Origin: Oryzomicrobium sp.
GTDB lineage: Bacteria; Pseudomonadota; Gammaproteobacteria; Burkholderiales; Rhodocyclaceae
DNA: 64,000 nucleotides
Direction of reading: 5' to 3'
Assembly (NCBI RefSeq): GCF_021287045.1
Contig: NZ_JAJTBG010000012.1
Coordinates: forward strand, 1-64,000
The translations under genes were made by a program, and so were the position numbers. Position 1 is the first letter of the stretch; every line of letters begins with the position of its first letter. The notes under the pieces were generated by a model that was given only the letters and a program-made list of their open reading frames with translations, was not told where the DNA came from and searched no databases. Positions 1-64,000 of this stretch are shown here, in pieces.

Positions 1-870
1 AACTCAGCCCTAACGCCAGCACTGACGTTTGGCGAGACCACCGACACTCAAAACCGGCTCTCTCACCAAGCGCTGTAGCGACTAGAAGCGCTGCATTTCG
101 CCTGGACGGCGAGCCACTTTCTGTCCGGCGACAGAAAGTAGCCAAAGAACGCCGTGCCCGCTCCCCCGCCGACAGACCAATGAAGCCGGCCTGCCGGTCC
201 CCTGCGCTACTCGCCCGGGACGGGGGCTGCGGAACTCGGCCTGCGGCCTCGGACAGTCCTCGCCCTTTTCCGTCCTGACCTGCGTTGCTCGGCGGGGCAG
301 AAGGGCACACTCGGGGGCACTGTGGCCCAGCTGCCAGGAGCAAACCAGGCGAGGCGTGGAGCTGGTGCTTGAAATGTGATTTTCCAAAGTCCGCGCCAGT
401 ATTGGCTTTCCGGGCACCGCCATCCAAGAACAAGGACTGGCGCGGGCTTTCACAGGGCCGGCTTGCAGATCAAGCACTGGCGCGCCTTTCCGGCCTCCTT
501 CATCCGGCCAAGCAATCCAAACGCCCCGACCCCAATGCCGGCACGGCCCCCTCCCCCCTTCGCCTCCGCCGAGCAGCGCAACCGACCCGGGGAAGTGTCG
601 GCGAGGACTGTTTGAGGCAGCAGGCCGAGTTCCGCAGCCGCCCCGGGATGGCGAGCCGCGCAGGGTACCGCCGGGCCAGCCTTATCGGCCCGGCGGCGGG
701 GGCGCAGGGGTCGCCTATCTCACCGGTCCGTACAGGCGACCCAAAAGAAAGTCACTCGCCGTCAAGGCGAAATACAGCCCCAACTCCAGCACTCACGCCC
801 GGCGAGGCCACCGACGCTCAAAGCAACACCTCTCACCAAGCGTCGCCACGCACCGAACCGCCAGGCTTCG
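1..870. repeat. Non-coding block of mutually related repeats
   Basis: No convincing gene is seen here. Bases 1-75 and about 774-848 are direct copies of one another; both contain the shared strings ccagcact, ccaccgac and tctcaccaagcg. Between them are inverted arms: 227-264 matches the reverse complement of 600-637 at 35 of 38 positions, and about 95-133 matches the reverse complement of about 731-773, including atttcgcct and gacggcgag. The 108-140 part (ccactttctgt, then acagaaagtagccaaag) is itself a small hairpin and resembles intergenic repeats common in proteobacterial genomes. Open frames across the block use the repeats in several phases and look spurious. The block may continue left of the window. 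Confidence 0.7.
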
Positions 871-999
871 CCTGACGGCGCGATTTCTTGACCCGCATCA
901 AATGCCCCGCAACATAGCTGAGTAATCTACTCAACTATCCCTCCGCCCGAACAGTGCCGCCACCCGCGGCCCACCGGGCTGGCCCCGTCGGAGATCCCC

Positions 1000-1224
1000 A
1001 TGGCCAAGAAATTTCCCCTCCACCCCAAGCACCCGGAGCGCATCTGCTGGGGTTGCGACAAGTACTGCCCGGCCGAGTCGATGCAATGCGGCAACGGTTC
1101 GGGGCGCACCCTGCACCCGGCGGAAATGCTCGGCGACGACTGGTACCTGTACGGCGACTGGGGCATCGACGGTAGCGAAGAGATGATCGTCCCCTCGGCC
1201 CTCCCCGCCAAGACCGCCTCCTGA
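1000..1224 (+). CDS. DUF3079 family small cysteine-rich protein
   Basis: This is a 74-residue protein recognised as DUF3079 from its opening KKFPLHPKHPERICWGCDKY and the following CP-x5-CG pattern. The four cysteines (Cys16, Cys19, Cys23 and Cys29) are spaced like a metal-binding knuckle, although no function is established for the family. The ATG follows a GGAG motif at a short distance. The gene stands alone between the repeat block and a convergent Hsp70-like gene whose stop codon lies 36 bases away. The last 15 residues (after SEEMIV) are low in conservation-like signal. A metal-binding role is inference only. Confidence 0.85.
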   Translation: MAKKFPLHPKHPERICWGCDKYCPAESMQCGNGSGRTLHPAEMLGDDWYLYGDWGIDGSEEMIVPSALPAKTAS

Positions 1225-1259
1225 GGCAGGGGTAGCGCCCGCCCCCAGCAACCCCGTCT

Positions 1260-2525
1260 TCAGCCGTAGCGCCGCGCCGCCTCCACGGCCAGGCCTGCGC
1301 CGATGCTGCCGAACAGGTCGCCTTCCACCGCCCGGGCGCCGGGCAAGAGGTTGGCGATGGCCCGGCGCAGGCGCGGGATGCCGCTGGAGCCGCCGGTGAA
1401 GAACACGGTATCGATGTCCCCCGCCGCTACCCCGGCGTCGCGCAGCAAGGCCGCCACCGTGGCCGCCACCCGCTCCACCAGGGGCGTGCCGGCCGTATCG
1501 AACTCGTCGCGCCGCACCGGCTGGACCAGGCCGGACTCCAGCCGGTCGAGGCTCAGATCGGCCACTTCCGCCCCCGACAGGGCGATCTTCACCCCTTCCA
1601 CCTCGTTGGCCAGCCAGTGGCCGGCCCGCTCGTCGAGCAGGGCCAGCAGACGGGCCGACTTTTCCTCATCCCGGGCGTCCAGGGCCAGGCGCTGCTGCTC
1701 GGCCAGGCTCTGGCGGGTGTAGGCGAAGTTGATGGTGTGCCAGGTGGCCAGGTTGAAGAAGACGCTCGACGGCATCTCCCGGCCGGTCTTGAGCTGGCTG
1801 CGGTAGCCGAGCAGGGGCATGGCGCAGGCCAGGCTCAGGCTGCGGTCGAAGTCGGTGCCGCCGATGTGCACGCCGCCGTTGGCCAGCAGGTCGCCGCGCC
1901 GGTCCGCCGCCCGGGCCCGCTCCGGGGAAAGGCGGATCAGGGAAAAGTCCGAGGTGCCGCCGCCGATGTCGGCCACCAGCACCAGTTCTTCCCGGTCGAT
2001 GCCGGTTTCGTAGTGGTAGGCGGCGGCGATGGGCTCGAACTGGAAGCTCACGTCGGCGAAGCCCACCTCCCGGGCGATGGCCGCCAGGGTGTCCTCGGCG
2101 GCCTGGTCGGGGGCCGCGTCGTCATCGACGAAATACACCGGCCGGCCCAGCACCACCTGGTCGAAGGAGCGGCCCGCCTTGTCGTCGGCGCGGCGCTTGA
2201 TCTCGCCGATGAACTGGGCGAGCAGGTCGCGGAAGGCCAGGGCCCGGCCCTGGACCTCGGTGCGGCCGTCGATCAGGCTGCTGCCGAGCAGGCTCTTGAG
2301 GGAGCGCATCAGGCGCCCTTCCGACCCGGCCAGGTAGTCCGCCAGCCCGGCCCGGCCAAAGCGGGTGACCGCCTCTTCCGCGTTGAAGAACACCACGGAA
2401 GGCAGGGTGGCCTTGCCGTCCTCCAGGGGCAGGAGGGTGGGCAGGCCGGGGCGCAGGCAGCCGGCGGTGGAGTTGGAGGTGCCGAAATCGATGCCGCAAG
2501 CGCGGGCGGCGGAAACAGGAGTCAT
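1260..2525 (-). CDS. Hsp70-family (YegD-like) putative chaperone
   Basis: A 421-residue protein with only the Hsp70/actin-type ATPase fold. The phosphate-1 loop is near residue 12 (GIDFGTSNSTAG), the phosphate-2 loop is VADIGGGTSDFSL in the middle, and the adenosine motif FFTGGSSGIPRLR is near the C-terminus. The length is close to that of E. coli YegD (about 450) and far shorter than DnaK; no substrate-binding domain or lid is present. It is therefore better called a YegD-like ATPase than a general chaperone. The substrate is unknown. It is followed by the MocR regulator gene on the same strand, 114 bases upstream of its start, and is probably its own transcription unit. Confidence 0.85.
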   Translation of the reverse strand: MTPVSAARACGIDFGTSNSTAGCLRPGLPTLLPLEDGKATLPSVVFFNAEEAVTRFGRAGLADYLAGSEGRLMRSLKSLLGSSLIDGRTEVQGRALAFRDLLAQFIGEIKRRADDKAGRSFDQVVLGRPVYFVDDDAAPDQAAEDTLAAIAREVGFADVSFQFEPIAAAYHYETGIDREELVLVADIGGGTSDFSLIRLSPERARAADRRGDLLANGGVHIGGTDFDRSLSLACAMPLLGYRSQLKTGREMPSSVFFNLATWHTINFAYTRQSLAEQQRLALDARDEEKSARLLALLDERAGHWLANEVEGVKIALSGAEVADLSLDRLESGLVQPVRRDEFDTAGTPLVERVAATVAALLRDAGVAAGDIDTVFFTGGSSGIPRLRRAIANLLPGARAVEGDLFGSIGAGLAVEAARRYG

Positions 2526-2639
2526 GGACGGGCCAGGGTGCTGCGAGGGGCGGGGATGCTAAGCGAGCTTGGGCGCCCTGTCCATCCCTGCGACGGGCCG
2601 ACGAGCGCCTGAAGACGCATCGACGGCCCGCCGCTGCGT

Positions 2640-4127
2640 TCAGCGCCGCAGCGCGCGGAACACCCCCGCCAGGGTTTTGACCGCCGCTTCCAGCTCGTCC
2701 GGGGCATACGCCGCGAATCCCAGCAGGAAGCCGGCCTGCCGGGGCTCCGCCGCATGGAGGCCGGTCAGCCCCATCAGTTCGATCCCGGCCCGCCGCGCGG
2801 CGGCGATGGCGTCCTGCTCGGCGATGGCGCAGGTCAGCAGGCAGGGCAGCTGCAAGCCGCCGATGGGCACCCGGGGTTCGACGAACCCGGCCAGGTGGGT
2901 GCGCACCAGGCGGACCAGGGTGTCCAGCCGCTCGGCGTAGACGCCGCGCATGGCGCGCACGTGGGCGCCGAAATGGCCGCCTTCGATGAAACGGGCCAGG
3001 GTCAGTTGGGCGATCGAGGCGCTGTGGCCGTCGAGCAGGGTGCGCGCCACGGTCATCGGCTCCACCAGGGCGCTCGGCAGGACCATGTAGCCGATGCGCA
3101 GCCCGGGGAACAGGGACTTGGTGAAGGTGCCGATGTAGATCGTCCGCTCGTGGGGGTCCAGCCCCTGCACGCAGGCCGTGGGCCGGCCGGCGTAGTGGAA
3201 TTCGCTGTCGTAGTCGTCCTCGATGAGCCAGGCCGGCTGCCGCGCCGCCCATTCGATCAACGCCAGGCGCCGATCCAGGGCCAGGGTGGCGCCGGTGGGG
3301 AACTGGTGCGAGGGAGTCAGGCAGACTGCCTTGGCCGGACGGGGATCGGCGCGCAGGCGTTCCACCAGGAGGCCCTGGGCATCGAGCGGAATGGGCACGC
3401 ACTCCAGGCCGGCGGCCTCGAAGGCCCGCCGCGCCCCGTGGTAGCCCGGGTCCTCGATGAAGATGCGCTCGCCGGCGTCGAGCAGCACGTTGGCGCACAG
3501 CGCCATGGCCTGCTGGGAGCTGGTCAGCACCAGCACCCGGTCGGCGCTGGCGTGGGCGCCCCGCTCCAGATTGACGTAGTCGGCGATGGCCCGCCGCAGC
3601 GGCGCCATGCCCTGGGGGTCGCCGTGCCGCAGCGCCTGGCTGCCGTATTCCTTCAATACCTGGCGCTCCAGGCGCTCCCAGATCGACACGGGAAAGCCCC
3701 GGGTTTCCGGCACCCCGGGCACGAACGGGCGCAGCACCGAAAAATCGCGCACGCCGCCGCCCTTGAACATGACGGCACCGCGCTGGCTGAGGGTGGCCGC
3801 CTGGGTGCGCGGCGGCCCCAGGCGCCGCGCCTGGCCACGGCCGGAGGGGCGCTGGGTCATCTCAGAAACGAAGCTGCCGCTGCCCACCCGCCGCTCGATG
3901 AAGCCCTCGGCGTGCAACTGGCCGTAGGCCGCCTCCACCGTGTCGCGGGAAACCCCCAGGGACGCCGCCAGGGCGCGGGAGGCCGGCAGCGGCTTGCCCA
4001 CGCCGAGGGCGCCGTCGAGGATCAACTGGCGGATGGCGCGCTGGATGCGGGCGTGCAGCGGCAAGGCCGCCTGGGCGGGGTCGGCCAGCCAGGCTTTGAC
4101 CGATTCGAGTTGGGAATGCTTGAACAA
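2640..4127 (-). CDS. MocR-type (PdxR-like) GntR/aminotransferase regulator
   Basis: A 495-residue fusion of an N-terminal winged helix of the GntR type (about residues 20-90; SRDTVEAAYGQL recognition helix, GSGSFV wing) to a fold-type I aminotransferase domain. The PLP-site motifs are present: TPSHQFPTGATL, EDDYDSEFHY and the Schiff-base lysine in GTFTKSLFPGLRIGY. MocR proteins sense PLP or PLP adducts and usually control a neighbouring, divergently transcribed gene. Here that neighbour is the benE-yggS-glyA operon, which starts 107 bases away. The start assigned is TTG at 4127; no good ATG lies upstream in frame, so the start is uncertain. The true ligand and direction of control are inferred. 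Confidence 0.9.
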   Translation of the reverse strand: MFKHSQLESVKAWLADPAQAALPLHARIQRAIRQLILDGALGVGKPLPASRALAASLGVSRDTVEAAYGQLHAEGFIERRVGSGSFVSEMTQRPSGRGQARRLGPPRTQAATLSQRGAVMFKGGGVRDFSVLRPFVPGVPETRGFPVSIWERLERQVLKEYGSQALRHGDPQGMAPLRRAIADYVNLERGAHASADRVLVLTSSQQAMALCANVLLDAGERIFIEDPGYHGARRAFEAAGLECVPIPLDAQGLLVERLRADPRPAKAVCLTPSHQFPTGATLALDRRLALIEWAARQPAWLIEDDYDSEFHYAGRPTACVQGLDPHERTIYIGTFTKSLFPGLRIGYMVLPSALVEPMTVARTLLDGHSASIAQLTLARFIEGGHFGAHVRAMRGVYAERLDTLVRLVRTHLAGFVEPRVPIGGLQLPCLLTCAIAEQDAIAAARRAGIELMGLTGLHAAEPRQAGFLLGFAAYAPDELEAAVKTLAGVFRALRR

Positions 4128-4233
4128 TTGGCAGGTACACCTTGAAAAAAGTGGCGGGGAACATCAGGCCATTTACGCCGTATAAATCGGCTTCAAGCCC
4201 AGGTCAAGCACCGGGCCTTCAAGGAGCCTACCC

Positions 4234-5505
4234 ATGCCGTCCCCCCACCCGCCCCCGTCCTTGCGCCTCAGCGATCTTACCCACCCGGTCGTGGCCGGCC
4301 TGATTTCGGTCATCGTCAATTACGGCGGCACCTTCATCCTGGTCTTCCAGGCCGCCAAGGTGGCCGGCCTGAGCCCGGAACTGACCGCCTCCTGGGTGTG
4401 GTCGGTGTCGATCGGCGTGGGGATCACGGGCCTCTTCCTCAGTTGGGTCGCCCGGGAGCCGATCATCACCGCCTGGTCCACGCCGGCCGCCGCCTTCCTG
4501 GTCACGGCCCTGGCGACGACGCCCTACGCCGAGGCGGTGGGCGCCTACCTGATCTCGGCCGCCGCCTTCGTCCTGCTCGGCCTGTCGGGCTATTTCGAAA
4601 AGGTCATCCGGCTGATCCCGCCGGGCATCGCCGCCGGCCTGCTGGCGGGCATCCTGCTGCAATTCGGCATCGGCGCCTTCGGCGGCATGAGCGTGGACCC
4701 GCTGCTCGCCGGCCTGCTGATCGTCGCCTACGTCGCCCTCAAGCGCTTCACCGCCCGCTACGCCGTGGTGGGCATCCTCACCCTGGGGCTGGCCTTCCTG
4801 CTGCTCCAGGGGCGCGTGGACCTGTCGGGGCTGGAACTGCGCCTCGCCGCGCCGGTATTCACCGTCCCGGCCTTCTCCCTCAACGCCCTGCTCAGCGTCG
4901 CCCTGCCCCTCTTCCTGATCACCCTGACCGGGCAATACATGCCGGGCATGCTGGTGCTGCGCAACGACGGCTTCAAGACCAGCGCCAACCCGATCGTCAC
5001 CGTCACCGGCCTGGGCTCCCTGCTCATGGCCCCCTTCGGCTCCCACGCCTTCAACATCGCCGCGATCACGGCGGCCATCTGCACCGGCAAGGAGGCCCAC
5101 GAAGACCCATCCAAGCGCTGGATCGCCGGCATCGCCGCGGGCACCTTCTACATCCTGGTCGGAGTCTTCGGCGTCACCCTGGCCGCGGTGTTCATGGCCT
5201 TTCCCGCCACCTTCATCACCACCCTGGCCGGGCTCGCCCTGCTCGGCACCATCGGCGGCAGCCTGGCCAACGCCATGGCCGACGCCAAGTCCCGGGAAGC
5301 CGCCCTGATCACCTTCCTGGCCGCCGCCGCCAACATCAAGCTGCTCGGCATCGGCGGCGCCTTCTGGGGGCTGCTGATCGGCCTGGTCGCCTACGCGGCG
5401 CTCAACGGCAGCCTGCCGCGCCGCCAACCGCGCCACGAAGCGGCATCCCCGCTCCAGCCCGCCCTCGTCCCCGAACCGGCCGCCAGCGGCGGGAGCGCCA
5501 AGTGA
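4234..5505 (+). CDS. benE: BenE-family (benzoate/H+ symporter type) transporter
   Basis: A 423-residue, strongly hydrophobic inner-membrane protein with about 11-12 predicted helices from residue 15 to 390. Family marks include the early [21 protein letters not shown] segment and the later [20 protein letters not shown]. BenE-family members are described as benzoate:proton symporters, but no benzoate catabolic gene is present here. Instead the gene is divergent from a MocR regulator and overlaps yggS by 4 bases, so it is probably co-transcribed with PLP-related genes. The real substrate may therefore not be benzoate. The start has a good AAGGAG Shine-Dalgarno. The last 30 residues are a proline- and alanine-rich tail. 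Confidence 0.85.
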
Positions 5506-6353
5506 CGCCCAGCCCGCAGCCTGCGCCGCCCGGAACGTCGGCAACGTCCGGAGCCCCCGCAACGTCCGGTACACCGACCTGGCACGAACGGCACGGCCAC
5601 TATCCCCGGGCCGACAGCGTCGCCGACTTCCAGCGCAACCTGGCGGCGGTCCACGGGCGCATCGCCGCCGCCTGCCGGCGCGTCGGCCGGGCGCCGGAAG
5701 AGGTGCGCCTGCTGCCGGTGAGCAAGACCTTCGACGACGCCCACCTGCGCCTGGCCTACGCGGCGGGCTGCCGCCAGTTCGGCGAGAACAAGGTGCAGGA
5801 GGCCCAACGCAAGTGGGAGGCCCTGGCCGACCTGGCGGACCTGCGCTGGTCGGTCATCGGCCACCTGCAAACCAACAAGGCCCGACTGGTGGCGCGCTTC
5901 GCCAGCGAATTCCAGGCCCTGGACAGCCTGCGCCTGGCCGAGGCCCTGGATCGCCGCCTACAGGCCGAGGGGCGTGGGCTGGACGTGTTCGTCCAGATCA
6001 ACACCTCCGGCGAGGCCAGCAAGTACGGCCTGGCGCCGGAGGAGGCCGCCGCCTTCCTGGGCGCCCTGCCCGCCTTTTCCGCCCTGCGCGTGCGCGGCCT
6101 GATGACCCTGGCCCTGTTCTCCGCCGAGGCGACCCGGGTGCGCGCCTGCTTCGCCCTGCTGCGCCAGCTGCGCGACCGGCTGCGCCAGGACGCCCCCGCC
6201 GGCATCGGCCTGGACGAACTGTCCATGGGCATGTCCGGCGACTTCGAGATCGCCGTCGAGGAAGGCGCCACCGTGGTGCGCGTCGGCCAGGCCATCTTCG
6301 GCGCCCGCGCCCTGCCGGACAGCCACTACTGGCCCGCCGCCGGCGCCCCGTGA
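5502..6353 (+). CDS. yggS: YggS-family pyridoxal-phosphate homeostasis protein
   Basis: YggS/PLPBP proteins bind PLP on a single-domain alanine-racemase-like barrel and buffer the PLP pool and amino-acid metabolism. This copy is 283 residues from a GTG that overlaps the benE stop (GTGA), which indicates translational coupling. The PLP lysine lies in LLPVSKTF, followed by [25 protein letters not shown] and [23 protein letters not shown] complete the family set. The first 30-35 residues (Ala/Pro/Ser/Thr rich) are an extension not usual for the family, so translation might begin further in. Most betaproteobacteria keep yggS beside pilT/proC; here it sits between a transporter and a PLP enzyme. 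Confidence 0.93.
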
Positions 6354-6445
6354 GCGGATGCCGCCCCTCCATCCCCATCCCCCTCGCCGCGCCGGCCTCG
6401 GCGCGGGAGCCCTCCGACCATCCCGACCCTTCAGGGAGCATCACC

Positions 6446-7720
6446 ATGCACGACCACTCCGCCATCCTGGCTGAACTCAAGGACTTCGACGCCGAACTGG
6501 CCGAGGCCATGGCCGGCGAAGCCCGCCGCCAGGAAGACCACGCCGAACTGATCGCCTCCGAGAACTACGCCAGCCCATTGGTGATGGCCGTGCAGGACTC
6601 GGTGTTCACCAACAAGTACGCCGAGGGCTACCCGGGTAAGCGCTACTACAGCGGCTGCGCCCACGTAGACGTGGCCGAGCGCCTGGCCATCGAACGGGCC
6701 AAGGCCCTGTTCGGCTGCGACTACGCCAACGTCCAGCCCCACGCCGGGGCCCAGGCCAACGCCGCGGTGTTCCTCGCCCTGGTCAATCCGGGCGACACGG
6801 TGATGGGCATGAACCTGGCCCAGGGCGGGCACCTGACCCACGGCAACCCCTCCAATTTTTCCGGCCGCCACTACCGCATCGTCCCCTACGGTCTCGACCC
6901 GGCCACCGGGCTGATCGACTACGACGAAATGGAGCGCATCGCCCTGGAGACCCGGCCCAAGCTGCTGATCGGCGGCTTTTCCGCCTATTCCCGGCACAAG
7001 GACTGGGCGCGCATGCGCGCCATCGCCGACAAGGCGGGGGCTCTCTTCTGGGTGGACATGGCCCACGTGGCCGGTCTGGTGGCGGCCGGCGAGTACCCCA
7101 ATCCCCTGCCCCACGCCCACGTGGTCACCAGCACCACCCACAAGACCCTGCGCGGCCCCCGGGGCGGCCTCATCCTGTCCCAGGGCCAGGGCGAGGCGTT
7201 CAACAAGAAGCTCGATTCGGCGGTGTTCCCCGGCATCCAGGGCGGACCGCTGATGCACGTCATCGCCGCCAAGGCGGTGGCCTTCAAGGAAGCCCTGGCC
7301 CCCGAATTCACCGCCTACCAGCGCCAGGTGGTGACCAACGCCCGGGCCATGGCCGCCGTGCTGCAACGGCGCGGCTATGCGATCGTTTCCGGCGGCACCG
7401 ACAACCACCTGATGCTGATCGACCTGTCGGCCAAGCCCTACACCGGCAAGGACGCGGACGCGGCCCTGAGCGAGGCCTGGATCACCGCCAACAAGAACTC
7501 GGTGCCCAACGACCCGCGCTCGCCCTTCGTCACCTCCGGGCTGCGCATCGGCACCCCGGCCGTCACCACCCGGGGCTTCGGCGTGGCGGAATGCGAGCAG
7601 TTGGCGGGCTGGCTGTGCGACGTGCTCGACGCCCTGGAATCCGGCACCAGCGCCCAGGTGGCGTCCCGGGTGCGGGAACAGGTGGTGGCCCTGTGCCGAC
7701 GCCATCCGGTGTATCGCTGA
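6446..7720 (+). CDS. glyA: Serine hydroxymethyltransferase
   Basis: SHMT interconverts serine and glycine with tetrahydrofolate, using PLP, in the cytoplasm. The 424-residue product has the normal length. Clear marks are [39 protein letters not shown], the aspartate in [20 protein letters not shown] and the PLP lysine in [14 protein letters not shown]. The ATG was chosen over upstream in-frame sequence because AGGGAG lies 7 bases before it and homologous sequence begins there. It is third in the benE-yggS operon, 92 bases after yggS. The usual betaproteobacterial glyA neighbours (nrdR, rib genes) are absent, so this may be a second copy in the genome. Confidence 0.95.
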
Positions 7721-7782
7721 CGCGGCGCATTTCTTGGGCGCGGGCACGGGGCGGCGTTCTCCCCAGAATCCGTGGACAGCGC

Positions 7783-7791
7783 TGTGGATAA
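7783..7791 (-). promoter_or_regulatory. Isolated perfect DnaA-box sequence
   Basis: The minus strand reads TTATCCACA, the consensus DnaA box, in the 253-base gap after glyA. A weaker relative (gtggacag) is 11 bases away. No cluster of boxes, AT-rich unwinding region or dnaA gene is nearby, so this is not taken as an origin. It could be a titration or regulatory site, or chance. The rest of the gap shows no gene that I can support. Confidence 0.35.
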
Positions 7792-7973
7792 GGTGGAAAA
7801 CCGCCTGAACATTCAAGGCTATGACGGCGCGCTGAAAAAACAGGCAGAGGGGCAAAAATTCCGGAGGCGGGCCCGCCGGCACGGGGACCGCCCTCCCCGG
7901 CAGCGGCCGTCAGGCGGGGCGGCAGCGGCGCCCCGTATCATGGGGCCTCGCCCCCTGCCTCAGGCTGACCGCC

Positions 7974-8936
7974 ATGCCGCTCCTGCCCCGCGCCATTCCG
8001 TCTTCATCCCCCGCTCCCGGCACTCGTGCCGCCTCGCCGAAGGCTTTCCCCGGGCGCATCGCGGCGCTCGCCGGCCGGCCCCTGGCACGATGCCGCCGAC
8101 TGGCCGTCGGGCTCATGCTGGCGGCGCTGGGGGCAGGCCTGGCCCCTCCCCTGCTCGCCGACGAAGCCGCCAGCCGGGTGGTGACCATTCCGACCCGGCC
8201 CGGGGTCGGCGAGAAGATCCTCTACCGCACCGTGCCCGGCGCCAAGGCCACCCTGGTGCTGCTCGCCGGGGGCCACGGCGGGCTGCAACTGGCCGACGAC
8301 GGCGCCATGAAGTGGGGCAGTGGCAATTTCCTGGTGCGCAGCCGGGAGCGCTTCGCCGCCCGGGGCTTCAACGTGGCGGTGCTCGACGCTCCCTCCGACC
8401 GGCAGTCCTGGCCCTTTCTGGAGGGCTTCCGCCAGACGCCGGAGCACGCCGCCGACGTGGCCGCCCTGATCGCCTGGCTGCGCCGCGACAGCGGCCTGCC
8501 GGTGTGGCTGGTGGGCACCAGCCGGGGCACCCAGTCGGCGGCCTACGCCGCCACCCGCCTGGCACCGGCCCAGGGGCCCGACGGCCTGGTGCTGACCTCC
8601 ACCATCCTCACCGACACGCGCAACTGGCCGGTGCCGTCCATGGCCCTGGATACGCTGGTCATCCCGGTGCTGGTGGTGCACCACCGCTACGACGGCTGCA
8701 AGCTGTGCAACCCGGCCGAGCTGCCGCGCCTGATGGAACGGCTCGGCCACCCCGGCGGCGCGCCCCGGGAACTGGTGCTGATGGAGGGCGGCACGAGCCA
8801 GGGCGACCCCTGCGAGGCCCGGGCCTACCACGGCTTCAACGGCATCGAGGACGAGACGGTGGCGGCCATCGCCGCCTGGATCGACGCCAACGGCGCCCCC
8901 CGCACGAAGGCCGAGGTCAGCGCTTCGCCCCGTTGA
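7974..8936 (+). CDS. Putative exported alpha/beta hydrolase
   Basis: A 320-residue protein with an alpha/beta hydrolase core. A strand followed by LVLLAGGHGG gives an oxyanion-type loop, VGTSRGTQSAAY is the nucleophile elbow (GxSxG), and a C-terminal HGFNG segment supplies a plausible catalytic histidine; an acid could come from HHRYDGCKLCN. Residues about 44-65 form a hydrophobic segment ending LLADEA, typical of a signal peptide, but it is preceded by about 40 residues, so the true start may be further in. Cys-x2-Cys in CKLCNP may form a disulfide in the periplasm. The substrate is unknown. Its end overlaps the convergent lipoprotein gene by 20 bases. Confidence 0.75.
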   Translation: MPLLPRAIPSSSPAPGTRAASPKAFPGRIAALAGRPLARCRRLAVGLMLAALGAGLAPPLLADEAASRVVTIPTRPGVGEKILYRTVPGAKATLVLLAGGHGGLQLADDGAMKWGSGNFLVRSRERFAARGFNVAVLDAPSDRQSWPFLEGFRQTPEHAADVAALIAWLRRDSGLPVWLVGTSRGTQSAAYAATRLAPAQGPDGLVLTSTILTDTRNWPVPSMALDTLVIPVLVVHHRYDGCKLCNPAELPRLMERLGHPGGAPRELVLMEGGTSQGDPCEARAYHGFNGIEDETVAAIAAWIDANGAPRTKAEVSASPR

Positions 8937-9441
8937 GCAGGGCCGCCACCGGCACCTCGCCGTCCCGGGTGAAGGGAATCTTGCCCAGCCCGCCGGCGCT
9001 CACCGTACCCTTCAGCCGGTAGGGCAGGGTTTCCGGCAGGCGGCCGTCGCCGTCGCGGCGCAGCTTGCGGAACTGCTTGAGCCAACCGTTCAGGTCGCTG
9101 GTGGCGAACACGGTGACCACCGCCTCGCCCTGGCGCGGCACGCTCACGGCCTCGGCGGACTGGCCCCGGGCCAGGGGCTCCCCGTTCAGGTCCAGGGTGA
9201 ATTCCAGACCTTCCACCGGCAGATCCCGATCGTTGGGGTTGCGCACCCGCAGCAGCAGCCGGAAGCGCTGCTCGAACAGCCGCACCTCGTCTACTTGCAG
9301 GGACGACAGGCTCACCTCCGGTCGGTTGGGGTAGCCGCTAAGGGCCGAGCAGCCGGCCAGCAGGGCGGCACAGAGCGCCAACAGGGCGAAAACGGCGGCG
9401 GGAACGAGGCGGACTGGGCGGATGAGGCGGAAATGGCGCAT
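8917..9441 (-). CDS. LEA type 2 family lipoprotein
   Basis: A 174-residue lipoprotein. The signal peptide runs to a lipobox LLAGC with Cys31 as the likely lipidated residue, so the mature protein should be anchored in an envelope membrane. The rest is a single immunoglobulin-like LEA-14/WHy-type domain: VDEVRLFEQRFRLLLRVRNPND and LPVEGLEFTLDLNGEPLARG are the typical N-P-N and repeated-strand elements. The start was set at the ATG before MRHFRLIR because the signal peptide begins there. The gene is transcribed away from recQ and converges on the hydrolase gene with a 20-base tail overlap. The cellular role of bacterial LEA-2 lipoproteins is poorly known. Confidence 0.85.
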   Translation of the reverse strand: MRHFRLIRPVRLVPAAVFALLALCAALLAGCSALSGYPNRPEVSLSSLQVDEVRLFEQRFRLLLRVRNPNDRDLPVEGLEFTLDLNGEPLARGQSAEAVSVPRQGEAVVTVFATSDLNGWLKQFRKLRRDGDGRLPETLPYRLKGTVSAGGLGKIPFTRDGEVPVAALLNGAKR

Positions 9442-9609
9442 GGAAGAACGGAAGCGGAGCGCCCGCCGGGGAAAGGCGGGTCGGGACGGGTAGAATAGCG
9501 CATCCGGGGATCGGCCTCGTCCGCCCCGGCCGCGCCATCCGCCCCATTCCGGCCATCCGGCCCGCCACCACCTTCGCCGCTGCGCCCCAGGTTCCAGCCG
9601 ATTCCCGAC

Positions 9610-11496
<1,887 letters not shown>

Positions 11497-11966
11497 GGCG
11501 GAATAAAGGCGGGGTAAGAGCGGAAGCCGTGGGCGTGGCCGGTGTTGCGGCCGACGCCGGCGATGGCGCCGCTGCGGCCCCTCCACCCCGCTCCCGCTTT
11601 ATTCCCTCTTTTCCCCCATTCCCCCGGCCCGGCCGATGCCGGATTGCCGGGTGGGATCGCCGGATTGCCGGCGCCTCACGCACAAGGTGCAGCGCCGCTC
11701 CAGCATCAGTGATGCAAGCCATGCTGGCGGTGCAACGCCGCCAGCAACACCGCACAGCGCCACCATCGAATTGCCCGGAAACCGGGCGCTCCAATACATT
11801 AATTTTTTTCAAGTATCTCGGCAGGCGCGTTGCCAAACTCTACTACTGGCGCGGACCTTCGCTTTTCCGCCCGCAGAACGTATTAATTTTTTTCATATAT
11901 CGCCCGGCAAGGCGATTCAATCCCGCCTACCGGACGGCGGACATGGGCGGCAGTCGCGGCGGCAGT
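11497..11966. repeat. 470-base gap with paired AT-rich direct repeats
   Basis: The gap lies between the ends of two convergent genes and holds no supported gene. The 14-mer attaatttttttca occurs identically at 11798-11811 and 11882-11895, offset by 84 bases, and stands out against very GC-rich surroundings. A small hairpin (gcccgg aaa ccgggc) lies at 11773-11787, just before the first copy. Further left, gccggattgccgg is present twice within 11637-11675. Function is unknown; an untranslated RNA, protein-binding sites or a terminator zone are all possible. Confidence 0.6.
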
Positions 11967-12800
11967 TCAGACCCGCACCCTCGCCGCGCCCAGGCCGGCG
12001 AAGCGCACCGTCAGGGTTTGCCCCGGGCGGGCGAAGTGGACGCCCAGCCAGGCGCCGGTGGTGACCACCGTGCCGGCCGCCAGGGTGCCGCCGTCGGCGG
12101 TGGCGTGGCGCAGCCAGTGGGGGATCACCCACAGGGGCGAGCCACAGGGATGTCCGCCGGCGCCTTGCGCCACTTCCTGGCCATCCACCTCCAGGCTGCA
12201 CGCCTGCCCTGCCCAGTCGTGACCAATCCAGGGCCGGTAGGGCTGCCATTCCCCCAGCACCAGGCCGCCGTGGCAGAGCAGGTCGGCCAGCTTGAGGGCG
12301 TCCGGCGCCGCCAGCCCTTCGTCCCAGCGGGAATCCACCAGTTCGATGGACACGCACAGGGCGTCCAGCCAGTCGGCCAGATCGTCCGCCGTGGCGATGG
12401 CGGCGGCCTCGGCGGGACCCACCGGCCGGCCCAGGCGAAAGGCCACCTCGGCCTCCACGCCGATCAGGTGGAAGCCCTGGCCGGTGGCGTCCGCCGGCGC
12501 CGCCGGGGTGCCGGACCACACCCCGGCCGGTGGCAGGGGGGCATAGGCAGGAATGGCCTGGGTGTCGCCGGCCCCGGCCTTCCAGTGGCCCGCCCGGTGG
12601 CGCGCTTGCCACCAGCCCAACTGGCCGGCCACCGCGTCCTGGACCCGGTAGCCGGCGGCCGTGTCAGGGACCCGATCTGCCAAAAGCGCGGTGGGAACGG
12701 TGCGGCCGCTGCGGCGGGCCGCGCAGAGGGCGGCCACCAGGGGCGCCAGCGGATCGGCGGCGGCGTTGGCGGCGTCGGTACGGTCAGCGGAATCGGTCAT
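11967..12800 (-). CDS. 2-keto-4-pentenoate hydratase-like (FAH superfamily) protein
   Basis: A 277-residue member of the fumarylacetoacetate hydrolase/hydratase superfamily, similar in layout to MhpD/DmpE. The metal-binding carboxylates fall in GVEAEVAFRLGRPV and in SIELVDSRWD, and HWKAGAGDTQA resembles the early WKVG-type stretch of hydratases. Relatives add water to 2-hydroxypentadienoate in aromatic meta-cleavage or act as decarboxylase partners. No other catabolic gene is adjacent, so the substrate cannot be named. It precedes ykgJ on the map but is transcribed after it on the same strand, 51 bases downstream of the ykgJ stop. The N-terminal 20 residues are Ala/Asp rich. Confidence 0.75.
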   Translation of the reverse strand: MTDSADRTDAANAAADPLAPLVAALCAARRSGRTVPTALLADRVPDTAAGYRVQDAVAGQLGWWQARHRAGHWKAGAGDTQAIPAYAPLPPAGVWSGTPAAPADATGQGFHLIGVEAEVAFRLGRPVGPAEAAAIATADDLADWLDALCVSIELVDSRWDEGLAAPDALKLADLLCHGGLVLGEWQPYRPWIGHDWAGQACSLEVDGQEVAQGAGGHPCGSPLWVIPHWLRHATADGGTLAAGTVVTTGAWLGVHFARPGQTLTVRFAGLGAARVRV

Positions 12801-12851
12801 GAGCGGCAGGGCGAAAAAGACGAAACAGCCGGAAACGGCGCGGCAACCCGA

Positions 12852-13433
12852 TCAGGCTGCCATGGGCGGCGTGTTGGGGTTGTTGGGGGTATTGGGTGGC
12901 TCCTCGTCCGGCGCATCGCTGGCGTCGGCGCGGCGGCCCGGCCAGGGCAGGATCACGGCGCCGCCCATCTCGGCCTCGCCATCATCGTCACTCGCGATGG
13001 CGGGCGGGAGCGGCACCACGTTGCCCCCACCCGCCTCCAGGCCGGTCTGGACCTCCGGCGGCAGGGGCACGCCGTACAGGCTGCGCAGGCGGATGCACTC
13101 CGGGTTCCAGGAACCGTCGTCGAGAAACACCGGGAACTCCCGGCAGGGGGACGGGCGCTGGGCGTAAATGCCGCAGCGGCCGTCGTCCTGAAAGGCCGCG
13201 CAGCGGCCATGGCCGGCCTCGGTGCCGCGCATAGCGACGCGGAACGGGGTGACCGGCACCGTCAGGGCGGCGGGCACCAGGCCCCCCGGGTAATCGTCGG
13301 TTTCGCCCTGGTAGAAGGAGACCCGGTAGTGGCGGCAGCACACGCCGCAGCCGTCGCAGGGGTTGTCGCTGGCGGACATGTCGTAGAAGACGCGCCCGTC
13401 CTCGGTCTGGATGACGATTTGCCTGGGAGCCAT
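12852..13433 (-). CDS. YkgJ-family cysteine-cluster protein
   Basis: A 193-residue protein of the YkgJ/CxxCxxCC family, which is thought to bind zinc or an iron-sulfur cluster. The signature is NPCDGCGVCCRHY near residue 27, followed by CAAFQDDGRCGIYAQRPSPCREFPVF, giving the usual eight-cysteine arrangement. The last 40 residues are acidic and end in a repeat of asparagine, threonine and proline (NTPNNPNTPPM), encoded by a repetitive stretch and not part of the domain. The function of the family is not established. It is the first gene of a probable two-gene unit with the hydratase-like gene. Confidence 0.85.
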   Translation of the reverse strand: MAPRQIVIQTEDGRVFYDMSASDNPCDGCGVCCRHYRVSFYQGETDDYPGGLVPAALTVPVTPFRVAMRGTEAGHGRCAAFQDDGRCGIYAQRPSPCREFPVFLDDGSWNPECIRLRSLYGVPLPPEVQTGLEAGGGNVVPLPPAIASDDDGEAEMGGAVILPWPGRRADASDAPDEEPPNTPNNPNTPPMAA

Positions 13434-13496
13434 GGTGGTTTTTGCGCTGGCAGCGGTTGATTAAAAAACAGGCAGCAAAAAGCATTGGACCAACAA

Positions 13497-13528
13497 AAGG
13501 GCGGGAAGACTCGCGTCTTCCCGCCCTT
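13497..13528 (-). terminator. Rho-independent terminator of rhlE
   Basis: A 14-bp perfect stem (aagggcgggaagac with its complement) surrounds a tcgc loop. On the minus strand it is followed by TTTTGTT. It lies 80 bases after the rhlE stop. Between it and rhlE, the octamer tagcgccg is present three times (13548-13601). Confidence 0.8.
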
Positions 13529-13606
13529 GTGGCTGTGTACGGCGATTATAGCGCCGTATCGCTTCGTTTAGCGCCGCATAGCGCCGTTTGACCACCGCTC
13601 AGGGGA

Positions 13607-15232
<1,626 letters not shown>

Positions 15233-15530
15233 GGAATGTTGCTCCGGGAGCCGGCCACCGCGCTCATGGGAGCGGGTCAGTCTGGGCAGACTCGTCAGGG
15301 AGGGAAAGAGTGCCGGAAAGCGCGGCCGGATCGCATGGAATGGGCGAAAGCCCGGCCGGCGCATCGGGGACGGGCCGTCAGACTGTTGCGCGGCCCGGGA
15401 GTCTGGCACGAAAGCGCATCGGCTTCGGCCAAGAGGGGGCAAGTGTAACACGGCGCCCCCTGCGCCGCCCGCCCGCAGGGGCTACCGCCACCCTTCATAC
15501 GGACCCCGGGCGTGGCCGGGCCGCAAACGG

Positions 15531-15554
15531 CGACGCCGCCCGGAGGCGGCGTCG
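15531..15554 (-). terminator. Probable terminator after metZ
   Basis: A 10-bp perfect stem (cgacgccgcc with its complement) flanks a cgga loop, 38 bases after the metZ stop. The minus-strand T-tract is weak (CGCCGTTTGC). The rest of the 359-base gap 15233-15591 is the rhlE upstream region; I see no gene in it. Confidence 0.55.
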
Positions 15555-15591
15555 TTCGTCGTGGCAAGAAGCCCTGGGACGTAAGGCCGGG

Positions 15592-16764
15592 TTACAGCCC
15601 CCGGGCCAGGTCGGCCTTCAGGTCGTCCACCGCTTCCAGGCCCACGGCAATGCGCAGCAGGCCCTCGCTGACCCCGGCGGCGGCCCGGGCTTCCGGGCTG
15701 ATGCGGCCATGGGTGGTGGAGGCCGGGTGGGTCAGGGTGGTCTTGGTGTCGCCCAGGTTGGCGGTGATCGACAGCAGCTTGCAGGCGTCCACTACCTTCC
15801 AGGCTTCGGCGCGGCCGCCCTTGACCTCGAAGGAGACGATGGCCCCGCCGGTCTTCTGCTGGGCCATGGCCAGGGCGTGCTGGGGATGGGACGGCAAGCC
15901 GGGGTAGAACACCCGGGCCACGCTGGGGTGGGCTTCCAGCCAGGCGGCCAGCTCCAGGGCGGCGGCGGACTGGGCCATCATGCGGATCTTCAGGGTCTCC
16001 AGCCCCTTGAGCAGCACCCAGGCGTTGAAGGGCGCCAGGGACGGGCCGGCGGTGCGCAGGAACTTGAGCACCTCGTCGGTCAGCGCCTTGCGGCCGCACA
16101 CGGCGCCGCCCAGGACGCGGCCCTGGCCGTCCAGGTACTTGGTGGCGGAATGGACCACCAGGTCGGCCCCCAGGTCCAAGGGGCGTTGCAGCACCGGGGT
16201 GCAGAAGCAGTTGTCCACCGCCAGCAGGGCGCCGTGGTCATGGGCGATCTGCGCCAGGGCGCGGATGTCGGCCACCTCGGTGAGGGGGTTGGACGGGGTC
16301 TCGGCGAACAGCAGCTTGGTTTCCGGCCGCACCGCAGCGGCCCAGGCGGCAGCGTCGGTCTGGGGCACCAGGGTGGTCTGGATGCCGAAGCGCGGCAGGA
16401 TGTTGGTGAACAGCTGCACCGTGGCGCCGAACAGCCCCTGGGAGGCGACGATGTGGTCGCCGGCCTTGAGCAGGCCCATCACCAGGGAGAGGATCGCCGA
16501 CATGCCCGAGGCGGTGGCGATGCAGCCCTCGGCCCCTTCCAGGGCGGCCAGGCGTTCCTGGAAGACGGTGACGGTGGGGTTGGAGAAGCGCGAGTAGACG
16601 TTGCCCTCCTCTTCCCCGGCAAAGCGCGCCGCCGCCTGGGCGGCGTTCTCGAAGACGAAGCTGGAGGTGAGGTAGAGGGCTTCGGCGTGCTCGTTGAACT
16701 GGCTGCGCTCCTGGCCGGCGCGCACCGCCAGGGTGTCCAGTTGCAGGTCGGGGGGCAGGCTCAT
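15592..16764 (-). CDS. metZ: O-succinylhomoserine sulfhydrylase
   Basis: MetZ makes homocysteine directly from O-succinylhomoserine and sulfide, with PLP, in methionine synthesis. The 390-residue product is of the Cys/Met metabolism PLP family: YSRFSNPTVTVFQERLAALEG near residue 60, GMSAILSLVMGLL, and the Schiff-base lysine in VHSATKYLDGQGRVLGG. Together with its place directly after purF (1 base between the purF stop and this ATG), the sequence favours MetZ over cystathionine gamma-synthase or MetY, although the families are close. The folC-dedD-cvpA-purF-metZ order is a strong betaproteobacterial hallmark. A terminator-like hairpin follows. Confidence 0.92.
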   Translation of the reverse strand: MSLPPDLQLDTLAVRAGQERSQFNEHAEALYLTSSFVFENAAQAAARFAGEEEGNVYSRFSNPTVTVFQERLAALEGAEGCIATASGMSAILSLVMGLLKAGDHIVASQGLFGATVQLFTNILPRFGIQTTLVPQTDAAAWAAAVRPETKLLFAETPSNPLTEVADIRALAQIAHDHGALLAVDNCFCTPVLQRPLDLGADLVVHSATKYLDGQGRVLGGAVCGRKALTDEVLKFLRTAGPSLAPFNAWVLLKGLETLKIRMMAQSAAALELAAWLEAHPSVARVFYPGLPSHPQHALAMAQQKTGGAIVSFEVKGGRAEAWKVVDACKLLSITANLGDTKTTLTHPASTTHGRISPEARAAAGVSEGLLRIAVGLEAVDDLKADLARGL

Positions 16765-16765
16765 G

Positions 16766-18307
16766 TCAGAGGTCCGAGGCAGTGGCGACCACGGTCAGCT
16801 CGACCTGCTGGGACTCGTTGGAGTCGTCCTCGCCGGTCTTCTTGCTGTCGTGCTTGCCCCGGCTCTGCTCGACGCCGTCCAGGTAGGCCGCGTCGATGTC
16901 GCCGGTGACGTAGATGCCGTCGAAACAGGACGCGTCGAAACGGGTGACGGCCGGGTTGCACTGGGTGACCGATTCCTTCATCGCTTCCAGATCCTGGTAG
17001 ACCAGGGCGTCGGCGCCAATCACTTCGGCGATCTCGGCGTCGGTGCGGCCGGTGGCGATCAGCTCGCCCCGGGTCGGCATGTCGATGCCGTAGACGTTGG
17101 GGAAGCGCACCGGGGGCGAGGCCGAGGCGAAGTACACCTTGAGGGCGCCGGCGGCCCGGGCCATCTCGACGATTTCCCGGGAGGTGGTGCCGCGTACGAT
17201 GGAGTCGTCCACCAGCATCACCCGCTTGCCCTTGAATTCCTGGGTCACGGTGTTGAGCTTCTGGCGCACGCTCTTCTTGCGGGTGGCCTGGCCGGGCATG
17301 ATGAAGGTGCGGCCGATGTAGCGGTTCTTCACAAACCCTTCCCGATAGGGGATGCCAAGGGCCTCGGCCAGTTGCATGGCCGAGGGGCGGGAGGAATCGG
17401 GAATGGGGATGACCACGTCGATCTGGGTCGGGTCGATGGTCTCACGCACCTTGGCGGCCAGCTTCTCGCCCATGTTGAGGCGGGTCTCGTACACCGAGAT
17501 GCCGTCGAGCACCGAGTCCGGGCGGGCCAGGTAGACGTATTCGAAGATGCAGGGGGCTGGGGCCACCTGGGGGCCGCAGGCGGCACGGGACAGGTTGCGC
17601 TCCAGGTCGATGAAGATGGCTTCACCCGGGGCCACGTCGCCGACCACCTCGAAGCCCTGGGTGTCCATGGCCACGGATTCGGAGGCCACCATCCATTCGG
17701 TGCCGGCCTCGGTCACGTTGCGGCCGAGCACCAGGGGACGAATGCCGTAGGGGTCGCGGAAGGCCACCAGGCCGACGCCGGCGATCATCGCCACCACGGC
17801 GTAGGCCCCCTTGACGCGGCGATGCACGCCATCGACGGCCTTGAACACGGCGGCGGCGTCGAGGCGGATGCCCGGGGCGGCGGCGGCCAGTTCGTGGGCC
17901 AGCACGTTGAGCAGCACCTCGGAATCCGAGTTGGTGTTCACGTGGCGCCGGTCCTGGACGAACATCTGCTCTTTCAGGGTCGGGGCGTTGGTCAGGTTGC
18001 CGTTGTGCGCCAGCATGATGCCGAAGGGCGAGTTCACGTAGAACGGCTGGGCCTCGGCGAAATTCCAGGCGGAACCGGCGGTGGGGTAGCGGCAGTGGCC
18101 GATGCCCCAGTTGCCCGGCAGGGCGCGCATGTTGCGGGTGCGGAACACGTCCCGCACCAGGCCCGGCCCCTTGTGCATGTGGAAGGTGTTGCCCTCCGCC
18201 GTGGCGATGCCCGCCGCGTCCTGTCCGCGGTGCTGCAGCACCATCAGGCCGTCGTAGAGCAGTTGGTTAACCGGAGTGGTGGCGACTACGCCGATGATCC
18301 CGCACAT
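16766..18307 (-). CDS. purF: Amidophosphoribosyltransferase
   Basis: PurF catalyses the first step of purine synthesis, PRPP plus glutamine to phosphoribosylamine. The 513-residue product starts MCGIIGVV, so Cys2 becomes the N-terminal nucleophile; QHRGQDAAGI and IGHCRYPTAGS follow in the glutaminase domain. The phosphoribosyltransferase domain has the PRPP loop VMLVDDSIVRGTTS. The start is fixed by the need for Cys at position 2 and by AAGGTG 6 bases upstream. An in-frame extension upstream lies inside cvpA and is not used. The C-terminal 25 residues are acidic and Ser-rich. It sits 8 bases after cvpA. Confidence 0.97.
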   Translation of the reverse strand: MCGIIGVVATTPVNQLLYDGLMVLQHRGQDAAGIATAEGNTFHMHKGPGLVRDVFRTRNMRALPGNWGIGHCRYPTAGSAWNFAEAQPFYVNSPFGIMLAHNGNLTNAPTLKEQMFVQDRRHVNTNSDSEVLLNVLAHELAAAAPGIRLDAAAVFKAVDGVHRRVKGAYAVVAMIAGVGLVAFRDPYGIRPLVLGRNVTEAGTEWMVASESVAMDTQGFEVVGDVAPGEAIFIDLERNLSRAACGPQVAPAPCIFEYVYLARPDSVLDGISVYETRLNMGEKLAAKVRETIDPTQIDVVIPIPDSSRPSAMQLAEALGIPYREGFVKNRYIGRTFIMPGQATRKKSVRQKLNTVTQEFKGKRVMLVDDSIVRGTTSREIVEMARAAGALKVYFASASPPVRFPNVYGIDMPTRGELIATGRTDAEIAEVIGADALVYQDLEAMKESVTQCNPAVTRFDASCFDGIYVTGDIDAAYLDGVEQSRGKHDSKKTGEDDSNESQQVELTVVATASDL

Positions 18308-18315
18308 AAAGCACC

Positions 18316-18810
18316 TTACTTGAAGCGAATTCGTTTCGAGACTTCGGACGGAAGCCACGGCCGCGAGGCCAGCACTGCCGTCTCGAAGGGAGCTGCAAAC
18401 TGGGCGTTGGCCCACCAGTGCTGCTTCGGCAGGGCGGTCATGCCCCCCAGCAGCACCAGCACAAAGACGATCAGGGCGCCGCGCAGCAGGCCGAACAGCA
18501 CCCCCAGGGCCCGATCGGTGAAGCCGAGGCCGAGGGCCTTCAACAAACCCTGGGCGGCCAACCGGGCCAGTGCCATCAAGGCGATCACGGCAAAGAACAC
18601 CAGCACCCAGCCGGCCACGGTGCGCCAGAACGGATCGGCGACGACCTTGGTCAGGAAGGCGGCGCCGACCTCGTCGCCGAAGGCCCGGGCGGCGAAGAAG
18701 GCCAGCACCCAGGCCACCAGGGCGATCACCTCGCCGACCACGCCCCGCCAGGCCCCGAGCAGGACCGAGCAGAGCAGGATGACGATGACGGCGTAGTCGA
18801 AATAGGTCAC
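18316..18810 (-). CDS. cvpA: CvpA family membrane protein
   Basis: A 164-residue inner-membrane protein with four hydrophobic helices (about residues 5-25, 28-46, 65-85 and 100-122) and the CvpA mark LGAWRGVVGEVIAL near the N-terminus. In E. coli it is needed for colicin V production and for envelope stress tolerance; the molecular role is unsettled. It precedes purF by 8 bases, the conserved arrangement in proteobacteria, and follows dedD by 44 bases. The C-terminal WLPSEVSKRIRFK is cytoplasmic by the positive-inside rule. Confidence 0.93.
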   Translation of the reverse strand: MTYFDYAVIVILLCSVLLGAWRGVVGEVIALVAWVLAFFAARAFGDEVGAAFLTKVVADPFWRTVAGWVLVFFAVIALMALARLAAQGLLKALGLGFTDRALGVLFGLLRGALIVFVLVLLGGMTALPKQHWWANAQFAAPFETAVLASRPWLPSEVSKRIRFK

Positions 18811-18854
18811 GAAAATGGACCGCCCCGGTCAGAGGAATCGGGGCGGCAGGAAAA

Positions 18855-19649
18855 TCACGGTTTGGCGGCCACCACGCCCGACACGCCGACGCGCTTCATC
18901 TTGTCCAGGGCCTTGTCGGCGGCTTCCTTGCTGGCGAAGGGGCCGGCCCGCACCCGGGTCTTGGTGCCCTGGGGCGATTCCAGGGCCTCGGTGAAGGTCT
19001 TCACTCCGACTTCGTCGAGCTTGGAACGCAGCTGCTTGACGTTGGCCGGATTGGCGTAGGCGCCGATCAGGATCACGTAGCCGTTGCCGGAGGCGGCCGG
19101 TTCCTTGGCGGCGGGCTTGGCGTCGAAGCGGCCGGCCAGGAGATCGGCGGCGCGTTTGCTGTCGGCGTCGCCCTTGGCTTTTTCGGCCGGTTTCTCGGCG
19201 GGCTTGTCGGCCTTGGCCGGAGCTTTTTCCGGCGCCTTTTCGGCAGGCTTGGCCACGGGCTTGTCGGCGGCTTTTTCCGCTGGCTTGGCTTCGACCGGTT
19301 TGGCGGCGGGACGTTCCGCCGGCGGCGTCACGGTCGCGACCGGGGGCGGCGCCACCGGGATGGGTGCGGCCACGGCGGGCGCCGGCTTGGCCGGCGGAGC
19401 AACGGGTTCGGGGGCCGCGGGGGCGGCCGGCACCGGCTCGGCCACCGATTCGGGCGCCTTGGCCGGGGCGGGCTTGGCTGGCAGGTCCCGTTCGGGGATG
19501 ACGATCTGCACGTCGGTGGCCGGCGGCGGCGGGGCTTCGTCCATGACCATGGGCAGGATCACGGCGGCCAGGGAGGCGAACGCCACGGCACCTACGAGGC
19601 GGCGGCGGGCGCGCTTCTTGAGCAGGAGTTGCGCGTCGTTGTCGGTCAT
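18855..19649 (-). CDS. dedD: SPOR-domain cell-division protein DedD-like
   Basis: SPOR proteins bind denuded glycan strands at the division septum. The 264-residue protein has a short basic cytoplasmic N-terminus (LLKKRARRRL), one membrane helix (about residues 17-38), a long linker rich in Ala, Pro and Lys with many AEKP/AKPA units (about 60-175), and a C-terminal SPOR domain (about 185-264) with YVILIGAYANPANVKQLRSKL and TKTRVRAGPFASKEAADKAL. This architecture and the position between folC and cvpA match DedD of proteobacteria. The linker is low-complexity and varies greatly between species. Confidence 0.9.
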   Translation of the reverse strand: MTDNDAQLLLKKRARRRLVGAVAFASLAAVILPMVMDEAPPPPATDVQIVIPERDLPAKPAPAKAPESVAEPVPAAPAAPEPVAPPAKPAPAVAAPIPVAPPPVATVTPPAERPAAKPVEAKPAEKAADKPVAKPAEKAPEKAPAKADKPAEKPAEKAKGDADSKRAADLLAGRFDAKPAAKEPAASGNGYVILIGAYANPANVKQLRSKLDEVGVKTFTEALESPQGTKTRVRAGPFASKEAADKALDKMKRVGVSGVVAAKP

Positions 19650-19705
19650 GCCGGTAGGCGGAGGGAAATCCAGGCTGGTGAAGGGGACGCGACGGCCAAC
19701 AAGGC

Positions 19706-21010
19706 TCAGGCCGCCGGGCGGATCGGGCGTACCCGGGCGAGCACGTCGGCCACGGTGTAGAACGATCCGAAGGTGACGATTCTATCACTCTCCCCCGCCC
19801 GCTTCGCGGCGGCGGCAAAGGCGTCCGACGGCGCGGCGAAGGTTTCCACCGTGCCGCCCAGGCCCTGGGCGGCGATAACCTCGGCCAGGGTGGCGGCAGT
19901 GGCGCCCCGGGGCACGGCCAGGTCGGCCAGCAACCAGTAGTCCACCTTGTCCTTGAGGGGCGCCAGGGTGCCGGCGATGTCCTTGTCGCCGAGCATGCCC
20001 AGCACCGCGTAGGTACGGTCGAAGAAGCCCATGGTGGAGAGGTTGCCGGCCAGCACCTTGGCGGCATCCGGGTTATGGGCCACGTCGAGCACCACCGCCG
20101 GGCGACCGGGTAGGACCTGGAAGCGGCCGGCCAGCTCGGTCTCGATCAGGCCGCGGCGGATGGCGCCCATGGCCACCGGCAGGCGCAGCTTGAGGGCTTC
20201 CAGGGCCGCCAGGGCGACGCTGGCGTTGCGCAGCTGGGTGGCGCCGCGTAGCCCCGGGTAGGCCAGGGAGCGGCGTGCCACCTCGCCGCCGCTGCGGCAC
20301 CAGTAGCGCCATTGCAGACGGTCCTCGGCGCTCTTCTCGAAGCCGAAATCGCGGCCGAGCAGGCGCAGGTCGGCGCCGATGGCGGCGGCGGCATCGAGCA
20401 GGGACTGGGGCGGCTGCGGGTCGGCGCACAGGGCGGGCTTGCCGGCCCGGTAGATGCCAGCCTTCTCGCGGCCGATGGATTCCCGGTCGGGACCGAGGAA
20501 ATCCTGGTGGTCCAGAGCGATGCCGGTGACCACCGCCACGTCGGGCTCGTAGACGTTGACCGCGTCCAGCCGGCCGCCCAGGCCCACTTCCAGGACCACC
20601 GCATCCACGCCGGCCTCGGCGAACACTTCCCAGGCCGCCAGGGTGCCGAATTCGAAATAGGTCAGGGCCTCGTCGCCCCGGGCCGCCTCGACCCGGGCGA
20701 AGGCGCGGCACAGGGTCGCATCGTCGGCGGGTACGCCGTTCAGCGCCACCCGCTCGTTGTAGGCCACCAGATGGGGCGAGGTGTAGCAGCCCACCTTGTA
20801 GCCGGCCCGGTCGAGGATGGTAGACAGGTAGGCGCACACCGAGCCTTTGCCGTTGGTACCGGCCACGGTGATGACCGGCACGGTTTCGCGCTGGCCCAGA
20901 GCGGCCTTGACCCGAGCCACCCGTTCCAGCCCCAGTTCGATGCCGGCGATGCCGCGAGGGTGGAGGGATTCGAGGTGGGTGAGCCAGTCGGCGAGGGTAC
21001 GGTGGGACAT
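19706..21010 (-). CDS. folC: Folylpolyglutamate/dihydrofolate synthase
   Basis: FolC adds glutamate to dihydropteroate and folates. The 434-residue product has the Mur-ligase type ATP loop VAGTNGKGSVCAYL near residue 50, YTSPHLVAYNER, the VLEVGLGGRLDAVN motif and FLGPDRESIGREKAGI with its carbamylated-lysine region. The ATG at 21010 is preferred over an ATG two codons upstream because GGCGAG lies 8 bases before it. It follows accD by 74 bases, and accD-folC-dedD is the standard order. Tandem accD/folC placement ties it to the long Trp-to-purine string. Confidence 0.95.
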   Translation of the reverse strand: MSHRTLADWLTHLESLHPRGIAGIELGLERVARVKAALGQRETVPVITVAGTNGKGSVCAYLSTILDRAGYKVGCYTSPHLVAYNERVALNGVPADDATLCRAFARVEAARGDEALTYFEFGTLAAWEVFAEAGVDAVVLEVGLGGRLDAVNVYEPDVAVVTGIALDHQDFLGPDRESIGREKAGIYRAGKPALCADPQPPQSLLDAAAAIGADLRLLGRDFGFEKSAEDRLQWRYWCRSGGEVARRSLAYPGLRGATQLRNASVALAALEALKLRLPVAMGAIRRGLIETELAGRFQVLPGRPAVVLDVAHNPDAAKVLAGNLSTMGFFDRTYAVLGMLGDKDIAGTLAPLKDKVDYWLLADLAVPRGATAATLAEVIAAQGLGGTVETFAAPSDAFAAAAKRAGESDRIVTFGSFYTVADVLARVRPIRPAA

Positions 21011-21084
21011 TGCCATTTCTCGCCGCCGAACCCGGTTTGGGGCTCGGCGGGTAAAGCCAGAAGAAAGTGGAGGACGCTTAATGC

Positions 21085-21954
21085 TTAAGCCGCCGCGGGC
21101 AGCTTTTGCAGCATGGTGATGAGCTGGGCCAGCTTGTCGCGCATTTCGCGGCGGTCCACGATCATGTCGATGGCGCCCTTCTCCAGCAGGAACTCGGAAC
21201 GCTGGAAGCCTTCGGGCAGCTTCTCGCGCACGGTCTGCTCGATAACCCGGGGGCCGGCGAAGCCGATCAGGGCCTTGGGCTCGGCGATCACCACGTCGCC
21301 GACGAAGGCAAAGGAGGCGGACACGCCGCCCATGGTCGGGTCGGTGAGAATCGAGATGAAGGGCAGCTGGGCATCCGACAACTTGGTCAGGGCCGCGGTG
21401 GTCTTGGCCATCTGCATCAGGGAAAAGAGGCCTTCCTGCATGCGCGCGCCGCCGGAAGCGGTGATGCAGATGAAAGGCACCTGCTGCTCGATGGCCGCCT
21501 TGACGCCGCGCACGAAGCGCTCGCCCAGGACCGAGCCCATGGAGCCGCCCATGAAGTCGAACTCGAAGCAGGCGGCCACCACCGGCAGGGTCTTGATGGC
21601 GCCTTGCATGACCACCAGGGAATCGGTCTCGCCGGTGTCTTCCATGGCCTCGGAGAGGCGGTCCGGATAGCGCTTGCTGTCCTTGAACTTGAGGCTGTCC
21701 ACCGGCAGCACCTCGGCGCCGATCTCGAAGCGGCCTTCGGGATCGAGCAGCAGGTCGAGGCGCTGGCGCGAGTTGATGCGGTTGTGGTGGCCGCACTTGG
21801 GACAGACGTGGAGATTGCTCTCCAGGTCGGTGGCGTAAAGCACCGCCTCGCAGGAGGGGCACTTGCGCCACAAGCCTTCGGGCAGGGGCGAGTTCTTGCG
21901 CGGGCCGCTTTCGCGTTTGATCTTGGGCGGCAGGAGCTTGTTCAGCCAGGACAT
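21085..21954 (-). CDS. accD: Acetyl-CoA carboxylase carboxyltransferase subunit beta
   Basis: AccD with AccA transfers the carboxyl group from carboxybiotin to acetyl-CoA, making malonyl-CoA. The 289-residue product has the N-terminal zinc ribbon ([13 protein letters not shown] then [10 protein letters not shown], residues about 33-60), followed by the crotonase-like domain with [22 protein letters not shown] and [26 protein letters not shown]. Length and order of parts are normal. It lies 39 bases after trpA and 74 before folC, the common trpA-accD-folC arrangement of betaproteobacteria. Confidence 0.97.
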
Positions 21955-21993
21955 GGACTCGGGGTCTCCAGCAAAGGGAATTCGTTGAAAGGG

Positions 21994-22794
21994 TCAGGCC
22001 GCGTCGATGCCGCGGCGGATGTCGGTGGCTACGGCGCGCACCGCCTCGGCCGCCTGGGTGGCGGGATGGCGCTCCATCTCCTCGATCAGGCGGCTGCCCA
22101 CCACCACCGCGTCGGCGATGGCGGCGATGCCCTGGGCGGTCTCGGCATCGCGGATGCCGAAGCCCACGCCCACCGGCAGGCCGGTGCGCTGGCGGATCAG
22201 GGGGATGCGGGCGGCCACTTCGGCCAGGTTGAGGGTGGCGGAGCCGGTCACGCCCTTGATCGAGACGTAATAGACGTAACCGCTGGCCACCTCGGCAACC
22301 TGGGCGATGCGCGCATCGGTGGAGGTGGGGGCGAGCAGGAAGATGGGATCGATGTCCACCGCCCGCATGGCGGCGGCGAACTCGGCGGACTCCTCGGGGG
22401 GGTAATCCACCACCAGCACGCCGTCGACGCCGGCGTCAGCGGCGGCCTTAGCGAAGGCCTCCAGGCCCATGGCCTCGATCGGGTTGGCGTAGCCCATCAG
22501 CACGATGGGGGTGGTGGCGTTGCCGGCGCGGAAGGCGCGCACCATCTCGAACACCTTGGCCAGGGTCATGCCCTTGGCCAGGGCCCGCTCGGAAGCGCGC
22601 TGGATGGTGGGGCCGTCGGCCATCGGGTCGGAGAACGGCACCCCCAGCTCGATCACGTCGGCGCCGGCTTCCACCAGGGCGTTGAGCACCGGCAGGGTTT
22701 GTTCAGGATCGGGATCGCCGGCGGTGACGAAGGGGATCAGGGCCTTCTTGCCGGCGGCCTGGAGTTGGGAAAAAACGGTAGCGATACGGGACAT
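21994..22794 (-). CDS. trpA: Tryptophan synthase alpha chain
   Basis: TrpA cleaves indole-glycerol phosphate and passes indole to TrpB through a tunnel. The 266-residue product has the catalytic Glu in [19 protein letters not shown], Asp in [14 protein letters not shown], and the phosphate-binding loop LPVGVGFGI. The ATG at 22794 is used, because AGGAG lies 9 bases upstream; a TTG two codons earlier is in frame but badly spaced. It follows trpB by 24 bases, and the two are surely co-translated partners of one complex. Confidence 0.96.
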
Positions 22795-22818
22795 GGTCAA
22801 AATCTCCTCGGCATTCGG

Positions 22819-24069
22819 TCAGAACTGGATGCCGGTTTTTTCGGCCACGGTATGCATGTCCTTGTCGCCCCGGCCGGACAGGTTCACCAGCAGCACCTTG
22901 TCGCGGGGCAGGGTCGGCGCCAGCTTGGCGGCGTAGGCCAGGGCGTGGGACGACTCCAGGGCGGGGATGATGCCTTCGAGCCGGCAGCAGTCGTGGAAAG
23001 CCTGCAAAGCCTCGTGGTCGCTGATGCCGACGTAGCTGGCCCGGCCGGAATCCTTGAGCCAGGCGTGCTCGGGGCCGACGCCCGGGTAGTCGAGGCCGGC
23101 GGAGACCGAGTGGGTCTCGATGATCTGGCCGTTGGCGTCCTGGAGCAGGTAGGTGCGGTTACCGTGCAGCACGCCGGGACGGCCCTTTTGCAGGCTGGCG
23201 GCGTGGCGGCCGGTGTCCATGCCCTCCCCCGCCGCCTCGACGCCGATCAGCTCGACGCCCTTGACCGGGATGTAGGGATGGAAGATGCCCATGGCGTTGG
23301 AACCGCCGCCGACGCAGGCGATCACGTAGTCGGGCTGGCGGCCCACCTGCTCCTGCATCTGGCCGATGGCCTCGGTGCCGATCACCGACTGGAAGTCGCG
23401 CACCAGCATCGGGTAGGGGTGGGGGCCGGCCACGGTGCCGATGATGTAGAAGGTGTTGCCGACGTTGGTCACCCAGTCGCGCATGGCCTCGTTGAGGGCG
23501 TCCTTGAGGGTCTTGGAGCCGGACTCCACGGGGACCACGGTGGCGCCGAGCAGCTTCATGCGATAGACGTTGGCGGCCTGGCGCTTGACGTCCTCGGAGC
23601 CCATGTACACCACGCACTCCATGCCGTAGCGGGCGGCCACGGTGGCGGTGGCCACGCCGTGCTGGCCGGCGCCGGTTTCGGCGATCACCCGGGGCTTGCC
23701 CATGCGCCGGGCGAGCAGGGCCTGGCCGATGCAGTTGTTCACCTTATGGGCGCCAGTGTGGTTGAGGTCCTCGCGCTTGAAGTAGATCTGGGCGCCGCCC
23801 AGCTTCTCGGACCAGTGGCGGGCGTGGTAGATCGGGCTGGGCCGGCCGACGTAGTGCTTGAGCTCGTACTCGAACTCGGCGCGGAATTCCGGATCGCGCT
23901 GGGCCTCGGCGTAGGCTTCCTTGAGCTCTTCCAGGGCGGCGATCAGGGTTTCGGAGACGAACACGCCGCCGTAGGGGCCGAAGTGGCCGCGGGCGTCGGG
24001 CAGGTCGTAAGTGGAAAAATCGGCCACGGGAATGGCGGGGGTGGCAGAGGCAGGTTTCGGAGTGGTCAT
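22819..24069 (-). CDS. trpB: Tryptophan synthase beta chain
   Basis: TrpB condenses indole with serine to tryptophan using PLP. The 416-residue product carries the PLP lysine in [19 protein letters not shown], the glutamate in [16 protein letters not shown], and the phosphate loop [11 protein letters not shown]. It is a conventional TrpB1-type. An N-terminal stretch of about 15 residues, rich in Ala/Pro/Thr, comes before the conserved [15 protein letters not shown]. Its start has GGAG 7 bases upstream. A 202-base gap separates it from trpF; no leader peptide rich in Trp codons was seen there. Confidence 0.97.
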
Positions 24070-24271
24070 GGGAATCTCCAGGGGATGCAGGAGTGAATGC
24101 AGGATGAGGCGGGCGCTTGGCGACGCAAGGCCGCGCCGGACGGGTCGGCAGCGTGCCGGCCGGTCAGGTGTGGTTGGCCAGGAAGCAGCGCCACGCGCGG
24201 CGGCTCTGTCCTCCCGGAATCCTGCGCATCGATGTCCTCATGAAAACCCAACTCCTGGCGGAAGCGCCGGC

Positions 24272-24940
24272 TCAAGCGCCGCGCACCGCCGCGATGAATG
24301 CCCGGATGCGTTCCGGGTCCTTGACGCCCTTCACCGGCTTGCCGCCCTCGTGCAGCTCGACGCCGGAGGACACGTCCACCGCCGCCGGCCGGATCGCCCG
24401 GATGGCGTCGGCCACGTTGCCGGCATCCAGGCCGCCGGAGAGCACGATGGAAAAATCGCGCACGGCGGGCGCCGGGATCAAGGACCAGTCGAAAGTCTGC
24501 CCGCTGCCGCCGTAGCCCTCGACGAAGGTATCGAGCAGCAGGCCCCGGGCCGAAGGAAAGTCAGCCGCGTATTTTAGCAGATCGACCCCGGCCTTCATCC
24601 GCGCCGCCTTGAGGTAGGGGCGGCGGTAGCGCCGGCACTCGGCTTCGCTCTCGTCGCCGTGGAACTGGAGCAGGTTGAGGGGTACCCGGTCGAGCACCGC
24701 GTCCACCTCGTCCGGGGCCGGATTGACGAACAACCCCACCACGGTGACGAAGGGAGGCACGGCCCGCACCAGTTCGGCGGCCCGCTCGGCGCTCACCGCC
24801 CGGGGGCTCTTGGCGTAAAAGACGAAGCCCAGGGCGTCGGCACCAGCCGCCACGGCGGCGGCCACGTCGGACTCCCGGGTCAGGCCGCAGATCTTGATAC
24901 GCGGGAGGGGGGCAGCGGCGGAAACAGCGGAAGCAGTCAT
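24272..24940 (-). CDS. trpF: Phosphoribosylanthranilate isomerase
   Basis: TrpF isomerises phosphoribosylanthranilate in tryptophan synthesis. The 222-residue TIM-barrel protein has the catalytic Cys in RIKICGLTRESDV, LLQFHGDESEAEC, the catalytic Asp in LLLDTFVEGYGGSGQTFDW, and the phosphate loop VLSGGLDAGNVADAI with AVDVSSGVE. Its ATG overlaps the truA stop (ATGA), showing translational coupling. The upstream in-frame sequence belongs to truA and is not used. The trpF-trpB-trpA order without trpC/D here matches the split trp operons of betaproteobacteria. Confidence 0.96.
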   Translation of the reverse strand: MTASAVSAAAPLPRIKICGLTRESDVAAAVAAGADALGFVFYAKSPRAVSAERAAELVRAVPPFVTVVGLFVNPAPDEVDAVLDRVPLNLLQFHGDESEAECRRYRRPYLKAARMKAGVDLLKYAADFPSARGLLLDTFVEGYGGSGQTFDWSLIPAPAVRDFSIVLSGGLDAGNVADAIRAIRPAAVDVSSGVELHEGGKPVKGVKDPERIRAFIAAVRGA

Positions 24941-25731
24941 GGCGCGATCCAGGGAAAGGCCTCGCCCTCGACGGGCGCGGCGGGCAGGGCGAAGCCGGCC
25001 GGGTAGTCGACGCCGGCCAGGTAAAGCCCGTCCGGGGCGAAGGTGGGGGCCGCCAGGGTGCGGTTGCGGGCCGCCAGCAGTTCGTCCATCCAGGCCGGAG
25101 GATGGGCGCCCTTGCCGATGTAGACCAGGCTGCCCACCAGATTGCGGATCATGTGGTGCAAAAAGGCGTTGGCGGCGAAGTCGAAGACGATCCAGTCGCC
25201 GAAACGGCGCACCTCGGCCCGGGTGACGGTGCGTACCGGCGAATTGGCCTGGCACTCGGCGGCACGAAAGGCGGAAAAGTCGTGGGTGCCCATGATTCGC
25301 GCCGCCGCCTCGACCATCGCCGCCTCGTCCAGGGGGTGGTGGAACCAGCCGGCCCGCCCGCGGGCCAGGCCGGGGCGCTGGGGCCGGTTGAGCAGCAGGT
25401 AGCGATAGGCCCGGCCGGTGGCGGAAAAGCGGGCGTGGAAGTCCTCGGGCACGACCGTGGCCCAGCGCACCGCCACGCTGTCCGGCAGGTAGGTGTTCAC
25501 GCCGCGCACCCAGGCCGACTCGGGGCGCTGCACGTCCACGTCGAAATGCACCACCTGCTGGGTGGCATGGACGCCGCTGTCGGTGCGGCCGGCGCACACC
25601 GTGGCGACCGGGGTGCCGGCAATGCGCGACAGGGCCGCCTCCAGGGCGTCCTGGATGCCGGTGCCGGCGGGCTGGGTCTGCCAGCCGGTGAAGTCCCGGC
25701 CGTCGTATTCCAGCCCCAATGCGATCCTCAT
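24937..25731 (-). CDS. truA: tRNA pseudouridine(38-40) synthase
   Basis: TruA makes pseudouridine at positions 38-40 of tRNA anticodon arms. The 264-residue product starts MRIALGLEYDGRDFTGWQ and contains the catalytic aspartate in CAGRTDSGVHATQQVVHFD; FSATGRAYRYLL and FLHHMIRNLVGSLVYIG are also diagnostic. Its ATG overlaps the stop of the upstream membrane-protein gene and its stop overlaps trpF, so the three genes form a tight coupled set. The adjacency of truA and trpF is widespread in proteobacteria. Confidence 0.97.
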   Translation of the reverse strand: MRIALGLEYDGRDFTGWQTQPAGTGIQDALEAALSRIAGTPVATVCAGRTDSGVHATQQVVHFDVDVQRPESAWVRGVNTYLPDSVAVRWATVVPEDFHARFSATGRAYRYLLLNRPQRPGLARGRAGWFHHPLDEAAMVEAAARIMGTHDFSAFRAAECQANSPVRTVTRAEVRRFGDWIVFDFAANAFLHHMIRNLVGSLVYIGKGAHPPAWMDELLAARNRTLAAPTFAPDGLYLAGVDYPAGFALPAAPVEGEAFPWIAP

Positions 25732-26438
25732 GCAGCGCCTCCGATCAGGTTTGCCGCCAGGGCCAGGGCAACGGCGCCCAGCAGCGCCAGCAGCCCGCGC
25801 TCCCTGGCCGTCAGCGTTTGCCGGGGAATTTCCAGCACATTGCCGGGCAGGGCGTCGTCGGGCAAGCCCGCGCCGGCCAGGGAGGCCAGGCTGAGGCGCC
25901 AGGTGCCGGCCACGCCCGCCGTCCCGGTGCGGGCCGGTGCAGCGTCGATGGCGCGCAGCACCAGCACCAGCCGGGCCACCGCCCGCTCCACCGGCGCCCC
26001 GAGACGGGCCAGGGGCGCGAACAGGGTGAGCAGCCCCGCCGCCAGGGTCTGGGCCGGCGTCCGGGCCAGCAGCATCGCCACCACCGCCAGCACGGCCACC
26101 AGGCGGGCGCCGTGCTCCAAAGCCAATTCCAGTCCTTCCCGGGTCACCCACATACCCAAGGGCGGCCACCACACGCTTCCCGGCGTGCCCAGGGCGAACA
26201 CCGCCACCAGGGACAGCAGCAGCCAGCGGGTGCGCCGGAGCAAACGCCTCAGGTCCGCGCCGGCGCCGGCCGCCAGGGCCAGGGGCACCAGGGCGAGGAC
26301 CAGCCAGGGACCCAAGGGCTGCTGGGCCGCGAGCAGGAGGACCAGGCTGGCCGCCAGGGGGAGGACGGGGTGATGGGAGGAAGGCACGAGGGGTAAAGAG
26401 GGGGGAAAGAGTGACCGGACGCCGGCCGTGGTCGGCAA
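25728..26438 (-). CDS. CbiQ/EcfT-like membrane protein
   Basis: A 236-residue membrane protein with about five hydrophobic helices (roughly residues 25-60, 68-85, 105-122, 135-160 and 208-230). The stretch LRRLLRRTRWLLLSLVAVFAL followed by TPG, and the later VERAVARLVLVLRAI, resemble the transmembrane T component of energy-coupling factor vitamin/metal transporters. The classic cytoplasmic A-R-x motifs that touch the ATPases are not clear. No ATPase or substrate-binding S component is nearby. It overlaps truA by 4 bases. The assignment is by general resemblance and is tentative; an unrelated membrane protein of unknown function is possible. Confidence 0.55.
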   Translation of the reverse strand: MPTTAGVRSLFPPSLPLVPSSHHPVLPLAASLVLLLAAQQPLGPWLVLALVPLALAAGAGADLRRLLRRTRWLLLSLVAVFALGTPGSVWWPPLGMWVTREGLELALEHGARLVAVLAVVAMLLARTPAQTLAAGLLTLFAPLARLGAPVERAVARLVLVLRAIDAAPARTGTAGVAGTWRLSLASLAGAGLPDDALPGNVLEIPRQTLTARERGLLALLGAVALALAANLIGGAA

Positions 26439-26473
26439 GCGTCGCGGGGCTAGAAAGGGACGACGCGAAAAAA

Positions 26474-26509
26474 CGAAGCGCCGCGGCCCCGGGGGGCGGC
26501 GACGCTTCG
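26474..26509 (-). terminator. Rho-independent terminator of fimV
   Basis: An interrupted stem begins with the 7-bp helix cgaagcg/cgcttcg and is followed on the minus strand by an unbroken TTTTTT. It lies 53 bases after the fimV stop and before the start of the EcfT-like gene, so fimV is likely transcribed separately from the truA-trp string. Confidence 0.8.
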
Positions 26510-26562
26510 GGCTGGGCGCATTGTAGCGCCCGGCCAGGTCGGGGAGTTAGCGCAACAGCCGC

Positions 26563-29500
26563 TCAGCTCCCGATACGGCCGATGATGGCGCGAGCCTGTT
26601 CCTGCTGGGTGGCGTCGCCTTCGGCGAGCACCTCCTGCAACAGCTCCTTGGCACCTTCCACGTCGCCCATTTCCTCGTAGGCCTTGGCCAGGTCGAGCTT
26701 GGTGGCCACTTCCTGCCAGCGGGAGTCGCCGTCGGCGGGCTGCTCCGGCGGCAGATCCAGGGGCACGTTGCTGCTTTCGCTGCCGAAATCGATGGCGCTG
26801 TCGGCCGGGGCCATGATCACCGTGGCTTCCGGCGCCGGAGCTGTGGCGCCGGCCGCTTCGTCCGGCTGGCCGGGCTGACCCGGCTGATCCAGATCCAGGC
26901 TGATCGAGGACAGGTCGAAGGAACGAGCCTGGAGGGCGTCGCCCAGGACGGTGGATTCGGTCAGCTGCACGTCGAATTCCAGCCCCGAATCGTCCGTAGC
27001 AGACGCATCAGAAGCGGCAGGCACGGCGGGCTCTTCGGGGGCCGGCTCGGCAACTTCGAGCGGCGCAACGGCCGGCAGCTCCTCGACTTCCTCAAGCTGG
27101 GGCTGGGCCGCGGGCACGGATGCGGCCGGTGCGGTAGACGGGGCGTCCAGCGCCAGGCCGGCGTCGCCCAGGTCGAGTTCGAAGTCCAGGCCGTTGTCGT
27201 CGTGCTCCAGGGCCGCCGGGGTCTGGACGGCGGTCTCGGCGCTGCTGAAGCTGTCGTCCAGGGAGAATTCGACGGCGCCCGGATCGGGCAGGGTCATGGT
27301 GCTTTCCAGGTCGGACTTGGGCGCTTCCTGGGCGGCTGCCGGCTCGTCGTCATCCGCCGCAGCTGTAGCTGCCGGCGCCGGCGCCTCGGCTACGGGCTCG
27401 GGCAGGACCAGGTCGGGCAGGGGTTCCAGCTCCGGCTTGGCAACCGGATCGGCTCCCGCGTTGAGGACATTGCCCAAGTCGAAATCCAGGGTAGCCGCAT
27501 CGGCGCCGTGGGACGCCAGCAGATCGGCCAGGCTGTTGTCGCCCTTCGCCTTGGCGGTGGCTTCGGTCGGCTCGGCACCGAAGGCCTCGCCCAGGGCCAA
27601 AGCCGCAACACCGGCGGCAGCCGCGGTGGCGGCAGCCTGGAGCGGCGCAGCGGCCGGACTGGCGACGGGCTTGTCCGCCGGCGCGGCGGCATGTCCGCCC
27701 TGGACGGCGGCGAACAGGGGATTGTTCGGATCGAGCTTGGCCCCCATGGCCGCCGCCTTGTCCCAGTCGCCGCCGCTGCCGCCGGTGACGGCGTACAGCT
27801 CGGAGGCCAGGGTCTCGAACTGCTTCAGGCTCTTGCGGTTGGAATAGATCTCCAGCAGCTTGAGGTGGATGGCGGTGCGCTTGGGGTCCTTTTGCAGGGC
27901 CTCGATGAGGATTTCCTCGGCCTGGGCGTCGCGGCCGTAGGCCATGTAGACGTCGGCCTCGGCTACCGGATCCACCTCGTCGGTGTCGATGGTGCCGGGA
28001 CCGGCCTGGCTGAAATCGGTGACCGGGGTGTTGGAGGTATCCACGCTCTGGCCGCCGGTGCTCTTGAACACCGAATTGGCCCCCAGGCTCGGCTGGCTGG
28101 GCATGCTGGTGGTCATGGGCATGGTTTCGGACAGGTGGGAAACCTGGGCGGCCTTGCGCCGCCGGTAGGCCACCAGGCCGAGCAGCAGGGCCAGGACACC
28201 GCCTCCGCCGGCCAGCAGGGTCGGATTGCCGAGCAGGTCGTCGATCAGGCTGGGCTCTTCCACCGGGGGCGGCGGCGGCACGGGCTTGGCGACGGGCTTC
28301 GGTGCGGCGGGCTTGGGCGCCTCTTCGACCTTGGGCGCCACGGGCTCGGCCGGTTTTTCCTCGGCCTTGGGCGTGTCGGCGGCCGGGGTGGGGGTGGCCG
28401 AAGCGGCGGGCTCGCTCGCGGCGGCGGCCGGCGCAGGCGTGGCCGCCGGAGCAGCGGATTGAGGCTGGGGCGCGGGAGCAGGCTCGGCCGCCGGCTTGAT
28501 CGGCGCCTGGGCCGACGGTGCCGGGGCCGGCTGGGCCTTGGCGCCGGACTGCTTCTGCAACTCGGCCAGATTCTGGCTCTTCAGCTCCAGGGCCTTTTGC
28601 AAATCGTTGACGTTCTTTTCCAGCTGGGCCAGGCGCTCGTTGGCATCCTTGAGGGCCTTGTCCTTGGCGACCAGGTCTTCCTCGGCCACGCCGGCACCGG
28701 CCTTGCCGCCCTTGCCCTTGGCCGTTTCGGTACGGGACACCCGCACCTGATCGCGGGGTTCGCTGGCCGGGGCGGCCTTGTCGTCCACCCGGGCGGTGAC
28801 CTTGCCCGAGGCGGCCTGGCCGACACCGCTGTCCCGGGCCGGACCTTCGGCGGCCAGGCCGGCCAGCCGGCGGCGGTAGGCGTTCCAATCGGCGGACTGG
28901 GCCACCACCACCTTCTTCGCCTCGCTCGGGCTGACCGCGGCCAGGGTGGCTTGGTCGGGCACGTTGAGGATGCGCCCGGCGCGCAGGCGGTTCATGTTGT
29001 TGCCGTCGAAGGCGTCCCGGTTGGCCCGATACAAGCCCACCAGCATCTGTTCCAGGGTGACCCCCTCGACCTGTTCGGCCGCGGCGATCTGGCGCAGGGT
29101 TTCACCGCGCTTGACCAAGTGGGTGGCGGAAGGCTCGCCGGCGGACTTGGCTGGGGCGGGTTCGGCCTTCTCGACCTTTTCCGCCTTTTCACGCACGCGC
29201 GGAGCCGGAGCGGCCTTGCCAACCCGGGGCTCCTTGGCCTGGGCAGGGCCTTCGGCGGCGGCGACGCCGGGCAGGGTCTTGGCCTCGACCGGGGCCACCT
29301 GGGCGGCCTTGCCGGAGATTTCCGGGGGATCGAGGAGGAAGGTGTATTCGCGCACCAGGCGGCCGGCGGGCCAGTCGATCTCGAGGAGCATGTCCACGAA
29401 GGGGTCGTTGATCGGCCGGTCCGAGGACAGGCGGATCACCGGTCGGGAGGCGTCCTTTTTGTCGATGGCGAAACGCAGGCCCAGCAGGGTCGAGGCGTAG

Positions 29501-29754
29501 TCGATCCCGGCCTGTTTGAAGGTCCCCTGGGAGGCGAGCCGGGCTGTCATGCCGGAAAGCTCGTCTTTGGTGGCGTTGAGTTCGATTTCCGCACGCAAGG
29601 GCTGGCCAAGCGCCGAGTAAACCTTGAGTTTGCCGAGGCCCGCGGCCTGGGCCGCCAGGGGCGCCATGCCCAAGGCGATGGCCAGGGAAACGGCCACGGC
29701 ACCGGCGCGCAGCCCGGTGCGAAGAGGATAGGTCATATGACGTTCTTTTTTCAC
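26563..29754 (-). CDS. fimV: FimV-type pole-organising protein
   Basis: FimV proteins organise cell poles and support type IV pili and twitching. The 1063-residue protein has a signal peptide ending near AAQAAGLGKLKVYS, a conserved N-terminal domain (LGQPLRAEIELNATKDELSG, FTFLLDPP-like YTFLLDPPE), a LysM domain (about 210-270), a coiled coil (about 345-395), an Ala/Pro/Glu-rich stretch, one membrane helix (about 525-545, followed by RRRK), a long acidic cytoplasmic region, and the C-terminal FimV motif DLAKAYEEMGDVEGAKELLQ. GTG at 29754 is used, as AGGGG lies 8 bases upstream and it adds KKERH to the signal peptide; an ATG six codons later is the alternative. Confidence 0.93.
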   Translation of the reverse strand: MKKERHMTYPLRTGLRAGAVAVSLAIALGMAPLAAQAAGLGKLKVYSALGQPLRAEIELNATKDELSGMTARLASQGTFKQAGIDYASTLLGLRFAIDKKDASRPVIRLSSDRPINDPFVDMLLEIDWPAGRLVREYTFLLDPPEISGKAAQVAPVEAKTLPGVAAAEGPAQAKEPRVGKAAPAPRVREKAEKVEKAEPAPAKSAGEPSATHLVKRGETLRQIAAAEQVEGVTLEQMLVGLYRANRDAFDGNNMNRLRAGRILNVPDQATLAAVSPSEAKKVVVAQSADWNAYRRRLAGLAAEGPARDSGVGQAASGKVTARVDDKAAPASEPRDQVRVSRTETAKGKGGKAGAGVAEEDLVAKDKALKDANERLAQLEKNVNDLQKALELKSQNLAELQKQSGAKAQPAPAPSAQAPIKPAAEPAPAPQPQSAAPAATPAPAAAASEPAASATPTPAADTPKAEEKPAEPVAPKVEEAPKPAAPKPVAKPVPPPPPVEEPSLIDDLLGNPTLLAGGGGVLALLLGLVAYRRRKAAQVSHLSETMPMTTSMPSQPSLGANSVFKSTGGQSVDTSNTPVTDFSQAGPGTIDTDEVDPVAEADVYMAYGRDAQAEEILIEALQKDPKRTAIHLKLLEIYSNRKSLKQFETLASELYAVTGGSGGDWDKAAAMGAKLDPNNPLFAAVQGGHAAAPADKPVASPAAAPLQAAATAAAAGVAALALGEAFGAEPTEATAKAKGDNSLADLLASHGADAATLDFDLGNVLNAGADPVAKPELEPLPDLVLPEPVAEAPAPAATAAADDDEPAAAQEAPKSDLESTMTLPDPGAVEFSLDDSFSSAETAVQTPAALEHDDNGLDFELDLGDAGLALDAPSTAPAASVPAAQPQLEEVEELPAVAPLEVAEPAPEEPAVPAASDASATDDSGLEFDVQLTESTVLGDALQARSFDLSSISLDLDQPGQPGQPDEAAGATAPAPEATVIMAPADSAIDFGSESSNVPLDLPPEQPADGDSRWQEVATKLDLAKAYEEMGDVEGAKELLQEVLAEGDATQQEQARAIIGRIGS

Positions 29755-29788
29755 GGCGCCACCCCTGAGCGTCGAAATTGGAATAATT

Positions 29789-29817
29789 AAAATAACATCA
29801 TGAAGTTAGCCGATCAA
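29789..29817 (-). promoter_or_regulatory. Candidate sigma-70 promoter of fimV
   Basis: The minus strand has TTGATC, then 17 bases, then TATTTT, placed 35-63 bases before the fimV GTG in a locally AT-rich patch. This spacing and sequence fit a moderate housekeeping promoter. It lies beyond the asd terminator, so it would let fimV be expressed independently. Confidence 0.5.
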
Positions 29818-29886
29818 GCTAAACCTCTTTGTGACAATATATCTGCCACCGTCGCGTCGCCGGAATGCCACACCGCGAATAAAACA

Positions 29887-29924
29887 AAAGCCGGGAAACC
29901 GCATTGGAGTGCTTTCCCGGCTTT
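29887..29924. terminator. Terminator between asd and fimV
   Basis: A 12-bp perfect stem (aaagccgggaaa with its complement) surrounds a 14-base loop. T-rich tracts follow on both strands (TTTTTT on plus; TTTTGTTTT on minus). Forty-six bases separate it from the asd stop, so its main job is probably to end the leu-asd transcript. Confidence 0.88.
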
Positions 29925-29969
29925 TTTACAACAGGCAATGGCGGACAGCCGAGGCCGCCCGCCGCTGCA

Positions 29970-31100
29970 TCAGGCTTCGAGCAGGATGCGCAGCATGCGG
30001 CGCAGCGGCTCGGCGGCGCCCCACAGCAGCTGGTCGCCGACGGTGAAGGCACCCAGGTAGTCCGGACCCATGGCCAGCTTGTGCAGGCGGCCGACGGGAA
30101 CGGTCAGGGTGCCGGTGACGGCGGTGGGGGTCAGCTCGCGCTCGGTGATCTCGCGCTCATTGGGAACCACCTTCACCCAGTCGTTGGCGGTGCCGATGAT
30201 CTCGCTCACCTCGTCCAGGGGCACGTCCTTCTTCAGCTTGATGGTCAGGCCCTGGGAGTGGCAGCGCATGGCGCCGATGCGCACGCACAGGCCGTCGATG
30301 GGAATGCTGCCGGCGGAGCGGAAAGCCGGCTTGCCGAGGATCTTGTTGCACTCGGCGCCACCCTTCCATTCTTCCTTGGACTGGCCGTTGTCGACGGGCA
30401 CGTCGATCCAGGGGATCAGGCTGCCGGCGAGCGGGGTGTTGCGGAAGTTCTTGGTCGGGAAGGCGGACGAGCGCATGGTCTCGGCCACTTTGCGGTCGAT
30501 GTCGAGGATGGCGGAGGCCGGATCGGCCAGGTCGCCCTTGACCGCGTCGTGCAGGGCGCCCATCTGGGCGAGCAGCTCGCGCATGTTCTGGGCACCGGCG
30601 CCGGAAGCGGCCTGGTAGGTCATGGCGGACACCCACTCCACCAGGTCGGCCTTGAACAGGCCGCCCAGGCCCATCAGCATCAGCGACACGGTACAGTTGC
30701 CGCCGATCCAGTTCTTGCCGCCCTTGGCCAGGGCATTCTTGATCACGTCCAGGTTGACCGGGTCGAGCACGATCACGGCATCGTCGGCCATGCGCAGGGC
30801 GGAAGCGGCGTCGATCCAGTGGCCGTTCCAGCCGGAGGCGCGCAGCTTGGGGAAGACTTCCTTGGTGTAGTCGCCGCCCTGGCAGGTGATGACGATGTCC
30901 ATCTTCTTCAGCTCATCGATGGAATTCGCATCCTTCAGGGTGCCGCCCTCCTTGCCGCCGAAGGCCGGGGCCTTGCCGCCCGCTGCCGAGGTGGAGAAGT
31001 ACACCGGCTCGATCAGGGCGAAGTCGTTCTCTTCCTGCATGCGCTGCATGAGGACGGAACCGACCATCCCCCGCCAACCAACCAGACCAACCTTTTTCAT
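29970..31100 (-). CDS. asd: Aspartate-semialdehyde dehydrogenase
   Basis: Asd reduces aspartyl phosphate to aspartate semialdehyde for Lys, Met, Thr and cell-wall diaminopimelate. The 376-residue enzyme begins [16 protein letters not shown] (NADP site), has the nucleophile Cys in [16 protein letters not shown], and later [13 protein letters not shown] with the catalytic His. It is the longer proteobacterial Gram-negative form. The ATG at 31100 is used over a TTG five codons upstream. It follows leuB by 147 bases, and leuCDB-asd-fimV is a conserved betaproteobacterial order. Confidence 0.97.
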
Positions 31101-31247
31101 GGTGCCAACCTTCAACCTTGATAACGAAAAAAACTGTCCCGATATAACGGCCGGGAAAAATCAAACATTAACACGTTAGCGGGCACTCGCGCGCATGGCA
31201 CGCCAGCGCCCGCAACGATTTGGCGCCGGCACGGCGCCACCCCCATA

Positions 31248-32408
<1,161 letters not shown>

Positions 32409-32426
32409 TTACCGCTACTCTGGCGT

Positions 32427-33065
32427 TCAGGCGAACAGCCAGGGCTGCTCGACGCGGCGCTTGGCCTCGAAAGCGCTGATTTCGTCGGCGTGGCGCAGGG
32501 TCAAGCCGATGTCGTCCCAGCCGTTGAGCAGGCATTCCTTGCGGAACGGGTCGATCGGGAAGGGGATGGCCTTGCCGTCGGGCCGGGTCACGGTCTGGGC
32601 GGCCAGGTCGATCACCAGCTTGTAACCCGGGGCGGCATCCACCTGGGCGAACAACTCGTCCAGCTCGGCCTTGGGCAGCACGATCGGCAGAATGCCGTTC
32701 TTGAAGCAGTTGTTGAAGAAGATGTCGGCGTAGGACTCGCCCAGGATGGCCTTGAAGCCCATGTCGAGGAGCGCCCAGGGGGCGTGCTCGCGGCTCGAAC
32801 CGCAGCCGAAGTTGGCCCGCACCAGCAGGATTTCGGCGCCGGCGTAGCGCGGCTGGTTGAGCACGAAGTCCGGGTTCTTGGGCCGCTGGCTGCAATCCAT
32901 GCCGGGCTCGCCGTGGTCCAGGTAGCGCCACTCGTCGAAGCAGTTGGGGCCGAAACCGGAACGCTTGATGGATTTGAGGAATTGCTTGGGGATGATCGCG
33001 TCGGTGTCCACGTTGGACCGGTCGAGGGGGGCGACGAGACCGTCGAGAAGGGTAAATGCCTGCAT
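32427..33065 (-). CDS. leuD: 3-isopropylmalate dehydratase small subunit
   Basis: LeuD is the swivel subunit of isopropylmalate isomerase, partner of LeuC. The 212-residue product has [16 protein letters not shown], the active-site loop [14 protein letters not shown] and GILPIVLP. Length is typical of the bacterial leuD of the two-subunit enzyme. The start is at the MQAF codon, 14 bases after the leuC stop. Sequence upstream in the same frame is not conserved. Confidence 0.97.
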
Positions 33066-33079
33066 GTGCGTGCTCCCGC

Positions 33080-34501
33080 TCAGCTGAATTGGCGAACGTC
33101 GGTGAAATGGCCGGTCACGGCGGCGGCGGCGGCCATGGCCGGGCTCACCAGGTGGGTGCGGCCGTTGGGGCCCTGGCGGCCCTCGAAGTTGCGGTTCGAG
33201 GTGGAGGCGCAGCGCTCGCCCGGCTCCAGCCGGTCGGCGTTCATCGCCAGGCACATGGAACAGCCCGGCTCGCGCCATTCGAAGCCGGCGGCCTGGAAGA
33301 TCTTGTCCAACCCCTCGGCCTCGGCCTGGCGCTTGACCAGGCCGGAGCCCGGCACCACCAGCACGCGCTTGACTGAATCGGCCTTGCGGCGGCCCTTGGC
33401 GACGGCGGCGGCGGCGCGCAGGTCCTCGATGCGGGAGTTGGTGCAGGAGCCGATGAACACCACGTCCACCGGGATCTCGCTGATCGGGGTGTTGGCGGTG
33501 AGGCCCATGTACTGGAGCGCCCGCTCCATGCCGGAACGGCGGGTCGCGTCGCTCTCGGCGGCCGGGTCGGGCACGCGGCCGGTCACGGCCACCACCATCT
33601 CCGGCGAGGTGCCCCAGGTCACCTGGGGCTGGATGTCCTCGGCGCGCAGTTCCACCACCCGGTCGAACTGGGCGCCTTCATCGCTGTGCAGGGTCTTCCA
33701 GTAAGCCACGGCGGCATCCCAGTCGGCGGCCTTGGGCGACAACATGCGGTCCTTGAGGTAGGCGCAGGTGGTGTCGTCGGCGGCCACCATGCCAGCGCGG
33801 GCGCCGGCCTCGATGGCCATGTTGCACACGGTCATGCGCCCTTCCATGGTCAGGCCGCGGATCGCCGAGCCGGCGAACTCGATGGCGTAGCCGGTGCCGC
33901 CGGCGGTGCCGATCTTGCCGATGATGGCGAGGACGATGTCCTTGGCGGTGACGCCGGCGCCCAGGGTACCCTCGACCGTGATGAGCATCGACTTGGACTT
34001 CTTCATCAGCAGGGTCTGGGTGGCGAGCACGTGCTCCACCTCGGAGGTGCCGATGCCGAAGGACAGGGCGGCGAAGGCGCCGTGGGTGGAGGTGTGGGAA
34101 TCACCGCAGACCACGGTCATGCCCGGCAGGGTGGCGCCGTTTTCCGGGCCGATGACATGCACGATGCCCTGGCGCTCGTTCATGAAGGGGAAGTAGGCCA
34201 GTGCGCCGACGGCCTTGATGTTGGCGTCCAGGGTTTCCACCTGCTGGCGCGAGATCGGGTCGGCGATGGTGGCCGTGCCCCGGGCCGCGTCCCAGCCTTC
34301 GGTGGGGGTGTTGTGGTCCGCCGTGGCGACGATGGAGGAGATCCGCCAGGGCTTGCGGCCGGCCAGCTTGAGGCCCTCGAAGGCCTGGGGGCTGGTGACT
34401 TCGTGCACCAGGTGGCGGTCGATGTAGAGAATCGCCGTGCCGTCCGCTTCCTGGTGGACGACGTGGCTGTTCCAGAGTTTGTCGTAGAGCGTCTGCGCCA
34501 T
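33080..34501 (-). CDS. leuC: 3-isopropylmalate dehydratase large subunit
   Basis: LeuC is the [4Fe-4S] aconitase-type subunit that isomerises 2- to 3-isopropylmalate. The 473-residue protein carries the cluster cysteines in FIGSCTNSR and in [10 protein letters not shown], plus [16 protein letters not shown] and the final [16 protein letters not shown]. It is the first gene of leuCDB. The 232-base space before it, shared with the end of a LysR gene, holds a dyad (34662-34684) but no clear leader peptide. Confidence 0.97.
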
Positions 34502-34661
34502 GCCTGCTTCCTCGAATGAACATCCCCGAAAGGCGCCCGGTCGCGCCGGATGCGGCGGCGGGCGGGGTCGGGAGGGAGCACATCCTACCTCAGGGCGTCC
34601 CTCTCACGTCCGGCAAGGATGCCCGGGCAATGACGTCTTGGGTAGCGATGGATAAAGAATC

Positions 34662-34684
34662 TGCCATCGCCGTTGACGATGGCA
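34662..34684. promoter_or_regulatory. Perfect dyad upstream of leuC
   Basis: The arms tgccatcg and cgatggca are exact inverted copies separated by 7 bases. A second, overlapping pair (cgatgg and ccatcg, 12 bases apart) begins at about 34646. The site lies between the LysR-gene stop and the leuC start. It could be an operator or a weak terminator of the LysR gene; on the minus strand it is followed by only moderately T-rich sequence (GATTCTTTATCC). Just left of the LysR stop end, 34691-34712 is another GC-rich hairpin. Confidence 0.4.
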
Positions 34685-34733
34685 CTGCATCGCCCCCCGC
34701 CCATGGGGCGGGCGCCCCCTCCCCTACCCGGGC

Positions 34734-35630
34734 TCAGGCCCGGCAGAGGTGGGTGAACAGGCGCTGGGCGGCCGGCGAGAGGGCCTCGCCGGCGCGGCGG
34801 CAGACGAACAGCTGGCGCAGGGCCCAGTCCTCGTCCAAGGTCAGGGCCACCAGGCCCAGGGAGGCGATGTAGGGGGTGGTGGCCGCCTGGGGCACCACCC
34901 CGACCCCCAGGCCGGCGGCGACCATGGCGCACACGGCGTCGAAGCTCGACACCCGGATCGGCAGGTGCAGCTCCCGCCCGGCCTCGGCGGCCTCGCGCTG
35001 CAAGCGGGCGTGCAGGGCGCTAGTGGCGGGCAGGCCCACCAGCGGGTAGTCGAGGGATTCGGCAAAGCGCACCTTGCCGCGCCCGGCCAGGGGGTGGTCC
35101 GGGGTGACCAGCAGTTGCAGGCGGTCAGTGCGGAACGGCACCAGTTCCAGGCCGTCGCGCTGGGGCTGGTCGCTGACGATGCCCAGGTCGGCCACCTGCT
35201 CCACCACCGCCCGGGCAATGGCGTCGCTGACGTGTTCTTCCAGGTGCACCCGGATGCCCGGATGCTCCCGGCCGAAACTGGCCAGGGCCGCCGGCAGGAA
35301 TTCGACGATGGCCGAGATGTTGGCGTGGAGCCGCACCAGCCCGGACAGGCCGGCGCCGTAGCCGCGCACCTCCTGCTCCACCTGGCGGGCCTGCTCGATC
35401 AGGCTGCGGGCGCGGCCGAGCAGGGCCTCGCCGGCGGCGGTCAGACCCACGCCCTTGCTGTGACGCTCCAGCAGCGGCGTAGCCAGTTCCCGCTCCAGGT
35501 CGGCCAGGCGCTTGCTGACGGCGGAGGCCACGGTATGGCTGCGCTCCGCCGCCCGGGCGATGCTGCCGGTCTCGGCCACGGCGACGAACAGTTCCAGGTC
35601 GCGCCAGTCGAAGCGGATGCGGGATTCCAC
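34734..35630 (-). CDS. LysR-family transcriptional regulator
   Basis: A 298-residue LysR protein. The winged helix-turn-helix occupies about residues 8-66 (LELFVAVAETGSIARAAERSHTVASAVSKRLADLE), and the two-lobed periplasmic-binding-like effector domain fills the rest, from about 93. The sequence does not let me name the effector. It is oriented with leuC, not divergent, so leuC control cannot be assumed. A metalloprotease gene ends 13 bases... upstream in map order (35644), and its transcript probably runs on into this gene. Confidence 0.88.
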   Translation of the reverse strand: MESRIRFDWRDLELFVAVAETGSIARAAERSHTVASAVSKRLADLERELATPLLERHSKGVGLTAAGEALLGRARSLIEQARQVEQEVRGYGAGLSGLVRLHANISAIVEFLPAALASFGREHPGIRVHLEEHVSDAIARAVVEQVADLGIVSDQPQRDGLELVPFRTDRLQLLVTPDHPLAGRGKVRFAESLDYPLVGLPATSALHARLQREAAEAGRELHLPIRVSSFDAVCAMVAAGLGVGVVPQAATTPYIASLGLVALTLDEDWALRQLFVCRRAGEALSPAAQRLFTHLCRA

Positions 35631-35643
35631 GCCGGCCTCCGGA

Positions 35644-36432
35644 TCAGCGCGGCCGGTAGTAGGCCAGGGCCTCGGGCATCAGGGATTCGAGCTGGCGGAT
35701 GCGGGTGGCGTCGGCCGGGTGGGTGGACAGCAGTTCCGGCGGCTTGGCCTGGCCCTTGCCCGCATCGCTCATGCGCTGCCAGAAGGCGACGGCGGCCCGG
35801 GGGTCGTAGCCGGCCTTGGCCATGTAGATGAGGCCCATGCGGTCGGCCTCGGATTCCTGCAAGCGCGAATAGGGCAGCAGCACCCCCACCGTGACGCCGG
35901 CGCCGAGCAGGCCGGCGTAGAGGTTGCGTCGGCCCGGATCGTCGGTGGTCAGGGCGGCGGCGGCGGTCAGGCCGCTCACCACCATCTGCTGGCTCATGCG
36001 CTCGCCACCGTGGCGGGCGATGGCGTGGGCCACCTCGTGGCCGATCACCGTGGCCAACCCGGCCTCGTCCTGGGTGACCTTGAGGATGCCGGTATAGACC
36101 GCCACCTTGCCGCCGGGCAGGCAGAAGGCGTTAAGGGTCTTGTCGTTGTCGATGACCTTGAATTCCCACTGGTAGCTGGTCTTGCCAGTGGCCTCGGCGA
36201 TGCGCCGCCCCACCTTCTGCACCAGGGCGTTGGCCGCCGGGTCGGCGGATACCTTTTCCTTCTTCAGCACCTCCTGGTAGGAGGTCAGGCCGAGCTTGGT
36301 CTCTTCCGATTCGCTGGTCAGCAGCAACTGGCTGCGGCCGGTCAGCGGCACGGTCTGGCAGGCGGCGAGCACCACCGCCAGGGCGGTCAGGCCCCACATC
36401 GACTTGATTCGCACTCCCTGCATTTCCCGCAT
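35644..36432 (-). CDS. M48-family metalloprotease lipoprotein
   Basis: A 262-residue protein with a lipoprotein signal (lipobox LAAC, Cys25). The zinc site HEVAH is at 132-136 and a downstream ligand in QESEADRMG at about 192-200, the M48/Ste24 pattern. CLPGGKVAVYTGIL is also typical. The enzyme is probably anchored in the envelope and resembles LoiP/YcaL-type quality-control proteases, though short and without TPR repeats (BepA). It lies 15 bases after the MFS gene. The start may also be at Met4 or Met12, which would still leave the signal peptide. Confidence 0.9.
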   Translation of the reverse strand: MREMQGVRIKSMWGLTALAVVLAACQTVPLTGRSQLLLTSESEETKLGLTSYQEVLKKEKVSADPAANALVQKVGRRIAEATGKTSYQWEFKVIDNDKTLNAFCLPGGKVAVYTGILKVTQDEAGLATVIGHEVAHAIARHGGERMSQQMVVSGLTAAAALTTDDPGRRNLYAGLLGAGVTVGVLLPYSRLQESEADRMGLIYMAKAGYDPRAAVAFWQRMSDAGKGQAKPPELLSTHPADATRIRQLESLMPEALAYYRPR

Positions 36433-36447
36433 CCCCGCATTCCCCTT

Positions 36448-37626
36448 TCAGACGGCGGCCGCGACCGGCGCCGGTTCATCCTCGCGCACCCAGCGGGCGG
36501 CGAGGAGCCAGCCGATCACGGCGAATCCGGCGCTCAGGGTATAGACCCAGGCCGGACCGATGGTGTCCCATAGATAGCCCGAGATCATACCGCCAACCAG
36601 CCCGCCGGCCCCGAACGACAGGCTCGAATAGAGGGCCTGCCCCCGGGCCTGGGTGCGGCCGGGGAACCAGCGGTTGATCGCGGCGATGGCCGCGGCGTGG
36701 AAGGCGCCGAAGGTGATGCCGTGGAGCAGCTGGGCGAGCACCAGCACCGGCAGGGAGCCGATGCCCCAGCCGATCAGGAGGAAGCGCAGCACCGCTGCCG
36801 CCAGGCTGGCGAGCAGGATCTGGCGCAGGCCGTAGCGGCGCATCAGCCGGGCCATGAAGTAGAACACGGCGATCTCGGCCGCCACCCCCAGGCACCACAT
36901 GCCCCCCACCAGGGCCTTGCTGTAGCCGTAGTCGGACAGGTAGATCGAGTAAAAGACGTAGAGCGCCCCGTGGGTCGCCGACATGAAGAAGCAGGCCGCC
37001 AGCAGGGCCCGCACCCGGGACTGGGCGAGCACGCCGCGCAGCCCGCCGGGGGCCGATGCGTGACGCTGCCCGCCGTGGGCCTCGGGCAGGGTGAAGGCCA
37101 GGGCGGCGATGCCGGCCAGGATGGCGGCCACCAGGGGCACCACGGCGGACACGGACATCCGGTCGAGCAGCGCCCCGCCCCCGGCCACGGCGACGATGAA
37201 GCCGACCGACCCCCACATGCGGATGCGGCTGTAGCGCCCCGCCTCGCCCTTCAAGTGGTCGAAGGTGAGGGATTCCACCAAGGGCAGGGCCGCGCTCCAG
37301 AAGAAGGCCATGGCGATCATGGCTGCCATCAGGGCGGCGAAGCGCTCGGCGACGAAGAAGCCGCAAAAGCCCAGCACCGCCACCGCCGAGGTCCAGCGCA
37401 CCACCGTCAGGCGCTTGCCGCTGCGGTCGGCGAACCAGCCCCACAGGGCCGGGGCGAACAAGCGCATCAACTGGGACTGGGTCATCAGCAGGCCGATGTC
37501 CCAGGCCGACAGCCCGAGGGATTGCAGGTACAGGCCGAAATAGGGGGAGAACGCCCCGACGTAGGCGAAGTAGAAGAAGTAGTAACCGGCGAGGCGCCAG
37601 TAGGGCAGCCCGGGGGCGGAAGGCAT
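36448..37626 (-). CDS. MFS transporter, HcaT-like
   Basis: A 392-residue permease with 12 predicted helices and the short loop between helices 2 and 3 GWFADRSGKRLTVVRW. The start PYWRLAGYYFFYFAYVGAFSPYFGLYLQSLG is typical of the group with E. coli HcaT (3-phenylpropionate) and nucleoside/sugar symporters. The substrate cannot be read from sequence. It lies first in a run of MFS, M48 protease and LysR genes on one strand with spacings of 13-15 bases, so the three are probably one operon. That pairing is unusual and its logic is not clear. Confidence 0.85.
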   Translation of the reverse strand: MPSAPGLPYWRLAGYYFFYFAYVGAFSPYFGLYLQSLGLSAWDIGLLMTQSQLMRLFAPALWGWFADRSGKRLTVVRWTSAVAVLGFCGFFVAERFAALMAAMIAMAFFWSAALPLVESLTFDHLKGEAGRYSRIRMWGSVGFIVAVAGGGALLDRMSVSAVVPLVAAILAGIAALAFTLPEAHGGQRHASAPGGLRGVLAQSRVRALLAACFFMSATHGALYVFYSIYLSDYGYSKALVGGMWCLGVAAEIAVFYFMARLMRRYGLRQILLASLAAAVLRFLLIGWGIGSLPVLVLAQLLHGITFGAFHAAAIAAINRWFPGRTQARGQALYSSLSFGAGGLVGGMISGYLWDTIGPAWVYTLSAGFAVIGWLLAARWVREDEPAPVAAAV

Positions 37627-37713
37627 GGGAGGGGCGGAAGAAGCGGAGGCCCCGCGCGGCGGGACGGAAAGGGTTCGGCGAAAAGGTGAGAAAACGGGGC
37701 GGCGGAAACGACC

Positions 37714-37734
37714 GCGGGGGGCCTAGCCCCCCGC
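37714..37734 (-). terminator. Hairpin after the DUF465 gene
   Basis: A 9-bp perfect GC stem (gcggggggc with its complement) and a 3-base loop lie 20 bases after the stop. There is no good T-tract, so termination efficiency is doubtful. Confidence 0.45.
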
Positions 37735-37754
37735 AGGCGCGACTGCCGGACGGT

Positions 37755-38003
37755 TCAGGCCGGCACGTGATCCTTGAGCATGCCGTAGAGGTCGTCCTTG
37801 AGCTTGAGGCGCTGCTTCTTCAGGGCTTCCAGCTCGATATCGCCGAGCAGGGTGCTGCCCTCCTCCGCCTTCACCACCTCGTTGTTCACCACGTGGTATT
37901 CGCCGAACAGGCGGGCGAAGTGGGCGTTGGACACCTTCAGGCTGCTGATGGTCTCCCGGTACTCGGGAAACTCGTGATGCAGGTCGTGCGGATCGATCAC
38001 CAT
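37755..38003 (-). CDS. YdcH/DUF465 family small protein
   Basis: An 82-residue, mostly helical protein of the DUF465 group. Marks are the FPEYRETISSLKVSNAHFARL block, then NEVVKAEEGS and the C-terminal LEALKKQRLKLKDDLYGML. Proteins of this kind form coiled helices; their function is unknown. The start is the ATG with GGGAGG 8 bases upstream. It sits 79 bases after aroC on the same strand. Confidence 0.92.
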   Translation of the reverse strand: MVIDPHDLHHEFPEYRETISSLKVSNAHFARLFGEYHVVNNEVVKAEEGSTLLGDIELEALKKQRLKLKDDLYGMLKDHVPA

Positions 38004-38082
38004 GGCGTACCTCCCTTGTTGGTTTGAATCAGGGTACTGCGTAACCTGGGGCGCCCGGCCGTTTCGCCACGGTGCGCGCGGT

Positions 38083-39183
38083 TCAGCCGACCGCCCCCGG
38101 AATGCGCGGCGTGGCGCACACCACATCGCCGCACTGGGCGCGGTGGAGCAGGGCGTGGTCGATCAGGGCCAGGGCCAGCATGGCCTCGGCGATGGGGGTG
38201 GCGCGGATGCCGACGCAGGGGTCGTGGCGGCCGAAGGTTTCCACCATCACCGGGGTGCCGGCCACGTCCACCGACTGGCGCGGGGTGCGGATGCTGGAGG
38301 TGGGCTTGATGGCGATGCGGGCGACGATGTCCTGGCCGGTGGAAATGCCCCCCAGCACGCCGCCGGCGTTGTTGGAGAGGAAGCCCTGGGGCGTCATGGC
38401 GTCGCCGTGCTCGGTGCCGCGCTGGGCAATGCTGGCGAAGCCGGCGCCGATCTCGACGCCCTTGACCGCGTTGATGCTCATCAGGGCGTGGGCGATGTCG
38501 GCGTCGAGCCGGTCGAACACCGGCTCGCCCCAGCCCGGCGGCAGGCCGGTGGCGGTGACGGTGATGCCGGCGCCCACCGAATCGCCGTCCTTGCGCAGCT
38601 GGTCCATGTAGGCCTCCAGCTCGGGGACGATGGCGGCGTTGGGGGCGAAGAACGGGTTCTGGCCGATCTCTTCGGCGGACTCGAAGGGAATGGCGATGGG
38701 GCCGAGCTGGTCCATCCAGCCGCGGATGGAAACGCCGTAGCGCTCGAACAGCCACTTGCGGGCGATCGCCCCGGCGGCCACGCGCACCGCGGTTTCCCGG
38801 GCCGAGGAGCGGCCGCCGCCGCGGTAGTCGCGGAAGCCATACTTTTGCGTGTAGGCGTAGTCGGCGTGGCCCGGGCGGAACTGCTGGGCGATGTTGCCGT
38901 AGTCCTTGCTGCGCTGGTCGGTGTTGCGGATCAACAGGGCGATCGGCGTGCCGGTGGTCTTGCCCTCGAACACCCCGGAGAGAATCTCCACCTCGTCCGG
39001 CTCGCGGCGCTGGGTGACGTGGCGCGAGGTGCCCGGCTTGCGCCGGTCCAGGTCGGCCTGGATGTCGGCCTCGGTCAGGGACAATCCCGGGGGACAGCCG
39101 TCCACCACGCAGCCGATGGCCGGGCCATGGGATTCGCCGAAGGAGGTAACGGTAAAGAGGGTGCCAAAGGTGTTGCCGGACAT
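38083..39183 (-). CDS. aroC: Chorismate synthase
   Basis: AroC converts EPSP to chorismate using reduced FMN as catalyst. The 366-residue product starts [20 protein letters not shown], with [16 protein letters not shown] in the middle and [20 protein letters not shown] later; all three regions are diagnostic. Length is normal. Sequence upstream in frame is antisense to the DsbA-family gene and is not coding. It is divergent from that gene, with 162 bases between the two starts; this gap contains a palindrome, cctcccgcccggcgggagg, at about 39262-39280. Confidence 0.97.
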
Positions 39184-39345
39184 GAGCGCGCAAATCCCGA
39201 AAAGCGCACCGAACAGGTGCCAAAAGATAGGGATGAGTTTAGCATGGGCGCCCTGCGCATCCCTCCCGCCCGGCGGGAGGGCAGCCCCCGAACGACGCTC
39301 CGGCGCCCGCAGAGGTGCCGCCGCAGCCCCCACAGGAACACCCTC

Positions 39346-40008
39346 ATGCTTACCATCGACATCGTCTCCGACGTGGTCTGCCCCTGGTGCTACATCGGCA
39401 AGCGCCGCCTCGAAGCGGCCCTGGCCGACCTGCGCCAGGCCCGGCCCGATCTGCCGGTGGCCATCCGCTGGCTGCCCTACTTCCTCAACCCGGACACCCC
39501 GCCCCAGGGCGAGCCCTACCGGCCCTTCCTGGAGGCCAAGTTCGGCGGCCCGGAAAAACTGGCCGAAACCTGGGCCCGGCTCCGCGAGGCGGGCAACTCG
39601 GTCGGGATCAACTTCGCCTTCGAGCGCATCGAGGTGCGGGCCAACACCCTGGCCGCCCACCGCCTGATCCACCACATGCAGCGCACCCTGCCCCAGGCCA
39701 CCAAGGATCTGGTGGAGGGCCTGTTCATGATCAGCTTCGTTGAGCCGCGCAACCTGGGCGACCACGAGGTGCTGGCGCGCATCGCCGACGCCGCGGGCTG
39801 GGACTACCAGAGCGCCCTCGACTTCCTGGCCGGCGACGGCGAGGAGGAGCAGGTGCTGGCCCTGGCCGAGCGGGTGCAGCAGATGGGCGTCACCAGCGTG
39901 CCCTTCTTCATCTTCGGCGGCCGCCTCGGCGTCTCCGGCGCCCAGAGCCCGGAGATCCTGCGCCAGGCCATGGACCAGGCCATCGCCGGCGCCGCGGCCA
40001 ACGACTGA
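39346..40008 (+). CDS. DsbA-family oxidoreductase, FrnE-like
   Basis: A 220-residue thioredoxin-fold protein with an active-site CPWC at residues 12-15 ([17 protein letters not shown]) and the cis-proline loop [12 protein letters not shown]. There is no signal peptide, so it is cytoplasmic, unlike DsbA. FrnE relatives act in oxidative-stress tolerance or polyketide isomerisation. The ATG was chosen by the conserved [12 protein letters not shown] start and an AGGA motif upstream. A strong terminator follows at 40147-40176. Confidence 0.92.
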
Positions 40009-40026
40009 GCCCGGCGGGCACGTCCC

Positions 40027-40087
40027 GGAAACCCAATAGGGGCGCGGACCTTCAACCAGACAGTCTGGAAACCCAACAGGGACGCGG
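40027..40087 (+). repeat. Two tandem copies of a REP-like 21-mer
   Basis: Copies at 40027-40047 and 40067-40087 match at 19 of 21 positions, with an offset of exactly 40 bases. The consensus begins ggaaaccca and ends gacgcgg, and the following ctttcc can pair with ggaaa. A third, related copy lies inside the addA coding sequence (47997-48017, 18 of 21). The 323-base gap 40009-40331 holds these, a terminator and no supported gene. Confidence 0.6.
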
Positions 40088-40146
40088 CTTTCCATAGACG
40101 TGCCGCTAAGATGCCCACCCCGCCTTGAGTTCAGCCCAGGCACATG

Positions 40147-40176
40147 AAAAAGCCACCGCTCCTCCGGTGGCTTTTT
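40147..40176 (+). terminator. Terminator of the DsbA-family gene
   Basis: The stem aaaaagccaccg with its exact complement (12 bp) encloses a 6-base loop, and the plus strand runs into TTTTT. It lies 139 bases after the stop. Confidence 0.88.
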
Positions 40177-40331
40177 CGTCGCTGGATCACGGGGTTTCCC
40201 GCCGGTAGCGGGATCAACACCACAGCGCAGCGGATCGGGTCCGGGCGCCCGACAAGCCTGCGCCGCACCCACCTACTCAGCGCACTCTGCCGCCGCCACA
40301 GGGCACCGCAGCGCCTTCCGCCAGGGCGCCT

Positions 40332-40688
40332 TTAGGTGCCGCGGGCCAGCAACAGGTCGCGCAGCACGATCGCGTGGTTGCGCTCCGTCTCCCGGGTGCT
40401 GTAGACCAGGGTCAGGGGACCGGCGGCGGCCAGCTGGCGCAGCTCGGCCAGGGCGGCGGCCGGTCCCGGCTCGGCCAGTTCGGCCAGGTAGCGGCGGCGG
40501 AATTCGTCCCACTTGGCCGGATCGTGGCCGAACCACTGGCGCAGGGCGGTGCTCGGCGCCACGTCCTTGAGCCAGAGGTCCAGGCCGGCCTCGGCCTTGG
40601 TCACGCCCCGGGGCCACAGGCGGTCCACCAGCACCCGGCGGCCGTCGGCGGGGCTGGGCGGTTCATAGGCACGCTTGAGTTTGACCAT
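40332..40688 (-). CDS. DUF488 family protein (YeaO-like)
   Basis: A 118-residue member of DUF488. The block RVLVDRLWPRGVTKAEAGLDLWLKDVAPSTALRQWFGHD is highly typical, as is the end LVYSTRETERNHAIVLRDLLL. The biochemical role is unknown. It is a single gene, converging on the DsbA-family gene's terminator region and 151 bases after ilvN, from which a GC-rich hairpin separates it. Confidence 0.92.
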   Translation of the reverse strand: MVKLKRAYEPPSPADGRRVLVDRLWPRGVTKAEAGLDLWLKDVAPSTALRQWFGHDPAKWDEFRRRYLAELAEPGPAAALAELRQLAAAGPLTLVYSTRETERNHAIVLRDLLLARGT

Positions 40689-40764
40689 GGCGAATGAGGG
40701 AAAGTGGTCGATCCAGCCAGCATGGCCCAGGCCGGGCGCCCCGTCCAGGGGGCAGAAATGACGA

Positions 40765-40786
40765 CGGGCCGCCCGGAGGCGGCCCG
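40765..40786 (-). terminator. Probable terminator of ilvBN
   Basis: A 9-bp perfect stem (cgggccgcc with its complement) with cgga loop lies 54 bases after the ilvN stop. The minus-strand tail is TCGTCATTTC, a weak T-tract. Confidence 0.6.
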
Positions 40787-40839
40787 CTGAGGTACAGGCT
40801 GAAGCGCGGGAACGGTGCGGGCACCGGCCCGCCCCCGGG

Positions 40840-41151
40840 TCAAGCCCGGGTGAATTCCTCCAGGCGCTCGAACACCGGGTGCTGGTTGCCGTGGCGGCGG
40901 ACGGCCAGCACGTCCTCGAGCTTTTCCACCTGCTTGATCATCTGCTCCAGGCGGGCGTCCTCGTTGACCTGCAACCAGATGCGGCTGGTGGCGCCATCGC
41001 CCTGGGGCAGCACGACGATGCCTTCGACGTTGTAGGCGCGGCGGGAGAACAGGCCGACCACGTGGCTCATCACGCCGGCATGGTTATTCACGTCGAGCTC
41101 GACCACGGTGCAGGCGAGGGCCTGGCGTTCGGATTGGGTGCTTGCGTTCAT
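40840..41151 (-). CDS. ilvN: Acetolactate synthase small regulatory subunit
   Basis: The 103-residue protein is a single ACT domain (VVELDVNNHAGVMSHVVGLFSRRAYNVEGIVVLP), the size of E. coli IlvN (96) rather than the two-domain IlvH (about 160). ACT domains of this family bind branched-chain amino acids and give feedback inhibition. Two ATG codons lie close together; the second (41151) has GGAGGA 6 bases upstream, so it is used. It is 17 bases after ilvB. Length and pairing indicate an isozyme-I type enzyme. Confidence 0.9.
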   Translation of the reverse strand: MNASTQSERQALACTVVELDVNNHAGVMSHVVGLFSRRAYNVEGIVVLPQGDGATSRIWLQVNEDARLEQMIKQVEKLEDVLAVRRHGNQHPVFERLEEFTRA

Positions 41152-41168
41152 GTTCATTCCTCCCGGAC

Positions 41169-42872
41169 TCAGCCGATCATTTCCTTGTTGGCGGCGCCCG
41201 GGGGCACCATGGGGAACACCTTCTCGGCCACGTCGATGCTGACGTGGATCAGGCAGGGACCGCGGCGGTTGAGGGCCTCCCCGAGCATGGCCCGGGCCCC
41301 GGCGTCGTCGGCGGCCTCGTCCAGATCCACCGCGTCCAGGCCGAAGGCCTTGGCCAGGGCCATGAAGTCGGGAATGCCCTTGTACTTGGAGGCGAAGGTG
41401 CGCTCGCCGTAGAACAGGGTCTGCTGCTGGTACACCAGGCCCAGGGAGGCATTGTTCATCAACACCACCTTCACGTTGGCCTCTTCCTCGGCCAGGGTGG
41501 CGAACTCCTGGATGTTCATCAGCAGGCTGCCGTCGCCGGTGAAGCACACCACGGTGCGCTCCGGCTCGGCCAGAGCAGCGCCCAGGGCGGCGGGCACGCC
41601 GAAGCCCATGGTGCCGAGGCCGCCGGAGGTCAGCCACTGGCGCGGCCGGCGCAGGGGGTAGGCCTGGGCCACCCACATCTGGTGCTGGCCCACGTCGGTG
41701 GCGATGGCCGCCGAATCGTCCAGGGCGTCGGCCACGGCCTTGACCAGGCCGTAGTGGCTGCGGGAATCCTCGACCTTGGGCATGACCAGGGGGAAGTCGC
41801 GCTTGAGCTGGGCGACGCGGCCCAGCCATTCTTCACGGATCACCGGCTTGACCAGGGGCAGCAGGCCCTTCAGCACCTGGCCCACGTCGCCGTGCAGACC
41901 GACGTGGGCGGCTTTGAGCTTGTCCAGTTCGGAGGGATCGATGTCCACGTGGATGATCTTGGCCTGGGGGCAGAACTGGGAGAGCTTGCCGGTGGCCCGA
42001 TCGTCGAAGCGGGCACCCACGGCGATCAGCAGGTCGCACTCTTCCAGGGCCAGGTTGGTGCAGCGGGCGGCGTGCATGCCGAGCATGGACAGGGACAGGG
42101 GATGATCCACCGGCATGGCGCCCAGGGCCATCAGGGTCATCACCGTGGGCAGGGAGGCCTTCTCGGCCAGGGCCGTGGCCAGCAGCGAGGCACCGGAATG
42201 CACCACGCCGCCGCCCAGGTAGAGGAGCGGCCGCTGGGCGCCGTTGATCATCTCGGCGGCGATGGCCAGGGGCTCGGCCGGCACTTCCGGCAGCGGGTCG
42301 GCCACGCCCGGGGCGGGCCAGGCGGATTCGTCGGCGGGCAGTTCGATGGACTGGACCTGGACGTCCTTGGGAATGTCCACCAGCACCGGGCCGGGACGGC
42401 CGGACAGGGCCAGGCGGAAGGCCCGGGGAATCACTTCGAGCAGTTCGTGGGCCGAGCTGACCATGAAGTTGTGTTTGGTGATGGGGATGGTCAGCCCATA
42501 GGTGTCCACCTCCTGGAAGGCGTCGGTGCCGATCATGCTCTGGGGCACCTGGCCGGTGATGGCCACGATGGGAATCGAATCGAGCTTGGCGTCGGCGATC
42601 GCCGTCAGCAGGTTGGTGGCGCCGGGGCCGGAGGAGGCCAGGCACACCGCCGGAACGCCGGTGGCCCGGGTCATGCCCTGGGCGATGAAGCCGGCGCCCT
42701 GCTCATGGCGGGCCAGCACGTGGCGGATCGCCTGGGACTGGGACAGGGCGTCGTAGAAGGGCAGGATGGCGCCGCCGGGAATGCCGGAAACGATGCGCAC
42801 GCCCTGGCGTTCGAGCAGGCGCACGGCGAGCTGGGCGCCGGTCAGGGTGATGGTCTTGGGTTGGGTCGTCAT
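41169..42872 (-). CDS. ilvB: Acetolactate synthase large catalytic subunit
   Basis: The ThDP- and FAD-dependent enzyme makes acetolactate or acetohydroxybutyrate for Val, Leu and Ile. The 567-residue product has the catalytic Glu in VLARHEQGAGFIAQGM, SSGPGATNLLTAIADA, QEVDTYGLTIPITKHN, and the ThDP loop starting at CFTGDGSLLMNIQEF. The ATG has AAGGAG just upstream. A valine-rich leader peptide and hairpin lie upstream (42961-43111), as in E. coli ilvBN (ivbL). No ilvC or other ilv gene follows, so a second acetolactate synthase (ilvIH) with ilvC is probably elsewhere. Confidence 0.96.
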   Translation of the reverse strand: MTTQPKTITLTGAQLAVRLLERQGVRIVSGIPGGAILPFYDALSQSQAIRHVLARHEQGAGFIAQGMTRATGVPAVCLASSGPGATNLLTAIADAKLDSIPIVAITGQVPQSMIGTDAFQEVDTYGLTIPITKHNFMVSSAHELLEVIPRAFRLALSGRPGPVLVDIPKDVQVQSIELPADESAWPAPGVADPLPEVPAEPLAIAAEMINGAQRPLLYLGGGVVHSGASLLATALAEKASLPTVMTLMALGAMPVDHPLSLSMLGMHAARCTNLALEECDLLIAVGARFDDRATGKLSQFCPQAKIIHVDIDPSELDKLKAAHVGLHGDVGQVLKGLLPLVKPVIREEWLGRVAQLKRDFPLVMPKVEDSRSHYGLVKAVADALDDSAAIATDVGQHQMWVAQAYPLRRPRQWLTSGGLGTMGFGVPAALGAALAEPERTVVCFTGDGSLLMNIQEFATLAEEEANVKVVLMNNASLGLVYQQQTLFYGERTFASKYKGIPDFMALAKAFGLDAVDLDEAADDAGARAMLGEALNRRGPCLIHVSIDVAEKVFPMVPPGAANKEMIG

Positions 42873-42960
42873 GGAGGCTCCTTGCAATTCTCGGGTTCGG
42901 ATCACCGCGTCCAGGTTGCTGGGCTGGCTGTTCGTCGCCGGCAGGAGGCCCCAAAAGGCG

Positions 42961-42991
42961 AAACCCCCGTCGGCGTCGCCGGCGGGGGTTT
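42961..42991 (-). terminator. Attenuator terminator of ilvBN
   Basis: The arms aaacccccgtcggc and gccggcgggggttt pair at 13 of 14 positions around a gtc loop. On the minus strand the hairpin is followed by CGCCTTTTGG. It lies 36 bases after the leader-peptide stop and 88 bases before ilvB, which is the right layout for ribosome-mediated attenuation. The U-tract is not immediately next to the stem, so efficiency is uncertain. Confidence 0.75.
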
Positions 42992-43027
42992 CTGGATTCG
43001 GTTCGGTCAGTGTCTGGACCGCTTCGT

Positions 43028-43111
43028 TCAGCTCGCGCAACCCCGCGCCGGCATAGTAACGACTACGCCTACGACGACTACGACGGGGACTGCGACCAGG
43101 GTGCGGAACAT
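43028..43111 (-). CDS. Valine-rich ilvBN leader peptide (ivbL-like)
   Basis: The minus-strand frame from ATG at 43111 to TGA at 43028 encodes 27 residues, 10 of which are valine. Residues 10-14 are five valines in a row and 16-18 three more, split by one glycine; MFRTLVAVP precedes them. This matches the role of IvbL in E. coli, in which ribosome stalling at Val codons under low charged tRNA-Val prevents terminator formation. The downstream terminator is at 42961-42991. There is no good Shine-Dalgarno before the ATG; a TTG eight codons upstream is a possible alternative. The codons include GTA, GTC and GTT. Confidence 0.8.
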   Translation of the reverse strand: MFRTLVAVPVVVVVGVVVTMPARGCAS

Positions 43112-43411
43112 GATGTTGGCGGTGGGCAGAGTCAAAGGGTCGAAGAAACGACGGAGGCTGGGCCGCTACGGCAACCGCTCGATGAGGCGGCTGGAAGCAA
43201 CGTGGGTAACGTCTGAAACTAACCGCGAGGATGGCGGATAACCACCCACGCAAAACTACGGGTAAGCGCGAAGTTTCTGCCAAAAATTGCGGCGGTGCAA
43301 GAAAATTTTTTCACGGACCCGGCAAGAAACATAGCCAAGCCCCGATGCATCCGGTAAGGTGCGCGCCTTCCTGGCCGCACCGGCCATGCCATTGTTTTGC
43401 AACGCTTTCCC

Positions 43412-44740
43412 ATGAACGCCGTCCTGCTCGCCGTCGCCCTGATGCTGGGGCTGTCCCTCGCCCGTATCCACGTGGTCATCGCCCTCCTCCTCTCCGCCGT
43501 GGCCGGCGGGCTGGTGGGCGGGCTGGACCTGAAGGCCACCCTGACCGCCTTCAACAACGGCCTGGGCGGCGGTGCCGGGGTGGCCCTGTCCTACGCCCTG
43601 CTCGGCGCCTTCGCCCTGGCCCTGGCCGAATCGGGCCTGCCCCACGCCCTGGCCGATTTCCTCGAAAAGCGCCTGGCCGCCGCCCCGGGGCGCAACGCCG
43701 GGCGGATCAAATGGGCCATCCTGGGCGCCCTGCTGCTGCTCGCCATCTCGTCCCAGAACCTGCTGCCCATCCATATCGCCTTCATTCCCCTAGTGGTACC
43801 GCCCCTGCTGCACACCCTGGCGGGCCTCAAGGTAGACCGGCGCCTGGTGGCCTGCCTGCTCACCTTCGGCCTGATCACCCCCTACATGTGGTTCCCGGTG
43901 GGCTTCGGCGAAATCTTCCTCAAGCAGATCCTGCTCGGCAACGTGGAAAAAGCCGGGCTGGGCGCCGACGTCATCGCCCGCCTGGATATCAGCGGCATCA
44001 TGACCATCCCCGCCCTGGGCATGCTCGCCGGGCTGCTGCTGGCGGTATTCGTCAGCTACCGCCGGCCGCGCCGCTACGACCTGGCGGCCATCGACGCGGT
44101 GGAGCGGGAATCCGTCGCCTACACGCGCCGCTCCCTGACGGTGGCCGGGCTGGCGGTGGCCGCCACCTTCGCCGTGCAGATCTGGGCCGACTCCATGCTG
44201 CTCGGCGCCCTGGCCGGTTTCGCCCTGTGCGTAGCCGGCGGCGCGGTGCCGCTCAAACGCGCCGACACGGTGTTCGCCGACGGCATGCGCATGATGGCCA
44301 CCATCGGCCTGATCATGATCGCCGCCGCCGGCTTCGCCGAGGTGATGAAGGCCACCGGCCACGTAGCCTCCCTGGTGGAAAACTCGGTGCAGCTGGTGTC
44401 CGGCAGCAAGGCCCTCGGTGCCTTGCTGATGCTGGTGGTGGGGCTGATCGTCACCCTGGGCATCGGCTCGTCGTTCTCCACGGTGCCGATCATCGCCACC
44501 CTGTACGTGCCCTTCGCCCTGCAACTGGGCTTCTCCCCGGCCGCCGTGGTCTGCCTGGTAGGCACCGCCGGCGCTCTGGGGGACGCGGGCAGCCCGGCCT
44601 CGGACTCAACCCTGGGCCCCACCGCCGGCCTCAACGTGGACGGCCAACACGACCACATGTGGGACACGGTGGTGCCCACCTTCCTGCACTACAACCTGCC
44701 GGTGCTGGCCGCCGGCTGGATCGCGGCGATGGTGCTGTAG
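43412..44740 (+). CDS. Na+/H+ antiporter family membrane protein
   Basis: A 442-residue integral membrane protein with 11-12 predicted helices. The sequence GLGGGAGVALSYALLGAFALAL, the SSQNLLPIHIAFIPLVVPPLL stretch and TAGALGDAGSPASDSTLGPTAGL match the family annotated as Na+/H+ antiporter (NhaC-like ion transporter superfamily). The ATG at 43412 is used over a TTG five codons earlier. The exact ion or substrate is not proven. It is divergent from ilvBN, with 300 bases between this start and the leader-peptide start, and ends at a strong bidirectional terminator. Confidence 0.75.
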   Translation: MNAVLLAVALMLGLSLARIHVVIALLLSAVAGGLVGGLDLKATLTAFNNGLGGGAGVALSYALLGAFALALAESGLPHALADFLEKRLAAAPGRNAGRIKWAILGALLLLAISSQNLLPIHIAFIPLVVPPLLHTLAGLKVDRRLVACLLTFGLITPYMWFPVGFGEIFLKQILLGNVEKAGLGADVIARLDISGIMTIPALGMLAGLLLAVFVSYRRPRRYDLAAIDAVERESVAYTRRSLTVAGLAVAATFAVQIWADSMLLGALAGFALCVAGGAVPLKRADTVFADGMRMMATIGLIMIAAAGFAEVMKATGHVASLVENSVQLVSGSKALGALLMLVVGLIVTLGIGSSFSTVPIIATLYVPFALQLGFSPAAVVCLVGTAGALGDAGSPASDSTLGPTAGLNVDGQHDHMWDTVVPTFLHYNLPVLAAGWIAAMVL

Positions 44741-44794
44741 GCAACATAGGCACTGTAGACAGCCCGGCCGACGACCCCTGCCTTGGCCCCCGTC

Positions 44795-44828
44795 AACGAC
44801 AAAGCGCCCCGCGGGGCGCTTTGTCGTT
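44795..44828. terminator. Bidirectional terminator between convergent genes
   Basis: A perfect 16-bp stem (aacgacaaagcgcccc with its complement) and 2-base loop separate the antiporter and fadD stops. It has no T-tract of length, but its stem is very stable and its position is ideal for both genes. Confidence 0.75.
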
Positions 44829-44850
44829 GGTGCCGCGGTGCAGCTCCGTA

Positions 44851-46563
44851 TCAGGCCACCTTGCGCGCCGCCTGCTGCTTGGCCTCGTCCTTCAAGGCGC
44901 GGCGCAGGATCTTGCCCACGTTGGTCTTGGGCAGCTCCTCGCGGAACTCCACCAGGTGCGGCACCTTGTAGGCGGTCATGTTGTCGCGGCAGTGGGCCAC
45001 CAGGGCCTCGGCGGTGAGGGCTGGGTCCTTCTTCACCACGTAAATCTTCACCGCCTCGCCGGAACGCTCGTCGGGCACGCCCACGGCAGCCACTTCCATC
45101 ACCCCGGGATGCATCGCCACCACCGCCTCGACCTCGTTGGGATACACGTTGAAGCCGGACACCAGGATCATGTCCTTCTTGCGATCCACGATGCGCACGA
45201 AACCCTGCTCATCCATCACTCCCACGTCGCCGGTGCGCAGGAAGCCGTCGGACCAGAACACGCCGGCGGTCTCGTCGGGGCGCTGCCAGTAGCCCTTCAT
45301 CACCTGGGGCCCGCGGATGCACAGCTCGCCGGCCTGGCCGATGGGCAGGGGGTTGCCGTTGTCGTCGCGGATCGACGCCTCGGTGCTGGAGATGGGCAGG
45401 CCGATGGCGCCGTTGAACTCGGCCAGGCTCAGGGGGTTGATGGTGGCGGCAGGCGAAGTCTCGGTGAGGCCGTAGGCTTCCACCAGGGCCTTGCCGGTGA
45501 CCTTCTGCCATTTCTCCGCCACCGCCTTCTGCACCGCCATGCCGCCGCCCAGGGCGGCGCGCAGGTGGCTGAAATCGAGTTTGGCGAAGTCCGGGTTGTT
45601 GAGCAGGGCGTTGAACAGGGTGTTCACCCCGGTGATGACGGTGAACGGGTACTTGCCCAGCTCCTTGACGAATCCGGGGATGTCCCGCGGGTTGGTGATC
45701 AGTACGTTGGTCGCCCCCTCCTTGAAGAAGGTCAGGCAGTTCGCGGTGAGGGCGAAGATGTGGTACAGCGGCAGGGCCGTGATGATCAGCTGCTGCTCGC
45801 CCTGGAGGAAGGGCTCAATCCAGGCGTGGGCCTGTTGCAGGTTGGCGATGATGTTGCGGTGGGTGAGCATGGCGCCCTTGGCCACCCCGGTGGTGCCACC
45901 GGTGTATTGCAGGTAGGCGATGTCGTCGTGGGTCACCTTGACCGGGGTGAAGCGGGCCGCCGCCCCCTGGGCCATGGCCCGGTTGAGCGGCACGGCGCCG
46001 GGGATCGACCAGTCCGGCACCATCTTCTTGACCTTGCGCACCACGAAATTCACCACGGTGCGCTTCACCGCCGGGAAGAAATCCCCCAGGCCGGTGACCA
46101 GCACGTGCTTGAGGGCGGGGGCGTGGGGCAGGGACTCTTGCAGGGTGTGGGCGAAGTTGTCCACCACCACGATGGCCTCGGCGCCGGAATCGGCCAGCTG
46201 GTGCGCCAGCTCCCGGGGGGTGTAGAGGGGGTTGCAGTTCACCACCACGTAGCCGGCGCGCAGGATGCCGAACATGCACACCGGGTATTGCAGGACGTTG
46301 GGCATCATCAGCGCCACCCGGGCGCCCCGGGGCAGCTTGATCACGTCCTGGAGGTAGGCGGCGAAGTCGCGGGAGCGCTGCTCCAGCTCCCGGTAGGTGA
46401 TGCCCACGTCCATGTTCAGGTAGGCCACCCGGTTGGCGAACTTGGCGCAGCTTTTCTCGAACAGCTCGCCCAGGGAGGCGAATTCATTGACGTCGATTTC
46501 CGCCGGCACCCCCTCCGGGTAGCTCTTCAGCCACAGGCGGTCCGCGAGCTCGTGTTGTTCCAT
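44851..46563 (-). CDS. fadD: Long-chain-fatty-acid--CoA ligase
   Basis: FadD activates fatty acids to acyl-CoA with ATP at the inner face of the membrane. The 570-residue protein has the AMP-binding P-loop [28 protein letters not shown], the [24 protein letters not shown] hinge and the lysine in [12 protein letters not shown]. Start and strong GGAGGAG agree. Upstream, a perfect palindrome (46660-46675) suits a fatty-acid-responsive TetR regulator. No other beta-oxidation gene is adjacent. Confidence 0.95.
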
Positions 46564-46659
46564 GTGTTCTCCTCCAATGGCTAAGCCCTGGTTATTGGTC
46601 GACCGCTCGAGGCGGCGGTTTCTTGTTGGTCCGGCATCCGTCAATCGGGCCGACATAAT

Positions 46660-46675
46660 TCAAACGATCGTTTGA
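46660..46675. promoter_or_regulatory. Palindromic operator upstream of fadD
   Basis: The 16-base perfect palindrome TCAAACGATCGTTTGA lies 97 bases before the fadD ATG. Its core CAAAC-N4-GTTTG is the kind of sequence bound by PsrA-type TetR regulators of fatty-acid metabolism. No such regulator gene is in this window. Confidence 0.6.
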
Positions 46676-46766
46676 TGCCGTCGATTCTACCCATTTTTTG
46701 CCCGGCGGGAACACCCCCACCGCCAACGCCACGCTCTCGCCGCCAAATCGCCGGAGCACCAAGCAA

Positions 46767-46790
46767 AACGGCCACCCGAAGGTGGCCGTT
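46767..46790 (-). terminator. Terminator of the CBS-domain gene
   Basis: A 10-bp perfect stem (aacggccacc with its complement) with cgaa loop lies 26 bases after the stop, followed on the minus strand by TTTTGCTT. Confidence 0.8.
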
Positions 46791-46816
46791 GCCGGATCGT
46801 CGTCCATCCGCCGTCC

Positions 46817-47287
46817 TCAGGCGGCGGCGCCGCCGTCCCCTTCGGGCCAGTTCTTGATGTAGTTCTTCAGCATCTTGTTCTCGAAGCTCTGCTCTTCGAG
46901 CACCGACTTGGCCACGTCGAGAAAGGACACCACGCCCATCAGCAGCTCGCCGTCCATCACCGGCAGGTAGCGCTGGTGCTGGTCGATCATCAGGCGGCGC
47001 AGGTCGTTCACGTCCATGTCCGGGGTGGCGAAGGCCGGGTTGCGGATCATCACTTCCTCGACCTTGACCTGGTCGAGGGCGCCGCCACAGAAGTTGGTGG
47101 CGCGGCTGGCCACGGCCTTGAGCACTTCGCGGAAGGTCAGCATGCCCACCATCTTGCCGCCCCCCATCACCACCAGGGAGCCCACGTCGTGGTTGGCCAT
47201 CACTTCCACCGCGCCGTCGAGGGTCTGCTGGGGCATGGCGGTGAACAGCACCGAACCCTTGATGCGCAGAATTTCCCGGACTTTCAT
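46817..47287 (-). CDS. CBS-domain pair protein
   Basis: A 156-residue protein consisting of two CBS motifs. The first is about residues 12-65 (TLDGAVEVMANHDVGSLVVMGGGKMVGMLTFREVLKAV) and the second about 80-130 (VEEVMIRNPAFATPDMDVNDLRRLMIDQHQRYLPVMDGELLMGVVSFLDV). CBS pairs bind adenine nucleotides such as AMP, ATP or SAM. There is no attached enzyme domain, so it probably regulates another protein. Its partner cannot be named. It is a single gene with its own terminator. Confidence 0.9.
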   Translation of the reverse strand: MKVREILRIKGSVLFTAMPQQTLDGAVEVMANHDVGSLVVMGGGKMVGMLTFREVLKAVASRATNFCGGALDQVKVEEVMIRNPAFATPDMDVNDLRRLMIDQHQRYLPVMDGELLMGVVSFLDVAKSVLEEQSFENKMLKNYIKNWPEGDGGAAA

Positions 47288-47434
47288 GCTCTTCCCCTTT
47301 ATCGGAACTGGCCGGCTTCTGCTTCGAACGCCGCGCCATCCGTGGCTAAAAATTTAATGGGCGGATGGTAGTGCATCGCACTATTTTGGGGAAGAGCAAA
47401 AATGCGGCCCCGCCCCCCGGATGCCAAGGAAATC

Positions 47435-47474
47435 ACGGCGTTGCCCCGGCTCGGGGCGGCAGGGGCAACGCCGT
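47435..47474 (-). terminator. Large hairpin after addA
   Basis: A 13-bp perfect stem (acggcgttgcccc with its complement) and 14-base loop lie 24 bases after the addA stop. On the minus strand it is followed by GATTTCC. It likely ends the fdxA-addB-addA transcript. Confidence 0.65.
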
Positions 47475-47497
47475 AGCTTTCCGACACACTCACACGT

Positions 47498-50400
47498 TCA
47501 CACTTCGACCACGGAAGCGTCGGCAAAGATCAGTGCGCCGCGCACCGGCAGGGGGAAAAGGGCCGCCAGGGTGGTGCAGTAGCCACGCACCTGGGCCCGG
47601 TAGTCGGCCAGCCGGGGCGTGTCCGCCGTGCCCGATTTGTAGTCCCCCACCCACACCGCCTCCTCGGTTTCCACCACCCGGTCGGCCCGTAGCACCGAGC
47701 CGTCGGGCAGGCCCATCTCCAGCTCGTTCCAGGCGCGCTTGTAGCGGGCCGGATCGAAGAAGGGCGCCAGGTCCGGATGGGCGAACAGCTTGGCTCCGGC
47801 GGCGTGGGCCCGGGCCAGCAGCGGATCGGCGGATTCGGGCAGGGGCAGGCCGTCGGAGAGTGCTTCCAGGGCGGCGTGCAGGGCCGTGCCGTAACGCTCC
47901 GCCTCGCCCTGCTCGGCTCGCCGCTCGCCAATGGGCGCCGCCGGCAGGGGCGCCATGGAAGGCCCGGCGGGACGCGCCTCTCCAGAGGCATCGCCCGGAG
48001 AACCAATAGGGACGCGGGGTTCCGCAATGGCGGCCTGGAAATCTCCGTCCTGCGCCATCTCCAGCGTAGCGCCGTAGGCCGCGCCTTGGCCGGGTTTTGC
48101 ATCCTCGGCCAGGGCGCCGAGGCGGCCCAGGGCCCCGGCGATGCGGCCGTAGGGGGTCGGCGCGTTCACCGCACGCTTAGGCACGATGCCGCTGGCGAAG
48201 AAGCCTTGCCTGGCCCGGGTGATAGCCACGTACAGCAGGTTGAGGGCCTCCCGCTCGGCCAGGGCCTTTTCCTGGTCGAACCAAGCGGAAAGCGCCGATT
48301 GCTTGCGGTCCTCGCTGCGCCAGGCGGCCAACCAGGCCGGGGCCTCGGCCTCGGGGGGCCATTCCACCGCCCAGCCCACTGTGTCGTGGCGGCCGCCGCC
48401 CGGGGCGTTGGCATCCACCAGCCAGACGAAGGGGGCCTCCAGGCCCTTGGCGGCATGGACCGTGAGCAGGCGCACCCGGCCGCCGTCGCTACCGTTGCCA
48501 CCGGCACCGTTGGTGTCGTCCAGCTCGCCCTCGTCCGGGGCCTCTTCCGGGTCGGCGTCGGCCAGCTCGCGCAGGGCGTCGAGAAAGCGGGGCAGGCTCG
48601 GGTAGCGGCCGCCGCCCTGGTCCAGGGCCAGTTGCAGCACGGCTTGCAGGTTGGCGGCCACGGCCCCGTAGGCGGCCTCGCCCAGGGACGCCCGGTAACG
48701 GGCCAGCACCTCGCCCTCGTGGAACACCCGGTCGAGCAGGTCGTGGGCGGGCAGTTCCAGGGCGGCGCGACGCCAGCGGCGCAGCAGGTCCACGGCGCGG
48801 CGGCGGCGGGCCAGGGCGGCAGCCTCGGCCGGAGTCGGCGCGGCGGCGAATTCCGGGGAGGAATCAACGGCATCGGCGCTGCCGGCCACCAGGCGCTTGA
48901 GGCGCGCCCACCAAGGGCCGCCCCCGGCCCGGCTCACCGCCAGCAGGTCGGCGTCGGTGAAGTCGAACAGGGGCGAGCGCAGCACCTGGGCCAGGGCCAG
49001 GTCGTCGGCGGGCAGCACCAGAAAGGCGATCAGGGCCGCCAGGTCCCGGGCCTCCAGGGTGCCGAGCAGGCCGCCCCGGGAAGCCGCCAGGTAGGGAATG
49101 CCGGCGGCGCGCAGGGCCGCTTCCACCGGGGCGAAGCCGCGCCGGGTGCGGGACAGGATGAGGAAGTCGCCGCAGCGGGCCGGCCGTACCGGACCGCCAG
49201 CGCCCTGGGGATGGACGGCCCAGCGCCCCACGGCCCGGGCGATGGTGGCGGCGACCAGGGCCGCCTCCCGCTCCCGGCGGGAATCCTCGGCTTCCACCTC
49301 GGGCTCGCGCAGGGGGTCGCGCAGACGCGGGGGCTCGGCACCGCCCCCCTCCCCTGCCGCAGCCGCAGCGTCGTCGCCGTCATCGGCCACCAGAGGCAGC
49401 AGCTCGATGCGCCCGGGCAGGTCGCCGGCCAGGGACTCCTGGGGGCGGAAGGGGGTGAACAGGGGCTCGGCGGCGAACAGGGCGTTCACCCCGTCGATGA
49501 TCGCTTTGGCGTTGCGCCGGGTGCGGTCCTGGGCCAGGCGCACGGCGTGGAAGTTGTGTTCGAGGAAATCGGCGGCGGCGGCGAACAGGCGCGGTTCGGC
49601 GCGGCGGAAGCGGTAGATTGACTGCTTCGGGTCCCCCACCAGGAACACCTGGGGCGCCGCCTCCCCTTCCGGGTAGGCCGCCAGCCAGCCGCGCAGGATG
49701 GCCCATTGCAGGGGGTTGGTGTCCTGGAACTCGTCGAGCAGGATGTGCCGGTAGCGGGCGTCCAGCCGGGCCTGGAGAAAGGCCGCCTGGGTGTCGTCGG
49801 CGAGCAGCTTGGCGACGCGCCATTCGGCGTCCACGAAGTCGATCACCCCCCGGGCGGCCTTGTGCCGGTCCAGGGCGGCGAGGAAGGCGGCGCCGACCAG
49901 GGCGGCGTCGCCGTTGAAGGCGTAGCAGGCGGCGTTGGCCAGCCGGGCGCGGCAGGCGAGCAATTCGCCGCACAGGCGCTGGTGGCGGGCGACGAAGGCC
50001 TCGGCGGCGGCCTCGCTGCCCAGGCGCTTGGCCGAGGCGGCGCTGGGCTTGCGCGCCAGGGGCGATCCTTCCTTGGTCAGGCTCATGGCGCACAGCAGCG
50101 CAAAGCGGTGCGCGGGATCGGCCTCCGCCAGCGCCTGGCGCAGCACCGCCGCCTGGTCCTGCTCCTTGCCCGTACCCACTTCCAGGGCGCCGAGCAGGGC
50201 CTGCCATTCCAGTTCCCAACCCGGCGGGAACAGGGCGGCGTAGGCGTCCGCGGCGGTGGGAGCGGAACCGTCGCCCAGGGCCGGCAGCAGGGCGTCCAGG
50301 GCCCGGGCGGCGGCAGGCGTGGCGGTGGCGGGGTCGAGTCCGTCCGCGCCGTTCTCAGGTGCGGCAGCCTCGTCCGGCTCGTCTTCCCCCACCAGGGTCA

Positions 50401-51022
50401 TCCACTCGGCGCGGCGGGAGGCCAGGTCGGTCATCAGGGCATAGGCCCCGGCCCCGCCCTGCTCCGCCAGCAGGCGCAGGAAGGCCAAAGCCACCGGGGT
50501 GTCCGGGGCGGCGCCCTGGGCCTCGGCAAATTCTTCCCACACCTCGGCCAGCAGCCGGGCCGGGGCGTCGGCCAGGGATACGCCGGCACAGCCGGCGGTG
50601 AGCGGCGCACTGGCCGCCAGTTGCAGAAACCAGCCGTGGAAGGTGTGCACCGACAGCCCAGGTTCGGCGGCCAGCACCGCCTCGTAGAGGCCCCGGGCCT
50701 TGTCGCGCAGGCCCGGCGACTGGTCGGCAAGAGGAATCGCCCGCTCGGCCAGGAAGCGGCCCAGGGCGGCGTCGTCGGCCACCGCCATGTCACGCAGCCA
50801 GCCGCGCACCCGTTCCTCGATCTCCCGGGCAGCCTTGCGGGTGAAGGTGATGGCCAGGATTTCGGAGGGGGCCGTGCCGGCCAGCAGCAGGCGCAGGATG
50901 CGGGAGGCCAGCAGCCAGGTCTTGCCGCTGCCGGCGCAGGCTTCCACCACCACCGAACGGCGGGGGTCGAGGGCGAGGCGGATCAGGTCGTCGGTGGTCA
51001 TGACGGTTGGTTCGGCAATCAT
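47498..51022 (-). CDS. addA: AddA-like UvrD helicase-nuclease
   Basis: This protein and the adjacent AddB-like subunit are expected to process DNA double-strand ends for RecA loading. The 1174-residue product has Walker A AGSGKTWLLASRILRLL near residue 30, an ITFTRKAAREIEERV motif, LLDEFQDTNPLQW and VGDPKQSIYRFRRAEPRLF. A C-terminal PD-(D/E)XK-type segment includes LRADRVVETEEAVWVGDYKSG. It is of the size of AddA (about 1200). It lies 6 bases after addB. A copy of the REP-like 21-mer falls in a poorly conserved linker near residue 1006. Many betaproteobacteria carry AddAB in place of RecBCD; naming is by layout. Confidence 0.88.
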   Translation of the reverse strand: MIAEPTVMTTDDLIRLALDPRRSVVVEACAGSGKTWLLASRILRLLLAGTAPSEILAITFTRKAAREIEERVRGWLRDMAVADDAALGRFLAERAIPLADQSPGLRDKARGLYEAVLAAEPGLSVHTFHGWFLQLAASAPLTAGCAGVSLADAPARLLAEVWEEFAEAQGAAPDTPVALAFLRLLAEQGGAGAYALMTDLASRRAEWMTLVGEDEPDEAAAPENGADGLDPATATPAAARALDALLPALGDGSAPTAADAYAALFPPGWELEWQALLGALEVGTGKEQDQAAVLRQALAEADPAHRFALLCAMSLTKEGSPLARKPSAASAKRLGSEAAAEAFVARHQRLCGELLACRARLANAACYAFNGDAALVGAAFLAALDRHKAARGVIDFVDAEWRVAKLLADDTQAAFLQARLDARYRHILLDEFQDTNPLQWAILRGWLAAYPEGEAAPQVFLVGDPKQSIYRFRRAEPRLFAAAADFLEHNFHAVRLAQDRTRRNAKAIIDGVNALFAAEPLFTPFRPQESLAGDLPGRIELLPLVADDGDDAAAAAGEGGGAEPPRLRDPLREPEVEAEDSRREREAALVAATIARAVGRWAVHPQGAGGPVRPARCGDFLILSRTRRGFAPVEAALRAAGIPYLAASRGGLLGTLEARDLAALIAFLVLPADDLALAQVLRSPLFDFTDADLLAVSRAGGGPWWARLKRLVAGSADAVDSSPEFAAAPTPAEAAALARRRRAVDLLRRWRRAALELPAHDLLDRVFHEGEVLARYRASLGEAAYGAVAANLQAVLQLALDQGGGRYPSLPRFLDALRELADADPEEAPDEGELDDTNGAGGNGSDGGRVRLLTVHAAKGLEAPFVWLVDANAPGGGRHDTVGWAVEWPPEAEAPAWLAAWRSEDRKQSALSAWFDQEKALAEREALNLLYVAITRARQGFFASGIVPKRAVNAPTPYGRIAGALGRLGALAEDAKPGQGAAYGATLEMAQDGDFQAAIAEPRVPIGSPGDASGEARPAGPSMAPLPAAPIGERRAEQGEAERYGTALHAALEALSDGLPLPESADPLLARAHAAGAKLFAHPDLAPFFDPARYKRAWNELEMGLPDGSVLRADRVVETEEAVWVGDYKSGTADTPRLADYRAQVRGYCTTLAALFPLPVRGALIFADASVVEV
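47997..48017 (+). repeat. REP-like 21-mer copy inside addA
   Basis: This copy matches the two intergenic copies (40027-40047, 40067-40087) at 18 of 21 positions and has the flanking ggggttcc that could pair with ggagaacc. In the addA reading frame it encodes roughly EPRVPIGSP within a low-complexity linker, so the repeat has been accommodated in frame. Confidence 0.5.
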
Positions 51023-51028
51023 CCCGGG

Positions 51029-53989
51029 TCAGCCCCGGTGCGGGGTGCGGCACAGGCCGGCGGCCTCGCACCAGGCGCAGGCGCTGACGCTGCCGTGGGC
51101 CGGCAGGGGCGCGCGGGCGCGCATGTCGACGTAGGCCCGGGCGAGGCGCTCGGCCTGGGCTTCGCCAGCCTCCCCCGGGTCGCCCTGGACCGATACCTGG
51201 CCCACCTCCGCATCGTCCAGGGCCACGTAGGCCGCCTGGGAAACCGGAGGCAGATCGGCCGCTTCCAGCCCCGGGGCGGCAAGCCAGCCGTAGGCGGGCA
51301 GTTGCACGTCCTCGGGCAGGGCCTTCTTGAGGGCATCGATGCGTTTCAGCTTGTAGTCGAACAGGGCGGTGCCCTCGTCCGGGTGCACGTCGATGCGGTC
51401 GATGCGCCCCTTGAGGGTCACGGCACCGCCGTCGGCCAGGGGCAGCACCCGCTCGAAGGGCCGCTCGCCGTCCTGCCAGCGCCAGCCGGCGGCTTCCTTG
51501 CCGCGCTGCCAGTCCAGGTAGGCGGTGAGCCGGGCTTCCCAGCGCAGGCGCCAGGCCACCGACAGGTAGTGGTCCCCCACCACCGGGCGGAAGGCCTCGT
51601 CCACCGCCGCCTGGAGTTCGGCCAGGGCGGTTTCCGGCGCCAGGTCGGCGATGACCGGGTGGGCGCGGTGGAAGCCTTCCAGCACGCCGTGGATCAGCTC
51701 GCCGTAGCCGGCCTTGTCCAGCCCTTCGGCCACCTCGTCGGCCTCGCCCAGGCGGAGCACGCGGCGGGTGAAGAAGCGGTAGGGGCAGGCCACCAGGTCG
51801 GCCAGGGCGCTCACCGTCAGCGCCTCGGGCAGGTCGTCCGGGGTGAGCACCGGGGCGGCCTGGGCCAGGGGCGCCGGCAAGGGAACCTGCGGCAGGTCGG
51901 CCAGGGTGGCCGGGGGCGGCGCCTCGGGCAACCCCAGGGGCGGGCGCTTCAGGTCGTCGCCCCAGGCCAGGCGGTGCAGCAGGGAGAGACGGTCGAGACA
52001 GGGGGCGAGCAGGCGGGCCTCGCCGTCCCGCTCCTCCTGCCAGGTCACGGCCACCCGGGGCACGGTGGCGACCAGCAGGGCCAGGTCGGCCTCCAGCCGG
52101 GCGGCGCCGTCCGGGGCGGGCAGGCCCAGTTCGCGGCGCACCGCCTGGTTGAAGTAGGCCGACTCGGGCCGGGGCGGGGCGAGCTGCTCGGCGTCGCCCC
52201 CCAGGATCAGGGCGCCGTCGAAGGGGCGCAGCAAAGCGGCGGCCAGGTGGGTCATGACCACCGGACTGACGATGGTGCGGTCGCGGAAGGTTTCGGCCTC
52301 GCATTCCCGGTCGAGCCACTGGCGGAAGTCCGACAGGGTGAACGGCAGGGTCTCCCCGGCCAGTTCCTCGGCCCGGGTGGCGAGCAGGGTGAGCAGGGCC
52401 TCGCCGGCGGCGTCGCCGGACAGGGGCTCCAGGGCAGCCAGCCCTTCCAGGGCCCAGGTGAAGCGCTTGATCCACTCGGGCAGGGGCGCCGGACGGCGGC
52501 CGAGGCGGTTCACCGCCTCCTCGATGCGCACCAGCAAGTCCTGGGCGGCGGCCAGGGCCGCATCGTCGGCGGCGGGCAGGGCGCCGCCCTCGCCGGCGGC
52601 CTTGGCCAGCCGCTCGGCTTCCAGGCCCAGGGCGCGGCGGAAGCGGTCCAGGCCGGTGCGCACGTTGGCCCGGGCCACGGCCTTTTCCAGCGCCGTGGCG
52701 GCGGCCTCGCGGCGGCCGGCGGGCCAGTCGGCCAGGGCGAAGGGGGATTTGGCCAGGTCGAGCACGTCCCGGTGGTAGGCGCCGCCCTGCCCCGCGCCCA
52801 TTCCCGCCCCGCCGCGGTGGCGGCCGGCCTGGCCCAGGGCCACTTCGAGCAGGCTGTCGGCCAGGGTGGCGGCCCGGGCGGTGGAGAGCTTCCAGCCGGT
52901 TTCATCGGCCACCCGCACGCCGTAGCGTTCCAGCAGGGCGCGCACCCGGCGGGCGGTGAGGCGGTCCTGGGCGATCAGGGCCAGGTGGGTGCGCCCTTCC
53001 CCCAGCCAGGCCAGCACCTGGGCGGTGGCGGCCCGGGCCTCGGCCTCCCGGCCCCGGGCGGGGATCAGGGCCAGGCGCCCGGCCAGGGGGGCGGCGGCAC
53101 CGGGGGAAACCGGCAGGGCCGTGGCGATGGCCCGGGCCCGGGTGGCCAGGGGGGGCACTGTATTCGCTGCCTCCGCCCCATCCGGGGATTCCCCGCGTCG
53201 CGGCATCGGCCAGGCGGCGGCAAGAATGCGGGGGATGGCGCGGGTGGCGTCAGCGGCGCCAGGAGTGTCCGGCGCGCCCGCCATGCCGTCCCGGTCCGCC
53301 GGGCGCAGCACGGTGAGCGGCGCACGGCGGGCGTAGGCGGCGAGGAACTCGGCCTCGGCGCCTTCCCAGGGGCGTTCGCACACCACCACCAGGGGGCGGC
53401 TGGCGGATTCGGCCAGGGCGCCCAGGCGCAGGGCGTGGGCGGCGGCGCTGTCGGGACGGGGGTCGTCGCTCAACACCCGCCACAGCTCGTGCACCAGCCG
53501 GGCTTCGAGGGCCAGGGGCTGGCTGGCGGTGAGGCGGTAGGCGCTTTCCAGCCGGGCGACAAAGTCGTCGGCGCTGCCGGGCAGGCGCACGGCGTGGGCG
53601 GTAAGCTCGTCGAACAGGGTGAGCAGCTCGGCGGCCACGTGCCACAGGGCCCGGTCGTGGAACCAGGGCCGGCCGGCCAGGGCTTGGCGCAGCAGCAGCA
53701 GGCGGGCCGAATCCGGCAGGGGTGCGGGGCAGCCTTCGGGCAGGGGCTGGGCGGCGGCGAGTCGGGCCAGGGTGTCGCAGCGGGGCAGAAGGATCGGCCG
53801 GCCGGCGGCCCGGGCGATGGCGCGGCGCAGCTCGCCGGCCAGGTGCAGGTTGGGGGCGATCACCCAGCCCAGACCCGGATCGGCGCCGGCGGCGGCGAAG
53901 GCGTCCAGCACAAAGACCGCCGCCCGGTCCAGGAAGTCCGGGCCGGGCGGCAGGGTGTGGAGCGCGGGAGTGGCGTCGCGCAGGGTCAA
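51029..53989 (-). CDS. addB: AddB-like PD-(D/E)XK nuclease subunit
   Basis: A 986-residue partner of the following AddA-like gene. Early FLDRAAVFVLDAF and PNLHLAGELRRAIARA mark the start of the conserved region; there is no clear Walker A, so the helicase part appears inactive, as in many AddB. The C-terminal nuclease has a first cysteine in LVACPYRFFTRRVLRLGEADEV, GRIDRIDVH and ALFDYKLKR as the active-site parts, and a final C-x2-C-x5-C (ACAWCEAAGLC) that can complete a [4Fe-4S] cluster. The start is TTG at 53989, 4 bases past the fdxA stop; an open frame further upstream is antisense-like noise overlapping fdxA. The start is therefore inferred. Confidence 0.85.
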   Translation of the reverse strand: MTLRDATPALHTLPPGPDFLDRAAVFVLDAFAAAGADPGLGWVIAPNLHLAGELRRAIARAAGRPILLPRCDTLARLAAAQPLPEGCPAPLPDSARLLLLRQALAGRPWFHDRALWHVAAELLTLFDELTAHAVRLPGSADDFVARLESAYRLTASQPLALEARLVHELWRVLSDDPRPDSAAAHALRLGALAESASRPLVVVCERPWEGAEAEFLAAYARRAPLTVLRPADRDGMAGAPDTPGAADATRAIPRILAAAWPMPRRGESPDGAEAANTVPPLATRARAIATALPVSPGAAAPLAGRLALIPARGREAEARAATAQVLAWLGEGRTHLALIAQDRLTARRVRALLERYGVRVADETGWKLSTARAATLADSLLEVALGQAGRHRGGAGMGAGQGGAYHRDVLDLAKSPFALADWPAGRREAAATALEKAVARANVRTGLDRFRRALGLEAERLAKAAGEGGALPAADDAALAAAQDLLVRIEEAVNRLGRRPAPLPEWIKRFTWALEGLAALEPLSGDAAGEALLTLLATRAEELAGETLPFTLSDFRQWLDRECEAETFRDRTIVSPVVMTHLAAALLRPFDGALILGGDAEQLAPPRPESAYFNQAVRRELGLPAPDGAARLEADLALLVATVPRVAVTWQEERDGEARLLAPCLDRLSLLHRLAWGDDLKRPPLGLPEAPPPATLADLPQVPLPAPLAQAAPVLTPDDLPEALTVSALADLVACPYRFFTRRVLRLGEADEVAEGLDKAGYGELIHGVLEGFHRAHPVIADLAPETALAELQAAVDEAFRPVVGDHYLSVAWRLRWEARLTAYLDWQRGKEAAGWRWQDGERPFERVLPLADGGAVTLKGRIDRIDVHPDEGTALFDYKLKRIDALKKALPEDVQLPAYGWLAAPGLEAADLPPVSQAAYVALDDAEVGQVSVQGDPGEAGEAQAERLARAYVDMRARAPLPAHGSVSACAWCEAAGLCRTPHRG

Positions 53990-53993
53990 GCGG

Positions 53994-54317
53994 TCAGCGC
54001 TCCAGGTGTTGGAGCTTATCCGGGGTGCCGTTCCAGTCGTCGGCGTCGGGCAGGGAATCCTTCTTCTCGGCCAGCACCGGCCACTGCTTGGCCAGCTCGG
54101 CGTTGAGGGCGATGAACTGGATCTGGGCCTGGGGCACATCGTCCTCGGCGTAGATGGCCTCGGCCGGACATTCGGGGACGCAGATCGAGCAGTCGATGCA
54201 CTCGTCCGGGTCGATCACCAGGAAGTTGGGCCCCTCGTGGAAGCAATCCACCGGACAGACATCCACGCAATCGGTGTATTTGCACTTGATGCAGTTGTCG
54301 GTGACGACGAAGGTCAT
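53994..54317 (-). CDS. fdxA: Ferredoxin FdxA (7Fe type)
   Basis: A 107-residue ferredoxin beginning [21 protein letters not shown], then [16 protein letters not shown]. The first cluster region has the C-x2-C-x4-C-x3-C-type pattern of the 3Fe-4S and 4Fe-4S ferredoxins of proteobacteria (Azotobacter FdI-like). It is a small electron carrier of unassigned partners. It lies immediately before the addB gene, with probable read-through; this fdxA-addB neighbourhood need not be functional. Confidence 0.96.
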
Positions 54318-54443
54318 GACCGTTCTCCCGGAGTGGCGCCAAGGGCGCGGTAATGGTTGTGACGAACGGGACTATACCCCAGCCGGGAAGCGGCCGCATC
54401 GGCAGCAATGCCGATGGTGAGTCCCGATGGCGAGCCGGCCCGC

Positions 54444-54857
54444 TCAGAAGGTCAGGGTGCGCCAGTCCGCATCCAGGGTACGGCCGATGAAGGCGGCGGC
54501 GCCGGCCTGGGCGGTGACTTCAAGGCGCAGCTCGGCGGCGGGCAGTCCCTGGGCGGCCATGGCCGTGGGGCAGGCGTACATCTTCACCCCCAGGGCGGCC
54601 GCCTCGCGCAGGAAGTGGGCGACGCTCTTGCCGGCAGCGTTGACCTCGCCGGCGGCGGCGTACAGGGTTTCGGCGACGCCGGCGCGCAGCAGCTCCACCG
54701 CCCGGGCGGTGAAGTACATCTCCACCTCGGCGTCGAAGGCCGCCGCGGTGGCGGCGAAGTAGAAGGGGGTGGCGCAGCGCTGAGGCGCCTCGGGTTCGGC
54801 GGCCCAGACCAGGATGGCCAGGCGCTGAGGCGCCGTGCACTTCGCCTCAGTAGTCAC
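54444..54857 (-). CDS. DsrE/DsrF-like family protein
   Basis: A 137-residue protein of the DsrE/F sulfur-relay superfamily: LAILVWAAEPEAPQRCATPFYFAATAAAFDAEVEMYFTARAV then a strand leading to VKMYACPTAMAAQGL. Cys95 is at the place of the persulfide-carrying cysteine of DsrE proteins. Its ATG overlaps the end of the lipoyl-carrier gene by 11 bases, so the two are translationally coupled. No dsrAB, tusA or hdr genes are present in the window. The role is probably sulfur transfer, but this is inference from family and neighbour. Confidence 0.8.
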   Translation of the reverse strand: MTTEAKCTAPQRLAILVWAAEPEAPQRCATPFYFAATAAAFDAEVEMYFTARAVELLRAGVAETLYAAAGEVNAAGKSVAHFLREAAALGVKMYACPTAMAAQGLPAAELRLEVTAQAGAAAFIGRTLDADWRTLTF

Positions 54858-55332
54858 GCAGGTGCTCCATGGTCAGCGGCGGGGTGAAGGTAGCCGGGTC
54901 GGTGAAACCGTAGACGTCCATGATGCGCTCGAACTCACCCCGGGCCTCGGCGTAGGACAGCAGGGCGCCCCGCTGCCCCTCCCAATCGAGGGGTGCCAGG
55001 CGGGCCAGCCAGACGCCGTAGGGATCCTTGTTGAGGGGCGCGGCGAGGGGGTCCAGGGCCGGGTTGGCGTCCACCATGCGCACCGCCAGGGGGGTCTTGA
55101 TCGGAAAGACGGTCTTGCCCGCTTCGAGCAGGGCGAAGGAGCGGCCCGGGTCGAGCTCCACCCCCAGGGGCTTGGGCGAGAACAGGATGATCTCGCCGGA
55201 CAGGGCCAGGCCCAGGGGGGTGATGCCGACGGTGAGCAGGCCATCGCCATCGGCATCGCGGCGAAACCACAGGTGGTTCTCGGGCCAGTAGAGCAGGTCG
55301 TCGGGAAAGGTGCAGCCGCGCAGTTTGGACAT
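54847..55332 (-). CDS. GcvH-like lipoyl carrier protein
   Basis: A 161-residue protein with the lipoyl-domain fold of glycine cleavage H protein: YWPENHLWFRRDADGD near the start, then LTVGITPLGLALSGEIILFSPKPLG. The lysine in LLEAGKTVFPIKTP (Lys73) falls at the same distance from the following T/S-P as the lipoylated lysine of GcvH, so it is probably modified. It is longer than GcvH (about 129) and no gcvT or gcvP is nearby. It overlaps the DsrE-like gene, a pairing that recalls lipoate-binding proteins of sulfur metabolism (LbpA with sHdr). The start at 55332 follows the conserved MSKLRGC; longer starts lack support. Confidence 0.75.
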   Translation of the reverse strand: MSKLRGCTFPDDLLYWPENHLWFRRDADGDGLLTVGITPLGLALSGEIILFSPKPLGVELDPGRSFALLEAGKTVFPIKTPLAVRMVDANPALDPLAAPLNKDPYGVWLARLAPLDWEGQRGALLSYAEARGEFERIMDVYGFTDPATFTPPLTMEHLRDY

Positions 55333-55413
55333 GGAAGGGACAGTGAAAAGCCGGCGCGAACGCCGGAAGATGAGGCCGGGAGCCATTGTGCCGGGGAACC
55401 GCCCCCGGGGAAA

Positions 55414-56589
55414 TCAGCGCTCCGCCCGGGGCGGGGCCTGGCGGTAGCAGTTCTTGCCGGCGGCCTTGGCCGCGTACATGGCTTCGTCGGCTTCGGCGAC
55501 CAGCTGGTCCGGATCGCCGCCCACCGCCATGGCGATGCCGATGCTGGCCCCGACCCGGGCGTCCGGACAGTCCGCCAGCAGGGGCCGCTGGACGGACATG
55601 CCGAGGCTGTCGATCAGCCGCTGGGCCAGGCGGGCGGCATCCTGGGCCGAAGCCACCTCGGGCATCAGCACGGCGAACTCGTCCCCGGCCAGGCGGGCCA
55701 ACACGTCGCTCTCCCGCACCAGGCGGCGGAAGCGGAGCGCCACCTCCTTGAGCATGGCGTCGCCGGCCTCGTGGCCGAACCGGTCGTTGACCGCCTTGAA
55801 GCCGTCCAGGTCGATGAACAGCAGGGCCAGGGGCCGGCCGCGGCGCCCCGACTGGGCCCCCAGGCGCACCAGCCAGTCCATGAAGTAGCGGCGGTTGGGC
55901 AGGCCGGTGAGGGCGTCGTGGGTGGCCTCGTGGGCCAGGCGGTCCCCCAGGGCGCGCTTGCTGCGGATTTCCTGGGAAACGGCCCAGTAGGTGCCGATCA
56001 GGCCGAGCAGGGTCATGCCGCCGAACAGCATCAGGCTGAAGCGGGACTGGCTCGCCCGCTCCTTGCTGTCGGCGATTTCCTGGCGCAACTCGTCCCGCTT
56101 GGTGTGGTAGGGCAGGCCGATCACCACCCGCAGCCGGTCCATCAGTTCCTTGCCCTGGTGGCTGTCCACCACCCGCATCGCCACCTCCAGCCCCTTGGTG
56201 TTGCGCAGATGGATGGTGAAGGCCAGCTCGGTCATCTTTTCCCGGCGCAGGCTGTCCATCTCGTCGAGGAGCGGCAGCCACTGGGGATCGTCGTCCAGGC
56301 GGTCGCGCAGGTAGGTGGCCAGTTCCTCCTGGTGGCGCACGGTGCGGAAATAAGGCTCCAGGTAGCCGGCCTCGCCGGTGAGCAGGTAGCCGCGCTGACC
56401 GGTCTCGGCGTCGCGCAGGTTGCCCAGCATCTGCTCCAGGGCGAGCAGGGTCTCGTTGATGCGCAGGATGCGCTGCTCGCTCTCCAGATAGGCGCGCCCG
56501 TCCTTCACCGCAAACCAGGCCGAGGTGGCGAACACCGCGAAGCCGATCACGAAGGCAGCGAAGATGATCCGTTCGAGGGGCAGGCGCAT
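55414..56589 (-). CDS. CHASE3-GGDEF diguanylate cyclase
   Basis: A 391-residue membrane protein. It has helix 1 (about 8-26), a periplasmic CHASE3 sensor (about 35-180; LLALEQMLGNLRDAETGQRGYLLTGEAGYL), helix 2 (about 184-204) and a GGDEF domain (about 220-385). The active-site loop reads LAGDEF, an allowed AGDEF variant, with RESD exactly five residues upstream (the inhibitory I-site RxxD). The protein should make c-di-GMP with product feedback. The ATG at 56589 is used; an in-frame TTG start lies 25 codons upstream. It is a single gene. Confidence 0.9.
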   Translation of the reverse strand: MRLPLERIIFAAFVIGFAVFATSAWFAVKDGRAYLESEQRILRINETLLALEQMLGNLRDAETGQRGYLLTGEAGYLEPYFRTVRHQEELATYLRDRLDDDPQWLPLLDEMDSLRREKMTELAFTIHLRNTKGLEVAMRVVDSHQGKELMDRLRVVIGLPYHTKRDELRQEIADSKERASQSRFSLMLFGGMTLLGLIGTYWAVSQEIRSKRALGDRLAHEATHDALTGLPNRRYFMDWLVRLGAQSGRRGRPLALLFIDLDGFKAVNDRFGHEAGDAMLKEVALRFRRLVRESDVLARLAGDEFAVLMPEVASAQDAARLAQRLIDSLGMSVQRPLLADCPDARVGASIGIAMAVGGDPDQLVAEADEAMYAAKAAGKNCYRQAPPRAER

Positions 56590-56689
56590 GGCGGAGGGGC
56601 GAAAGTGTCTGGCGAAAGCTGGCAGGGCGGACGGCAGGCTAGGCAATTGGCCCTGCCGCGTCAATCCGGCGGCCCCGCCTCACCCGGCA

Positions 56690-56980
56690 TCAGGCATCGG
56701 GCGCCCGCGGCCGGGCGGCCAACCAAGCCTCCAGGTCGCACCGTTCGATGAAGGTTTCCTGGGGGTTGATATTGCCCGGCAGCTGGTGGCCTTCCCACTG
56801 TTCCGAGGCCCAGCGCTTGACGTTGGCGTGCAGCTCGCCGTGCTCGATGGCCTGGGCCAGGGCCCGGGCGGCGTCGTGGGCGGACAGGCCGGTACCGGCC
56901 ATGGCCAGGGCGGCGTCGTGAAGGCTCAGGGCAGATGCTGGCACGGGGGTGGTGCGCGGTTCGCGCGTCGAGGTTTCCAT
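56690..56980 (-). CDS. Hypothetical 96-residue protein downstream of selC
   Basis: I do not recognise a family. The ATG has a strong GGAGG 6 bases upstream, which supports translation. The protein is mostly helical (ALSLHDAALAMAGTGLSAHDAARALAQAIEHG) and carries a short C-terminal part (NPQETFIERCDLEAWLAARP), with one Cys. It lies 116 bases beyond the selC tRNA on the same strand, so a selC transcript could reach it, but nothing connects it to selenium. A competing frame overlaps it and has no such ribosome-binding site. Confidence 0.6.
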   Translation of the reverse strand: METSTREPRTTPVPASALSLHDAALAMAGTGLSAHDAARALAQAIEHGELHANVKRWASEQWEGHQLPGNINPQETFIERCDLEAWLAARPRAPDA

Positions 56981-57096
56981 CGCGTCCTCCTTTCGGCGTC
57001 CGGGTCGGTGCCCCGGTTGCCAGGATAGACCCGGCGGCGGGCCGATGGTGCCACGGCACCGCGCCCTTGTGACCCAATTCACGGCGTTGGAGGAAG

Positions 57097-57193
57097 TGGC
57101 GGAAGGGAATGGGAGTCGAACCCACCTGGGACCGGCTGACGGCCCCATCCGGTTTTGAAGACCGGCCGCCCCACCGGGGAACGCCGCCCTTCC
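57097..57193 (-). tRNA. selC: tRNA-Sec (anticodon TCA)
   Basis: The minus-strand sequence begins GGAAGGGCGG and ends CCCTTCCGCCA, with the anticodon TCA at 57158-57156 in the loop CTTCAAA. The acceptor-T domain uses the long 13-bp type pairing, and the extra arm is long (GGGGCC...GGTCCC), as in bacterial selC. The T-arm has GGTTCGACTCC. It is 97 nt including an encoded CCA. This tRNA reads UGA as selenocysteine with SelB. It follows selB, 115 bases downstream. Confidence 0.96.
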
Positions 57194-57307
57194 GCATTGT
57201 CGCCATGGCGCACACTGCCTTGCCGCCACACCGTGACACCGCCGAAGCGGATGGCACGCCGTCGGCGCGCCCGCCTCCGCTACCACCGGGCAGCGGGAGG
57301 CCGCATT

Positions 57308-59272
57308 CTACCTGACCGGCGGCTCGCCCCGAAGCCCGTGGGACTGGGCCGCGCCGGTGCCGATGCGGCGGGTGTAGCCGACCCGGTCGAAGAATTCGAG
57401 AATCTGGATGGCCCGCTTGCGCCCCAGCCCGGTGGCATCGCGGAAGGCGGCGGCCTTGATCGATCCGCCCTCCCCCGCCGCCAGGGATTCGGCGATGGCC
57501 ACCAACCGGCGCAGGGCCTCGGGAGCATAGAACAGGTCCTTGACCACCTGGAACACCTCGCCCCGGGCCGCCAGCTTTTTCATCAAGCGGCGCGCCTCGG
57601 GTTCCGGCGCCCCCAGCCGGGCGGCGATGTCGCGCACCCAGGGTGGGTCGAAGGATTCGTCGAGCAGCCAGGGCAGCAGCTTGTCAGCCTGCTGGCGCTC
57701 CCGGGCGTCCAGTTCCACCGTGTGCTCCGGCAGGTGCCAGGCGGCGCCGGAGAGGACGACGCGGCCGGCGCCGCGCAGGGTTTCCAGCAGGTCGAGGAAG
57801 GCCGCCGACGCCAGTTGCGGCAGGGCCATGCGGCGCAGGCGCTCCCGTTCCACCCCCACTTCGTCGGCGAAGGCCTCGTGGTGCGCCCCCAGGCGGGCCA
57901 CCACCACTTCCTGCAACGCCTGCCAGCGCAGGGCGGCGAAGGCCCGGCCGGCCCGGGGCGAAAGTACCGTCCCGGCCGGCAGGGCCAGGCCCTCCGGGGC
58001 CAGGTTGTGGGCGGCGGCCAGTTCGGCCAGTTCCACGCCCCAGGGGGCGGCCTCGATCAGGGCCTGGAGGCACTGCTCGGGGTCGGGGATTTCCAGGGCG
58101 GCCAGCACCGCCAGCCGCTCCGGGCTCTTGCGTCGCCGCGCCGGACCGAAGGGGTCCAGGGCCACCGCCCCGCCCAGGGTGTGCTGGGCGGCGCCGTCGC
58201 GCAGCACCAGCCGGTCGCCATGGCACACCGCCAGGGGATGGTCGAGCACCAGCTGGGCGTAGGTGGATTCGCCCGGGGCCAGGGTGCCGGCCTCGTTGAG
58301 CAGGGCCACCCGGGCGGTGCCGTGGGCGGCGCCGTGATGCACGTGCACGGCAGTCCAGTGGCACAGGGGACGGGGCGTATCGGCGAGCAAGGCAAGGCGC
58401 ACGTCCACCCGGGTGCGCTCGGCGGGGCGGGCGAGGAAGTCCGCCACCAGCCAGTCGCCCCGTTCCACGGCGCCGTGGTCGATGCCCACCAGGGCCAGGG
58501 CCAGGCGCTGGCCGGCGTGGCCGGACTCGGCTGGCCGGTTGTTGGCGTGCAGGCTGCGTACCCGCACCGTTGCCGCCAGTCCCCGCTCCGGGGCGAACAC
58601 GGTGAGCTTGTCGCCGCCCCGCACCCGGCCGGCGAAGGCGGTGCCGGTGACCACGGTGCCGGCGCCGGCCAGGGCGAAGCTGCGGTCGATGGCGAGGCGG
58701 AAGCCCCGGCCATCCACCTTGTCCCGAGCCGTGCCGGCATCGCCGCCCTGGGCCAGCAGCCAGGCCTTGAGGGCCACCACGCCCGGGTCGGCCGGGCCGT
58801 TGGCGGCGGCCACCGGGAAGCAGGGCGAACCGGCCAGGGGCGTGCCTGCCAGCAGGGCGGCCACCTCCCGCTCCACCTGGGCGATGCGGGCAGCGTCCAC
58901 CCGGTCGCACTTGGTGATGGCGACACAGCCCCGGGCGATGCCGAGCAGGGTGAGGATGGCCAGGTGCTCCCGGGTCTGGGGCATCACCCCGTCGTCGGCG
59001 GCCACCACCAGCAGGGCCAGGTCGATGCCGGCGGCGCCGGCGAGCATGGTGGGGATGAATTTCTCGTGGCCCGGCACGTCGATGAAGCCGAAGTCGGCAG
59101 CATCCCCGGCCCCCCCCTCCCCCGCCGCCCCATCCGGCAGGTAGGCGTAGCCGAGCTGGATGGAGATGCCGCGGCGTTTTTCCTCGGGCAGCCGGTCGGT
59201 GTCGACGCCGGTCAGGGCGCGGATCAGGGTGGTCTTGCCGTGGTCGATGTGGCCGGCGGTGCCGATCAGCAT
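57308..59272 (-). CDS. selB: Selenocysteine-specific elongation factor SelB
   Basis: SelB is the GTPase that brings Sec-tRNA to the ribosome at SECIS-marked UGA codons. The 654-residue product starts [20 protein letters not shown] (G1), with [12 protein letters not shown] (G3) and TKCDRVD (G4), an EF-Tu-like core to about residue 340, and four winged-helix domains in the remainder, the last reading [22 protein letters not shown]. An in-frame Gly-rich insert near residue 50 ([12 protein letters not shown]) is not usual. Its start follows selA by 6 bases, so selA-selB are co-translated. Confidence 0.96.
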
Positions 59273-59278
59273 GGCGGG

Positions 59279-60748
59279 TTACTTTCCTGAGACGAATTGA
59301 GCGACGAACTGGGCAACGAAACGGGCCTCGTCCTCCGGGCGCAGGCAGCGCAGGTCGAGCCACAGGGCGTCATCCTGGAGCCGGCCGACCACCGGCTGGG
59401 GCAGGCCGCGCAGGGCTGCTTCGAAGCGCTTCAAGCGGCCGCCGGCGCCCTTCCTCTCGGTCGGGGCGATCACCAGGGCGGTGGACGGTAGGCGCTCCAC
59501 CGGCAGGGAACCGGAGCCGATCTGGGAGGCGGTATCGCGTAGATCGAGCATCCACGCGCCTTCCAGGGCAGGGGCCAGGGCGTCGCGGAGGCGTTCGGCC
59601 TGGGCGCGGATGTCGGCGGCGGAGCGGGCGAGCAGGCGCAGGGTGGGCAGGGTGTTCGTGAGCCGATCCGGGTCCCGGTACAGGCGCAGCACCGATTCTA
59701 GGGCCGCCAGGGTCAGCTTGCCGACGCGCAGGCAGCGCTTGAGGGGGTTCTTCTTGATTCTGCCCACCAGGTCGCGGCGGCCGACGATCAGGCCGGCCTG
59801 GGGGCCGCCCAACAGCTTGTCGCCGGAGAAGGTGACCAGATCGGCGCCGTCGGCCAGGGCTTCCTGGGGCAGGGGTTCCTTGGGCAGGCCCAGGCGGGTC
59901 ATGTCGGTCAGGGCGCCGCTGCCCAGGTCCTCGGCGAAGGGCAGGCCGTGGCGGTGGGCCAGGGCGGCCAGTTCCGCGGTGCCGACGCTCTTGGTGAAGC
60001 CCACCACGGCGTAATTGCTGGTGTGGATCTTCATGATCAGGCCGGTGCGCGGGGTGATCGCCGCCTCGTAGTCGGCCAGGTGGGTGCGGTTGGTGGTGCC
60101 CACCTCGACCAGCTTGGCGCCGGCCCGCTTCATGATGTCCGGCACGCGGAAGGCGCCGCCGATCTCCACCAGCTCGCCCCGGGAGACGATCACTTCCTTG
60201 CCCTTGGCCAGGGTGTTGAGCAGCAGCAGCACGGCGGCGGCGTTGTTGTTGACCACCGTCACCGCCTCGGCGCCGGTGAGTTCCTGGATGAGCGGATTGA
60301 CCAGGTCGTCGCGGTCGCCGCGGCCGCCGCTGGCCAGGTCATATTCCAGGGCGGCGGGGTGGATCAGGGCCTCGGTCAGGGCGGCGATGGCCGACTCGGG
60401 AAAGAGGGCCCGGCCCAGGTTGGTGTGCAGCACCGTGCCGGTGAGGTTGAACACCGGGCGCAGGTGAGGCGTGGCCCGGGCGGCCAGGCGGCCCCGGGCT
60501 TCGGCGAGCAGTTCGGCGGAGGTGACGGCCGCTGCGGCGCCGGCGCGGATGCGCTCCCGGGCGGATTCCAGGGCGGCGCGCAGGGCGGCGGTGGTTTCCT
60601 GGCGGCCGTGGGCCTCGAGGAGATCGCCGGCGGCGGCCAGCAACTGGTCGGTGGAAGGCAGAGTGCGGAGGGTGGCGGCGACGGCGGCGGTATTGACGTT
60701 GCCCGCCGCCGGCTGCCCTTCCCCACGGCCATGGACCATGGACGTCAT
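59279..60748 (-). CDS. selA: L-seryl-tRNA(Sec) selenium transferase
   Basis: SelA converts Ser-tRNA(Sec) to Sec-tRNA(Sec) with selenophosphate and PLP. The 489-residue product has [55 protein letters not shown], and the PLP lysine in [21 protein letters not shown]. It lies 30 bases after fdhE and is coupled to selB. A Met three codons in (MVHG) is a second possible start. The tail repeats VAQF ([13 protein letters not shown]). Confidence 0.96.
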
Positions 60749-60778
60749 GGGGGAATCCTTATCGAAAGGGTCGAAAGA

Positions 60779-61729
60779 TCAGGGGGCGAAGTAGAACAGG
60801 TTGCGCCCGGCGCGCTGGTAACCGGCGTCGTCCACCAGCATGTCGAGCATGAGGGTGGCCAGGTCGTCGGCGAAGGGCTCGGCGTTGGGGTCCTTTTCCA
60901 GGGACACCAGTTTCAGGGCCGATTTGCACTCGTCGCAGGTTTCCACCTGGACGGCCTTGAAGCGGTCGGCCCCCTCCCCGTCCAGGGCCGAGTAGGCGAT
61001 GCCCTTGGTGCTCTGGCAGGGCACGCATTTGATGCGGGTGACGTGCCATTCGCTGGCGCACAGGCCGCACACGGCGTAGCGCACGCCGTGGCCGCCTTCG
61101 CCGATGCGCACGATGGACGACACCGGATGGCTGCCGCACACCGGGCACAGGCTGCCTTCCTCGCGCACGAACACGTCGCCGGCCTCCAGGGCACGGGCGC
61201 GGCGGGTCCAGTCCACTTGCAGGGCGGCGCCGATGAAGGGGGCATAGCCGGTGTCGAAGCCCGGCTCGGCCTTGAGGATGAGGCGCGCCTCCTTGGCCAG
61301 CGCATCGGCGCCCAGGCCTTTGAGGCGGGCGATGATGTCCCGGGCCGGAGCCGGGGCGAATGTCTGGGCTTCTTCGAGAATGAGGGCCAGGGCCTGGCCG
61401 AAGGCGCCAAAGGCCGAGGCGTCCAGGTCGCCGCCCTGGGCGTCGAGGAGCGGCATGCCGTGGCTGCGGCAGCGTTCGGCGAGGGCGGCATCGGGCCGGG
61501 CGGCGGGCTTGAGGGCAGCCAGGGCCCGGTCCTGCACCGCGATCAGCCGGGCGCAGAAGTTGAGGTACTCGCCCATGGCGTGGCCCCGGGCCAGGGAAGT
61601 GAGGCGTGCCGCCCGGGTGGCGAACAGGTCGGCCGGAGGCAGGCGCAGGGTGTCGGGGGCCGGGGCGCGCTGGGCGGCGATTTCTTCGGCCGAAAGAACG
61701 GACTTGATGGGGATGGTGGTGGCAGTCAT
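60779..61729 (-). CDS. fdhE: Formate dehydrogenase accessory protein FdhE
   Basis: FdhE is required for maturation of respiratory formate dehydrogenases and binds iron. The 316-residue product has the four CxxC pairs typical of FdhE: CPVCGSHP, CGLCASEW, CVPCQSTK and CDECKS, all in the C-terminal half. It lies between the FDH structural genes (167 bases, with a strong terminator) and selA. Placement of fdhE with the sel genes fits a common FDH role. Confidence 0.95.
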   Translation of the reverse strand: MTATTIPIKSVLSAEEIAAQRAPAPDTLRLPPADLFATRAARLTSLARGHAMGEYLNFCARLIAVQDRALAALKPAARPDAALAERCRSHGMPLLDAQGGDLDASAFGAFGQALALILEEAQTFAPAPARDIIARLKGLGADALAKEARLILKAEPGFDTGYAPFIGAALQVDWTRRARALEAGDVFVREEGSLCPVCGSHPVSSIVRIGEGGHGVRYAVCGLCASEWHVTRIKCVPCQSTKGIAYSALDGEGADRFKAVQVETCDECKSALKLVSLEKDPNAEPFADDLATLMLDMLVDDAGYQRAGRNLFYFAP

Positions 61730-61787
61730 GGCGGCAGTCGGGGCGTCGCTCGGGAAGGCGATGGAAGTCTAATTGTCGTCGTAAAAG

Positions 61788-61821
61788 CCGCGGCGCGGAA
61801 TCGGACGATTCCGCGCCGCGG
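61788..61821 (-). terminator. Terminator after the FDH structural genes
   Basis: A perfect 16-bp stem (ccgcggcgcggaatcg with its complement) has a 2-base loop and is followed by CTTTTAC on the minus strand. It lies 76 bases after the gamma-subunit stop; a second hairpin (61864-61886, 9-bp stem) precedes it. It separates the FDH subunit transcript from fdhE-selA-selB. Confidence 0.8.
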
Positions 61822-61896
61822 ACGAGGCCCGCACAAAACGGGCCCGGGCATGGGCAGAAACACCGCGCCGGAGGCGATCCGGCGCGGGCCGGCGGC

Positions 61897-62523
61897 TTAC
61901 TTGCCGGTCATTTCCTTGTACCAGGCGCGGTGGTGCTGCTTGGCCCAGGGCCGGGTCACCGTACCGTACCACATGGCGCGGATGGTGCCCTTGACCCAGA
62001 TGGCGGCATACACGTGGACGAAGATGAGGGCGATCATCACCGCCGCCACCGCCGCGTGCACCACGGCCCCCAGGCGCACCACGCCCACCGGGAAGAACCC
62101 GGAGAAGTAGGCGCGCCAGATGAGGATGCCAGAGACGAACAACAGCGCCATGCAGACCACCAGCGCCCAGAACAGCATCTTCTGGCCGCCGTTGTACTTG
62201 CCCATGATGGGCATGTTGTGGTCGTCGCCGTTGACCATCTCCTTGGCCCGCTTGAGCCACTCCCAGTCGGTCGGGGTCATGACGTTGAGCTTCCAGAAGC
62301 GCACCGCCATGGCGGCGAAGGACACCGCCATCAGCACCCCGAGGAAGGGGTGCAGGATGCGGGTCCACACGCCGCCGCCGAACAGCATGGAGAGCGGCCA
62401 GAAGGCCGGGTGGAACAACGCCAGACCGGACAGGGCGATCAGGATGAAGCTGATCCCCACCACCCAGTGGTTGGCTCGCTCGGAGGCGGTGTAACGCTGC
62501 AGGTCGTTGGGATCGCGCTTCAT
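61897..62523 (-). CDS. fdoI: Formate dehydrogenase cytochrome b556 (gamma) subunit
   Basis: The gamma subunit anchors the periplasmic FDH in the membrane and passes electrons to quinone. The 208-residue protein has four membrane helices (about residues 19-38, 52-72, 110-130 and 150-172). Histidines that may ligate hemes lie in [13 protein letters not shown], in [10 protein letters not shown] and in [11 protein letters not shown]. Its size and fold match FdoI/FdnI. The start overlaps the beta-subunit stop by 4 bases. Confidence 0.92.
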
Positions 62524-63422
62524 TGCTTACCCTCCTCTTCCAGTTCCTTCTCGACTTCCTTCTCCGTTTCCTTGGATACCTCGTTGGGCCCCTTGGTGAC
62601 GTAGTGGAAGAGGCTGCCGATCGCCACGGCGGCCAGACCCAGGGTGGCCAGGGGCTTGGTGACCCCCTTCCACAGGGAGACCATCGGGCTGATGGCCGGA
62701 TCGGTCGGCAGGTCGTGGTACAGGCCCGGCTTGTCGGCGTGGTGCAGCACGTACATGACGTGGGTGCCCCCCACCCCTTGCGGGTCGTACAGGCCGGCGT
62801 TGCCGTATCCCCGTTCCTTGAGCTCGACCACCCGCTCCTCGGCGATGTCCTTCATGTCCTCCTTGGACCCGAAGGAAATGCAGCCGGTGGGACAGACCTT
62901 GACGCAGGCCGGCTCCAGGCCCACCGCCACCCGGTCGGAACACAGGGTGCACTTGTACGCCTTGTGGTCCTTCTCGGAGATGCGGGGCACGTTGAACGGG
63001 CAGCCGGTGATGCAGTAGCCGCAGCCGATGCAGTTTTCCTGCTGCATATCGACGATGCCGTTGGCGTACTTGATGATGGCGCCGGGCGACGGGCAGGCCT
63101 TCAGGCAGCCGGGGTCCTCGCAGTGCATGCAGCCGTCCTTGCGGATCAGCCACTCGAGGCCCCGTTCCTGGGACTCGACCTCGCTGTAGCGCATCACCGT
63201 CCACGAGTTGGCGGTGAGGTCGCGGGGGTTGTCGTAGGTGCCGTGGTTCTCACCCACTTCGTCGCGGACGTCGTTCCACTGCATGCACGCCACCTGGCAG
63301 GCCTTGCAGCCGATGCACTTGGTGACGTCGATCAGCTTGGCGACTTCCAGGGTCTTGCGGATGCCGGGCGGCGGCGTGGTGGTCGCCGAGCGGGCCGCGA
63401 TGTCTAGAGATTGCAAAGGCAT
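62520..63422 (-). CDS. fdoH: Formate dehydrogenase iron-sulfur (beta) subunit
   Basis: The 300-residue subunit has four [4Fe-4S] cluster motifs: [35 protein letters not shown] and [20 protein letters not shown], in order, followed by one C-terminal membrane helix (about 260-275; [19 protein letters not shown]) and a charged tail. It transfers electrons from the catalytic subunit to the cytochrome. The ATG has GAGGAG 8 bases upstream, and it lies 10 bases after the alpha-subunit stop. Confidence 0.95.
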
Positions 63423-63432
63423 GGCGGTCTCC

Positions 63433-64000
63433 TCAGATCTTCTCGACGTTCACCAGGAACGACTTGAATTCCGGCGTCTGGCTGTTGGCGTCGCCCACGA
63501 ACGGGGTCAGGGTGTTGGCGATGTAGCCGTTCTTGGCTACCCCCTTGAAGCCCCAGTGGATGGGAATGCCCACCTGATGCACGACCTTGCCGTCCACCGT
63601 GATCGGCATGATGCGCTTGGTCACCACCGCCACGGCCTTGATGTAGCCGCGGTTGGAGCTGACCTTGACGCGGTCGCCGGCCACGATGCCCTTCTCCTTG
63701 GCCAGGCCCTCGCCGATCTCGACGAACTGTTCCGGCTGGATCACGGCGTTGGACTCCACCTGCTTGGTCCAGTAGTGGAAGTGCTCGGTGAGACGGTAGG
63801 TGGTCGCCGGGTAGGGGAACTCCTTGGCCTTGCCGAACGCTTCCATGTCGCCCTTGAACACCCGGGCGGCCGGGTTGTTGCGGGCCTTGGGGTTGTTCGG
63901 GTGCATCAGGTTCACCTCGAGGGGCGACTCGAACGGCTCGTAGTGCTCGGGGAACGGGCCTTCGTTCATGCCGCCCCGGGCGAAGAAGCGGGCCACGCCC
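63433..64000 (-). CDS. fdoG: Formate dehydrogenase catalytic subunit, C-terminal part
   Basis: Only the last 189 or so residues are inside the window; the gene runs off the right edge and is not broken. They form the molybdopterin-dinucleotide-binding domain: [23 protein letters not shown] then [13 protein letters not shown], and the end [13 protein letters not shown] is typical of FdnG/FdoG. The selenocysteine codon expected in the active site is outside the window, so Sec use by this enzyme is inferred only from the adjacent selA, selB and selC. A molybdenum or tungsten cofactor is likewise inferred from the family. Confidence 0.9.

Follow-up and report, generated by a model that had tools for sequence, protein, structure and literature searches.

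The DNA analysed here, a 64,000-nucleotide stretch of an Oryzomicrobium sp. genome (hereafter the window), very probably carries a ribosome-mediated transcription attenuator of ilvBN that is homologous to the ivbL-ilvBN attenuator of Escherichia coli. A valine-rich leader open reading frame (ORF) of 27 codons sits 239 nt ahead of the ilvB start on the minus strand, and a terminator stem begins 36 nt beyond its stop codon (Table 1).

Table 1. Features of the ilvBN attenuator locus, in positions of the window
Feature	Position	Strand	Details
Leader peptide ORF (putative ivbL homologue), 27 aa, 10 Val	43028..43111	minus	ATG 43111-43109, TGA 43030-43028
Putative control region, codons 10-18 (8 Val + 1 Gly)	43058..43084	minus	GTC GTA GTC GTC GTA GGC GTA GTC GTT
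Segment 2, GCCGGCGCGGGGTT	43039..43052	minus	Within the leader ORF 3' end; predicted antiterminator 5' strand
Segment 3, AAACCCCCGCCGGC	42978..42991	minus	Common to predicted antiterminator and terminator
Segment 4, GCCGACGGGGGTTT	42961..42974	minus	Predicted terminator 3' arm
Interrupted U-tract, TTTCGCCTTTT	42953..42963	minus	First three T are part of the stem
ilvB, AHAS I catalytic subunit, 567 aa	41169..42872	minus	ATG 42872; NCBIfam NF006016, 981.8 bits (cut-off 870)
ilvN, short AHAS I regulatory subunit, ACT domain	40840..41157	minus	NCBIfam NF006036, 145.4 bits (cut-off 128)

The leader translates as MFRTLVAVPVVVVVGVVVTMPARGCAS, with ten valines, one leucine and no isoleucine. A sequence-only reading of this DNA had described the frame with its nearly unbroken run of eight valines, a stem-loop with 13 of 14 pairs before ilvB, and a layout like that of E. 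coli ivbL-ilvBN; its coordinates proved exact, and the layout is conserved across the loci of the family. Its suggestion that the peptide would sense mainly valine also holds, and valine specificity is conserved in relatives. In all six frames of the window the leader is the sole stretch with at least seven valines per ten residues, and no such stretch arose in 20 dinucleotide shuffles of the window. Compared with a genome of the same genus (G042), 81 of the 84 leader ORF positions are identical, as are 48 of 62 alignment columns over the 60 nt upstream.

In a tree of IlvB proteins the window's IlvB groups with that of E. coli, apart from the AHAS II and AHAS III rows. The leader peptide matched neither Pfam PF08049 (IlvB_leader) nor NCBIfam NF007579 (IvbL); one family leader (L094) reached 17.2 bits against PF08049, where 25 are needed and E. 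coli ivbL scores 72.6. What we claim is that the locus is homologous, not that its peptide belongs to these models. No Rfam model matched between 42850 and 43300 at gathering score, and the best leader-region match at permissive E-values, sodF_sRNA (25.9 of 46 bits), is taken as chance. The only Rfam match over gathering in the window was a selenocysteine tRNA gene at 57101-57193 (RF01852, 71.8 bits; ARAGORN anticodon tca).

We searched 199 genomes of the same family. Two observations lead us to call it Rhodocyclaceae: one member (G081) shares an identical IlvB with Azospira sp. I13, and the rows of the family include Accumulibacter and a Rhodocyclaceae MAG. The search yielded 102 AHAS-I-like ilvB loci (at least 59% identity) in 101 genomes, and 100 of these loci were examined, the other two being cut at contig ends. 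A valine-rich leader ORF, defined by at least four valines in ten residues, precedes ilvB at 98 of the 100, and 84 of the 98 leaders have at least six valines in ten. Ten distinct AHAS paralogs had at most three valines in ten upstream, apart from one locus (L104) with four, which would pass the same lax cut. Because the leader is present at 98 of 100 loci and the paralogs reach only four valines, attenuation is very likely. The two AHAS-I loci without a valine leader (L071 and L076, in genomes G140 and G135) carry a second, odd type of AHAS-I ilvB, which starts GSANLP rather than GGAILP and forms its own branch of the tree. Our literature searches, which covered few subscription papers, found no report of this attenuator in Rhodocyclaceae.

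The predicted terminator pairs segments 3 and 4 (42991-42961) at 13 of 14 positions around a GAC loop; CGCCTTTT comes next. Folding of the 201-nt leader gave z = -2.37, and the alternative duplex of segments 2 and 3 reaches -28.7 kcal/mol, a value as low as which occurred in 0 of 100 shuffles. As long as segment 4 has not yet been made, the minimum-energy fold of the window sequence is the antiterminator; once segment 4 is present it is the terminator, even with segment 2 free, and antitermination must therefore be kinetic. A hairpin followed by T residues occurs at all 98 family leader loci (median -27.9 kcal/mol). It has the shared core CCC..CGG at 97 of them, the remaining locus (L022) having been assigned another hairpin, and across the 98 loci the duplex between its 5' arm and the leader end has a median of -22.0 kcal/mol.

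Taken singly, the duplexes of segments 2 and 3 score modestly because C-rich arms pair with many G-rich sequences: 53 of 98 outperformed at least 95 of 100 shuffles, and 13 outperformed all, while 20 were beaten by more than 20 of the 100. What carries the antiterminator case is that segment 2 keeps a constant place and that the segments change jointly. When 97 loci are aligned on the arm core, the letters of segments 2, 3 and 4 at one position are coordinated as C-G-C in 76 and as A-T-A in 6, and at a second position as A-T-A in 8, counts that lean towards structure because the pairs were predicted for each sequence individually. In a swap test, segment 3 of seven CTCCGG-type loci paired with their own leaders at about -21.1 to -21.8 and with the leaders of three other groups at -12.9 to -15.6. 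The GCCGGT-type segment 3 likewise favours its own leaders (-20.9 versus -16.1 to -20.0), the GTCGG group had no clear preference for its own leaders, and the terminator arms of the CTCCGG group did not favour their own arms. The sequence-only reading had made its proposal depend on conservation in related genomes. The valine run is indeed conserved across the family, and so, as far as the predicted folds indicate, is the alternative pairing, with partial compensatory change. A protector hairpin between a segment 1 and segment 2 was considered and dropped, as segment 2 pairs upstream in most folds with no consistent partner segment.

By analogy with E. coli, where readthrough rises when valine (and leucine) is limiting, translation, stalling, termination and readthrough would be coupled as follows. 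A ribosome would follow RNA polymerase along the leader ORF as this is transcribed. Given ample charged tRNA-Val, the ribosome would reach the stop codon and cover segment 2, so that segments 3 and 4 would form the terminator and transcription would stop before ilvB. In valine shortage, the ribosome would stall in the valine run and leave segment 2 free to pair with segment 3; the terminator could then not form, and ilvBN would be transcribed.

The window's leader ATG has no Shine-Dalgarno sequence, its anti-Shine-Dalgarno duplex being +1.4 kcal/mol, and this lack, also new here, is a family-wide trait. The median energy at leader ATGs of the family is +0.1 kcal/mol, with 3 of 89 below -5, compared with a median of -8.4 at the family's ilvB starts, where 85 of 87 fall below -5; choosing the best in-frame leader ATG brings the former count to 8 of 89. 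Leader energies this weak next to those of ilvB mean that the leader starts without a Shine-Dalgarno sequence. Random places have a median of -2.85, with 27% below -5, and since the leader median lies above this, the leader start codons seemingly avoid such a sequence. No sigma-70-like promoter was found by a scan of 42800-43500; by eye, a CTTG..TAAT-like pair stands about 40 nt before the leader ATG in many relatives.

An arrangement of this kind could also come about with no regulation, from a constitutive or intergenic terminator that happens to lie beside an accidental valine-rich ORF. The terminator hairpin does exist, and in a GC-rich genome GTC and GTA repeats could be low complexity. 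However, the valine run is conserved in position at about 100 loci, is absent before the paralogs and has no counterpart in the shuffles, and E. coli has the same segments, all of which makes an accident extremely improbable. We likewise consider it very unlikely that the leader acts through translation, by coupling or by masking of the ribosome-binding site, or through a Rho-dependent step in place of an intrinsic terminator. In favour of such a step, the window's U-tract is interrupted and weak, and a mechanical scan of 42800-43500 called no terminator; yet relatives have T-richer, better U-tracts after the same stem, and ilvB has its own strong Shine-Dalgarno sequence about 90 nt beyond the hairpin, which excludes the ilvB start.

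Read as a transcription attenuator, the window locus and E. coli ivbL-ilvBN (K-12 MG1655, b3672-b3670) are, judging from their letters, one homologous module. The E. coli K-12 locus reads GCGCCGTAGGG / CCCCGCCGGCGC / GGGCGGGGTTTTT, and it is the near letter-identity of these segments that argues for homology of the two attenuators. Both loci have a valine-rich leader with segment 2 at the end of the ORF, a shared segment 3, a GC stem with a T-tail and AHAS I genes downstream, and segments 2 to 4 are nearly identical in their letters. E. coli K-12 ivbL ends GGCAATGCGCCGTAGGGACTGG, then AACCCCGCCGGCGCAAACCGGGCGGGGTTTTTCG, and many family leaders end GGNAACGCGCCGTAACGGGG, with AACCCCGCCGGCGCAAGCCGGGCGGGGTTTT; family leader peptides such as VVVVRVVVGVGGNAP were compared with VVVVRVVVVVGNAP for the same kinship. 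The window's genus has a divergent form of the module: the peptide lacks VVRVV and the NAP end, and its stop codon comes 9 nt after segment 2, whereas in E. coli the stop falls within that segment. The window also differs in having no GUG codon, a weaker U-tract and no Shine-Dalgarno sequence. From a weak Shine-Dalgarno sequence and the interrupted U-tract the sequence-only reading had suggested that this is something other than a copy of the E. coli version. The interrupted U-tract and the absent Shine-Dalgarno sequence are real, but the departure drawn from them is not supported: the E. coli segments are nearly the same, the U-tracts of relatives are better, and the Shine-Dalgarno sequence is missing family-wide. 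The true difference from E. coli, whose ivbL has five GTG and four GTC, is the choice of valine codons.

Two other leader systems bear comparison. Enterobacterial ilvL-ilvGMEDA, which was seen next to AHAS II loci (L136 and L143 among them), also attenuates an AHAS operon through a leader peptide, but its leader mixes isoleucine, leucine and valine and it controls AHAS II. In Corynebacterium, parts of a report on ilvBNC (PMC10272879) describe a short ORF upstream of ilvB that regulates ilvB; this belongs to another phylum and is likened here by layout only.

That AHAS I is common in the betaproteobacterial family Rhodocyclaceae (101 of 199 sampled genomes have an AHAS-I-like ilvB) is new; parts of a 2017 survey of 70 genomes (PMC5727371) place it only in gammaproteobacteria, Desulfovibrio and one firmicute. 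Elsewhere its distribution is patchy: AHAS I was found in four of the 250 order-level genomes (three of the four belong to the Rhodocyclaceae-type family), in 11 of 369 of the class, and in 10 of 398 of the phylum. These ten are the window's genome and nine members of one family (f192), within which the named enterobacterial rows fall; the order of the enterobacterial genome G770 has AHAS I in 18 of 247. Elsewhere in the class a valine-rich leader stands at nine of ten AHAS-I loci. Enterobacterial IlvB nests inside the Rhodocyclaceae-family rows (SH-aLRT 96-99), but the family as one clade was not rejected by an AU test (p 0.119), nor by a repeat without 21 rows that were long or odd and 23 that were near-copies (p 0.243). 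It is therefore only suggested that the enterobacterial ilvBN and its attenuator (L117-L125, L193, L204-L212) descend from the family as an offshoot of the Rhodocyclaceae-type one.

Short valine-rich ORFs also precede AHAS large-subunit genes in a Treponema MAG (L128), a Fibrobacteres MAG (L129), a Myxococcales MAG (L135) and Breznakibacter of the Bacteroidota (L148), the last three with a GC hairpin after the ORF as judged by eye. Control by valine attenuation may extend across several phyla. At one further locus (L258, genome G950) the ilvB frame has an internal TAG, which may reflect a sequencing error or a pseudogene.

A second new finding is that the leader valine codons are inverted relative to those of ilvB, while the codons of most other amino acids are not. 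The 775 valine codons in the last 24 codons of the 98 leaders are 64% GTA, 25% GTC, 5% GTG and 6% GTT, compared with 2%, 34%, 55% and 8% in 70 AHAS coding sequences (69 ilvB and one AHAS-III-like paralog, L002). Arginine, glycine, serine, leucine and proline codons hardly differ between leaders and ilvB, those of alanine, threonine and isoleucine shift modestly, and third-position GC without valine is 0.77 versus 0.80. The window's leader has six GTC, three GTA, one GTT and no GTG, and five neighbour genes use GTG for 75% and GTA for 4% of their valines.

The cause of this choice may be tRNA-Val(CAC). Among the 48 tRNA matches in the genome of the window, three are valine tRNA genes (UAC, GAC and CAC). 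In a tRNA search that took in 80 of 91 genomes, a pattern found tRNA-Val(CAC) in 47 of the 51 family genomes tested, and BLAST with ARAGORN found it in G126, one of the four missed. Direct verification confirmed 27 of 30 pattern loci, plus further ones; matches in G405, G035 and G748 could not be confirmed as tRNA-Val, the first two lying outside the codon-comparison rows and the third being counted as without CAC. The gene was not found in 18 enterobacterial and related genomes, where the lone pattern match (G748) is no tRNA and where absence refers to BLAST (E 1e-8) and one pattern rather than full tRNA annotation.

The comparison of codons with tRNA genes covered 50 rows with CAC and 23 without, all with full-length ilvB and from genomes tested for CAC and assigned a state, which sets aside G077, G195 and G170; L229 and L232 (without a leader) and L203 (no leader found) were not among the rows. 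Relative to its own ilvB, the leader is enriched in GTA and depleted in GTG in 48 of the 50 genomes with CAC, two lacking the inversion, and in none of the 23 without (Mann-Whitney p 2.6e-11, kinship ignored). All five CAC genomes outside the family (G439, G438, G1316, G501 and G393, the tRNA verified by ARAGORN in each) fit this when pooled: the summed leaders have 36% GTA and 16% GTG, and ilvB 3% and 64%. Genomes without CAC have 3% GTA in leaders versus 19% in ilvB, and 45% GTC versus 17%. Only 3-4 independent changes fall on the tree, with about 2.9 of 3 pairs in the expected direction (sign test p 0.25), so the link between codon and tRNA, likewise new, makes a strong pattern but a weak test.

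We tentatively hypothesize that valine attenuators sense particular isoacceptors and that the set of tRNA genes decides their regulatory codon, an idea that we take seriously while stopping short of believing it. Where CAC is present, a leader written in GUA and GUC would read only the UAC and GAC isoacceptors and avoid the GUG-reading CAC isoacceptor; where it is absent, as in enterobacteria and others, the leader would use GUG and GUC, and E. coli ivbL-ilvBN would have descended, with its codons rewritten, from a module like that of Rhodocyclaceae. The GUA preference might instead stem from RNA structure or from a need to avoid start codons. GTG can serve as a start codon, and inside the ORF it could begin translation beyond the stall, GUA weakens pairing with the C- and G-rich segments, and CAC-bearing genomes are also GTG- and GC-rich. 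However, leaders of genomes in which CAC was not found use GUG at 44% and GUA at 3% within the same RNA design, and they are GUG-rich even where ilvB is GTG-rich and GTA-poor (G516, G826, G343 and E. coli). Together with the unshifted codons of the five other amino acids, this makes structure or start-codon avoidance a plausible but somewhat improbable explanation.

The E. coli leuL attenuator resembles the present one in using a rare synonymous codon as its regulatory codon, and differs in its amino acid, leucine, and its operon. Why attenuators use particular synonymous codons has long been asked, and for E. coli the selective tRNA charging theory gives an answer, with the leu operon as the rare-codon example (PMC1183508). 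With the present results, both AHAS I and the ivbL-ilvBN attenuator of the textbooks reach into a betaproteobacterial family, in about half of its sampled genomes. The same switch, with and without a third valine isoacceptor and with opposite codon choice, offers a natural comparison, in which transferring one tRNA gene, or altering three letters, would put the selective-charging theory to the test.
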